The notes below the pieces were generated by a model. It made no database searches. It was not told the DNA's origin and saw only the letters and a program-made list of their open reading frames with translations. A DNA stretch of 42,190 bases from Candidatus Omnitrophota bacterium (GTDB lineage: Bacteria > Omnitrophota > Gorgyraeia > Zapsychrales > Zapsychraceae), in assembly GCA_015233195.1 (NCBI GenBank), contig JADFYE010000017.1, positions 1-42,190 of the forward strand, written 5' to 3'. Positions 1 to 42,190 of this stretch are shown piece after piece. A program made the position numbers and the translations under genes. Numbering within the stretch: position 1 is the stretch's first letter; the number at the start of each line of letters is the position of its first letter.

Positions 1-3000
1 AATTATATCCTCTATTTTCCAACGTTCTCCTGGGTTGTTCGGGATTATAATATAAATCTTGAACCGCTTTTGGATCTTGGCCTTCAAGACGGCTATACCT
101 AAATAAAATATTATTACTGTCTGGCTCAACCAGTACTTCGCTCAAATAATGAGTTCCATGCTTAATCGAGACAATTTCCATACCAGGCATTAATGCTCCC
201 CACCTCCGGCTAAGTTGTGAAGCAACTTTTTCCGCGAGCAAACCTCTTGCAGTATAATCAAAAGCTGATATTTCTGCTTCTAAAGCATTTGTAGGCAGTT
301 TAGAATCCATTATGGCATGAGGCAGCGTTCGGGAAAACACCAACACTCGTTTACTGAACATGCTCTCTTCTCCTACTAATTTTATTAAAAAATGCCTTGC
401 ATCACCACTTTCACGGGTTTCACCATTTTCATTCAATATAAGCAAATCTGAATTGAGCGGTGAATTCATAGTTAATAAATCCATTTGAGGAATTTTATCA
501 GAATATATAGCTCCTATTTTACCTTCCGGATCAACAAATAAACCAGCAAGAATTAAATTTTTTGAAGCTTTCGTGGCTTTTACCGGAGGAAACTTACCAA
601 TTAATTTTTCCAGCAGCGCGCCACCCTCTGCAAGAGCTTCAAAATATACACTTATAGCTGAAGGCTTGGCATGCACTTCCACTCCGTCAAAAGGAAGGCG
701 AGGATCATAATAAGGTTTCAACTGTTTAGATTTTTCCGTAACCACAAAACCTTGCATAGGTTTTAATGTTCCCTTTTGTTCTGATCCTGAAAACCTTTTA
801 AACTTTTCCGGTAAATATTGAAATTGTAAAGCCGTATTAAGCTCCTGCACTTTTACGTCATCAATTTCACCAGGCTTTTTATAAATAAATCCTTGGGAAT
901 TATCATCTAGCAATATTAAATCATTAACATCGTTAGATGCATTAAACACCTTGCCTTGAAAATTATAATAAACAGGTTCAGATCCAGGTTTTTTATATTC
1001 CAAAATTATTTGGTCGGTTTTGCGTGAATAATATAACGCTGAAAGATACTCACGTTTTCCATTTTCACGTATTCCTGAAGCTGCTGGAAAATAGAAATTG
1101 AAATCCTTAGCCCATCTATCGACAATGCTAGCTGCTATTGCTGATCCCTGCTCTTTTACTGTTTCTTCCAAATTTTTCGTTGATTCAATAATCATCGCTT
1201 GGTCGGGACGGTCTTTTTGCCCATATGGTCTTTCTAGATTGCTAAAAGAAAGGAATGGATAAGTAGATTTCGTGCTTGTCCGTACACCAAAACTGCTAAA
1301 TAAATCTATCCCGTCACCAAATATAACGAATTGTCCTGCCCTGAATTCAATACCAGAAATATTACCATCTAATTCTCTTGGTTTAGGAAGATTTTCACCT
1401 TGCGGTTCTTGTTTTTTTTCAAGAGTTTTATTATCAGGCTCTAAGGTATATATTTCCTGATATTTAGTGGTCTCATCTGCAATTCTTCCTTCGTATGAAA
1501 CTGTAATTTTAATGCCGGTATAAGTGAATTCTACGGCTGCTGTAAACTGCTGCTCATGCTGATTTTTTCCAGTATATACAATTTTTCCATCAGTATAAGA
1601 TATTTCTTTAACTCCCTTATTTGCCGCAAGAAACTTACGAACAAATTCTAACTTTGCAGTATCATCCCAGTGTTGTCCGGCTTTCGGCAATACAATATAA
1701 CCAATTTGGGATAAAAGAAGCTCTCTCTGTTTTTTTAACCATTCAAGTGCAAGAGGTAATTTTGACTGCATAAACTCATCTTTTGTAACAGTTCCAAGTT
1801 TTAGCCCGTATGTAGTTGGAGTATCTGGCTGCTCCATGGAACTTTCCCATGTATCCATTCCTAAATATTCCGCTAACGCAAATATAACTGTAGGTTCCGA
1901 CTGTGCCTTGTACTGCGAAACTAACCCGCTTGTTTCATCTTTAGATATTGAAAGGCGATTTTCAAAAACTTCTAAAAGTTGATCTACTTGATTCAGTGTC
2001 CGGTCCAAAAAATCTGTTAGCGTTGTGGTTGTTAATGGAAGCGTTACATAAAGGCGTACCCCGCTATTTGTTAAAATAAATGGCTTTATGTCTCCCATCA
2101 TCGCCTCGTTAGAAGATTTGACGTCTGCTGGAGCAATAAGCATTGCAACGTCTGTGGGGTCTTTGGTTTCGCCTATTGCCTTTTCATATTCTCTTACAGT
2201 TGATGGCTCATTTTTCGATTGACTAGTGAGAATACCCCCAGAGAAATATTTTCGTGCTACGATTTTTTGTTCAGCCGGATCATATTCTTCTTTGATTGCG
2301 TTAGTTGCGCCTTTACGGAATGCTTCTAAATACTGATTATAAATTTTTTGTTTTTCAGATGAGGCAATTTCAAGACCAGCAGTCTTCTCTTTATTAGTAT
2401 AGGCTTGACCAAGAACGCTTTTCTTTACTTTTTCTTTGTACCACATGGCTAATATAAGTGAATTGTAGATCTGGCGTAAATTTGCAAAAGTCTTGCCGGT
2501 ATTTACTTCTTGTTCAATCGCAGGAATTATGACAGTTTTTATAAGGGTCTGAGTACTTTCGTTTATCCCCTCACCCTTACCCTCTCCCCGGAGGTTGGAG
2601 AGGGAATTATTCCCTTTTTCCTGTGCAAAATAATCCTTATCCGTCATTACTTTAAATTCTGTATCTGTTACAAACGCGCCTTTTTCATGTTCATAAATTT
2701 TTGCTTTAGACGGGACGATCCAGACTTTATTGAATACGTCGTTTGGAATTTCATTGGTACCTAATTTTACTTTAGCATTGGCATATACCTTATCCCAAAA
2801 CGCTCGACCTACTTCTCCATCCGGACTCATTAAACTAGCAGTTAATTGTTTCAGCATAAAATCCTGAGCTAATAAATCACGTCCCATTTCGGTATTACCA
2901 AACGTTTGCGGTACAATCCGGTCTGGTTCATTAGGCGATAAGTTAACCCACATATCTTTTTGAGGAATAGTTAAAGATGCTAAAAAATAACGGATTAATT

Positions 3001-3256
3001 TTTGAGATTCTTGTTTAAATGCCTCCCCTTGAAGCTGGTCATTTCCTTTATCAATGATGAAATCAAATTTTAAAGGATTGGTTGGGTCGAGGTTCACACC
3101 TTTTATAATTGTGGGAACATAACTTGTTACTGGCGCAACGCTCGGCGTAACAAGTTGCGCTTGAGCAAATTGCGGCGGCAATGTAAAGGTTAATGAAATG
3201 ACTACAAGTAAAACACTTGATACAAAACGGGATACTGAAGATTTTCGTAAAAACAT
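1..3256 (-). CDS. Large secreted protein of unknown function, C-terminus outside window
   Basis: The frame is open from ATG at 3256 to the window edge, giving 1085 residues without a stop. A strong GGAGG lies 5 nt before the ATG. Residues 1-34 form a signal peptide: basic MFLRK start, hydrophobic core, AQAQ cleavage region, so the protein is exported. Next comes a conserved-looking region (VNLSPNEPDRIVPQTFG, GRDLLAQDFMLKQ, FNKVWIVPSKAKIYEHEKGAF) that I recognise as like the N-terminal part of long hypothetical secreted proteins recurring in Omnitrophota genomes. The rest is mixed alpha/beta without a catalytic motif I know. Around 2567-2606 the frame crosses a REP-like palindrome, translated as a Gly/Glu/Lys-rich segment. 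It starts 96 nt after the stop of the MOT1-type transporter gene. Function unknown; the secreted, long nature suggests a surface or periplasmic role (inference). Confidence 0.85.
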   Translation of the reverse strand, partial: MFLRKSSVSRFVSSVLLVVISLTFTLPPQFAQAQLVTPSVAPVTSYVPTIIKGVNLDPTNPLKFDFIIDKGNDQLQGEAFKQESQKLIRYFLASLTIPQKDMWVNLSPNEPDRIVPQTFGNTEMGRDLLAQDFMLKQLTASLMSPDGEVGRAFWDKVYANAKVKLGTNEIPNDVFNKVWIVPSKAKIYEHEKGAFVTDTEFKVMTDKDYFAQEKGNNSLSNLRGEGKGEGINESTQTLIKTVIIPAIEQEVNTGKTFANLRQIYNSLILAMWYKEKVKKSVLGQAYTNKEKTAGLEIASSEKQKIYNQYLEAFRKGATNAIKEEYDPAEQKIVARKYFSGGILTSQSKNEPSTVREYEKAIGETKDPTDVAMLIAPADVKSSNEAMMGDIKPFILTNSGVRLYVTLPLTTTTLTDFLDRTLNQVDQLLEVFENRLSISKDETSGLVSQYKAQSEPTVIFALAEYLGMDTWESSMEQPDTPTTYGLKLGTVTKDEFMQSKLPLALEWLKKQRELLLSQIGYIVLPKAGQHWDDTAKLEFVRKFLAANKGVKEISYTDGKIVYTGKNQHEQQFTAAVEFTYTGIKITVSYEGRIADETTKYQEIYTLEPDNKTLEKKQEPQGENLPKPRELDGNISGIEFRAGQFVIFGDGIDLFSSFGVRTSTKSTYPFLSFSNLERPYGQKDRPDQAMIIESTKNLEETVKEQGSAIAASIVDRWAKDFNFYFPAASGIRENGKREYLSALYYSRKTDQIILEYKKPGSEPVYYNFQGKVFNASNDVNDLILLDDNSQGFIYKKPGEIDDVKVQELNTALQFQYLPEKFKRFSGSEQKGTLKPMQGFVVTEKSKQLKPYYDPRLPFDGVEVHAKPSAISVYFEALAEGGALLEKLIGKFPPVKATKASKNLILAGLFVDPEGKIGAIYSDKIPQMDLLTMNSPLNSDLLILNENGETRESGDARHFLIKLVGEESMFSKRVLVFSRTLPHAIMDSKLPTNALEAEISAFDYTARGLLAEKVASQLSRRWGALMPGMEIVSIKHGTHYLSEVLVEPDSNNILFRYSRLEGQDPKAVQDLYYNPEQPRRTLENRGYN
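2567..2606. repeat. REP-like palindromic repeat inside a coding sequence
   Basis: CCCTCTCC (2580-2587) and GGAGAGGG (2597-2604) form a perfect 8-bp inverted repeat around a 9-nt loop, preceded by CCCCTCACCCTTA. This is the widespread dispersed bacterial repeat whose plus-strand translation reads PLTLTLSPE. Here it lies in frame within the large secreted protein gene on the minus strand. Confidence 0.75.
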
Positions 3257-3352
3257 ATTTCCTCCTGATTAATATAATTGAGCTGTTCCTTATTTATATA
3301 AACTAATTAAATATGCCATATAAATTATAAAAAAACCAGTAATAGACCATCT

Positions 3353-4516
3353 CTATGTTTTTTTACAATTTTCTATTTTTTGTGGAAAGGACTTAAAAAT
3401 ATAAAAGACTAATGTTCCGACTAATAAACCGATCAAAAATCCATTTTTCATACCGCAAGCAATTAACCCTACCATTAATGCTATCATCAGATCCCGCCCA
3501 GAATTGCTGATATCTTTGAGCAAAAACATCAGCGCCAAACTTTCGAAAAATAAAATTATGCCTAATGCCGGAAACGGAAAAACTTTAACCAATTGATCAA
3601 GTCCAGTGCTGAAAAACATTCCAAATATCAAATACATCGTCCCATAAATGATCACTGAGCCGCCGGTGCGTGCGCCAAAAGCGTAATGCCCTGCCATACC
3701 TCCTGAACCATGACAAGTTGGTATGCCGCTGAAAAAAGCATTGATCAAATTCATTAAACTATATGTAAACCCGATCTTGCGGACTGTGATTGGTTTTTCT
3801 GGAAAAATATCTTGAGAAAGCTGCTTGGTCGCTAAAACTGAATTGCCTATTGATAAAGGTATTTGCGGTAAAGCTAAAATAAAAAATCCAGTGCAAACAT
3901 CCGCCCAGCCTGGAACAAAGAACGCCGGAGTTTTAAAACTGACCACCGGAATTTTAGCTACTGTCCCCCAATGACAAAGCAAACCATAAATAATCCCTAA
4001 TCCTATAACTATCAAACTTGCTGGACATTTACGATTGCCCCATAACATAACTACAACCACAAATAATAACCCGGCTAAAATATATCCAGGCATACCGTCG
4101 TGAACAACATAATCTTTAAGCGCTAATATCCCTAAGGTCAAACCCAAACCGAATTGAATACCGCGCACCACAGCCTTAGGAACTGTTTTTGCGATCCAGT
4201 CGATCAAACCAGTTAAAGTTAAAATAAACATCACAGCGCCTATAGCCAAAGCAGCTCCGGCAATTACTGGCGAGGTGATTTTCTGGGCAATAATAATTGC
4301 TGCCATGGCTTTTAAAGGTTGTACTGCCATTGGACGTTTGTAGACAACGCCTGTTAATATTTGCATTAAACCAAACATTATAAAAACATTGGAAGGGTCT
4401 AACTTAGCAGCAATGATCATGCCAATTATCAAGGGGAAGTCTGTGCCGATGTCGCCAAAAGCTCCGGCTAATTCATTGCGGTCAAAACGAATGTCATGAA
4501 TGGCTGAGAATTTCAT
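3353..4516 (-). CDS. MOT1-type sulfate/molybdate transporter family protein
   Basis: A 387-residue integral membrane protein with about 10-11 hydrophobic segments. It carries the two hallmarks of the MFS_MOT1 molybdate transporter family: an N-terminal GAFGDIGTDFPLIIG segment with RPMAVQPLKAMAA following, and a second FFSGIPTCHGSGGMAGHYAFGARTG segment near residue 260. Family members import molybdate or sulfate in eukaryotes; the substrate of bacterial members is less certain, so oxyanion uptake is inferred. Its ATG follows the TAA of the upstream ABC-F gene with no intervening base, so the two are very likely co-transcribed and translationally coupled. Length is normal for the family. Confidence 0.85.
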   Translation of the reverse strand: MKFSAIHDIRFDRNELAGAFGDIGTDFPLIIGMIIAAKLDPSNVFIMFGLMQILTGVVYKRPMAVQPLKAMAAIIIAQKITSPVIAGAALAIGAVMFILTLTGLIDWIAKTVPKAVVRGIQFGLGLTLGILALKDYVVHDGMPGYILAGLLFVVVVMLWGNRKCPASLIVIGLGIIYGLLCHWGTVAKIPVVSFKTPAFFVPGWADVCTGFFILALPQIPLSIGNSVLATKQLSQDIFPEKPITVRKIGFTYSLMNLINAFFSGIPTCHGSGGMAGHYAFGARTGGSVIIYGTMYLIFGMFFSTGLDQLVKVFPFPALGIILFFESLALMFLLKDISNSGRDLMIALMVGLIACGMKNGFLIGLLVGTLVFYIFKSFPQKIENCKKT

Positions 4517-6418
4517 TTATTCCCTATTTTTAGATTCTTCTAAAAATTCCCAACGCTGGAAAGCAGCTAAAAGCTCATCCTCTATATTCTCTAATTGTAA
4601 TTTTGCTTCAGAGATCTTTACAGCATTTTGTTTAAAAAATTCCGGTTCTGCCATTTTTTCATAGAATGCTTCTCTTTTAGCTTCAAGCTCCTCGATCTTA
4701 GCCGGTAAAGTTTCTAATTCTTTTTCTTCTTTATAAGAAAGTTTTTTTAAGATAACCGGCTTTTCTCCGGCTTTAACTTTTGGCTCTGCCTTAATTTCAA
4801 GTTTCGGTTCATTTTTTTCCGGCGCCTGGCTTTGTTTTAACCAATCATCATATCCGCCCACGTATTCATTAATTAGCCCATTCCCTTCCATAACCATAGT
4901 CGATGTAACCACATTATTTAAAAATGCGCGATCATGACTGACTAATAATAATGTTCCTGAATAATCGACTAACAATTCTTCCAGAAGTTCCAAAGTTTCC
5001 ATATCCAGATCATTGGTAGGCTCGTCCATTACCAATAAATTAGACGGTTTGGTAAATAATCTTGCCAATAAAAGCCGGTTACGTTCCCCGCCTGATAAAA
5101 CTTTAACCGGAGTACGCGCCCGATCTGGCGCAAATAAGAAGTCTTGTAAATATCCAATAATATGCCGCGGACGTCCGTCTATAATTACATTATCACCTGA
5201 TTCACAAACGTTCTGTGCTACAGTTTTTTCTTCATCAATCTGTTCCCGCAATTGATCATAATAAACGATCTCTAAATTCGTACCAAAACGCATTGTTCCG
5301 CTCTGCGGCTCAAGTTTTCCCAATAATATTTTTAATAAAGTAGTTTTACCGCAGCCATTCGGTCCAATAACACCGATCTTATCCCCCCGCATGATCTGCG
5401 TCGAAAAATCCTTGATCAAACATTTATCGTCGTAACTATGATTTAGCTTAGTAGCTTTTAACACCAAATGTCCGGACTTATCTGTTTCCTGTACTCTAAA
5501 CTTAACCTGTCCGATAACATCTCTTTGGGCTTTTTTCTCCTCACGCATCCGCTCTAATTTTTTAACCCTGCCTTCATTCCTGCAACGCCGCGCCTTAACT
5601 CCCTGCCTGATCCAAATTTCTTCTTGCGCTAATTTTTTTCCAAAATCTTCCCGCTGTGCAGCTTCAACATCCAATGCTGCCTGCTTACGCTCTAAAAACG
5701 TACGGTAATCACACTGCCAATTCAACAATTTCCCTCGGTCTAATTCTATGATCCTGGTAGTTAAATTCTGCATGAATTGCCGGTCATGGGTCACAAAAAA
5801 TATGGTTCCTGGATAAGTCTTTAAAAACCCTTCCAGCCAATTTATTGAATCAATATCTAAATGATTAGTCGGCTCATCCAACAATAATACGTCTGGTTTT
5901 ATGACCAAAGCCCTGGCTAAAAGCACCCGGCGTTTTTGCCCGCCGGATAAAGTTTCAAAATCCGCGTCAGGATCAAGTTTCATTTTTGAAATTACATATT
6001 CAACCTGATTATTTATCTCCCATCCGTCATTATGGTCAATAATAGACTGTAATTTATCCAACTCGCGCATTAACTCGGGTGTGTGCTCGGTTTGCAGACG
6101 ATGACTCACATGATGATAATCACTCAAACTTTTAGCGACTGCACCCAAGCCAGACAGTACAATATCAAACACTGAACCTTTTATATCTAAAGGAACTTCC
6201 TGCGGAAGATGAGTTATGTTTATACCTTTTTGAAATATAACTTTACCGTCGTCTACACCTATCTGACCAGCCATGACTTTCATAAGCGTAGTCTTACCTG
6301 TACCATTACGACCAAGTAAAGCCACCCGCTCATTGGTCTCAAGCTGAAAGCTCAGCCCGTCGAATAAACGCGGACCGCCAAATGCCAAATTAATTTCCTG
6401 TATACTAATTAACGCCAT
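4517..6418 (-). CDS. uup: ABC-F family ATPase, Uup-like
   Basis: A soluble twin-ATPase protein of 633 residues. First cassette: Walker A GRNGTGKT (residues 36-43) and signature LSGGQKRRV. Second cassette: Walker A GPNGCGKT and signature LSGGERNRL. Both Walker B/D-loop motifs read LLDEPTNHLD or VMDEPTNDLD. A basic interdomain linker (the ABC-F arm) lies between, and a C-terminal predicted coiled coil (roughly 560-633) resembles the Uup CTD. ABC-F proteins bind the ribosome or branched nucleic acid rather than transport. No membrane segments are seen. A TTG three codons upstream also keeps the frame open, but the GGAG at 6430-6433 sits only 2 nt from it and 11 nt from the ATG, so I chose the ATG. 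It directly abuts the transporter gene downstream. Confidence 0.9.
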   Translation of the reverse strand: MALISIQEINLAFGGPRLFDGLSFQLETNERVALLGRNGTGKTTLMKVMAGQIGVDDGKVIFQKGINITHLPQEVPLDIKGSVFDIVLSGLGAVAKSLSDYHHVSHRLQTEHTPELMRELDKLQSIIDHNDGWEINNQVEYVISKMKLDPDADFETLSGGQKRRVLLARALVIKPDVLLLDEPTNHLDIDSINWLEGFLKTYPGTIFFVTHDRQFMQNLTTRIIELDRGKLLNWQCDYRTFLERKQAALDVEAAQREDFGKKLAQEEIWIRQGVKARRCRNEGRVKKLERMREEKKAQRDVIGQVKFRVQETDKSGHLVLKATKLNHSYDDKCLIKDFSTQIMRGDKIGVIGPNGCGKTTLLKILLGKLEPQSGTMRFGTNLEIVYYDQLREQIDEEKTVAQNVCESGDNVIIDGRPRHIIGYLQDFLFAPDRARTPVKVLSGGERNRLLLARLFTKPSNLLVMDEPTNDLDMETLELLEELLVDYSGTLLLVSHDRAFLNNVVTSTMVMEGNGLINEYVGGYDDWLKQSQAPEKNEPKLEIKAEPKVKAGEKPVILKKLSYKEEKELETLPAKIEELEAKREAFYEKMAEPEFFKQNAVKISEAKLQLENIEDELLAAFQRWEFLEESKNRE

Positions 6419-6454
6419 AAATATCAATTCTCCAATTCTGAATCAAAAAATGAA

Positions 6455-7927
6455 TTATGCTTCTTTTTTATTAAATTGCAGCAAAGAGGATTGCAATGCG
6501 GCAAAATCTTTATTATTCGCTAAAACCAACAGAACATCCCCGCCTTCAATAGTCATTGAACCGTTTGGAATTATAAAATTATCGTCGCGGGATATCAATA
6601 CAATAAGACATTTTACCGGGACGTTCAACTCAAAAATTTTTTTACCAACCACCTCTGAATTATACGGCACTATCATATCATTTAATGAAGCATCAATCCC
6701 CTGAATACGTTCAAACTCAATCGGATACACCCTCGAATAACTTCCCGGAGCTGTAATTTTTAATAAGTTCGCAAAAGCAGTAACTGTTGTACCCTGGATA
6801 AGTACAGACGTTAATACCACAAAGAATACTATATTAAAAATTATCTCTGCCCTAGGAACATTAGATAAAAGTGGGAAAGTCGCCAAAATGATCGGTACTG
6901 CTCCTCTTAATCCTGCCCATGCTACCAAAGATTTTTCCGCGAAATTAAATTTAAACGGCGCCAAACATAAAAATATACTTATCGGTCGCGCTAGAAAAAC
7001 CAAAACCAAAGCTATCAAAAGCCCGCTGCCTACAACCGGTATAATATGCGACGGAAAAACTAAAAGCCCCAAAGTTAAAAACATTGTAATCTGCATCAGC
7101 CAAGCAATTCCGTCATGAAAACGCATGATGCTTTTTTTATGCAAAAATTCTTCATTACTCATTACTAATCCAACTATATAAACAGCCAAAAATCCATTAC
7201 CCTTGGCTAAAGCAGCTACAGCATAAGTTAAAAGTACCATAGACATTATCAACACCGGATACAGACCAGTATATTCTAATTTTAACTTATTAATTATAAA
7301 GAGCGTAAACCGCGCCATAAAAAATCCGACTAGAGCTCCCATGCCCATATCCAAAACAAACATCGGAAATAAATTCACAATCGAAATATTTTTTTCCATT
7401 AATATCCGTATAAAACCTATAGTCAAAAAAACCGACATCGGATCATTACTTCCCGACTCAAATTCTAATAAAGAAGTAATATTGCCCTTCATGCTCATCT
7501 TTTTTGACCGTAAAATTGTAAATACCGCAGCCACGTCTGTGGAAGAAACTATAGCGCCTAATAACATCCCTTCAATCCAGGAAAATTTAAGAAGATATAC
7601 TGCAGAAACTCCAACGATAACCGCGGTCAGAAGAACGCCTAAAGTAGAAAGAATAAAACCCGGAAAAAGTATCGGACGCATCCGTTTCCAAGTAGTATTA
7701 ATACCCCCGGAAAATATAATAAAAACTAAAGCCACAATACCAATCGATTTTGCCAAACTAAGATCATCAAAAGCAATACCGCCTAACCCTTCTGATCCAG
7801 CCAGCATACCAATTATTAGAAATAACAATAAAGCAGGGACAGACAAACGGTCAGAAAGTTTACTGGCAACCACGCTCAAAAAAATTAACGCGGCACCGTA
7901 TAAAATTATATATTCAATTGAAAGCAT
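6455..7927 (-). CDS. Potassium/proton antiporter, NhaP2-type
   Basis: 490 residues. Residues 1 to about 390 are a CPA1-type Na+/H+ exchanger domain with 12-13 hydrophobic helices and the ion-binding region SSTDVAAVFTIL, plus FESGSNDPMSVFL and AWAGLRGAVPIILA, typical of NhaP/CvrA proteins. Residues about 405-485 are a soluble TrkA-C-like domain (VVGKKIFELNVP ... GDVLLVLA) that would bind a nucleotide ligand and gate the channel-like transporter on the cytoplasmic side. This arrangement matches K+/H+ antiporters of the NhaP2 type. It is separated from the ABC-F gene by 36 nt and from the upstream pilin gene by 31 nt, all on the minus strand, so it may be read through from either. The ion specificity is inferred. 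Confidence 0.87.
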   Translation of the reverse strand: MLSIEYIILYGAALIFLSVVASKLSDRLSVPALLLFLIIGMLAGSEGLGGIAFDDLSLAKSIGIVALVFIIFSGGINTTWKRMRPILFPGFILSTLGVLLTAVIVGVSAVYLLKFSWIEGMLLGAIVSSTDVAAVFTILRSKKMSMKGNITSLLEFESGSNDPMSVFLTIGFIRILMEKNISIVNLFPMFVLDMGMGALVGFFMARFTLFIINKLKLEYTGLYPVLIMSMVLLTYAVAALAKGNGFLAVYIVGLVMSNEEFLHKKSIMRFHDGIAWLMQITMFLTLGLLVFPSHIIPVVGSGLLIALVLVFLARPISIFLCLAPFKFNFAEKSLVAWAGLRGAVPIILATFPLLSNVPRAEIIFNIVFFVVLTSVLIQGTTVTAFANLLKITAPGSYSRVYPIEFERIQGIDASLNDMIVPYNSEVVGKKIFELNVPVKCLIVLISRDDNFIIPNGSMTIEGGDVLLVLANNKDFAALQSSLLQFNKKEA

Positions 7928-7958
7928 TATTATTTAAAAATCTCCAAATAAATAATAA

Positions 7959-8462
7959 TTATTGTGCTATATCAGGACAACATGCCATGCCACAAGCACA
8001 AGCAAGTGGCTGTTGAGTAATAGTTCCATCTGCATTTTGAATAATTGTAACTCGAAATGTCCAAGCTCCCCCAGTTTGCGGTAATACATCCCCCAAAAGC
8101 GTATATCCTCCCACAGGATTATTTAAAGTATACGTATAAGCAACATTCGTTTTTTGCATTAAACTCAAATGTAAATTATCATTAAAATATCGGGCAAAAG
8201 AACAAGAAACTGAAACCGGACCTGGATCAAAACATGTACACGGCGTAGTTCCTCCGCCCATACAAGCAGATAAATATTGTCCTTCATTAGTTCTATACAA
8301 ACGGTTTGCTTCCATTATCATACGCAAATCACTTACCACATCATCTACACGCGCAGAGTTCATTTTTTTATTGAAATTCGGTATAGCAATAGCAGCCAAA
8401 ACCCCCATTATCATAATAACAATCATAATCTCCATAAAAGTAAAACCTGCATTCTTTCGCAT
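7959..8462 (-). CDS. Cysteine-rich type IV prepilin-like protein
   Basis: 167 residues. The N-terminus is a class III prepilin leader: short basic MRKNAG, cleavage expected after Gly6, then FTFMEI with Glu at +5 and a hydrophobic helix to about residue 29. A pilin/pseudopilin helix with VDDVVSDLRMIMEANRLYR follows, as in GspG/PilE-like proteins. The C-terminal domain holds two cysteine clusters (four Cys around residues 67-87 and four in the final 15 residues), unusual for a pilin and suggesting disulfides in the periplasm. A good AGGAGA ribosome site precedes the ATG. It is divergent from recN and not part of the pseudopilin operon at the right end. Whether it forms a pilus or a T2SS-like pseudopilus cannot be told. 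Confidence 0.82.
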   Translation of the reverse strand: MRKNAGFTFMEIMIVIMIMGVLAAIAIPNFNKKMNSARVDDVVSDLRMIMEANRLYRTNEGQYLSACMGGGTTPCTCFDPGPVSVSCSFARYFNDNLHLSLMQKTNVAYTYTLNNPVGGYTLLGDVLPQTGGAWTFRVTIIQNADGTITQQPLACACGMACCPDIAQ

Positions 8463-8514
8463 AAAGTCTCCTTTTCAGACTAATATCAACTTATTACTTC
8501 TTCTTAATAAAAGT

Positions 8515-8543
8515 ATAACACTTAAGCCTTTTTTGTATATAAT
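8515..8543 (+). promoter_or_regulatory. Putative sigma-70 promoter of recN
   Basis: A perfect TATAAT at 8538-8543 lies 17 bp downstream of ATAACA at 8515-8520 (4 of 6 to TTGACA). The expected start point is near 8550, leaving a leader of about 30 nt before the recN ATG at 8580. The region is AT-rich, so chance occurrence is possible. Confidence 0.5.
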
Positions 8544-8579
8544 ATTGGAAATAATTTTCACAAAATATTAAAATTAAAA

Positions 8580-10238
8580 ATGTTAAACCACCTTACGATT
8601 TCAAACTTCGGACTTATCGACCAGGTTACTCTGGAATTCGATAAACAATTAAATATTTTAACTGGAGAAACCGGCGCCGGTAAATCCATTTTGATCGATG
8701 CTTTGCGTATGGCGTTAGGCGAACGCGCCAATATTGACCAGATCCGCGATAAAAATAAACCCTGCATTATTGAAACTATTTTTGAAATAAAAGATAAAAA
8801 CATTAAACAAACAGAAAACCTTAAAGATTTTTTTACAGAGGGTAATGAACTTATCATCCAGCGTATACTTACTGCTGACGGTAAAAACAAAATAAAAATT
8901 AATGGATTTACAGTAACACTCAGCCAACTTAAAGAATTAGGCGATAATCTGGTTGATTTTCACGGTCCGCATGATCACCAACAACTTCTATCTTCAGCGT
9001 CACATATTGGTATGTTAGACCGCTTGATCGATCTGAGTGAATTACTAAAAGAATACGAAGAAAAATTCCGCCAATATACTGAATGCGTAAAAAAAATAAG
9101 CCAACTTAAAGAATTATCTTCGACCAGCGCCCGCGAATTAGATCTCTTGACTCACCAGATAAAAGAATTAGAACAAGTCCCATTAGACGACGAACATTAC
9201 GCGCAATTAGAGCAAGACCGCACCAGAGTTAATAACGCGGAACGTTTGAATGAAAACGTCAGCCAAATGCTTAATCTTTTGGAAAGTAATGATACTGCAG
9301 TAAGCAGCAGCATCCGCCAAACATTTTCTTTAATGCGCCAGCTGAATAGCTTGGACGAATCAACTGCAAAATGGTCAGAAAATCTGGACCAGATCCAAGA
9401 ATTGAACCAACAATTAGTAGTAGAGCTAAATGCTTATGCTGACTCCCTTTCGTTTGAACCGGAACAAGCCCAACTCATTAATCAACAATATGATGCCTAC
9501 GACGATATAAAACGAAAATACGGTCCAACTTTAGCTGACGCCCGCAATTTTTACACTCAAGCAAAAGAAAAATATTCCTTATTAAATGATTTGGAACATA
9601 ATGACCAGGAACTGCAAAAACAATTATCAGAATTTACCAAAGAACTTAAAAAAACTGCGGATAAAATTACCAAAAAACGCAAAACCACATCCGATGATCT
9701 TAAAAGGACTATTGAGCATGAGTTGAAAGAATTAGGTATAGCCAACGTAAAATTTGAGAGCCGGGTAGAAAAAACAGATTTCTCCTCTATTGGAGCGGAT
9801 CAAGTAACATTTTATATAAGCCCAAATGCAGGTGAAGATTTAAAACCATTAGCAGAGATAGTCTCATCAGGCGAGGCTGCCCGGGTCATGTTAGCGTTAA
9901 AAAAAGCTTTAATTAAAGTCGATCCTATTCCTGTCCTTATATTTGATGAGATCGACGCCCAGATCGGCGGGCGTTTAGGTACTATAACCGGAACAAAATT
10001 ACGCGAAATATCCAGGGTAAGGCAAGTTATTTTAATAACTCACCTCCCTCAGATCGCGGCATTTGCGGATAAACATTTTAAAGTAACCAAATCCGTAGTC
10101 GCTGGTAGAGCAGTTACAGCAGTAAGTGCTCTGGATGATAAAAATCGTATTAATGAATTAGCTAAAATGATGAGCGGTGAAGAAGAAACAGAAATAGCGT
10201 TAAAACATGCTAAAGAATTGTTAAAAAAAGTGATTTGA
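8580..10238 (+). CDS. recN: DNA repair protein RecN
   Basis: 552 residues, the usual length of RecN. It is an SMC-like ATPase acting in double-strand-break repair. Visible elements: Walker A GETGAGKS (residues 29-36), a long coiled-coil middle region rich in Gln/Glu/Lys, a C-terminal signature VSSGEAARVMLALK, Walker B VLIFDEIDAQIGG and ITHLPQIAAFAD, all characteristic of RecN. It starts the plus-strand group and is divergent from the pilin gene with 117 nt between. The phosphofructokinase gene follows 71 nt downstream. Confidence 0.96.
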   Translation: MLNHLTISNFGLIDQVTLEFDKQLNILTGETGAGKSILIDALRMALGERANIDQIRDKNKPCIIETIFEIKDKNIKQTENLKDFFTEGNELIIQRILTADGKNKIKINGFTVTLSQLKELGDNLVDFHGPHDHQQLLSSASHIGMLDRLIDLSELLKEYEEKFRQYTECVKKISQLKELSSTSARELDLLTHQIKELEQVPLDDEHYAQLEQDRTRVNNAERLNENVSQMLNLLESNDTAVSSSIRQTFSLMRQLNSLDESTAKWSENLDQIQELNQQLVVELNAYADSLSFEPEQAQLINQQYDAYDDIKRKYGPTLADARNFYTQAKEKYSLLNDLEHNDQELQKQLSEFTKELKKTADKITKKRKTTSDDLKRTIEHELKELGIANVKFESRVEKTDFSSIGADQVTFYISPNAGEDLKPLAEIVSSGEAARVMLALKKALIKVDPIPVLIFDEIDAQIGGRLGTITGTKLREISRVRQVILITHLPQIAAFADKHFKVTKSVVAGRAVTAVSALDDKNRINELAKMMSGEEETEIALKHAKELLKKVI

Positions 10239-10309
10239 TTTTTAAAATTCACTGTGATACTGTAAACCATAATTTTTCAAATTTCATTAACATAAATATA
10301 GGAGTTTAT

Positions 10310-11521
10310 ATGAAAAAGATCGGTGTTATTACTAGCGGTGGTGATTGCGGCGGATTAAACGCGGTCATTAAAGGTGCAGCTCAAATGGCAAAAGCTACAG
10401 GAAGTTCTTGCTATGTTATACCTAACGGTTACGCCGGACTTTATAATTTAGTAGAATTTGATTCTTTGGTCGAGCTTACCCTGGATCGTGTTGACCAAGT
10501 TAACGCCAATGCCGCAGGTTCAGAAGCCGGACATTCCCGCGTTAAAGTTAAAAAGATCGACGACCCCAATAAATATCAACGCATTAAAGACGGCATGAAA
10601 AAATTCGGTCTGGATGGTTTAGTTATCAGCGGCGGCGATGATTCAGGTAGTGTTATGGTAGACCTTTCTGAAAACGGCATCAAATGTATCCATGCGCCTA
10701 AGACCATGGATCTTGATCTGCAAACCTATTCAGTTGGTTTTGATTCAACTGTAAACCGTATAGCTTCCTTCACTGAAGATTTAAAAACCACTGGTCGTAC
10801 TCATAACCGTATTATGGTCATGGAAGTTTTTGGACGATATGCCGGTCATACTGCATTCCGCGCAGGGATTGCCGCAGACGCTGATGCGATTCTTATTCCC
10901 GAAGTTCCGGTAGATTTTGACGCGCTTTATGAAAATATGAAAAAAACTTTTATGAATCGTATTTTGATTAGCGACGTTCATGCTGGTACTTACATGATCT
11001 TGGTTGCTGAAGGTTTAAAAAACTCAAACGGCGAAGAGCTTTATGATGAAAGTTCAGGTATTGACGCTTTCGGTCATAAAAAATTAGCAGGTGCGGCTAA
11101 ATATGTTCAGCAACAACTTGAAAAACGCGCTAAAGCTGACCCTGAAATAAAGGAATTCATGAAAAAAGCTAAAATGTTTGTAAAAGGTATTTATGAAGAA
11201 CCTGAAATCCGCACTGTTGCCCCAGGTCATTTAGTCCGTTGCGGTAAATCAACTGTTTATGACGTTAATTTTGGTAAAGAAGCTGGTGCTGCTGCAGTAG
11301 TTTTACTGCAAAAAGGATTAACCGGATTTACAATTGTTGGTTTACAAGGCGGAAAGATCCAATATGTTCCAGCAAAAAAAGCTATTGAACAACGCTTTGT
11401 TGATAAAGAGCTGATTAAATTCTATGAACAATTAGGCATTTGTTTCGGACGTAAAATCGTAAAAGCTGATTTTCCTGCTGAAGAAAAAGTTGGACCAATT
11501 GCGAGATATTTGGAATTATAA
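10310..11521 (+). CDS. Phosphofructokinase, PPi-dependent type by motif
   Basis: 403 residues of the phosphofructokinase superfamily, which phosphorylates fructose 6-phosphate in glycolysis. The nucleotide/PPi region reads ITSGGDCGGLNAV, then SGGDDS (108-112) and PKTMDLD (130-136). In this family an Asp in GGDD and a Lys in PKT mark pyrophosphate-using enzymes, whereas ATP enzymes have Gly at both places, so PPi is the likely donor and the reaction would be reversible. The catalytic TMDLD keeps both aspartates but has Leu for the usual Asn. MEVFGRYAGH matches the substrate loop. The frame is open further upstream, but GGAG at 10301-10304 clearly sets the ATG at 10310. Its TAA overlaps the next ATG by one base. 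Confidence 0.88.
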   Translation: MKKIGVITSGGDCGGLNAVIKGAAQMAKATGSSCYVIPNGYAGLYNLVEFDSLVELTLDRVDQVNANAAGSEAGHSRVKVKKIDDPNKYQRIKDGMKKFGLDGLVISGGDDSGSVMVDLSENGIKCIHAPKTMDLDLQTYSVGFDSTVNRIASFTEDLKTTGRTHNRIMVMEVFGRYAGHTAFRAGIAADADAILIPEVPVDFDALYENMKKTFMNRILISDVHAGTYMILVAEGLKNSNGEELYDESSGIDAFGHKKLAGAAKYVQQQLEKRAKADPEIKEFMKKAKMFVKGIYEEPEIRTVAPGHLVRCGKSTVYDVNFGKEAGAAAVVLLQKGLTGFTIVGLQGGKIQYVPAKKAIEQRFVDKELIKFYEQLGICFGRKIVKADFPAEEKVGPIARYLEL

Positions 11522-12924
11522 TGTCACCATTATATAAAAAAATTTCTACTTTTTTAATGCTGGGGCTGCTTGCAGTCTCAGCATTTTTTATTCGTTTAGA
11601 AAATTTTAAAAACAGCCCTTCCCGTACTATTGATGAAGTTGTATTTTTCCGTATGGGTCAACAAGTTAGTAGTGATTGGGGAAATTATAATTCCATACAA
11701 TATGGACAAGAACTCAAAGCGTCCGGGCGTGAACTTCCCTCTTATTTTTTCAAACCTTTATACAAACATCCCCCGCTATTTACTTTTCTGATAGCTTTTG
11801 CAATGAAATTAATAGGAAGCACATCAATAAATGTTGCAGCCCTAGTCGTGATTTTATGCGGATCTTTGCTTATCCCTCTGGTATATTTGTTAGCATTAGA
11901 AATATTTATGGATAAACGAACTGCTATTTTATCCGCAATCTTTATGTGGTTCGATCCAGTCTCGACCATATGTTCACAAAAAATCTGGATGGATACTTCC
12001 CTTTGTTTGTTTTCAACAGCATCAGTTTATTTTTTTGTGAAAGCATTACGATCAGATAATAAATTACAATGGTGGGTTTTGTCTGCAATCATGACTGGTT
12101 TGGCTGTAAATATAAAATATACAGCGTTATTAATGTTAGCCGCGCAGTGGCTTTATATATTGATATATAAACATGATCTGCTCAAAACTAAAAAATTATG
12201 GTTCCTAACCCTTATTACTTTTCTAATGTTACTTCCCTGGGCAATTTGGAATTTAAAAGTATATGGTCAATTCAACAGCACTTTTTCAGAGGACGATTTC
12301 ACACATTTATTTAAAACTTTAGCTTTGCGTTTATCAGTGTTAGCCGCGTTTTTTGCGTCAATGATCTTATTATTCAAAAAATTCGAATCAAAAATATCCT
12401 TTACTCCATCACCTTTAACAGCAGCGCGAACTACTTGGATTATATACACTGCGCTCTTAGCTATACTCTTAACTTCTATCCTGCACTCATTTAATATGTA
12501 TCATTTACCCAAGACCACCTGGGTGGGCGGACTCTTAGCTCAAGAACCTGCTAATTTTTATTTAACCCAATTAATAGAATTCTCGCCGCTTTATATTTTA
12601 AGTTTTATACTTCTGTTTAGATTTGAGACCCAGCCTAAAACGCCATTAATCAGCGTGCTGAAACTAACAATAGCGATTACTTATATTTTCTTTATCGCGT
12701 GGGGAAATTTTCAAAGCCGTTATATTTTAACTGCAATACCTGCTTTGATAATTTTAGCGTCGGAACAGATCATACGCTGGTGTGACCAAGTCAAAGCTCA
12801 AGAAAATTGGCTATTGCGAAGTGTGCTTAGGGCAGGACTATTGCTGCTCTTTTGTTTTATCATTATAAAAACCGCGCGCATTAATTCCGTCGTGAGTTTC
12901 CCAAACAACCTGTGCTACTTTTAA
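11521..12924 (+). CDS. Membrane glycosyltransferase, GT39/GT83-like (PMT/ArnT superfamily)
   Basis: 467 residues with about 11 hydrophobic helices. After the first helix the sequence SRTIDEVVF places an Asp-Glu pair (38-39) in the first periplasmic loop, the catalytic acidic motif of GT-C enzymes of the PMT/ArnT family. KPLYKHPPLFTFLIAF and MWFDPVSTICSQKIWMDTSL fit further conserved loops. Such enzymes transfer a sugar from a polyprenyl-phosphate donor to protein, lipid or glycan on the outer face of the inner membrane. The donor and acceptor are not predictable. It starts on the last base of the phosphofructokinase gene and ends convergently with the flippase gene; the two stop codons share the palindrome TTAA at 12921-12924. 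The dolichol-phosphate-mannose-synthase-like gene at 17505 could make its donor (inference). Confidence 0.8.
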   Translation: MSPLYKKISTFLMLGLLAVSAFFIRLENFKNSPSRTIDEVVFFRMGQQVSSDWGNYNSIQYGQELKASGRELPSYFFKPLYKHPPLFTFLIAFAMKLIGSTSINVAALVVILCGSLLIPLVYLLALEIFMDKRTAILSAIFMWFDPVSTICSQKIWMDTSLCLFSTASVYFFVKALRSDNKLQWWVLSAIMTGLAVNIKYTALLMLAAQWLYILIYKHDLLKTKKLWFLTLITFLMLLPWAIWNLKVYGQFNSTFSEDDFTHLFKTLALRLSVLAAFFASMILLFKKFESKISFTPSPLTAARTTWIIYTALLAILLTSILHSFNMYHLPKTTWVGGLLAQEPANFYLTQLIEFSPLYILSFILLFRFETQPKTPLISVLKLTIAITYIFFIAWGNFQSRYILTAIPALIILASEQIIRWCDQVKAQENWLLRSVLRAGLLLLFCFIIIKTARINSVVSFPNNLCYF

Positions 12925-14423
12925 CCTCGAAAAACCGCTTTATTTAAAATCTGAATTAAAAATTGCCTGTCATCCGTATTTAAAAATTTTTTCCAACTCA
13001 GCCAGCTAAAACCTATTAAAAAAACTACAGCTGCTGTCATTTTTAAATATATATTGGTCATAAACCAAGTTCCAGCCAATAAAACCAGTGTGCCTCCCAA
13101 AATACCGAGAGTGACCTTTAATTTGACACGATCATACGGCAGCAGCCGGAACGCAATAATAAACAATACAATAGCATCTATAATTATTCTCGTAGACCAC
13201 GCAATAGCCGCGCCTTTAATTCCAAACATTTTAACTAAAAATAAAAGCCCGGTTATATAAACCGGCAATTCAATCAAATGCAGCCGCGCAGAGAGTTCCG
13301 GTCTTCCCACTCCCTGAATAAAATTATATGGGATCTGGGCCAAACTGTTAAATAAAACCCCAAAGGCTAAAATCTGCAGAATCTGTGTGCTCACAAGTTT
13401 AAAATCCAACCCCAGCCACAAATTTAATATTTCCCCAGCAAACATGCTGATAATAAATACGAGCGGTACGGTTGTGATGAAAACAAATTTATTCGCCTCA
13501 AAAAAAAGTTTAGCGGCGCGTTTCATATCCGTCTTAAAAACAGCACTAAACGCAGGAAACATCACACTGCTTAACGCGACCGCAAACGCCCAAAATTTAG
13601 TCACGATTTCATGGGGCAGGGTGTAATAGACGATCAAGCTGGCAGTGACAAACCCGCCTATAATAATGCGGTCCGCGTAAACTAAAACCGCGCCAACCAT
13701 ATTACTGACTGTCACCCACCCTCCAAATGTCAAAATCGGTCGTATTAAAGCAACAGTTAATTTGCGGAAAACACGAATATGCGGCAGAAGTTTCAATACT
13801 TGATACGCGTAAATTAAAACCATGAAAAACCTGATCACGCAAATAGTAAAAAGAACAAACGTAAGGCTCGAATTAAAATGAACAATAATAAAAGGAACAA
13901 ATATGCTGAGAATACCTATTGGGATCTGCACAAAATTGACGAGATCGAAACGATATTTCCCCTGTAAAATTCCCCGTAAACCTGATGTCAGTATGGTCAT
14001 AGGAAATGTCGTCGATAATATCATGATCGACACACATGTTTCATGCTGTAAGAACGCTGGTATTTTAAGAAAATGGTACGCGGCCAACTTACTTAACCCG
14101 AATCCCAATAATGTGCCGGCAAACCCAAGCCCGCACAACAAATAAATCGACGTCCAAACATAATCTTCGATGGGATATTCAACACTCCCAACTTTTTCAG
14201 TTTTTTCTTTCGCTAAAAAATGGGTTAAAGCACGTCCAATCCCCAAATCAAAAGCCGCAGAATAATTCATCACTGCCCATAAAATCATCAGAATCCCGAA
14301 TCTGTTGTTTCCCATCTGCTTCAAAATGGACGGTACAAGCAAAACGGCAACGATCAACGGAAGTCCGTATCCCAGCAAATTGAACATTGTATTTTTAAAT
14401 AAAGACTTTTTATTCGAATTCAT
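12921..14423 (-). CDS. Polysaccharide flippase, Wzx/MATE-like
   Basis: 500 residues with 12-14 hydrophobic helices, of the MOP exporter superfamily (polysaccharide biosynthesis/Wzx type). The start region KNTMFNLLGYGLPLIVAVLLVPSI is typical, and QIPYNFIQGVGRPELSARLHL fits the second half. Such proteins flip undecaprenyl-linked glycan repeat units across the inner membrane. I placed the start at ATG 14423: it forms a 4-nt ATGA overlap with the upstream GT4 stop and the resulting protein begins NSNKKSLFKN as in homologues, whereas the longer open frame would run far into the GT4 gene. It is the last gene of the minus-strand glycan locus. Confidence 0.88.
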   Translation of the reverse strand: MNSNKKSLFKNTMFNLLGYGLPLIVAVLLVPSILKQMGNNRFGILMILWAVMNYSAAFDLGIGRALTHFLAKEKTEKVGSVEYPIEDYVWTSIYLLCGLGFAGTLLGFGLSKLAAYHFLKIPAFLQHETCVSIMILSTTFPMTILTSGLRGILQGKYRFDLVNFVQIPIGILSIFVPFIIVHFNSSLTFVLFTICVIRFFMVLIYAYQVLKLLPHIRVFRKLTVALIRPILTFGGWVTVSNMVGAVLVYADRIIIGGFVTASLIVYYTLPHEIVTKFWAFAVALSSVMFPAFSAVFKTDMKRAAKLFFEANKFVFITTVPLVFIISMFAGEILNLWLGLDFKLVSTQILQILAFGVLFNSLAQIPYNFIQGVGRPELSARLHLIELPVYITGLLFLVKMFGIKGAAIAWSTRIIIDAIVLFIIAFRLLPYDRVKLKVTLGILGGTLVLLAGTWFMTNIYLKMTAAVVFLIGFSWLSWKKFLNTDDRQFLIQILNKAVFRG

Positions 14424-15469
14424 GATTTGAATGTTTCCATAACATGGATAATATGTTTTCCTAAAACAGCCGGCCTGCACTGTTCTTTAAATATCTGATA
14501 CGCGTTGTGACCAAGCGTATATCTTAAAGATGAATCCGCTTTGAGTATCATAATAGCATCCGCGAGCGCCTGCGCATTGCCCGGCGGGATGAGCAAACAG
14601 CTGACACGGTGTTCCAATAACTCCCGCACTCCTTGTGTATCTGCCGTAATCAATGGCTTTGCCATAGCCATGGCTTCAAACACTTTGTGCGGAATGACTG
14701 AACGCGCTTTGATCGTTGTTCCAAATATTCCCAAACATACATCCGCTTCATTCAATAAATCCGGCAATCTCTCATACGGTACTGGCGGGATAAATTCAAT
14801 ATTAAAAATTTTTTGTTCTTTGGCTTGAGCAGCCAATCGGCTGAGCTGAGGATTTTTTCCAACAATACGAAACTGCACGTCAGGAAGCAGCTGAGCTGCC
14901 GCAATAATTGTGTCCACCCCGTGCAAAGGCTGTAATTCTCCATGAAAATGCACTAAAAATTTTTTGCCTGACATCTGGGGTTCTCTGGGATAGAAAACTG
15001 AATCATCGGTCCCAACCCAAAGCCTTGAAAATTTTTTAGGATCACCTTTGCCTTGATCACAGTAATATCGGATATTTTGTTCTGTATCACAAAAAACATG
15101 GTCTGCTATTTGAGAAGACTTTTGATCTAAAAATTTCGTTAACCACGATAAAAGTCCTTCCGGCTTAAAAACCTGCCGATCCATGACCATGGTTTGATAA
15201 ACGGATACAAACGAATCAAAAATAATTGGTTTTTTTGAAAAGAGCCGGGCCACAGGAACGATCAAATGACCAAAAAATCCGACGATAATAGCGTCGCTTT
15301 GCCTCTGGTATTTTAAAAATTTTAAAAAACCATAAATATATCTAAACCCGTTCTTCGGGGGATATGAACAATCCAACACGTTAACACCTACCTCGGCCAA
15401 TGCCTTACGCAGTACACGGTTGCGGGAATAACCCCTCTCTCTTCCAGGCCAAAAACAAATGGTATACAT
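14420..15469 (-). CDS. Glycosyltransferase family 4-like
   Basis: 349 residues with a GT-B fold pattern. The C-terminal donor-binding half has FLVHFHGELQPLHGVDTII, then HKVFEAMAMAKPLITADTQGVREL with the E-x7-E spacing of GT4 retaining enzymes. The N-terminal half carries a hydrophobic stretch (YQRQSDAIIVGFFGHLIVPVARLF) consistent with membrane association. It most likely adds a sugar to the lipid-linked glycan; the sugar is not predictable. It sits 4 nt after the GT2 gene and overlaps the flippase start by 4 nt, indicating one transcript. Confidence 0.87.
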   Translation of the reverse strand: MYTICFWPGRERGYSRNRVLRKALAEVGVNVLDCSYPPKNGFRYIYGFLKFLKYQRQSDAIIVGFFGHLIVPVARLFSKKPIIFDSFVSVYQTMVMDRQVFKPEGLLSWLTKFLDQKSSQIADHVFCDTEQNIRYYCDQGKGDPKKFSRLWVGTDDSVFYPREPQMSGKKFLVHFHGELQPLHGVDTIIAAAQLLPDVQFRIVGKNPQLSRLAAQAKEQKIFNIEFIPPVPYERLPDLLNEADVCLGIFGTTIKARSVIPHKVFEAMAMAKPLITADTQGVRELLEHRVSCLLIPPGNAQALADAIMILKADSSLRYTLGHNAYQIFKEQCRPAVLGKHIIHVMETFKS

Positions 15470-15473
15470 ATTT

Positions 15474-16505
15474 TTAAATAACAGTGTCTGATAATGTCCA
15501 TTGGCACAGCTTCAAAACTTTCCAGGAGATCATCATTTTTTGTTTACGTTCCAGGCGGTCGTGCCAGACCAGCCGGATATTTTTCAAAACCCACCCCCTT
15601 GCCTTTAAAAATACGCCTAAAATTTTCAAAACTGAAAAATGCCGTAAATAAACTTTCCCTTTGGAATTTTTGTTAAACACAGAACGTAATCCCATCGCGC
15701 CCACTTTAACAAAAAAGAAAAATTCACCGAACGGAAACCACAGCAAAGGAAAATTTAGTAGTTCATTCAACAGCCGATTTTTTTCAGAATGAAACAGTTT
15801 AAATTCTGAATAAACGCCTGTGGCTTTTGAATGTTTATGATAAACCACAGCGTCCGGCACAATCACGCCCTGAAATCCTTTTGCGTTAAGGCGAAAGCCC
15901 AAATCAATATCTTCATAATACGCGAAATGCAATTCATCAAAGTACTCATTCTCTTTGATCTGAACAGCTTTTAAACACGCCGCGGAATAAATCGATCCTG
16001 CCCCGCACGCTGCAAAAATTTTTTCCCTGGAACAAAATCCCTGCTGACGGGTTTTATTGCGATGTTCCACTACACCCGAGCCGTCCGGCAAAGCCAGATC
16101 ACCATCAGAACATATCCGATCCCGCTCATCATAAAATAAAATCATGGATGAACCAAAATCCGCTTTGGACTGTTGTATCCCTACCACCAGACGGGACAAC
16201 CAATCCAATTCTACCGTACAATCATTGTTAAGATTCACAATGTATTCAAACCCATTAGCCAAAGCCCAATTTATTCCATCATTATTCCCGCCGGCAAAAC
16301 CGCGGTTTTGCGGATTCTGTAATAAAATAACTTCTGGAAATAAATCCTTGAGTCTCCGCCCTTCCTGATCCCGTGATCCGTTATCAACTAACACGATTTT
16401 ATAATTTCGATATTGAAGTTTTCTTAAAGACTCCAGGCATTCGACTGTGTCGGCGTATCCATTCCAATTTAAAATAATTATGGCGGTTTTAGGTTCTGTT
16501 ATCAT
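15474..16505 (-). CDS. Glycosyltransferase family 2, rhamnosyltransferase-like
   Basis: 343 residues. GT-A features in order: IIILNWNGYADTVECLESL at the N-terminus, LVDNGSRD, NRGFAGGNNDG, a metal-binding NLNNDC in the DxD position, a GAG segment and YYEDIDLGFRL (the ED base motif). This layout is typical of the rhamnosyl-/glucosyltransferase group (WbbL-like) in O-antigen loci. A C-terminal hydrophobic patch (FPLLWFPFGEFFFFVKVGAMGL) suggests membrane attachment. Rhamnosyl transfer would fit the rmlA/rmlB genes upstream, but the donor is an inference. Gaps to neighbours are 4 and 28 nt. Confidence 0.87.
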   Translation of the reverse strand: MITEPKTAIIILNWNGYADTVECLESLRKLQYRNYKIVLVDNGSRDQEGRRLKDLFPEVILLQNPQNRGFAGGNNDGINWALANGFEYIVNLNNDCTVELDWLSRLVVGIQQSKADFGSSMILFYDERDRICSDGDLALPDGSGVVEHRNKTRQQGFCSREKIFAACGAGSIYSAACLKAVQIKENEYFDELHFAYYEDIDLGFRLNAKGFQGVIVPDAVVYHKHSKATGVYSEFKLFHSEKNRLLNELLNFPLLWFPFGEFFFFVKVGAMGLRSVFNKNSKGKVYLRHFSVLKILGVFLKARGWVLKNIRLVWHDRLERKQKMMISWKVLKLCQWTLSDTVI

Positions 16506-16533
16506 GCTAATTTATCAGCTAATTTTCTGTAAT

Positions 16534-17493
16534 TTAACCTTTGGTTAAATAGATACAAATCTGATCTCCTTGTTTTGATAAATTCAATTCCAAAGCTTTT
16601 TGATGAAAAATTTTTATATCCGATTTTGAATACATTGATTTTCTAGGGTTGCGCCAATAAGAATTATCTGAATTTAACGGCACATTTTTTAAATATTGTT
16701 CGCTTCCCCAAAACTGGAATTCATTTGAATCATATATAATTTCATTTAATTTAAAACCTGCGTTGTATGCTAAAATTTCAATACTTTTTAATGAGTGGAG
16801 GAAAAAATGCCGCGGCGCATCCAACTGAACCCAATTTTCTCTATAATGCTCCCAAGCATAAGATGAAACTGTAGGAACACGAATTAAACAATGCCCGCCT
16901 CTCGATAACAAACCAGCTGCGGCTTTAAGCGTTTCCACCGGATCCGAAACATGTTCGAAAGAATGGTGAAACATTATTAAATCCCATGTTCCTTCTATTT
17001 CATAAATTGTTTTTTTAAGAATCCTTAAACCATTTTTATAAATATAATCATTTTTAAGGCAAGGATCTATTCCCAATAATTGATTAAATCCTACCGCATT
17101 CAGCTTAAGAAGTAATTTTCCTATCCCGCTGCCGACATCCAATATCCGCATGTCTTTTGAAATAGGAATATGTGCCAGACTCCGTAAAGCATCCTGCGGA
17201 AAATGTTGATATATTATTTTTCCTAAAAACCCCCGATTCGAGAACGCAAAATTGTTTCGTCTTCCTTCAAAAACCTTCTTAAAAAGTTCAAACAAAAAAT
17301 TCGACGCTGGATGAACAAAACTTAAATAATCATGAGGATAATACTTAGACATTTCGATTGGGAATTCAGAGATTTGCAAACATCCACACTTTCGACATTG
17401 AAAATAAATAAACTTATCCTGATAACCAAACATCATTTCTTGAACTTCATAGATGTCATGATCATCTTGCGTATTACAAATCTTGCAGTTCAT
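16534..17493 (-). CDS. SAM-dependent methyltransferase with N-terminal Cys motif
   Basis: 319 residues. The first 40 residues hold C3-x2-C6 and C33-x2-C36 (plus C38), a probable zinc-binding knot. The class I Rossmann methyltransferase domain follows: motif I ILDVGSGIGKLLLKL, then DLIMFHHSFEHVSDP and GGHCLIRVPT, typical of the Methyltransf_23 group common in polysaccharide loci. It probably methylates a sugar or caps the glycan, possibly controlling chain length; the substrate is not predictable. It lies between two GT2 genes with gaps of 11 and 28 nt. Confidence 0.85.
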   Translation of the reverse strand: MNCKICNTQDDHDIYEVQEMMFGYQDKFIYFQCRKCGCLQISEFPIEMSKYYPHDYLSFVHPASNFLFELFKKVFEGRRNNFAFSNRGFLGKIIYQHFPQDALRSLAHIPISKDMRILDVGSGIGKLLLKLNAVGFNQLLGIDPCLKNDYIYKNGLRILKKTIYEIEGTWDLIMFHHSFEHVSDPVETLKAAAGLLSRGGHCLIRVPTVSSYAWEHYRENWVQLDAPRHFFLHSLKSIEILAYNAGFKLNEIIYDSNEFQFWGSEQYLKNVPLNSDNSYWRNPRKSMYSKSDIKIFHQKALELNLSKQGDQICIYLTKG

Positions 17494-17504
17494 ATAATTT
17501 GGCT

Positions 17505-18461
17505 TTAGGTTCGTTGATCATGGTAATCGAGCTCGATCTTTTTAACCCGGTATAACGCGTCTTCTATCAGACGGCGGTTGGCAGATATAAGATCAGAAAC
17601 CAGACCCATAATAAAAAATTGCATTCCAACAATAACCAAAATCGCGGCTAAGATCAGCGACTGGATTTTACCTGATCCACCACCCATCAGATAAAAATAC
17701 AAAAACCGGCAACCGATCAAAAACCCAATAAACCCGAATCCAACGCCTAAAGTCAGAAAAAATCTGAACGGGTTGAACATCGCGTAGATACGGATCAAGG
17801 TCACAGTGGATCGTTTAATATATTCCCACATGCTCTTAAATAATCTCGATGGGCGGTCAACTTTATTCGTCGTGATCGTGATATTCGCAATAGCCAGATC
17901 TTTATGCTCCGCTTGTATAATCGACTCTAACGTATACGTATAGTTTGAAATAATATTCAGTCTGAGCGCTGCTTCACGGCTATACGCGCGGAATCCGGTC
18001 GTAGCATCCGCAATGTTCGACCCGGCTAAATGCCTGACTACTCTGCTTCCGATCCGCTGCAAACATTTCTTGAGCCAGGAAAATTGCTGGATATGTTCAA
18101 TATCACGGTTCCCAATCACAATGTCCGCTTTATCCTCAATAATCGGCTTGACCAAACGTGAAATATCCGAACCTTTATATTGATTATCCGCGTCTGTATT
18201 AACCAAAATATCAGCGCCTGATTTTAAAGCCGCATCCAAACCTGAATAAAACGCTTTAGCCAGTCCTTTATGTTTGGTCAAATGCACGACGTGATGAACT
18301 CCCAGCTCCTTGGCCACTTGCACTGTTCGGTCTGTGCTCCCATCATCCACAACCAGAATTTCAATCTGATCAACGCCGTCGATATGCTTCGGGAGATCAT
18401 GAATAGTACCTGGCAAACTGGCTTCTTCATTCCAACAAGGAATCTGGATAATAAGTTTCAT
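17505..18461 (-). CDS. Polyprenyl-phosphate glycosyltransferase, DPM1-like GT2
   Basis: 318 residues. The N-terminal GT-A domain begins IIQIPCWNEEASLPGTI, with EILVVDDGSTDRT and VNTDADNQY (DxD position) and GNRDI, characteristic of dolichol-phosphate mannosyltransferase-like enzymes. Two C-terminal hydrophobic segments (about 233-255 and 265-290) anchor it in the membrane as in GtrB/ArnC-type proteins. It would load a sugar onto undecaprenyl phosphate to make a donor for GT-C enzymes such as the one at 11521 or the STT3-family pathway (inference). It lies 1 nt from the rmlB stop side of the operon. Confidence 0.88.
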   Translation of the reverse strand: MKLIIQIPCWNEEASLPGTIHDLPKHIDGVDQIEILVVDDGSTDRTVQVAKELGVHHVVHLTKHKGLAKAFYSGLDAALKSGADILVNTDADNQYKGSDISRLVKPIIEDKADIVIGNRDIEHIQQFSWLKKCLQRIGSRVVRHLAGSNIADATTGFRAYSREAALRLNIISNYTYTLESIIQAEHKDLAIANITITTNKVDRPSRLFKSMWEYIKRSTVTLIRIYAMFNPFRFFLTLGVGFGFIGFLIGCRFLYFYLMGGGSGKIQSLILAAILVIVGMQFFIMGLVSDLISANRRLIEDALYRVKKIELDYHDQRT

Positions 18462-18462
18462 A

Positions 18463-19428
18463 TTAACGCCTTATTTTATTTTTTTGTTTAACCCATTTTT
18501 GATTTTGGATATACCATGCCACTGTACGCCGCAATCCATCTTCAAACGAGATTAAGGGCTTCCATCCCAAAAATTTTAAACAATTGAAATCCACTGAATA
18601 ACGGAAGTCATGCCCCGGACGATCTTTGACGAACGCAACAGAATCCTTGTTTTTACCTAGTAATTTTAAAATCGCTAAAACAGTTTTAATGTTAGGCTGT
18701 TCAAATCCACTGCCTATATTGTAAATTCCTCCGATTATTCCCTTTTGAAATATTTTTTGAATTCCACGAGCGCAATCTTCGACGTATAACCATTCGCGTA
18801 TTTGCTTCCCTTGCCCATAAACCGGAGCTTTTTGACCTGACAGGATTTTCGAAATAACAACAGGTATCAATTTTTCGGGATATTGCCAAGACCCATAACA
18901 GTTACAGGGGCGCACAATCATCGCAGGGAATCCGTAAGTTTTAACCGCTGCCTGTACTAACAAATCTCCTGCTGCTTTAGTCACAGCATAAGGATTTCGG
19001 GGCTGTACCTGGTCTGTTTCTTTAAAATATCCACAGGCGTGTTCTCCATAAACCTCATCAGTCGAAACATGTAAAAATTTCTTCACTTTAAACTCACGAG
19101 ACGCATCAATAAGGTTTTGCGTGCCCATAATATTCGTTTTAATGAATGGCGTATTATCCGTAATACTTCGATCAACGTGAGTTTCAGCTGCGCAATGGAT
19201 CACATAATCCGGCCGTACTTTATCGAATAATGCACGCAAACGCTTGTTATCCGTAATATCCAGCTTATAAAATGTAATCTTATTTTTGACAGATTTAAGC
19301 CGAGCGAGATCGCCGGAATAGGTAAGCTTATCGATAACGATCACCCGATCTTTTAAACAGCTTATCTGCCTGACCAATTCACTGCCTATGAATCCAGCAC
19401 CTCCTGTGATCAAAATAGTTTTACTCAT
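18463..19428 (-). CDS. rmlB: dTDP-glucose 4,6-dehydratase
   Basis: 321 residues of the extended short-chain dehydrogenase family. It has NAD-binding ITGGAGFIGSELV (residues 7-18), AETHVDRSI (a strong RmlB marker), the catalytic TDE triad (123-125) followed by VYGE, and Y147-x3-K151 in NPYAVTKAAGDLL. RmlB converts dTDP-glucose to dTDP-4-keto-6-deoxyglucose, the second step of dTDP-rhamnose synthesis. Together with rmlA upstream it supports a deoxysugar in the glycan. A related sugar-nucleotide 4,6-dehydratase function is possible but the motifs favour RmlB. A 21-nt gap separates it from the reductase gene. Confidence 0.92.
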   Translation of the reverse strand: MSKTILITGGAGFIGSELVRQISCLKDRVIVIDKLTYSGDLARLKSVKNKITFYKLDITDNKRLRALFDKVRPDYVIHCAAETHVDRSITDNTPFIKTNIMGTQNLIDASREFKVKKFLHVSTDEVYGEHACGYFKETDQVQPRNPYAVTKAAGDLLVQAAVKTYGFPAMIVRPCNCYGSWQYPEKLIPVVISKILSGQKAPVYGQGKQIREWLYVEDCARGIQKIFQKGIIGGIYNIGSGFEQPNIKTVLAILKLLGKNKDSVAFVKDRPGHDFRYSVDFNCLKFLGWKPLISFEDGLRRTVAWYIQNQKWVKQKNKIRR

Positions 19429-19449
19429 ATATTATCGCCTAGCCAAAAA

Positions 19450-20271
19450 TTACTTATCAAAATATTTTGCCAAACATTCTTTGACTGCCTGCTTCACTTT
19501 TTTGACTTTAAAACCTTCCCGCTCTAATTTTCTAGTCGATAAAATTAAATTAGAACGGGTCAATCCTAATTGTTTCAGTGTTATAATTTTATACTGATAA
19601 TCCGGGACATATTTTTTATATTCCTCCATTAAATCTGGAAAATATAATCCACCTTTTAGCGCAATGTTATAAATCCCCCGACGATCTTTTTTAACCAGAA
19701 ATTTAAACGCCTCTAAAAAATCCGGGATATACGTGACGGAATTCGGCGTATCAATCACTTTTTGATATTTAACCAGTTTATTGATCAAATTCTTGGGATG
19801 AGATATGTCATCCAGAGGTATGCGGATCCGCAAGATCAAAATATTCGCGGCTTTAGCTAATTCTTCCAACGCGCGGTCAGAATAAATCTTTGTGCGGCTG
19901 TAAAATAAATCAAAATAATCCGGAATATTATTTTCCGATATGGGTTTGTGACGGGTATAATCATAATGATAAATACACCCACTGCTGATATGAACCAGCT
20001 TGATATTATGCCGATACGCCGCTTCTCCCATTAAAAGAGGAATATACGAATTACTGAAAAGAGTTTTATCAATATCTTTTTCACAATCATCCACGTTATG
20101 TTCGCCTGTAGCGCCGATACAATTCACGATCACCTTAGGCTTATACCGCAGAATCTCTTTTTCAATATCCGCATACGTTTGGATACGCTGTGCGGATAGC
20201 CAACATTTCAATTCCGCTTGTAGACGGATTCCAATATAACCTTTACCAAAAATTAATATTCGATTACTCAT
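19450..20271 (-). CDS. NAD(P)-dependent sugar epimerase/reductase, plant UER1/RmlD-like
   Basis: 273 residues, SDR superfamily. [11 protein letters not shown] is a GxxGxxG variant typical of dTDP-4-dehydrorhamnose reductases. [26 protein letters not shown] and FYSRTK (Y124-x3-K128) closely resemble the plant bifunctional UDP-4-keto-6-deoxyglucose 3,5-epimerase/4-reductase (NRS/ER, UER1) rather than classical RmlD. No rmlC is seen in the locus, so this protein may do both epimerisation and reduction (inference). I placed the start at ATG 20271; it overlaps the rmlA end by 8 nt. A TTG at 20280 is also possible. It sits between rmlA and rmlB, supporting a role in deoxysugar nucleotide synthesis. 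Confidence 0.78.
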
Positions 20272-21130
20272 TTTTTGCAATATTCAAAAGATACTCCCCA
20301 TATTCGGTTGGAATAGCTTTTGCCGTTTTAATTAATTGCTGCTTAGTAATGAATTTCATCCGAAAAGCAATTTCCTCGACGCTGGAAACTTTAAGCCCTT
20401 GTCTTTGTTCAATCGTGCGTATAAACGCGGACGCGTCGATTAAAGACTCATATGTACCGGTGTCTAGCCAAGCATATCCGCGGCCTAAAAATTTAATTTT
20501 AAGTTTCTTCTGGGTAAGGTAGTGTTGATTGATATCCGTGATTTCCAGCTCACCCCGTTTAGAAGGTTTGAGTTTTTTCGCCAGTTCAAGCACTTTATTG
20601 TCATAGAAATAGATCCCAGTCACAGCCCAGGAACTTTTTGATTTTAATGGTTTTTCCACGATTCTCGTCGGCCGCATCCGGTTATCCAGTTCTACCACTC
20701 CATAACGTTCAGGATTTTTTACATTATAGGCGAATATCGTGCATCCATTTTTTTGTTCTTTGGCTTGTATTAAAAGTTCCGGTAATTTATCCCCATAAAA
20801 AATGTTATCGCCCAGGATCAAACACACCTGATCTTTTTGTATAAATTCTTCCCCGATCAAAAAAGCTTGCGCTATGCCTTTAGGCTGGGGCTGAACAGCG
20901 TATGATATACGAATCCCCAAAGAACTGCCGTCCCCGAATATTTTTTTAAAAATAGGCGTGTCTTGCGGAGTGGAAATAAGCAGAATATCCCGTATCCCAG
21001 CGAGCATCAGCGTAGATAACGGATAATAGATCATCGGCTTATTGTATACCGGTAGCAATTGTTTACAAACGCCTCTGGTAATAGGATAAAGCCTGGTCGA
21101 TTTACCGCCTGCAAGAATAATGCCTTTCAA
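20264..21130 (-). CDS. rmlA: Glucose-1-phosphate thymidylyltransferase
   Basis: 288 residues, the usual RmlA length. It makes dTDP-glucose from dTTP and glucose 1-phosphate, first step of dTDP-rhamnose synthesis. It begins [44 protein letters not shown], containing the nucleotidyltransferase G-G-x-STRL loop and the catalytic Lys of [34 protein letters not shown] and [21 protein letters not shown] are diagnostic of RmlA. It is the first gene of the glycan locus, 59 nt after queH on the same strand. Confidence 0.95.
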
Positions 21131-21189
21131 AGTCCCACTCCTTTTAAATTTTAAATCACGCTTGTCCAGAATATCATAAATAAAATGAA

Positions 21190-21786
21190 TTAAACATCCC
21201 GGACAATAATTTCTTTGCCTTTATCTCTGCGCGCTTCATTAGCTTCTCTTAAAGAAAACAAACAACCGCAATATTCCTGACGGTAAAAGCCTTCCTTTTT
21301 AGCGACCATGCTTGACAATTGTTCGCCATTATTTTGCCGCCAATCATAATCCCAGAACGTTACCCCCGGCACTTCCGCTTTTTTACCGCTTAGATTAACT
21401 TGCATAGCGTCTTTCCAGCGCGAAACGCTTAAAGTAGTAGCAATCAAAGAAAATCCATTTTTAGCCGCATAATCAGCAGTTTTTGTTAAACGCATATCAA
21501 AACAAAGCGAACAACGTTCAGAACGTTCCGGCAAATGCTCCTTTCCCCTCATCATATCAAACCAGTTTTCAGCATCATAATCAGCGTCTATAAAACTTAT
21601 ATGTTTTTTCTGACAAAATTTTATTAGCTGATCTTTCCGCAATTCATACTCGCCCCGCGGATGAATATTAGGATTATAAAAAAACACAGTAACCTTTGTA
21701 CCTGCCTCAACCAATCGCTCCAATATCCCCCCAGCGCACGGCGCGCAACAACAATGAAGCAGCACAGGGTCTTTAGTCTTTAGCAT
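21190..21786 (-). CDS. queH: Epoxyqueuosine reductase QueH (DUF208)
   Basis: 198 residues. QueH performs the last step of queuosine tRNA modification, reducing epoxyqueuosine, independently of the cobalamin enzyme QueG. The N-terminus [12 protein letters not shown] (Cys 12-14 and 17), [11 protein letters not shown] (Cys 92, 95) and EYCGCLFS (Cys 173, 175) supply the metal/Fe-S ligands expected for the family; [14 protein letters not shown] is a further family hallmark. Length matches short QueH. It begins directly after the nnrD stop, so it shares that transcript. No other queuosine genes are visible in the window. Confidence 0.92.
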
Positions 21787-22602
21787 TTAGCTAATCCTTA
21801 TTTCATTAATAATATCGGAAGCTATCATCGAAACTTTACCTCTTTTTTTTGCAGCCGCATCCCCTGCCTTCCCATGAAAATACGCGCCTAATTTCGCAGC
21901 TTCAAACGGCTCTAATCCTTGTGCTAAAAATGCGGCTATCATTCCAGTTAAAACATCGCCGCTGCCTGCAGTTGCCATTCCAACATTACCGGTACAGTTT
22001 ATATAAATTTTCCCATTTATTCCAGCGACTATAGTACGATTACCTTTTAATAAAACCACACATTTATATTTTTTTGCAAATTGTTTGGCAACGCTGATCT
22101 TTGTCTTTTCATTATCCGATATTTTCTTTCCAATCAATCTGCCCATTTCACCTAAGTGCGGTGTCAAAATTTTAACAGTCTGAGTCTTTAATAATAATCC
22201 GGCTTTGCCGGCAATACAATTTAAAGCATCCGCATCTATAACCAACGGAACCGGTGAAGTGCAAATGATTTTAGCAACAAATTTCTTTACCTGAGATTCT
22301 GTACTTAATCCTGGACCGATAGCTATAGCGTTAAATTTAGAATAATTTTTTATTATAATATCTGCAGCTTTTGCCGGAAGAGGTAAAGTCATAACCACAT
22401 TTGCAGCTTTTTTTTGAGCAGTTAAATTAAGCGATTTCGGAACTGCCCACGTAACCAGACCAGCGCCTGAACGCATAGCTGCCAAAGACGTCAAAGCCCC
22501 GGCTCCTAACATAGGCGGAGAACCAGCTATCACCAATACATGCCCGAAAGCATTTTTGTGAGCCTTTTTATTCTTGCGTAATAATGGCGTGGGCAACTGC
22601 AT
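21787..22602 (-). CDS. nnrD: ADP-dependent NAD(P)H-hydrate dehydratase
   Basis: 271 residues of the YjeF C-terminal, ribokinase-like family, which repairs hydrated NAD(P)H. FGHVLVIAGSPPMLGAGAL and AAMRSGAGLVTWA match the N-terminal core, ILTPHLGEMGRL the middle, and GSGDVLTGMIAAFLAQG the nucleotide-binding end with the catalytic Asp. The YjeF N-terminal epimerase domain is absent, so this is a stand-alone dehydratase. An upstream GTG would extend it well into acpS; I chose ATG 22602, which places the family core at the expected distance and still overlaps acpS by 35 nt. Confidence 0.9.
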   Translation of the reverse strand: MQLPTPLLRKNKKAHKNAFGHVLVIAGSPPMLGAGALTSLAAMRSGAGLVTWAVPKSLNLTAQKKAANVVMTLPLPAKAADIIIKNYSKFNAIAIGPGLSTESQVKKFVAKIICTSPVPLVIDADALNCIAGKAGLLLKTQTVKILTPHLGEMGRLIGKKISDNEKTKISVAKQFAKKYKCVVLLKGNRTIVAGINGKIYINCTGNVGMATAGSGDVLTGMIAAFLAQGLEPFEAAKLGAYFHGKAGDAAAKKRGKVSMIASDIINEIRIS

Positions 22603-22924
22603 AATATTTTGAATGTGATAATGAGATAAGAATTTTACGGTCTTGATATTCACCGTTAGTCATTCGGCATACTGGTTTTCCGTTTAAATCATTGACTATC
22701 TCAATATCTTTCCAGGTTATGTGTGGATTATCGCCTATAGCTTTAAATACCGCTTCCTTAGCAGCAAACCTGACTGCAAAATGTTGGGCAGGTTTTTTAT
22801 ATTGACGGCAATAATTTATTTCTGGCTCAGTGAAGATATGGGAAAGAAAACCATCGCCCCATTTTGTTATGGCGTGCTCTATACGATCGATCTCAATAAT
22901 ATCAGTACCTACTCCATAGATCAT
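22568..22924 (-). CDS. acpS: Holo-[acyl-carrier-protein] synthase
   Basis: 118 residues, typical AcpS length. It transfers phosphopantetheine from CoA to apo-ACP. YGVGTDIIEIDRI contains the metal-binding Asp8, and AVRFAAKEAVFKAIGD carries the conserved Glu/Lys pair; ISLSHSKYYAVAHAI is the C-terminal family motif. It lies 1 nt after pdxJ and overlaps nnrD, giving the gene order pdxJ-acpS-nnrD known from deltaproteobacteria-like genomes. Confidence 0.95.
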   Translation of the reverse strand: MIYGVGTDIIEIDRIEHAITKWGDGFLSHIFTEPEINYCRQYKKPAQHFAVRFAAKEAVFKAIGDNPHITWKDIEIVNDLNGKPVCRMTNGEYQDRKILISLSHSKYYAVAHAIITQE

Positions 22925-22925
22925 A

Positions 22926-23645
22926 TTAGGTGTTTCTGATAACTTTAACCATTTCTTTCACTGCGCGTTCCAAACCAACAAACACAGCGTAAGAAATTAT
23001 TGAATGTCCAATATTTAATTCATTCATCCCCGGAATACGAGCGACCGGAGTAGTATTATCATATTTCAAACCATGTCCGGCATTGATTTCTAACCCTAAA
23101 CTCCGTCCATAAATAGTCATATCTAAAAGCTGTTTAAGTTCTTTTTCCCAAGCAGCCTTAGTCTTTGCCAAAGCATATTTACCAGTATGAAATTCAACAA
23201 TCCTCGCGCCCGAAAACACAGCTGCATCCAATTGTTTTTTATCCGGAGCAATGAATAAACTTACATCTATCCCGCCTTTATGCAAAGCTTTAACAGTTTC
23301 TTGCGCCTTTTTTAAATTACGCGCCACATCCAACCCACCTTCAGTTGTGATCTCTTCTCTACGTTCCGGAACAATAGTAGCTTGTTCAGGTTTTATTTTT
23401 AAAGCAATACCAATAATTTCCGGATTCATAGCCATTTCCAAATTAAACCTAGTCTGCACGGCTTTACGGATAGCTTTCACGTCTTTATCATTAATATGGC
23501 GCCTATCTTCACGTAGATGCGCAACAATACTATTCGCACCTGCAGCCTCACAAATTGCAATAGCTTTTACCGGATCAGGATCAAATTCCCGGCGAGCCTG
23601 CCGCAAAGTAGCAATATGATCAATGTTAACGCCCAACTTTGGCAT
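22926..23645 (-). CDS. pdxJ: Pyridoxine 5'-phosphate synthase
   Basis: 239 residues, TIM-barrel enzyme of the DXP-dependent vitamin B6 pathway condensing 3-amino-2-oxopropyl phosphate with deoxyxylulose 5-phosphate. [17 protein letters not shown] at the N-terminus, [29 protein letters not shown] and [13 protein letters not shown] are PdxJ signatures with the catalytic His/Glu residues present. The ATG lies 1 nt after the stop of the 39-residue CdaR-like gene. Confidence 0.95.
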
Positions 23646-23646
23646 A

Positions 23647-23766
23647 TTATTTTCCTAATTTTTCTATGATCTCTTTGCTTACATATACCCAAGTAACAAT
23701 CGCTAAAACCAAAGAGGTTATTTTCAAGCCTAAATTATGAATAAAAATATAACGGATTCGTTTCAT
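23647..23766 (-). CDS. Mini CdaR-like (YbbR N-terminal) single-pass peptide, 39 residues
   Basis: A short gene between cdaA and pdxJ encoding 39 residues. [19 protein letters not shown] is the N-terminal membrane helix typical of CdaR/YbbR proteins, the partner gene that normally follows cdaA and regulates it. Here the frame stops at TAA (23649-23647) right after the helix and the short tail [10 protein letters not shown], so all extracytoplasmic YbbR domains are missing. The gene looks intact: its ATG forms an ATGA overlap with the cdaA stop and it ends 1 nt before pdxJ. I see no frameshifted remainder, because pdxJ occupies the following sequence. It may be a retained membrane anchor that contacts CdaA, or a relic; both are inference. 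Confidence 0.72.
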
Positions 23767-24539
23767 TTTCTTTTCTTTTTATTGTTTTCCAAAACTAATA
23801 AACTGCGCAATAAATTAACTAATCTATCCTTATTAACTATAGGTACAAATCTTCCGTCAGAAGCAAGTGATATCTCGCCCGACTCCTCAGAAGCTATGAT
23901 GACTATGGCATCCGTTTGTTCAGTAATACCTAAAGCTGCGCGATGCCGAGTACCAAGCATTTTACTGAAATTAGGATTTTCAGTTAATGGAAACAAACAG
24001 GATGCTGCCATGATACGGTTACCCCGAATAATAATTCCTCCGTCGTGTAATGGAGATTTTGGCATAAAAATATTCTGGATCAAAGGTGATACTACTTTAG
24101 CCTCTACATGCACGCCGCTCTCAATGTAAGTATTTAATTTTACTTCTCGCTCCAGCGCGATCAAGCATCCAATTTTTTGTTTTGATAATTTATATACCGC
24201 GCCAGCTATTTCCTCAATGATCTTAATAACTTCAGCTTCTTCCAGATCAAAATTGAACAAATGCTGCTGTCCAAGACGAGCCAACCCTTGTCTGATCTCC
24301 TGCTGAAAAATCACGATAAACCCAATAATAGATATTCCAAATATACGAGTTAAAAGCCAATTTATAATATCCAATCCAAAATAACGGGAAATTAAAAATA
24401 ATAATAAAATGACCAGCAACCCTTTTAAAACTTGAAAAGCTCTTGTCCCCTCAAAAAAAACTAGCATCCGGTAAAAAATAAACCACAAAATACCAATCTC
24501 AACTACCATTTTAAAAATAACCCATGTAGAAAACGTCAT
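23763..24539 (-). CDS. cdaA: Diadenylate cyclase CdaA
   Basis: 258 residues. Three N-terminal hydrophobic helices (about 8-25, 36-52, 63-79) anchor the protein, followed by a short coiled-coil linker and a DAC domain that makes cyclic di-AMP from two ATP. Catalytic motifs: LHDGGIIIRGNRI (DGG at 166-168 where most enzymes have DGA) and LGTRHRAALGITE (GTRHR at 196-200), then VIIASEESGEIS. It is 4 nt downstream of folP in the order ftsH-folP-cdaA, as in several Gram-negative phyla. The GlmM gene often following cdaA/cdaR is not here. Confidence 0.95.
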   Translation of the reverse strand: MTFSTWVIFKMVVEIGILWFIFYRMLVFFEGTRAFQVLKGLLVILLLFLISRYFGLDIINWLLTRIFGISIIGFIVIFQQEIRQGLARLGQQHLFNFDLEEAEVIKIIEEIAGAVYKLSKQKIGCLIALEREVKLNTYIESGVHVEAKVVSPLIQNIFMPKSPLHDGGIIIRGNRIMAASCLFPLTENPNFSKMLGTRHRAALGITEQTDAIVIIASEESGEISLASDGRFVPIVNKDRLVNLLRSLLVLENNKKKRK

Positions 24540-24543
24540 GATC

Positions 24544-25422
24544 TCATTTCCTCAATTTTACGATTTCATCCACTACTGCTGCAGCTTCTTTGTTTTCTTT
24601 TACGTCGTGAACCCGCACTATATGCGCGCCATTCATAATACTAACGCAGACTGTTGCTAAAGTCCCGTTTAATCTTTCTTCCACATTTTTATCCAAAATC
24701 TGCCCGATAAAATTCTTACAGGAAGTACCAACCAAAACCGGACATTTCAATTTGCTAAATTCATTAAGCCTAGCTAAAATCTCTAAATTATGTTCAACCG
24801 TCTTACCAAACCCAATACCAGGATCAAGGATAATCTGCTCCGGCAACATCCCCATATTCAAACACTCAACTTTTGCCTTAACCAACTCCTTAATAATCTG
24901 CTCTACCACATCACCTCGATACGACACGTTTTTCTGCATTGTCCGAGGAGTACCCTGCATATGCATCAAAACTATTGCTGCCTTATACCTCGTAATCATC
25001 TTAATCAAACTTTTATTTAAACACGTGCCTTGAATATTATTTACTATAACCGCACCTGCATCCAAAGCCACTTGTGCTACTTTTGTCTTGTAAGTATCAA
25101 CTGATATTGGAACTTCAATTTTTTTAGCTAAGAGTGTTATAGCTGGAATCACTCTCGCCATCTCTTCTTTTTCAGATAAACGTAAAGAACCTGGTCGACT
25201 TGATTCTCCACCGATATCAATAATATCAGCACCACACTTAACCTGATGCAGCGCCCTGCGTACTACAACACTAACATCATTTTTATTTTTAAAACATCCA
25301 TCTCGACTAAAAGAATCTGGCGTAGCATTAACAATCCCCATAACGAGTGTTTTATGCCCTGCCTGGATTACCCTGTCTACAGCTTTTATATTAAAGAGCT
25401 TCGCTGGCTTCTGGTTTCTCAT
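24544..25422 (-). CDS. folP: Dihydropteroate synthase
   Basis: 292 residues, folate biosynthesis enzyme joining p-aminobenzoate with dihydropterin pyrophosphate. MGIVNATPDSFSRDG, DIIDIGGESSRPGS, ISVDTYKTKVA and LDPGIGFGKTVEHNLEIL are the family's pterin- and pyrophosphate-binding loops and are intact. The start at ATG 25422 overlaps the end of ftsH by 32 nt; no later start gives a complete first strand of the barrel. Confidence 0.95.
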   Translation of the reverse strand: MRNQKPAKLFNIKAVDRVIQAGHKTLVMGIVNATPDSFSRDGCFKNKNDVSVVVRRALHQVKCGADIIDIGGESSRPGSLRLSEKEEMARVIPAITLLAKKIEVPISVDTYKTKVAQVALDAGAVIVNNIQGTCLNKSLIKMITRYKAAIVLMHMQGTPRTMQKNVSYRGDVVEQIIKELVKAKVECLNMGMLPEQIILDPGIGFGKTVEHNLEILARLNEFSKLKCPVLVGTSCKNFIGQILDKNVEERLNGTLATVCVSIMNGAHIVRVHDVKENKEAAAVVDEIVKLRK

Positions 25423-27337
25423 GTTTCTTTACTTTTATATCCCCCAGACCTAACGTAGTTTTTGCCACCTCAATATCCATATTTTCTTTTTCAATCAAAT
25501 AATCAGCCATACGTTTCAAAACTTCCATGTGTTCGCTCAACATGCCTTGAGCTTGGTCATAAGCTCTTTGTACCAAAGCCTGAACTTCCTCGTCAATCAC
25601 CCGAGCAGTAGCATCACTGTAATCCCGCTCTTCCATAAGATCCCGTCCTAAAAAGTGATGCTGTCCGCGTTTGCCATAAGCTAAAGTTCCTAATTTATCA
25701 CTCATACCATAAGAACAGATCATGTTTCGAGATACGGCAGTAACTTTTTCTAAATCATTAGATACTCCAGTAGAAGTTGTTCCAGTACATAATTTTTCAG
25801 CTACTAGACCGCCCAACAACACTACCATTTGACCATAAAGTTCATTGCGGTTAAGATAATGTTTATCTTCAGTCGGAGGAGTCAAAGTAAAACCACCCGC
25901 CATACCGCGCGGAATGATCGAAACTTTAGTGAACGTATCCACATCATCAACTAAATATGATAATAACGCGTGTCCAGCCTCATGATACGCCGTTATACTT
26001 TTTTCTTTTTTCGAAATGCTGCGGTTTTTCTTCTCTGGTCCCATAGTAACCCGTTCAACTGCAGCATAAAATTCTTCCATAGTAACTGCCGGCTTATTCC
26101 GACGAGCAGCAAGTAAAGCCGCTTCATTACACACATTAGCCAGATCAGCTCCTGAAAAATATACAGTCTGCTGGGCAATCTTCCGCAAATCCACGTCTTC
26201 AGCCAATTTAATAGTTTTACTATGTACTTTCAAAATACCTTCCCGTCCATTTATATCCGGTAACCCAACCACTATCTGACGATCAAACCGTCCTGGTCGT
26301 AATAAAGCCGGATCTAAAGTATCAGGTCGATTAGTCGCAGCAATTACAATTGCCCCTTCTTGTCCATTAAACCCATCCATTTCGACCAGCAATGCGTTTA
26401 AAGTCTGTTCCCGTTCATCATTCCCTCCTCCGATACCGGCAAAACGTAAACGACCAACTGCATCGATCTCATCAATAAAAATAATCGCGCCTTTACCTGA
26501 AACCTTGGCAGCTCGTCGAGCTTGTTCAAAAAGATCCCTTACCCGTGAAGCTCCGACGCCCACAAACATTTCCACAAAATCCGACCCGCTCAATGAAAAG
26601 AACGGAACTCCAGCTTCCCCTGCTACCGCTTTAGCTAAAAGAGTTTTTCCGGTTCCAGGCGGTCCAACCAATAAAACGCCTTTAGGTATTTTTCCTCCTA
26701 AAGTCTGAAAACGTTTTGGATCTTTCAAAAACTCAATAACTTCCTGCAATTCTTCTTTAGCTTCATCAACCCCAGCTACATCCGCAAAAGTTATACTTCC
26801 AGCTTTTCCTTCTTTAGCCCGGGACTTTCCAAAATTCCAGATCTTATTGCCCATTTGTGATCCACGTCTGGAAAGAAACCAAAAAAATCCAATGATAAGT
26901 AATAATGGAACAAATGAAAAGAACATCTGATTCCAAAAAGTCTGCGGAGGTACAACTTCAAAATTAGGAACATTCTCGCGTATAGCGTTGATTAAATCTT
27001 TGTCATCCTGCGGTATATACAGACTAAACTCTTTTCCATCATTAAACTTGCCAGTAAGCTTACGTTCAGCTCCTTCACTAAGCGACAATTTAGTGATCTT
27101 ATTAGTCTGCTTATTCTCTTTAACATAAGAAAAAAACTTTGAATAAGTCAGTTCTTCCGGCATACTTAATTTCGATATGCCTCCCCCATTCTGATTAATC
27201 AAAACCAGAAAAATAAAACCAAGCAACACCCAAAAAAGCCAGTTGCCAGAGTTATTATTAAGTTTCTTCCGTCCGTTCTTTTTATTGGAATTCGGATTTA
27301 CCGGAGGTAAATTTTTTTTCAAATCATTATCTGCCAT
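25391..27337 (-). CDS. ftsH: ATP-dependent zinc metalloprotease FtsH
   Basis: 648 residues, hexameric membrane AAA+ protease that degrades misfolded and short-lived membrane and soluble proteins. Two membrane helices (about 33-49 and 138-156) flank a periplasmic domain; the AAA domain has Walker A GPPGTGKT (225-232), Walker [10 protein letters not shown] (284-292) and GRFDRQ in the SRH; the zinc site HEAGH is at 452-456. The N-terminus is extended by a Lys/Asn-rich stretch of about 30 residues. It has its own upstream region of 125 nt with a likely promoter, so it may be the head of the folP-cdaA-pdxJ operon. Confidence 0.97.
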
Positions 27338-27403
27338 GTTTTCCCTTTATTTAAAATTTTATAATAAAACCATTGAATAAATTAACCGGAATTTTACCAA
27401 AGC

Positions 27404-27431
27404 ATTATAACTGATGGAAAGGTTCCTGCAA
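27404..27431 (-). promoter_or_regulatory. Putative sigma-70 promoter of ftsH
   Basis: On the minus strand a perfect TATAAT (27409-27404) lies 16 bp after TTGCAG (27431-27426). Transcription would begin about 60 nt upstream of the ftsH ATG. This is the longest gap in the tilS-to-queH run, which supports a promoter here. Confidence 0.45.
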
Positions 27432-27462
27432 TATAAAAATTATATAGGGGAGAATATTAGTA

Positions 27463-28449
27463 CTATTTTTTAAATATGAGAAATTTATTAATTTTTTTAA
27501 CTAATATATGAAATGGAAGCTCGACCACTGAATTATCAGGTCGCACCTTACATAACTGTTCAACCTCTTCAAAATGACGATATTCTAAAGAACGCGTATC
27601 CCCTTTTAATTTTTCATAACTTAACCGTATGATCATCCTTTGCAAAGCTGGATGCTGATTCAATAATTTTCTAATATCGAAACAGAGACTATTACCTTTT
27701 ATATCCGCTATACGTTCAAATATTTTTTTTGCTTCTATTTGAATAAAATCATTATCAACCGTTAAAATATCAGCCAAACTACCTAAAGCTGAAGATACTT
27801 CAGGATTATAAGATTTTTGCAATAATGGTAGTAATTCCAAACGAATTTTATTCCTAAAAAAATCTGTATCAAAATTTGTAAAATCAGTTCTATATTCAGC
27901 CTTTTGCGTTTTTAAAAATACCTCAATATCTTTACGCGAAACTGCCAGAAACGGTCTGATAACATTGCAGCCATATATCTCCCGTTTAGGTAGAATACTT
28001 CTTAGACCATACGATCCGCTTCCTCGAATAATCCGCATTAAAACAGTTTCAGCTAAGTCATCCTTATGATGCGCTAAAGCTAAAGCATCAGCTTTTTGTT
28101 CCTGGTATATCTTTTTAAAAAATTCAAATCTTGCTTCTCTAGCCCGCTCTTCTAAAGAAGCTTTTACTTTAATGCCTTTGGTCTTAGTCCATTTCCCGAC
28201 TACAACTGGAATGTTTAAAGATGCGGCAAAACTCCTCACAAATTTTTCATCAACACTACAAGCCTTGCTCAAATTATGATTAAAATGCGCCAGCATTATC
28301 CGTACGCCAAATTCATATTGAATCTTACGCAGTAATAAAGTCAAGGCCACAGAATCCGCCCCACCGGAAATTCCGACTAATATCAGATCGCCTTTTCTAA
28401 GCAAACCCTTATCTTGAATAAAATTTTTTACAGACAATTCAAAATTCAT
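27463..28449 (-). CDS. tilS: tRNA(Ile)-lysidine synthase
   Basis: 328 residues. TilS converts the wobble C of the tRNA-Ile(CAU) anticodon to lysidine so that it reads AUA. The N-terminal PP-loop motif GISGGADSVAL (about 28-38) binds ATP; AHFNHNL, LALAHHKDDLAETVLMRIIRGSG and RPFLAVSRKDIE are diagnostic. It is of the shorter type with a reduced C-terminal region. It precedes ftsH, as is common across bacteria, but with 125 nt between. Confidence 0.94.
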   Translation of the reverse strand: MNFELSVKNFIQDKGLLRKGDLILVGISGGADSVALTLLLRKIQYEFGVRIMLAHFNHNLSKACSVDEKFVRSFAASLNIPVVVGKWTKTKGIKVKASLEERAREARFEFFKKIYQEQKADALALAHHKDDLAETVLMRIIRGSGSYGLRSILPKREIYGCNVIRPFLAVSRKDIEVFLKTQKAEYRTDFTNFDTDFFRNKIRLELLPLLQKSYNPEVSSALGSLADILTVDNDFIQIEAKKIFERIADIKGNSLCFDIRKLLNQHPALQRMIIRLSYEKLKGDTRSLEYRHFEEVEQLCKVRPDNSVVELPFHILVKKINKFLIFKK

Positions 28450-28486
28450 AGCACTCTAGTAATCTATACTCTATTAATTGTTTGAA

Positions 28487-29026
28487 CTATTGACCCTGCA
28501 GACCACGTTTTTCGCGTTTAGCTTCCTGAGCCGCACCACGAAGCTCTTCATTGAATTTAGTGTTAGGTACCCGCACCTGAAGAAAGGCATAACCGTTACG
28601 AAGGATATCAGCATTAACAAACAAATTATCTTTTATCAAAAAAACATAACCCAAAGTCATTAAATCCTCGTCTTTTTTCTGCGTATCAAATTCAATCCTT
28701 ACATGTTTGCCCTCTAGCATATCGCGTAAATAGTTTATCGCTTGCTCTTCTACAGGCACAACCGCGTCTGCTGGAGGCTCAACCACAAATCCATTAGCGT
28801 CGACTTTTATATCCCGAGTATCCCGCCTGATTGCACGTTCAGGTTTTAAACCAATCAGCTTTATTTTTTCTCCAGTTTCCAACTTAATCATAGTTATATT
28901 GAGAACCCGCTCTACAACTACATCCTGATATTTTGAATAGCCCGGTGACAAAAGATCCGCTTGAACGGATAAACACCAGCAAAAAAAAGTCAAAATAAAT
29001 AATGTGATTTTATAAAAATTTTTCAT
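28487..29026 (-). CDS. Secreted SNase-fold protein, probably catalytically impaired
   Basis: 179 residues with a signal peptide (MKNFYKITLFILTFFCWCLSVQA). The body resembles a staphylococcal-nuclease OB-fold: MIKLETGEKIKLIGLKPERA, EEQAINYLRDMLEGKHVRIEFD, LGYVFLIKDNLFVNADILRNGYAFL, AAQEAKREKRGLQ. The active-site arginines of the family look lost: the first is Lys in KLIGL, and the usual DxxGR of the second is DEDLMTLGYV. The Glu of the PE motif remains. A binding or structural role is therefore more likely than nuclease activity (inference). It ends 37 nt before tilS and starts 8 nt after the small TadE/Flp-like gene. Confidence 0.8.
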   Translation of the reverse strand: MKNFYKITLFILTFFCWCLSVQADLLSPGYSKYQDVVVERVLNITMIKLETGEKIKLIGLKPERAIRRDTRDIKVDANGFVVEPPADAVVPVEEQAINYLRDMLEGKHVRIEFDTQKKDEDLMTLGYVFLIKDNLFVNADILRNGYAFLQVRVPNTKFNEELRGAAQEAKREKRGLQGQ

Positions 29027-29034
29027 AATAATTA

Positions 29035-29214
29035 TTATTTCGGAAAGATCGTATTTGCAGCTCCAGACATCCGGTTCATACCAGATTTCAATGTCTCATT
29101 AATTTCGGATTTCATAACCGATTTTTTAGGATTTAAAAATACAGCCAACACCAAAACCGTCACTGCAAATATCAACAAATATTCGATCGTGCTTTGCGCT
29201 CTTTGATTAAACAT
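29035..29214 (-). CDS. Small TadE/Flp-like pilin peptide, 59 residues
   Basis: 59 residues: short polar head MFNQRAQ, then STIEYLLIFAVTVLVLAVFL as a single hydrophobic helix and a polar tail. The QSTIEY motif is the hallmark of class III signal/TadE-like and Flp-like small pilins (Glu at +5 of the helix). The frame is open further upstream, but GAG 6 nt before ATG 29214 and the pilin-like start there favour the shorter form, which also avoids overlapping the DUF6485 gene. A surface fibre or pseudopilin role is inferred. No tad secretion genes lie in the window. Confidence 0.72.
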   Translation of the reverse strand: MFNQRAQSTIEYLLIFAVTVLVLAVFLNPKKSVMKSEINETLKSGMNRMSGAANTIFPK

Positions 29215-29227
29215 AATATCTCGCTTT

Positions 29228-29428
29228 CTAACTTTTATGATGAGCTTTGATAAAATTCGCGATCGAACGATCATAAGTCTTCTCTGCGTCAGCCGGAAAA
29301 AAACATCCAGGAATCGCTCCTTTTGCCCGATGATATTTCACGCACTCACAGCAAATCCCTTGCTTCTCACAACTAGTATAAGTGCACGTACAACCCTGCA
29401 TATTTTTAGATTTATTAACACAACTCAT
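29228..29428 (-). CDS. DUF6485 family cysteine-rich protein
   Basis: 66 residues with eight cysteines (C3, 13, 15, 20, 26, 27, 29, 42), in the order CTCTYTSCEKQGICCECVKYHR and then PGCFFPADAEKTYDRS, which I recognise as the DUF6485 family of anaerobes. The Cys spacing suggests a metal or Fe-S site; there is no signal peptide, so it should be cytoplasmic. The ATG overlaps the stop of the upstream membrane-protein gene (ATGA). Function unknown. Confidence 0.85.
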   Translation of the reverse strand: MSCVNKSKNMQGCTCTYTSCEKQGICCECVKYHRAKGAIPGCFFPADAEKTYDRSIANFIKAHHKS

Positions 29429-29856
29429 ATAATACTTCCAGGATCTTTCATTTTGTCTATCAATTTATTAATCCGATCTAATAATTCAACAAACAATTTA
29501 TCATTTTTACGTACAGAAATTGGTCTTTTTTTAGAATATTTTATAACATCATCCATTTCCCGAATGATCCTATCAAATCCACCACAAAGATTACTTGAAA
29601 AATTCAAAGCCAATATTGTGATAAGCGCTAAAAATACCCATAAAGAAACAAAGAAAAAAAATGAAGTTTTTTGTACTATTTCAATAACTACCTCCGGTTT
29701 GTTTAAATATGCGGCTTGCAGAATATGTTTTATTGCTCCGGAAAACAATAACGAAAGAACTGCGATTAAAATTAACGAGGGAAAAATGCTTATAAAAAGA
29801 ATCTTCCGTTGATATTTATTTATATGAATTATAGATTGTCTCTGTGCTCGTACCAT
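29425..29856 (-). CDS. Two-TM membrane protein with HAMP-like tail
   Basis: 143 residues: basic N-terminus (VRAQRQSIIHINKYQRK), one hydrophobic helix at about 19-39, a periplasmic loop of roughly 25 residues, a second helix at about 64-88, then a soluble helical tail NLCGGFDRIIREMDDVIKYSKKRPISVRKNDKLFVELLDRINKL resembling a HAMP linker (the final residues are helical and amphipathic). No catalytic domain follows, so it is a stand-alone sensor-like adaptor. It overlaps the DUF6485 gene and lies 13 nt after the pilin-like gene. Function unknown. Confidence 0.72.
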   Translation of the reverse strand: MVRAQRQSIIHINKYQRKILFISIFPSLILIAVLSLLFSGAIKHILQAAYLNKPEVVIEIVQKTSFFFFVSLWVFLALITILALNFSSNLCGGFDRIIREMDDVIKYSKKRPISVRKNDKLFVELLDRINKLIDKMKDPGSII

Positions 29857-29869
29857 CTGCTCCTCCAGG

Positions 29870-30289
29870 TTATTCTACTTTTGCAAAAGCCCCAGTACCT
29901 GAAAATTTGGCTCCTTTTCCATCATAAGTCATTTTTATCATATCCCCTTCCTTACCATTATCAATATACGTCCTCTCAGCAGTAATAACATATGAATCAC
30001 CATTAACTACAAAATAATAACGGAAACGGGCTTTTTCTGGCGGAAGAAAATCGATCTGCAAGTATTTAAATGGGTCATTAGAATCATAACAAGTCTCAAT
30101 ATGACCCCCAAAAGTTCCAAGACATTGTTGGTATAAAAAATGAATCTTATTTATTGCCGCAATAGCTTCATTACTACGGGAGAATTCGATCATTTGGTAA
30201 AATTTAGAACTTGCAGCAACCGCCACTAAACCTGTAGCAATAATGATCAAAAGTAATTCATAAAGACTTAAACCACGATCAGAGCGCAT
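29870..30289 (-). CDS. Type IV prepilin-like protein
   Basis: 139 residues. Leader MRSDRG followed by LSLYELLLIIIATGLVAVAASSKFYQM: cleavage expected after Gly6 with Glu at +5 and a hydrophobic N-terminal helix, as in pilins and pseudopilins. The rest is a small beta-rich domain. A strong GGAGG lies 4 nt before the ATG. It heads the small surface cassette running down to 28487 and is followed 13 nt later by the HAMP-like gene. Confidence 0.78.
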   Translation of the reverse strand: MRSDRGLSLYELLLIIIATGLVAVAASSKFYQMIEFSRSNEAIAAINKIHFLYQQCLGTFGGHIETCYDSNDPFKYLQIDFLPPEKARFRYYFVVNGDSYVITAERTYIDNGKEGDMIKMTYDGKGAKFSGTGAFAKVE

Positions 30290-30366
30290 TAATCCTCCGC
30301 TTTCCTTTCTAAATTACAGCGGTATATTAGCACAAGCACTAATAATTTTCTACCATAGTTATATAT

Positions 30367-31392
30367 TTATCTTTTTACAAATTGAGCCAATATTTTATCT
30401 TTATTCCTCTGAAAAGAAACCGTACTTAATATCATCAACAATCCTATTAAAGCTAACGCTATCGGGAAAAACGGCGAATTTTTGAAAATATCATAAGCTA
30501 AATGTGCTAAATAAGCATAAACACCAATAGCCCCAAATATCAACAATGATTTTCTTTGCCACAAAATACTCATAACCACAAATGCTATATGTACTATAAA
30601 AAATAACAAAGCTGTTCCCTCATGCTCCAACCAAGTCATAGCTGTCGCTCCGCTAAAAATCATAACTCCATATAAAAATAGCCACATACTATAATCTTCT
30701 TTTGTACGGCGGTTAAACAATTTTGCCACTCCTATCATAGTAGCGCCGATAAGAATTGATATCCACTTACGCACTTCCATATATGAATTCCAATCCTGGC
30801 TATGAGACAAGAAAAATTCAGCAAGATCCATAGATAAAAACCACGCAGTATGTCCTATAATCAAAGCCAAAAAAGAAAATCTAACCCAATATAAAACCAA
30901 AGCAGCAACCACTAAAGTAGAAAACTCAATATATATCCAACAAGGTTTAATCAGCATCCAATAAGAATGATAGTCTATGTCTGATCCAACTCCTTTTAAA
31001 GGCCAAATGCCAAACATTTTTTCCAAACAATAAATGACCAAAGGCGTAATTGCAACCGCAGCAGAAATCAACAATCCGCCTGAAATCAAATAATTTAATT
31101 TTTTGCGTAAATACATACCAATTCCAAAACATACTGCTTGAAAAGCTAAGCCTAAAAATAAAATCGTCCCAGTAGATAAATAATTCCATTGAGAGGATAA
31201 GAAATATGTGAAAGCAAAAATTATTATCATCGCTCCAAAATAATAAAACGCCATTATAGAATTGAATCCGCGTTTTTGTTCTTCACCATTTATAGATGGC
31301 GTAGCCTGCAGACCAAGAATTTTATTACTTTGCTCACCAGAAATAATACCCTGGCGCACACTTTCGGCAAGGATTTCTTTGAGGTTATCCAT
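30367..31392 (-). CDS. Multi-pass membrane protein, DUF2157-like
   Basis: 341 residues with an N-terminal soluble helical segment of about 45 residues (VRQGIISGEQSNKILGL), then about 10 hydrophobic helices. The N-terminal segment followed by many TM helices is the DUF2157-like arrangement. No transport or catalytic motif is seen. It stands apart, 77 nt from the pilin-like gene and upstream of an intergenic stretch; a GGAG lies just before the ATG. Function unknown. Confidence 0.75.
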   Translation of the reverse strand: MDNLKEILAESVRQGIISGEQSNKILGLQATPSINGEEQKRGFNSIMAFYYFGAMIIIFAFTYFLSSQWNYLSTGTILFLGLAFQAVCFGIGMYLRKKLNYLISGGLLISAAVAITPLVIYCLEKMFGIWPLKGVGSDIDYHSYWMLIKPCWIYIEFSTLVVAALVLYWVRFSFLALIIGHTAWFLSMDLAEFFLSHSQDWNSYMEVRKWISILIGATMIGVAKLFNRRTKEDYSMWLFLYGVMIFSGATAMTWLEHEGTALLFFIVHIAFVVMSILWQRKSLLIFGAIGVYAYLAHLAYDIFKNSPFFPIALALIGLLMILSTVSFQRNKDKILAQFVKR

Positions 31393-31616
31393 AGCTCCTC
31401 CTATTTTTTAATTTAACATTTTATAAAAACGAGAATATTTTATTATATTTGGAGTTTAACGGTTTCGCTAACAAATTTCTTTCTTTACATTAGAATATAA
31501 ATTTGCTATAACTTTCAAAGTTTTATTGGGCCATTAGCCCTTCGGCATCGCTCAGGACTTCCTAAGTCTTGAACACTGACCGAAAGAAATAAACCATTTA
31601 ATTTGAATAATTATTT
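31393..31616. other. Non-coding stretch upstream of tRNA-Lys
   Basis: No supported gene. It holds the start region of the DUF2157-like gene on the minus strand, AT-rich sequence, and from 31528 to 31586 a tRNA-like start plus a REP-like palindrome described separately. Confidence 0.7.
31528..31586. repeat. REP-like hairpin repeat preceded by a tRNA-Lys 5'-end copy
   Basis: GGGCCATTAGC at 31528-31538 is identical to the first 11 nt of the tRNA-Lys gene 89 bp downstream, then the sequence departs into CCTTCGGCATCGCTCAGGACTT and folds back through AAGTCTTG and CCGAAAG. The CCTTCGGC...CGCTCAGGACT core is the widespread CTGAGCGAAGC-type dispersed repeat. A related copy in inverse orientation lies at 31748-31812. 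Confidence 0.7.
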
Positions 31617-31689
31617 GGGCCATTAGCTCATCCGGTAGAGCATCTGACTCTTAATCAGAGGGTGGCAGGTTCGAGTCCTGCATGGCCCA
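31617..31689 (+). tRNA. tRNA-Lys(CUU)
   Basis: A complete cloverleaf can be drawn: acceptor GGGCCAT (31617-31623) with ATGGCCC (31682-31688), D stem GCTC/GAGC, anticodon stem TCTGA/TCAGA around loop CTCTTAA with anticodon CTT at 31650-31652, a 5-nt variable loop and T arm GCAGG-TTCGAGT-CCTGC. Discriminator base is A31689 and CCA is not encoded. A T-rich run follows at once and may end the transcript. Confidence 0.96.
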
Positions 31690-31747
31690 TTTTTTTATTT
31701 ATCCTAATAAACAATTAATCTCTAAAAAATTCCATTGTACCTGCGAC

Positions 31748-31812
31748 GTCCTGAGTTTTACGAAGGACTAGTCCTGAGCGAAGCCGAAGGCGCAGTCGAA
31801 GGGCATGGCCCA
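31748..31812. repeat. REP-like hairpin repeat ending in a tRNA-Lys 3'-end copy
   Basis: GTCCTGAGTTTTACGAAGGAC / TAGTCCTGAGCGAAGCCGAAGG form the dispersed CTGAGCGAAG repeat, inverse to the copy upstream of the tRNA. It ends with GGGCATGGCCCAT, where GCATGGCCCAT equals the last 10 bases of the tRNA gene plus one flanking base, and the following 13 bases match the tRNA 3' flank at 10 positions. The repeat produces short open frames on both strands that are not genes. Confidence 0.7.
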
Positions 31813-31828
31813 TATTTATATTTGTCGT

Positions 31829-32029
31829 TTAATCTTTCCACACGAACAAAAGTAAGGTTAGAACTGCTCCAACACTGCAGCTTAAAACTAAACCACGAAC
31901 AAAATACGGATAAACCATAAGCACAATTCCAAGCAGCATCGGCTTCCACTCAGCGTTCTTTTTACCATAAATAAACGCACCAAAACCAATAGATCCAAAG
32001 ACCACGCTAGTGATTATTCCTTCAGTCAT
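31829..32029 (-). CDS. Small two-TM membrane protein, 66 residues
   Basis: 66 residues: GIITSVVFGSIGFGAFIYGKK, a short polar loop, then LLGIVLMVYPYFVR and a third hydrophobic stretch GAVLTLLLFV. It resembles a widespread short family often labelled amino acid transport protein, but that label is not supported by experiment that I know of. GGAGG sits 4 nt before the ATG. A region with three palindromes lies directly upstream. Function unknown. Confidence 0.78.
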   Translation of the reverse strand: MTEGIITSVVFGSIGFGAFIYGKKNAEWKPMLLGIVLMVYPYFVRGLVLSCSVGAVLTLLLFVWKD

Positions 32030-32061
32030 GATTCCTCCAAAAACATGAAAACAGCGTCGAT

Positions 32062-32073
32062 AACCCTAGGGTT
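32062..32073. promoter_or_regulatory. 12-bp perfect palindrome AACCCTAGGGTT
   Basis: AACCCTAGGGTT is a perfect inverted repeat located 33-44 bp upstream of the start of the 66-residue membrane protein gene. It may be an operator or just a short hairpin. Confidence 0.35.
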
Positions 32074-32089
32074 TATTTCATAAACAATG

Positions 32090-32103
32090 TGAGCATATGC
32101 TCA
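32090..32103. promoter_or_regulatory. 14-bp perfect palindrome TGAGCATATGCTCA, putative operator
   Basis: TGAGCATATGCTCA is its own reverse complement and lies about 60 bp upstream of the 66-residue membrane protein gene. A second site with the same arms is centred 46 bp away, so a dimeric regulator binding both is plausible. Confidence 0.5.
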
Positions 32104-32135
32104 TTGAAACCATTTGGTTGACTGCTCCATGTTTT

Positions 32136-32149
32136 TGAGCAAATGCTCA
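32136..32149. promoter_or_regulatory. Second TGAGCA-N2-TGCTCA site
   Basis: TGAGCAAATGCTCA keeps both 6-base arms of the palindrome at 32090 but has AA at the centre. It overlaps the stop codon of the receiver-domain gene (32147-32149). Confidence 0.45.
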
Positions 32150-32557
32150 TATAGGTTGATTATTCTTTGAAAAATTAATCAATTTTCGCGCAGCGCTTAA
32201 AAGCTTACGGGTATGCAAGGGTTTTGCAAAAGCCCGGTAAGAGCGACCATCAATTTCCATATTTTCATTGCCTTTATCATTTTCAACCCCAATACAAACT
32301 GTCATAAAAATAATAGGAATATTTTTTGTAGCAGGATCTGCATATAATTTTTTTGCCACCTCCACTCCAGTAAGATCAGGGATCATAACATCTAAAAGAA
32401 TCAGGTCAGGATTTTCAGTTTGAGCGCGCTTGATCCCTCCTACTCCGGTCAATGCCCCAATAACTTCATAGCCGTCAACTCTAAACCATTTTTCTGCCAA
32501 ACGCACCATTCCCGCATCATCATCAATTATTAATATTTTCCGCATTTCTTTTATCAT
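32147..32557 (-). CDS. Stand-alone response-regulator receiver (CheY-like)
   Basis: 136 residues, a single REC domain. The acidic pair D12-D13 (in IIDDD), phosphoacceptor D56 in LLDVMIP, T86 in IPIIFMTVC and K112 in AFAKP are all present, so phosphorylation should be possible. Between strands 4 and 5 there is an extra loop VCIGVENDKGNENMEIDGRSY, longer than usual. No output domain and no histidine kinase are nearby, so the partner is elsewhere. An internal ATG five codons in is an alternative start. Confidence 0.88.
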   Translation of the reverse strand: MIKEMRKILIIDDDAGMVRLAEKWFRVDGYEVIGALTGVGGIKRAQTENPDLILLDVMIPDLTGVEVAKKLYADPATKNIPIIFMTVCIGVENDKGNENMEIDGRSYRAFAKPLHTRKLLSAARKLINFSKNNQPI

Positions 32558-32605
32558 AGGTTATCCCAAAATTTTATTATTGAGTATTCGAGTTTTACCA
32601 CTCTG

Positions 32606-33070
32606 CTATTTTATTCCTTTTAATACATCCCTATATCGATAAAACAAATCTCCTTGAGGTTTTACAAATACACCCATGTATTCAATCTTGCCCTCTCCTC
32701 TGCTTACCACTACCAATAAAGACGAATCACGATTTTCATCAGTTATGACCAAAGGTGGAAAATTTATAAAATAGTAATCATAAGTTTCAGGCATGCCTGA
32801 ATCCTGGTCAGTAAATGGTTTTAACACATCAAATTCAGAACTAAATTCAGACGCTTTAGCATGTTCAGAAGCAGCTACCTCTGCTTCTTTTTGAGCCTGC
32901 TTATCCCCTATTTCTGACTTTAAATAATCATCGCGTAAAGTAACATATGCTTCATGCATATCACCTTTTCGCCACTGATCCGCTTTCAAATAATCATCTC
33001 CCCCATCTTTAATCTGAACACAACCAACCACAGTTAATGATATAAAAACAGACATTATGACTTTCTTCAT
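32606..33070 (-). CDS. Predicted lipoprotein of unknown function
   Basis: 154 residues. MKKVIMSVFISLTVVGC is a lipoprotein signal with the lipobox VVGC (Cys17). The following part is helical and charged (GDKQAQKEAEVAASEHAKASEF), then a beta-rich end with LLVVVSRGEGKIEYMGVFVKPQGDLFYRYRDVL. It would be anchored to a membrane on the periplasmic side. It is divergent from the protease gene, 70 nt apart. I do not recognise a family. Confidence 0.82.
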   Translation of the reverse strand: MKKVIMSVFISLTVVGCVQIKDGGDDYLKADQWRKGDMHEAYVTLRDDYLKSEIGDKQAQKEAEVAASEHAKASEFSSEFDVLKPFTDQDSGMPETYDYYFINFPPLVITDENRDSSLLVVVSRGEGKIEYMGVFVKPQGDLFYRYRDVLKGIK

Positions 33071-33140
33071 AAACCTATCCTTTCTAAAATATACATGCTA
33101 ATATATTTTAACAAATATATTTAATTATTAGACGGAAAAA

Positions 33141-33815
33141 ATGAAAATTTTTCATACCCGAATTTTACAAAATCTCACAGTCGAGCTTTGCGTTTTATCA
33201 GTATTTTTTTTAATAATACATTCAGCGCATGGGCAAGATTCCCTTATATCAGTAGCCTTAAACGCTAAAAAATCGATAGTCCGCGTCCAAGGTCAAGCTC
33301 CAAATTATGAAAGCCAAGGAGCTGGAGCAATCTTATCTGCTGAAGGATTTATTATCACTAATTTCCATATTATAAAAAACTGTGACCAAATCCTGATCAC
33401 ACTTAACAACGATAAAAAATATTATGCCAAACTGGTAGATATACAACCACAAAGCGACCTAGCATTGATCAAAATAGATGCTGGACAACCGCTTACCCCT
33501 TTACATTTAAGCACGCCAAAAAGTTTTAACGCGTCGGATGATGTGGTAAACATTGGTTACTCTGACCTCTTGAATGGAACAATATCCTCCGGACATATTA
33601 TTGGCACAGCAACTTCCATCTCTGATAATAAAGAAATAGCCATGCTGGAAATTTCAATAGAACTACACCAAGGAGATAGTGGCGGTCCTTTATTAGACCG
33701 CAATGGTAATTTAATTGGGATAGTTATTGCCCAAATATCATCTGACCCAACCCGACCAACACTCGCTATCGCTGCAAATAAAATTAAAAAAATTTATGGT
33801 GAATATTCAAAATGA
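33141..33815 (+). CDS. Trypsin-like serine protease without PDZ domain
   Basis: 224 residues. An N-terminal hydrophobic segment (LCVLSVFFLIIHSAHG) acts as signal peptide. The DegP-like protease domain has GAGAILSAEGFIITNFHII (H76), SDLALIKID (D106) and QGDSGGPLLDRNGNLIGIV (S180), so the full His-Asp-Ser triad is intact. Full DegP/HtrA proteins carry one or two PDZ domains, missing here. Activity would be in the periplasm. The oligosaccharyltransferase gene follows 59 nt downstream on the same strand. The start is a weak site, GACGG 6 nt before ATG. Confidence 0.85.
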   Translation: MKIFHTRILQNLTVELCVLSVFFLIIHSAHGQDSLISVALNAKKSIVRVQGQAPNYESQGAGAILSAEGFIITNFHIIKNCDQILITLNNDKKYYAKLVDIQPQSDLALIKIDAGQPLTPLHLSTPKSFNASDDVVNIGYSDLLNGTISSGHIIGTATSISDNKEIAMLEISIELHQGDSGGPLLDRNGNLIGIVIAQISSDPTRPTLAIAANKIKKIYGEYSK

Positions 33816-33874
33816 AGTATAATCCAAGGTAATTAACTTTTTAATTAACCCCCAAAATACCCAATATAAAAATT

Positions 33875-36370
33875 ATGAAAAAATTCGCCCTTTACTTATT
33901 TATCTTTTTAATCACACTTGGTGTAGGTCTCTATTTTCGGCTTTATCCATTGTCACACTTTAACAGCAATGAAAGTTCAGAAAAAGCCTCGTTATTGGTA
34001 ATGAACCAACTCCAAAACAACATTCAACAACAAATCAATGCTACGCAAAACCAGCTTTCTCCATTAGAAAAAGAACTGATGGTAAAAAAAACCTTTGATA
34101 CTTATCTACACCAACATAGACGAGAAATACAAAACGGTATCTTAAAAGTAACCCGAGAACTAATTGCGCAAGACCAATCTACCCAACATTTTCCTTATTT
34201 ATTAGAATCGGATTCATTCTATTACTACGACCTGACAAAAAATATAATTAAGACTGGAAATATGGGGCAGAAAAAAGGAAGTAAATATTTTAATCCTAAA
34301 ACCAACGCTCCTATGGGGCAATGGGAACCCTATAACATTCATCCATATATTGGCGCGATAATTTTTCGAACTATTAAATTATTAAACCCGCAGGTAAGTT
34401 TAATGGAAGCAGTCAGCTACACCCCGCTGTTTATTACCGCAATTATATTGATTGTATTTTTATTATCCAACCATTTCATTCTTAAGCTTAACGCAGTAGT
34501 CAGCTTCGTTAGCTCCGTATTGCTCGTCTTAGTACCAATATTTGTCAAACGCAGCGCTTTAGGCTGGTACGACAATGATGTTTATAATATATTTTTCCCA
34601 CTTCTGATTTTCTCAACATTGCTTTACGCGATCAAAAACATAAAAAATTTACCTAAAATACTTTTAGCCGGATTGTGCCTATCCATTCTATTCCCTATAT
34701 ATACCCTTTTCTGGCAAGGCTGGCCCTTCCTTTTTGTAGTAATGTTTTTGTCTTTATTTGCTATAACCATAATCTATCTATTGATTTTAAAAGAAAAAAC
34801 TTGTGCTTTGAATTCGGGCATATTAATCGCTATGTTCATTGCCGGCACCATATCCGGCATAAGCGTAATATTCGGAATAAAAGAATTTTTTTCACTGATC
34901 CAAGAAGCTTGGGGCGAGATTGGAAAATTTTCTTCTTCTCAGATAAATATATGGCCTAATATTTTTATTACAGTCGGAGAATTAAATAAAACTAATATAT
35001 TTTTTGTAATATCAGAAACTATCGGCTGGTTAGGCTGTCTTATAGCCAGCGGATATGTAATAAGCTCGCTTATAAAAAATTTTACACTTTTAAAAAATAA
35101 AAAAGAACTCGACCAGCAAGAGCTTTGTAATATTACTGTACTTTCCATATTTGCGACCTGCGGAATCTATTTAGCTTTAGGTGCCCAAAGATTTACATTC
35201 TTATGTGTCACACCTTTAATACTATTGTTCGCCCTAGGATTACAGGAGCTTTGGGATATTTTAAGTAAACGTTTCTCGGTAAAGTGGATAACCATTATAT
35301 TGCTGTTAACCACTATAATACCTTTCATAAAATTACAAATTGCTATTCCAGGTCTGCTTGATCCCATATATAACGATACCTGGGATCAGGCTTTTAAAGA
35401 AATCCGGGAGAAAACCCCTCCGGACAGCATCATAAATACCTGGTGGCCACCCGGACATTTTATTAAGGCTATGGCGGAACGCAGAGTTTCTTTCGACGGA
35501 GCAGACATTGGGTCTACTCAATCATATTGGTTAGCTTCATTCTTTTTAAGCAAAAATGAACGTGAAGCAGCTGGCATTTTACGTATGATAAATAATAGCG
35601 GGAATCAAACTGTGGAATTTTTAAATAAATTCAAAGTTGAAACATCCACTGCGATAAAGATCGCAAAAGAGATTACCGCCCTATCGAAAACTGAAGCCAA
35701 AACGCTGCTTAGCCAAGTAATAAAAGACCCGCTGGTAGTAGAAGCGATATTACAGTTTACTCATAACCGTCCAGCGCCGACTTATTGTTTATTATATAAA
35801 GAGTTCGTAGATAATAATATTCAATTAAGTTTATTTGGTAAATGGGATTTCAAAAAAATGGAAATCATTAACCAAGACCCAAATTTATTGGCTAAAATAC
35901 CGTCACGTAATTCCGATGACTACATAAAATTTTTGTGGGAATTAGTCGGTGGTCCATATAAATATAGCGGAACGCTCTCACCATTAGCTCAAAAAGATAA
36001 TATAATTCTATTCCAAGATAACGTTGAAATTGATGTTAAAAATTTAGACGCATCAATTTCTTCGCCTAAATATGGCATAGGAAAACCCTTCAGTATTTTT
36101 TATATAAATGATAAAGGAATTCTGTCAGAAAAAATCCAACCCCAATCAAATTTAAAATATTCAGTCGCGCTTTTTAAAGATAATGAAGTGTGGCAATGTA
36201 TTTTAATGGATCGACCTTTAGCCCAATCCATACTAATGCGTTTATACTATTTTAAAGACAAAGGTCTGAAAATTTTTGAACCTTTTTGCGAGAAATCAGA
36301 TTTAACTGGACGCAATCATATTATTGTCTATAAAGTTAATTGGGATAAATTAGAACAAGTCGAAAAATAA
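33875..36370 (+). CDS. Oligosaccharyltransferase, STT3/PglB-like
   Basis: 831 residues with about 13 hydrophobic helices, then a large C-terminal periplasmic domain from about residue 490. It fits the GT66 STT3 family, which transfers a lipid-linked glycan to Asn of proteins. First-loop acidic motif: ESDSFYYYDLTKNI (E111/D113). Second: GWYDNDVYNIFFP, matching the DxD loop. The usual WWDYG motif that reads the +2 Ser/Thr is replaced by WWPPGHF (523-529). Two long polar stretches near the N-terminus (about 40-100, Gln/Lys-rich) are longer than in PglB. It most likely moves a glycan made by the locus at 12921-21130 (inference). Confidence 0.85.
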   Translation: MKKFALYLFIFLITLGVGLYFRLYPLSHFNSNESSEKASLLVMNQLQNNIQQQINATQNQLSPLEKELMVKKTFDTYLHQHRREIQNGILKVTRELIAQDQSTQHFPYLLESDSFYYYDLTKNIIKTGNMGQKKGSKYFNPKTNAPMGQWEPYNIHPYIGAIIFRTIKLLNPQVSLMEAVSYTPLFITAIILIVFLLSNHFILKLNAVVSFVSSVLLVLVPIFVKRSALGWYDNDVYNIFFPLLIFSTLLYAIKNIKNLPKILLAGLCLSILFPIYTLFWQGWPFLFVVMFLSLFAITIIYLLILKEKTCALNSGILIAMFIAGTISGISVIFGIKEFFSLIQEAWGEIGKFSSSQINIWPNIFITVGELNKTNIFFVISETIGWLGCLIASGYVISSLIKNFTLLKNKKELDQQELCNITVLSIFATCGIYLALGAQRFTFLCVTPLILLFALGLQELWDILSKRFSVKWITIILLLTTIIPFIKLQIAIPGLLDPIYNDTWDQAFKEIREKTPPDSIINTWWPPGHFIKAMAERRVSFDGADIGSTQSYWLASFFLSKNEREAAGILRMINNSGNQTVEFLNKFKVETSTAIKIAKEITALSKTEAKTLLSQVIKDPLVVEAILQFTHNRPAPTYCLLYKEFVDNNIQLSLFGKWDFKKMEIINQDPNLLAKIPSRNSDDYIKFLWELVGGPYKYSGTLSPLAQKDNIILFQDNVEIDVKNLDASISSPKYGIGKPFSIFYINDKGILSEKIQPQSNLKYSVALFKDNEVWQCILMDRPLAQSILMRLYYFKDKGLKIFEPFCEKSDLTGRNHIIVYKVNWDKLEQVEK

Positions 36371-36390
36371 AAGAATTAACGAAGCACCCG

Positions 36391-36412
36391 AAAAATCAGA
36401 ACGATTTTTTTT
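36391..36412. terminator. Weak hairpin between convergent genes
   Basis: AAAATC and GATTTT flank a 5-nt loop and are followed by a run of eight T on the plus strand, just after the oligosaccharyltransferase stop and over the end of the convergent methyltransferase gene. The stem is short and AT-rich. Confidence 0.3.
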
Positions 36413-37097
36413 CCGCGTAAATATAAATATCGTTCAAGAATGGAACGCGCGACAAACCGTAGCGGTTCCAGATATCTCCCAAAGATTTTGAAAGATAAAC
36501 AAACGCATTGCCATGCCGATAGATACGGATATTGGTGTATAACGGCTCAAGCGCCTGCTGCATTGCGCCTACAGAAATCTTAAGCATGCCCTTTTCAATT
36601 TCCCACGAGCCGCGTAAGAGATGATACAGTATATAAAAATATTCATAGAACACTGGTTCCGCGCCAAAAAGAAGCGCTCCTCCTGGCTTAAGTAGCTTTG
36701 CTGCGGATTTAAAAAACCCGGGGATGTCGTCAAGATGATGTAAAAGTGCCGTACCAAAAACCAAATCGTATTTTTGCGGCATCACAAGATTATCAGCATC
36801 GCCAACCGAAACTGTCAATCCTTTTGCCCGAGCTTTCTCGATATTTTTTTCACTTATATCAATGCCGCTAAACTGGCACTGCGGAAACCGCGCCATCATC
36901 TTCTGCATCAATATCCCTTCACCCACACCTACCTCAAGCGCTGTCACGCCTGCAAGAAAAGGTTTATGCTCGGAAAGAATAGCAACCAATTTCTGAAAAT
37001 AAAAATCCCGCAAAGTCTCTTCCATCTCCGTAGTTGCTAACTTTTTAAACCGAGTATCATAAAAATGCTGTTGTTTTTGTGCGCTGGTCTGCTGCAT
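36396..37097 (-). CDS. Class I SAM-dependent methyltransferase
   Basis: 233 residues. Motif I ALEVGVGEGILMQKM, CQFSGIDISEKNIEKA and DLVFGTALLHHLDDI with PGFFKSAAKLLKPGGALLFG are those of Methyltransf_11/25 proteins; it ends DIYIYAEKKSF. The frame extends upstream into the TPR gene, but ATG 37097 sits 4 nt after that gene's stop and gives a normal N-terminus, so I chose it. The substrate is unknown. It closes the T2SS-like operon on the minus strand and is convergent with the oligosaccharyltransferase gene. Confidence 0.85.
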   Translation of the reverse strand: MQQTSAQKQQHFYDTRFKKLATTEMEETLRDFYFQKLVAILSEHKPFLAGVTALEVGVGEGILMQKMMARFPQCQFSGIDISEKNIEKARAKGLTVSVGDADNLVMPQKYDLVFGTALLHHLDDIPGFFKSAAKLLKPGGALLFGAEPVFYEYFYILYHLLRGSWEIEKGMLKISVGAMQQALEPLYTNIRIYRHGNAFVYLSKSLGDIWNRYGLSRVPFLNDIYIYAEKKSF

Positions 37098-37101
37098 AAA
37101 A

Positions 37102-37980
37102 TTAGGGCTGTTGTTCTGGAATATTTCTTCCCTGTTCTTGAAGGGCTTTAATACGGTCATCGCCGTTACTACTATCTGTAGGATTTACAACCTCTTGTTC
37201 AACTGTTTTACTTTTGATTTCATAAGGCGCGCGCAAACGGACTTTATAACTTTTTGCAGAACCTCGTGAAGCATCCTTAGTCGCTGGTTGTTTTTTATCA
37301 TTAGCACTTTGATCAACCGCTCCAGCAATCGCTGTAGAACTCCCGGAATTTTTATTATATGGACCTTTACGAATCATAGCTTCCAATTCCGACGCAAATT
37401 GATCGTCCCCCATACTCTTAAGTTTAGTGATCATCTCTAAAGTCCGAAAACTCTGGTTACTCATATAATATGCCATGCCCAAACCAAATAACGCGTATTT
37501 AGCATTAGTTTCGTCAACTACTGCTTTAAGGTAGTCGATCGCGGTCCAAGGATCTTCCTTACCCAACAAATAAACCCATCCTAAAGTTAATTTGGAATTC
37601 ACTGCAGCAGGATTAATTTCAATAGCTTTTTTACAATATTCAATCGCCTTATCAAACTGTCCTATCGAATAATAATATTTACCTAAATTTTCATATGATT
37701 CAAAATATTTTGGATCTTTATACATAGCACGCTCAAACATCTGAACCGCTAACACATTATCACCCTGTTCTTTTAAAACTAAACCCAAATAATTGTATCC
37801 TGGGGCAAAATCCGGAGCATTTTTAGTAACCTCTTCAAACATCGTCCGAGCTTTACCTAAATTATTTTGAGTATAAGCTTGAAAAGCTTCTTCAAATTTT
37901 TGACGAAGCGGATATGCTTGAGCACAGACATTTACTGCTACAAATAGTAATATAAGGGAGAATAAGAAAGGTCTTTTCAT
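37102..37980 (-). CDS. Periplasmic TPR-repeat protein
   Basis: 292 residues. MKRPFLFSLILLFVAVNVCAQA is a signal peptide. Three to five TPR units follow (FEEAFQAYTQNNLGKARTMF, GYNYLGLVLKEQGDNVLAVQMF, ESYENLGKYYYSIGQFDKAIEY, TLGWVYLLGKEDPWTAIDYL). The tail from about residue 200 is polar, low-complexity and basic (KKQPATKDASRGSAKSYKVRLR). It lies 22 nt downstream of the PilO-like gene, so it may assist assembly of the pseudopilus, a role TPR proteins (PilF/PilW-like) have in related machines (inference). Confidence 0.82.
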   Translation of the reverse strand: MKRPFLFSLILLFVAVNVCAQAYPLRQKFEEAFQAYTQNNLGKARTMFEEVTKNAPDFAPGYNYLGLVLKEQGDNVLAVQMFERAMYKDPKYFESYENLGKYYYSIGQFDKAIEYCKKAIEINPAAVNSKLTLGWVYLLGKEDPWTAIDYLKAVVDETNAKYALFGLGMAYYMSNQSFRTLEMITKLKSMGDDQFASELEAMIRKGPYNKNSGSSTAIAGAVDQSANDKKQPATKDASRGSAKSYKVRLRAPYEIKSKTVEQEVVNPTDSSNGDDRIKALQEQGRNIPEQQP

Positions 37981-38002
37981 TTAACCGACCTAATAGAAGA
38001 GC

Positions 38003-38581
38003 TTATTGAGCTTTTTCCGTTTCATTGACCATCTTGGCATTTGTGACCATTTTAACAATATCCATGGAAGCAGAAACTGCATTATCAGTGCCGCCGCGTT
38101 TTGGTACCATACTGAATTTGGCCACTTTCATAAGCGAAGGATCAGAATTTATCATATGAATAAATTTTACTACATCTTCTAATTTTCCAGCGCAATCAAC
38201 TGCAGCAAAATATTCAACATAATACTTAGATTTTTTAACGATTCCGGGGTTACTTTTTGAAAGCGCTACGCCGGAGTTACCCGCGATTTTTTCTATAGCA
38301 CGAAGAAAATCCGCGTTTATTACATCATCATCTTTGAGATCTTCAACATAATATTTAGTATATTTATTATTTTCCGCGACAATTCTATCCTGATATGCCA
38401 AATATTTAAGATCACTTTTTATAACTTCTTTCTGGGCTTCAATATCCGAACTCAATTTATCTAAGCGACCAAACACCGGTCCTAAAAATAATCGGTCAAA
38501 CAAAGCAACCAGAACAATAATGATAGCGATATAAAATATTTTTTTCTCACCATCTGAAAATTTCGAAATTAATTTTAACAC
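38003..38581 (-). CDS. PilO/GspM-like inner-membrane assembly protein
   Basis: 192 residues: a short cytoplasmic head, one membrane helix (about 15-33), a coiled-coil stretch (LDKLSSDIEAQKEVIKSDLKYLAYQDRI), then a ferredoxin-like periplasmic domain (ALSKSNPGIVKKSKYYVEYFAAVDCAGKLEDVVKFIHMINSD), as in PilO and GspM. It follows the PilM-PilN fusion by 5 nt and would form the inner-membrane platform with it. Confidence 0.8.
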   Translation of the reverse strand: MLKLISKFSDGEKKIFYIAIIIVLVALFDRLFLGPVFGRLDKLSSDIEAQKEVIKSDLKYLAYQDRIVAENNKYTKYYVEDLKDDDVINADFLRAIEKIAGNSGVALSKSNPGIVKKSKYYVEYFAAVDCAGKLEDVVKFIHMINSDPSLMKVAKFSMVPKRGGTDNAVSASMDIVKMVTNAKMVNETEKAQ

Positions 38582-38586
38582 AGGTA

Positions 38587-40065
38587 TTATCCCTCCGAAC
38601 CTTTAGTTTTGTTCACAGAACTTGACGCGCCCTTAATATTCAGTATTATCTCAAAAGCCGCTGCATCTTTACCCCGATCCTTCTTCGAAGTAGTAGATTT
38701 AATCTCAACACTATCAAATAAAACCGATTCTTTTAAAGCCGAGCCTAAATTAAAAACTATCGAAGCCGTGTCAGCAACACCGATTATATCCATCTTACCG
38801 TCCTGGTCCATGGCTATAGAAGTGATGTAAACCGTGTCCGGTATAAATTTATACAATTCATTTATGGCATCTAAACTGCCCATCCGGTTATCCGCAAAAT
38901 TCTGTACCATTTTAGCACGAAAACTTTGATCTTTAAGAATTTGAGCTTGTTTATGCTTAGGGTCATAATTCTTTTTTAGAGTTCCTAATGACATATCCAT
39001 AAATGCCATTCGTACCAAAAAGAAACAAGCTGCCAAGGTCATTGTGATAAGCCCTAAAACCGCGGTCTTAACAAACTCTTTTCCCTGCGCTTCAATTGAT
39101 TTTTGTAATTGTAATTCTTCAGGAAACAAATCAATCGGAGAAGGTGCGGTATTATAAGAAGGCGCCAATACATTCAAAAATGAAACATTAGAATAAGTAG
39201 TGGCAATCTTTTTTAAAACTGGTGAAGCTACTTTGATGCAATCTACATATGGCGCAAATTCAATATCCCAACCTAAACGATTAGATACCGCATCTTGCAT
39301 GGCTTTTGCACCTTCATCATCAAATGTCATCAAATATTTTTTAGGCACTTGACCAATATCTTCGACCTGATAAGATTCCAATGTTTTATGCAATTCATCT
39401 AAAATATAATCCCGAGCGCTTGCCCCTTCCACATCAATCTTAACTCGTCCAATAGGAATGTTACGGGTCATAATAATTTTACCGCTTTGCATAACTGAAA
39501 ACTCAGTTGAATGCTCACCTAAATCTATCAAACCAACTGCTGCTCCTTGCGCTTTTGCATCCGCAACCCCTTTATACAACTGAGCAATTCCTTCTGATGA
39601 AAAAACCACATGTTTTACTTTTAATCCAGCTTTATCAAATATGGATAATTGAGTTTTTACTATGCCTTTATTCGCGATAACCAACAACACCCGGGTATAA
39701 TTAGCTTTTACCACTCCGACATTCACATAACCAATCTGAATTTCTTCTCTGGAAAAAGGCGTATGCCGTCCAGCCTGCAAATTTACAATAGAACGGATCT
39801 CTTCTTCATTTATAGACGGGATTTCAATATTCTTAGTAGTTACCAGATTAGAAGGCAAAACACACGCAATGTCTGCGGATCGAACCGGAAAACTAGATAA
39901 TACAGCCTGAATAGTTTTTACCAGCTCAGCTTCTGCTAAACCTTTGATATTTTGATTTATTAAATTTATTACCCGAAAAGCTGAACCAATTTTCTTAAGA
40001 TACGCAGCTTGAAAAGAATCCTCATTCAACAAAACACTAATAACATTTTTGCTTTTATTAAGCAT
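38587..40065 (-). CDS. PilM-PilN fusion (GspL-like platform protein)
   Basis: 492 residues. The first about 320 residues are a PilM-like actin-fold ATPase domain: IACVLPSNLVTTKNIEIPSI, EEEIRSIVNLQAGRHTPFSREEIQIGY and GLIDLGEHSTEFSVMQSGKII (phosphate-binding loop). A membrane helix at about 333-351 (AVLGLITMTLAACFFLVRMAF) is followed by a PilN-like domain with LGTLKKNYDPKHKQAQILKD and VYITSIAMDQDGKMDIIGVADT. The two proteins, separate in type IV pilus systems, are fused here as in GspL of type II secretion. The complex recruits the assembly ATPase to the membrane platform. Confidence 0.85.
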   Translation of the reverse strand: MLNKSKNVISVLLNEDSFQAAYLKKIGSAFRVINLINQNIKGLAEAELVKTIQAVLSSFPVRSADIACVLPSNLVTTKNIEIPSINEEEIRSIVNLQAGRHTPFSREEIQIGYVNVGVVKANYTRVLLVIANKGIVKTQLSIFDKAGLKVKHVVFSSEGIAQLYKGVADAKAQGAAVGLIDLGEHSTEFSVMQSGKIIMTRNIPIGRVKIDVEGASARDYILDELHKTLESYQVEDIGQVPKKYLMTFDDEGAKAMQDAVSNRLGWDIEFAPYVDCIKVASPVLKKIATTYSNVSFLNVLAPSYNTAPSPIDLFPEELQLQKSIEAQGKEFVKTAVLGLITMTLAACFFLVRMAFMDMSLGTLKKNYDPKHKQAQILKDQSFRAKMVQNFADNRMGSLDAINELYKFIPDTVYITSIAMDQDGKMDIIGVADTASIVFNLGSALKESVLFDSVEIKSTTSKKDRGKDAAAFEIILNIKGASSSVNKTKGSEG

Positions 40066-40149
40066 TGTGATCCCCTCGATTAATAATCAGATTTTTTAAG
40101 ACGACCTATTATAACCCACTTATTTTCTCTGCTTCAATAATAAAAATGA

Positions 40150-41163
40150 TTATTTTTCATTCCAATAATCTATGTTTCCCTCGAGTGCATTATAAATACA
40201 ACTAACATTCAGGGTCTTATTTTTTTTAGGCAAAATTGCTTTTACATTTATCCGATATACCAAAGAATTAACTGATAAAGCTTGAAGAGCATTAAGGTCA
40301 TCGATCTGCTTGATCTCTTCTTTAGTAAGCTCAACTGTTTTCTTCACATCACTAGCTAAATCAAAAGCACGAGTAAAAATAACATCATCTCTAGTGTATT
40401 CCTTACCATCAACTCCTCTACGAGCTTGCAATATCTTATCCACTAGAACGCCATCCATCCCTAAAGCTAAAAACACCGTACGCGAAGCTGTATTAAAATT
40501 CACTTGTCCGCTTCCATAAATTGTTACAAATGGCAATATCTTTTCGTATGCTTCTGGTGTCATTCCTTCCAATAAAAGTAATTCATCCAACGACTCAAAC
40601 TCCGCATGTTTTACTTCATACGGATTCTGCAAGCGCTTATAATACTCATCACTATAAAAACCCTTTATATTGGCATCACCAATATCCCGCCAACTTACTA
40701 CTGCATCTGCAAGCGTCGTAGCTTCAGCGTCTTTTAATACCAAAACATTCTGGAATAAACGTTTAATAACTGTCCAGTCGCTTAAATTTAAATTTATTTT
40801 TGCTTCTTCATCATCTAAACCATTAATCAATGGTTCACCACTCAAATTATAATCAACCCGTTCTATTTCAAAATATCCGTTAGCCAATTCTTTTTTTCCA
40901 AAACGAACTGGATTATTAAGCAGTCCCTGCTTCCGCTCTAGACAAGGCTCGATACCATTTTTCATAACATCATTTTTAATGATAGATATAGATCTTTTTA
41001 CTCCGGCTTCAACCAAATTACGCAACAATGACCGTTCTTCAAGACGAGCAATAACTTCAGCCCGTTGCCGTATCCTTAACCCTACATAAGATGCAAAGAC
41101 TACCAGCAAGGACAAAGTCCAAATCGCGAATATCAAAACTGAACCGTTTTTAGACCTTAACAT
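40150..41163 (-). CDS. gspK: Type II secretion minor pseudopilin GspK
   Basis: 337 residues. A prepilin leader MLRSKNG is followed by SVLIFAIWTLSLLVVFASYVGL, without Glu at +5, as is characteristic of GspK. The large periplasmic part contains GLDDEEAKINLNL and NFNTASRTVFLALGMDGVLVDKILQARRG, the helix-hairpin-like segment of the T2SSK domain. GspK forms the tip of the pseudopilus with GspI and GspJ. Its neighbours are gspJ upstream (78 nt) and the PilM-PilN fusion downstream. Confidence 0.9.
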   Translation of the reverse strand: MLRSKNGSVLIFAIWTLSLLVVFASYVGLRIRQRAEVIARLEERSLLRNLVEAGVKRSISIIKNDVMKNGIEPCLERKQGLLNNPVRFGKKELANGYFEIERVDYNLSGEPLINGLDDEEAKINLNLSDWTVIKRLFQNVLVLKDAEATTLADAVVSWRDIGDANIKGFYSDEYYKRLQNPYEVKHAEFESLDELLLLEGMTPEAYEKILPFVTIYGSGQVNFNTASRTVFLALGMDGVLVDKILQARRGVDGKEYTRDDVIFTRAFDLASDVKKTVELTKEEIKQIDDLNALQALSVNSLVYRINVKAILPKKNKTLNVSCIYNALEGNIDYWNEK

Positions 41164-41241
41164 ATGCGATGTCCTAATATATTTAATACTTTTAAAACAA
41201 CTTTTTAATTAAAAAAATTTGCTATAATTTTTCTTTTATTT

Positions 41242-41838
41242 TTATATCTTTTTAGGTATAAAAATAATTTTGTTTAATGAGCGCGCTCCATACATATCGG
41301 TAAATTTGATTTCAACCTCAAGACCATACGGCAATACTGCTGAAAAATTCCGCGAGTCTATTCCTTTTTTTTCTGACATAAAAAAATATTTTAAATTCAT
41401 TTCGTCTATACCTGATAAAACTTTTTTAGCGTCAACCATTTTATTTTTTACCGCTTGACTGTAATTAAATTGCCGGCGATAAACAGCGCGTTCTCCCGCA
41501 TCAAAATAATATTCAATTGATCCAATTTGCCTCACATATGCATCTTTACCTAAAGCTTGATCCTGAGGCGTATATACAAGAGCAGGAAACAATAAACTGT
41601 TTTCTGTCCCTTTGGCTTCGATCAAAGAATATTCAAAAGCATTTCGCAGATCCGAAGTAAATTTATCAAAAAAAATAGCGATATTTTCTTCAATAACTAA
41701 TTGCTGACTTTTTTTCCAAACCCGAATCCCTCCGTCTAAAGAACGATATATAGCCAAGGACACTGCAGCAAATAAAGACACTGTAATCAATATCTCTACA
41801 AGCGTCATACCTGTTTTTGATTTATATAAAAACTTCAT
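41242..41838 (-). CDS. gspJ: Type II secretion minor pseudopilin GspJ
   Basis: 198 residues. Leader MKFLYKSKTG, then MTLVEILITVSLFAAVSLAIY with Glu at +5 and the prepilin helix. The globular part with RNAFEYSLIEAKGTENSLLF, IEYYFDAGERAVYRR and LSGIDEMNLKYFF follows the GspJ pattern, forming the tip complex with GspI and GspK. The ATG overlaps the gspI stop by 4 nt. Confidence 0.85.
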   Translation of the reverse strand: MKFLYKSKTGMTLVEILITVSLFAAVSLAIYRSLDGGIRVWKKSQQLVIEENIAIFFDKFTSDLRNAFEYSLIEAKGTENSLLFPALVYTPQDQALGKDAYVRQIGSIEYYFDAGERAVYRRQFNYSQAVKNKMVDAKKVLSGIDEMNLKYFFMSEKKGIDSRNFSAVLPYGLEVEIKFTDMYGARSLNKIIFIPKKI

Positions 41839-42190
41839 TCCGCGTTATTCCTAAAATTTGAAATATATCTGGTTTGAAAAATGTGTTTGGTATTAGAACC
41901 TTCTAACCAAGAAACATTCAAGCCAATTTGAAAAACATCTGAGAGGTCTTCTACTGCCTTGATTTCAGTCCGCTGCTTTATATCAATACGTTTTGCTCCA
42001 GTGAGAACAGCCTCGGATTGCTCCAATTCAAAAGGCAAGGCATTATAAATCCGTAAAAGTTTTTCGTACGAAGCTAAACGATTTTCTAAAGTCTCAAAAG
42101 CATAGATACGATTAGTAAGGTAGGACATCCGTTCTAGAGAAACCAGGAAAGAGCGCATCACTATGACCAAACCGCCAGCTACTATCGCTA
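41835..42190 (-). CDS. gspI: Minor pseudopilin GspI, N-terminus outside window
   Basis: The frame is open to the right edge: read from the edge it starts AIVAGGLVIVMRSFLVSLERMSYLTNRIYAF, which is the end of a pilin helix plus the start of the globular domain, so the leader lies beyond the window and the TTG at 42170 is internal. The remaining residues (119 to the stop) include ENRLASYEKLLRIY and VFQIGLNVSW, fitting GspI by position and length. Its end overlaps gspJ in the usual I-J-K order. Confidence 0.8.
   Translation of the reverse strand, partial: AIVAGGLVIVMRSFLVSLERMSYLTNRIYAFETLENRLASYEKLLRIYNALPFELEQSEAVLTGAKRIDIKQRTEIKAVEDLSDVFQIGLNVSWLEGSNTKHIFQTRYISNFRNNAE

Follow-up and report, generated by a model that had tools for sequence, protein, structure and literature searches.

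Large elements driven by integrases classically land in tRNA genes. REP/BIME elements with RAYT transposases are short palindromic repeats located mostly between genes. The repeats downstream of E. coli tyrT, associated with rtT RNA, form tandem units 3′ of the tRNA, each ending in the 3′ end of the tRNA; to our knowledge, hairpins and a linkage to GIY-YIG genes are no part of the tyrT repeats. T-even phages have a free-standing homing endonuclease of the GIY-YIG type, SegB, the gene of which lies among tRNA genes (PMC13096335; PMC2988022). SegB is reported to cut inside tRNA genes (motif RAWTSGAAC, 23 of 83 sites) and to promote tandem amplification of a tRNA segment (PMC13096335). The reverse complement of the motif, GTTCSAWTY, reads as the T loop of a tRNA.

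The locus considered here belongs to a 42,190-nt stretch of a contig of Candidatus Omnitrophota (the whole stretch is referred to as the window), the sole tRNA of which is tRNA-Lys(CTT). The intact gene occupies positions 31617–31689 of the + strand (Rfam RF00005, 70 bits; ARAGORN places it at 31616–31690). On its 5′ side, a copy of its own 5′ end is fused to a hairpin and, on its 3′ side, an inverted copy of the hairpin is fused to a copy of its own 3′ end. The 5′ scrap, TGGGCCATTAGC at 31527–31538 (+ strand), matches nt 1–11 of the tRNA and the T preceding them and is broken in the D arm. It is followed directly by the left hairpin, which begins with CCTTCGGCATCGCTCAGGACT (31539–31584, + strand; fold of 31525–31600, z = −4.15). 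The right hairpin region (31739–31802, + strand), detected as an inverted copy of the left one, contains AGTCCTGAGCGAAGCCGAAGG at 31770–31790 and, by itself, folds no better than shuffled sequences (31735–31815, z = −0.64). The arms at 31539–31559 and 31770–31790 are mutually inverted copies (21 nt, 95%). The 3′ scrap, GCATGGCCCAT at 31803–31813 (+ strand), matches the last 10 nt of the tRNA with one additional base, T; the break is at the border of the acceptor and T stems (10–11 nt), outside the T loop. These coordinates confirm the original prediction of a tRNA-Lys framed by inverted repeats that end in copies of its own acceptor ends. The window contains four copies of ATGGCCCA, every one at the tRNA-Lys locus (the mean for shuffled sequences is 0.95, and four copies were reached in 2 of 100 shuffles). 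The two copies of GCATGGCCCA in the 2.0-Mb assembly are both located at this locus. When the repeats were collected throughout the genome, as had been proposed, no copies ending in ATGGCCCA without a tRNA were found in this 77.6% complete assembly.

The spacers between the intact tRNA and the scraps (78 and 113 bp) are too short for an integrase gene, and no GIY-YIG gene was found among ORFs of at least 80 aa near 31500–31850. A cmscan search of 31300–32050 with E values up to 1 yielded only tRNA and Plastid-ycf2, with no rtT or other known RNA family. Among the 20 phage-record matches listed of 270, the locus query is covered essentially in its tRNA part only. In the predicted RNA fold of a 301-nt stretch (z = −5.7), the two scraps pair with each other, as do the two hairpin arms, enclosing the tRNA; this fold may be a mere consequence of the arrangement, because two inverted hairpins of one palindrome pair by construction. 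A weak promoter-like TTTACA-17-TATAAC (31484–31512, + strand), found with a custom script and absent from the consensus-tool listing, precedes the 5′-scrap GGGCC by 15 nt and the intact tRNA by 104 nt. The leaders of relatives range from 16 to >150 nt and, together with the consensus scan, this led to the promoter position being dropped as a guide to which of the copies came first.

The hairpin is rare in the genome. CTTCGRCNNCGCTCA, allowing one mismatch, is present at six sites, of which two are at the window locus and one at the 5′ scrap of tRNA-Pro. The other three, assigned by eye, are an intergenic copy (contig C47), a copy inside a Fic-like gene and an apparent chance match in coding sequence. 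The window hairpin is not a high-copy REP. The original prediction had related REP-like hairpins to tRNA genes; the relation is real and recurrent, and the REP attribution fails on copy number. The REP-associated Y1 transposase, also proposed as a search target, has three matches in the genome and is unlinked to such loci, with a tRNA at 1 of 30 Y1 loci used as a control versus 41 of 110 GIY-YIG sites. As a separate observation, in the lone case of a Y1 gene close to a tRNA (L129, G035:C8, another genome), the neighbour is a tRNA-Lys(CTT), 166 bp upstream of the Y1 gene. A classical REP/RAYT system was rejected on the rarity of the repeat, with two of its six sites apparently coding, and on the Y1 control.

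Some hairpins are located away from tRNAs. The Fic-like gene (assigned by eye; L280, G000:C22:131136–131150) holds a hairpin of the same type, TGGTTCGACTTCGCTCACCACAAGTGATTCGAAGG; Rickettsia palindromic elements likewise reside within genes. A second hairpin family, of the AACTTACGTTCACTTTGTTCCGTAAATT type, adjoins a free CTTCGGCTTCGCTCA hairpin (L278, G000:C47 near 20226); by eye, hairpins of this type resemble those at the tRNA-Pro scraps of genome G020 (L278, L109). The hairpins seem to nest within one another.

The window genome has 31 tRNA matches, of which 30 were examined for fragments of their own sequence within 400 bp. Such fragments were found at five (5′ fragments at 3/30 and 3′ fragments at 3/30): Pro-TGG and Leu-CAG have a 5′ scrap upstream, Gln-CTG and Ser-TGA have a 3′ scrap downstream, and Lys-CTT has both. 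In the control with other isotypes, pairings gave 1/822 5′ and 0/822 3′ fragments. By eye, tRNA-Gln(CTG) is preceded by a lipoprotein-like small ORF both in this genome and in G034 (L085, L106); one of these loci has a split T arm with an insert of about 125 nt downstream, and the other has a GIY-YIG gene.

A search with the window locus gave matches in 54 of 55 genomes, including the window genome. The best 30 loci, one per genome and with the window among them, all contain tRNA-Lys(CTT); a 3′ scrap is present at seven and a 5′ scrap at two, the window being counted in both. In G001, of the same genus, there are two tandem units of about 118 bp, each ending in GGGCATGGCCCATTTTTA. In G009, the T arm is split as GGCAGGTTC, hairpins and ACTCCTGCATGGCCCA, and the tRNA-Lys of G017 is framed on both sides in a window-like manner. 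In G022, an ORF of about 90 aa lies between the tRNA and a hairpin with a 3′ scrap, and this ORF encodes a GIY-YIG domain protein (PF01541, 68 bits). The order at L066 and L108 is tRNA-Lys, GIY-YIG gene, hairpin, 3′ scrap; no NCBIfam family was found for the L108 protein. By motif search, a transketolase-like gene follows tRNA-Lys in 13 of the 30 loci and at L103; the contents of this orthologous site vary. Eleven relatives have no 3′ scrap and no room for a nuclease gene, and some of these ‘empty’ sites contain palindromes, as judged by eye. Two loci (L041 and L065) contain hairpins and a 3′ scrap, with one mismatch in the L065 scrap, and one (L103, genome G007) has a GIY-YIG gene directly 3′ of the tRNA and no scrap. 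At L041, the far scrap and the transketolase gene are about as far apart as the tRNA and this gene are in the shorter of the empty sites, which suggests insertion, with a putative order of steps.

Matches to PF01541 were found in 49 of 51 genomes, large ORFs included. A tRNA lies within 600 bp of 41 of 110 GIY-YIG sites (40 of 109 without L236, which was picked knowingly), and 69 sites have none. The nearest tRNA is located 3′ of the GIY-YIG gene in 23 cases and 5′ in 18, and 12 isotypes are represented. The association is strand-specific: each of the 54 tRNAs found within 600 bp shares the strand of the GIY-YIG gene. GIY-YIG genes are present in relatives outside introns, adjoining their presumed tRNA targets. 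Of these 54 tRNAs, 18 have a 5′ fragment and 11 have a 3′ fragment, against 2/540 and 3/540 in the other-isotype control; many have no detectable fragment. Two forms recur. In one, a 5′ part is followed by a hairpin, the GIY-YIG gene and the intact tRNA (Pro at L097 and L109, Asp at L111, Glu at L167 and L187). In the other, the intact tRNA is followed by the GIY-YIG gene, a hairpin and a 3′ part (Lys at L108, Leu at L122, Val at L158). Second tRNA copies with D-loop hairpins are also present: a tRNA-Gly at L122, missing just its first two bases, and a tRNA-Arg at L217, the 5′ part of which has diverged. Some GIY-YIG reading frames (L227, L172) extend into the downstream tRNA gene; their predicted C-termini are, therefore, translated tRNA (e.g., GEVAEWLKA from tRNA-Ser). 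No other known RNAs reached the gathering score at the 20 tRNA-less GIY-YIG loci searched of the 69. The window genome has two PF01541 matches; one of them, L099 (G000:C33:32178–32393), lies in a 3.2-kb locus with no tRNA and is placed in a mostly tRNA-less clade of the GIY-YIG tree.

Fragments in relatives are broken in the D, anticodon or T arm and often adjoin hairpins. Among 30 distinct 5′ fragments, the breaks are at nt 11–21 (23 fragments) and nt 29–41 (7). Among 26 distinct 3′ fragments, the starts are 15–23 nt from the tRNA end in 19, corresponding to the T loop and T stem, 10–11 nt in four, including that of the window, and 53–62 nt in three; some fragments include CCA. Fragments shorter than about 10 nt are undetectable in this set, and chance may account for a few of the shortest. 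The starting point of most 3′ scraps is within or adjacent to the T-loop motif GTTCSAWTY. A hairpin with perfect 7-bp arms starts no more than 2 nt from the break in 10/30 5′ and 8/26 3′ fragments, as compared with 81 and 85 of 2980 random places, a roughly tenfold excess. A perfect hairpin immediately at the break is missing from about two thirds of the fragments, and both window junctions fail this strict test (perfect 7-bp arms, no more than 2 nt). Among 209 tRNAs, 5′ fragments are present at 53 and 3′ fragments at 37; framing on both sides is mildly commoner than independence predicts (16 versus 9.4).

In a tree of 109 GIY-YIG proteins, which has few columns and many weak forks, labels combining isotype and side cluster (31 changes versus a shuffled mean of 40.7, with 0 of 200 shuffles as low). 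A subfamily linked to tRNA-Ser is represented in genomes of named species by 39 loci, six of which are seeds. A tRNA lies within 600 bp at 31 of the 39 loci (26 of 33 non-seeds), always on the same strand, and a tRNA-Ser is nearby at 27 (22 of 33 non-seeds). Twelve loci are from beyond Omnitrophota, Omnitrophica and Zapsychrus, namely from Nitrospira/Nitrospirae, Deltaproteobacteria/Desulfobacteraceae, Planctomycetes, Kiritimatiellae, Bacteroidetes and one uncultured organism; all 12 have a tRNA and nine have tRNA-Ser. At L260, from Kiritimatiellae, an 11-nt 5′ scrap leads into CCTTCGACTGTACTCAGG, a sequence similar to the window junction. Relatives of the Leu-GAG clade were matched in 123 of 285 genomes, and a tRNA is present at 20 of the 30 best loci. 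The expectation that this clade would be located at tRNA-Leu in other genomes too failed, with tRNA-Leu nearest in only two of these 30 loci, both seeds, and many other isotypes instead. Since the Leu-GAG relatives adjoin many isotypes, strict isotype specificity of every GIY-YIG clade was rejected. A further GIY-YIG group has a tRNA at 17 of 22 loci. In this group and in the Leu-GAG relatives, the nearest tRNA is always on the same strand.

The window locus probably goes back to GIY-YIG elements that home into tRNA genes, interrupting the gene and restoring the lost part, and would be a remnant or a non-autonomous form of them. The scraps would then represent both ends of tRNA-Lys copies that were interrupted. 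Small mobile elements with junction hairpins may insert into the D, anticodon or T arm of tRNA genes and, in many relatives, appear to encode a free-standing GIY-YIG nuclease of about 75–100 aa, which is the likely mobiliser. The putative nuclease would cut the arms of the tRNA gene, as is suggested by the SegB motif reading as the T loop, where most 3′ scraps start. It would spread through double-strand-break repair (homing): repair from a copy bearing the element would install the element with the missing tRNA part, so that one intact tRNA stays and the broken 5′ or 3′ fragment is left across the hairpin. The window locus would record two events, one interrupting the tRNA 5′ in the D arm and the other 3′ near the T stem, in a short form that has no nuclease gene and is either non-autonomous or decayed; its hairpins may have been moved by such a nuclease acting in trans. 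The missing GIY-YIG gene at the window locus, the tRNA-less 3.2 kb around L099 and the position of the window 3′ break outside the T loop count against the nuclease reading. So do the 69 GIY-YIG sites of 110 that lack a tRNA nearby, the failed expectation for the Leu-GAG clade, the many tRNAs beside GIY-YIG genes in which no fragment is detectable, the lack of a perfect break hairpin in most fragments, the only mild excess of framing on both sides and the palindromes at some empty sites. The original prediction offered two interpretations. Replacement of the bodies of former tandem tRNA copies by hairpins is partly supported by the second copies with hairpins in or instead of their bodies (tRNA-Gly at L122, tRNA-Arg at L217). 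As for an element that targets or mimics the acceptor stem, targeting of tRNA genes is favoured, and mimicry is disfavoured because most breaks are in the D, anticodon and T arms, though the window 3′ break is at the acceptor/T-stem border.

Partial copies would also be produced if tRNA genes were duplicated in tandem in the ordinary way and the copies then decayed, with replication slipping at palindromes; hairpins would accumulate in unconstrained pseudo-tRNAs, and GIY-YIG genes would independently favour tRNA neighbourhoods as safe sites. The tandem units of G001 ending in GGGCATGGCCCATTTTTA fit this explanation, as do the near-complete second copies with D-loop hairpins at L122 and L217, the majority of fragments with no perfect hairpin at the break and the reported SegB-dependent tandem amplification of a tRNA segment (PMC13096335). 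However, the breaks are clustered rather than spread, with 5′ breaks at nt 11–21 and 29–41 only and 19/26 3′ starts 15–23 nt from the end (fragments shorter than about 10 nt being invisible), break hairpins are about ten times more frequent than at random places, and the GIY-YIG linkage is strictly same-strand; duplication is judged unlikely.

Attachment-site remnants of tRNA-integrating phages or ICEs with a tyrosine integrase, the body of which has been deleted, are a very improbable source. Such integration is reported to leave partial tRNA copies (PMC9897764). Against this source, the inserts examined range in length from tens of bp to a few hundred, related hairpins are seen repeatedly, 3′ fragments are no commoner than 5′ fragments (37 versus 53 among 209 tRNAs) and any gene between the copies, in the loci inspected, is a GIY-YIG gene. 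It is similarly improbable that the scraps are parts of a functional RNA, a longer transcript pairing scraps and hairpins around the tRNA and guiding its processing or expression. The fold of the 301-nt stretch would agree with this; against it, inverted copies of one palindrome pair in any case, and most tRNA-Lys relatives are scrapless (a 5′ scrap in 2/30 and a 3′ scrap in 7/30, the window included). Chance, or a classical REP/RAYT array adjoining the tRNA, is the least probable explanation; it has the three Y1 matches in the genome in its favour and is disfavoured by the other-isotype controls, the rarity of the repeat and the near absence of tRNAs from Y1 loci (1/30).

If the homing interpretation is correct, a tiny nuclease-only element appears to use chromosomal tRNA genes of many isotypes and in several phyla while sparing the tRNA. 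Phage-style free-standing homing would then extend to chromosomal tRNA genes and suggest an origin for annotation-confounding hairpin repeats and tRNA fragments. A broader generalisation is held more tentatively, at somewhat less than even odds: these loci may belong to a class of mobile elements, widespread in bacterial chromosomes and apparently undescribed, which home into tRNA-gene loops via a GIY-YIG nuclease of about 90 aa, rebuild the tRNA from their own copy and leave nested scraps, REP-like palindromes at the tRNAs of candidate phyla being their ends and non-autonomous form. Among the open-access titles and abstract openings listed, none described chromosomal GIY-YIG genes accompanied by tRNA fragments in bacteria, and the novelty of the pattern is provisional.

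With REP/BIME elements and their RAYT transposases, the window hairpins share the form of short palindromic repeats, chiefly intergenic; they differ in number, with no more than six genomic sites, of which three adjoin tRNA scraps, and in that the Y1 transposases are unlinked to tRNAs. The tandem units of G001 are arranged as in the tyrT/rtT repeats, whereas the window region has no Rfam rtT match. The attR-type fragments left by integrating elements likewise comprise an intact tRNA and a partial copy (PMC9897764); here, the inserts are tens to hundreds of bp long, 5′ as well as 3′ fragments are present, the breaks are often next to palindromes and many loci contain a GIY-YIG gene. SegB is similar in being encoded by a small free-standing GIY-YIG gene among tRNA genes and in the T-loop reading of its reported cut motif. 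Unlike SegB, the genes considered here belong to bacterial chromosomes of several phyla and adjoin many tRNA isotypes, with junction hairpins and tRNA fragments beside an intact copy, and cutting by their nucleases is putative.
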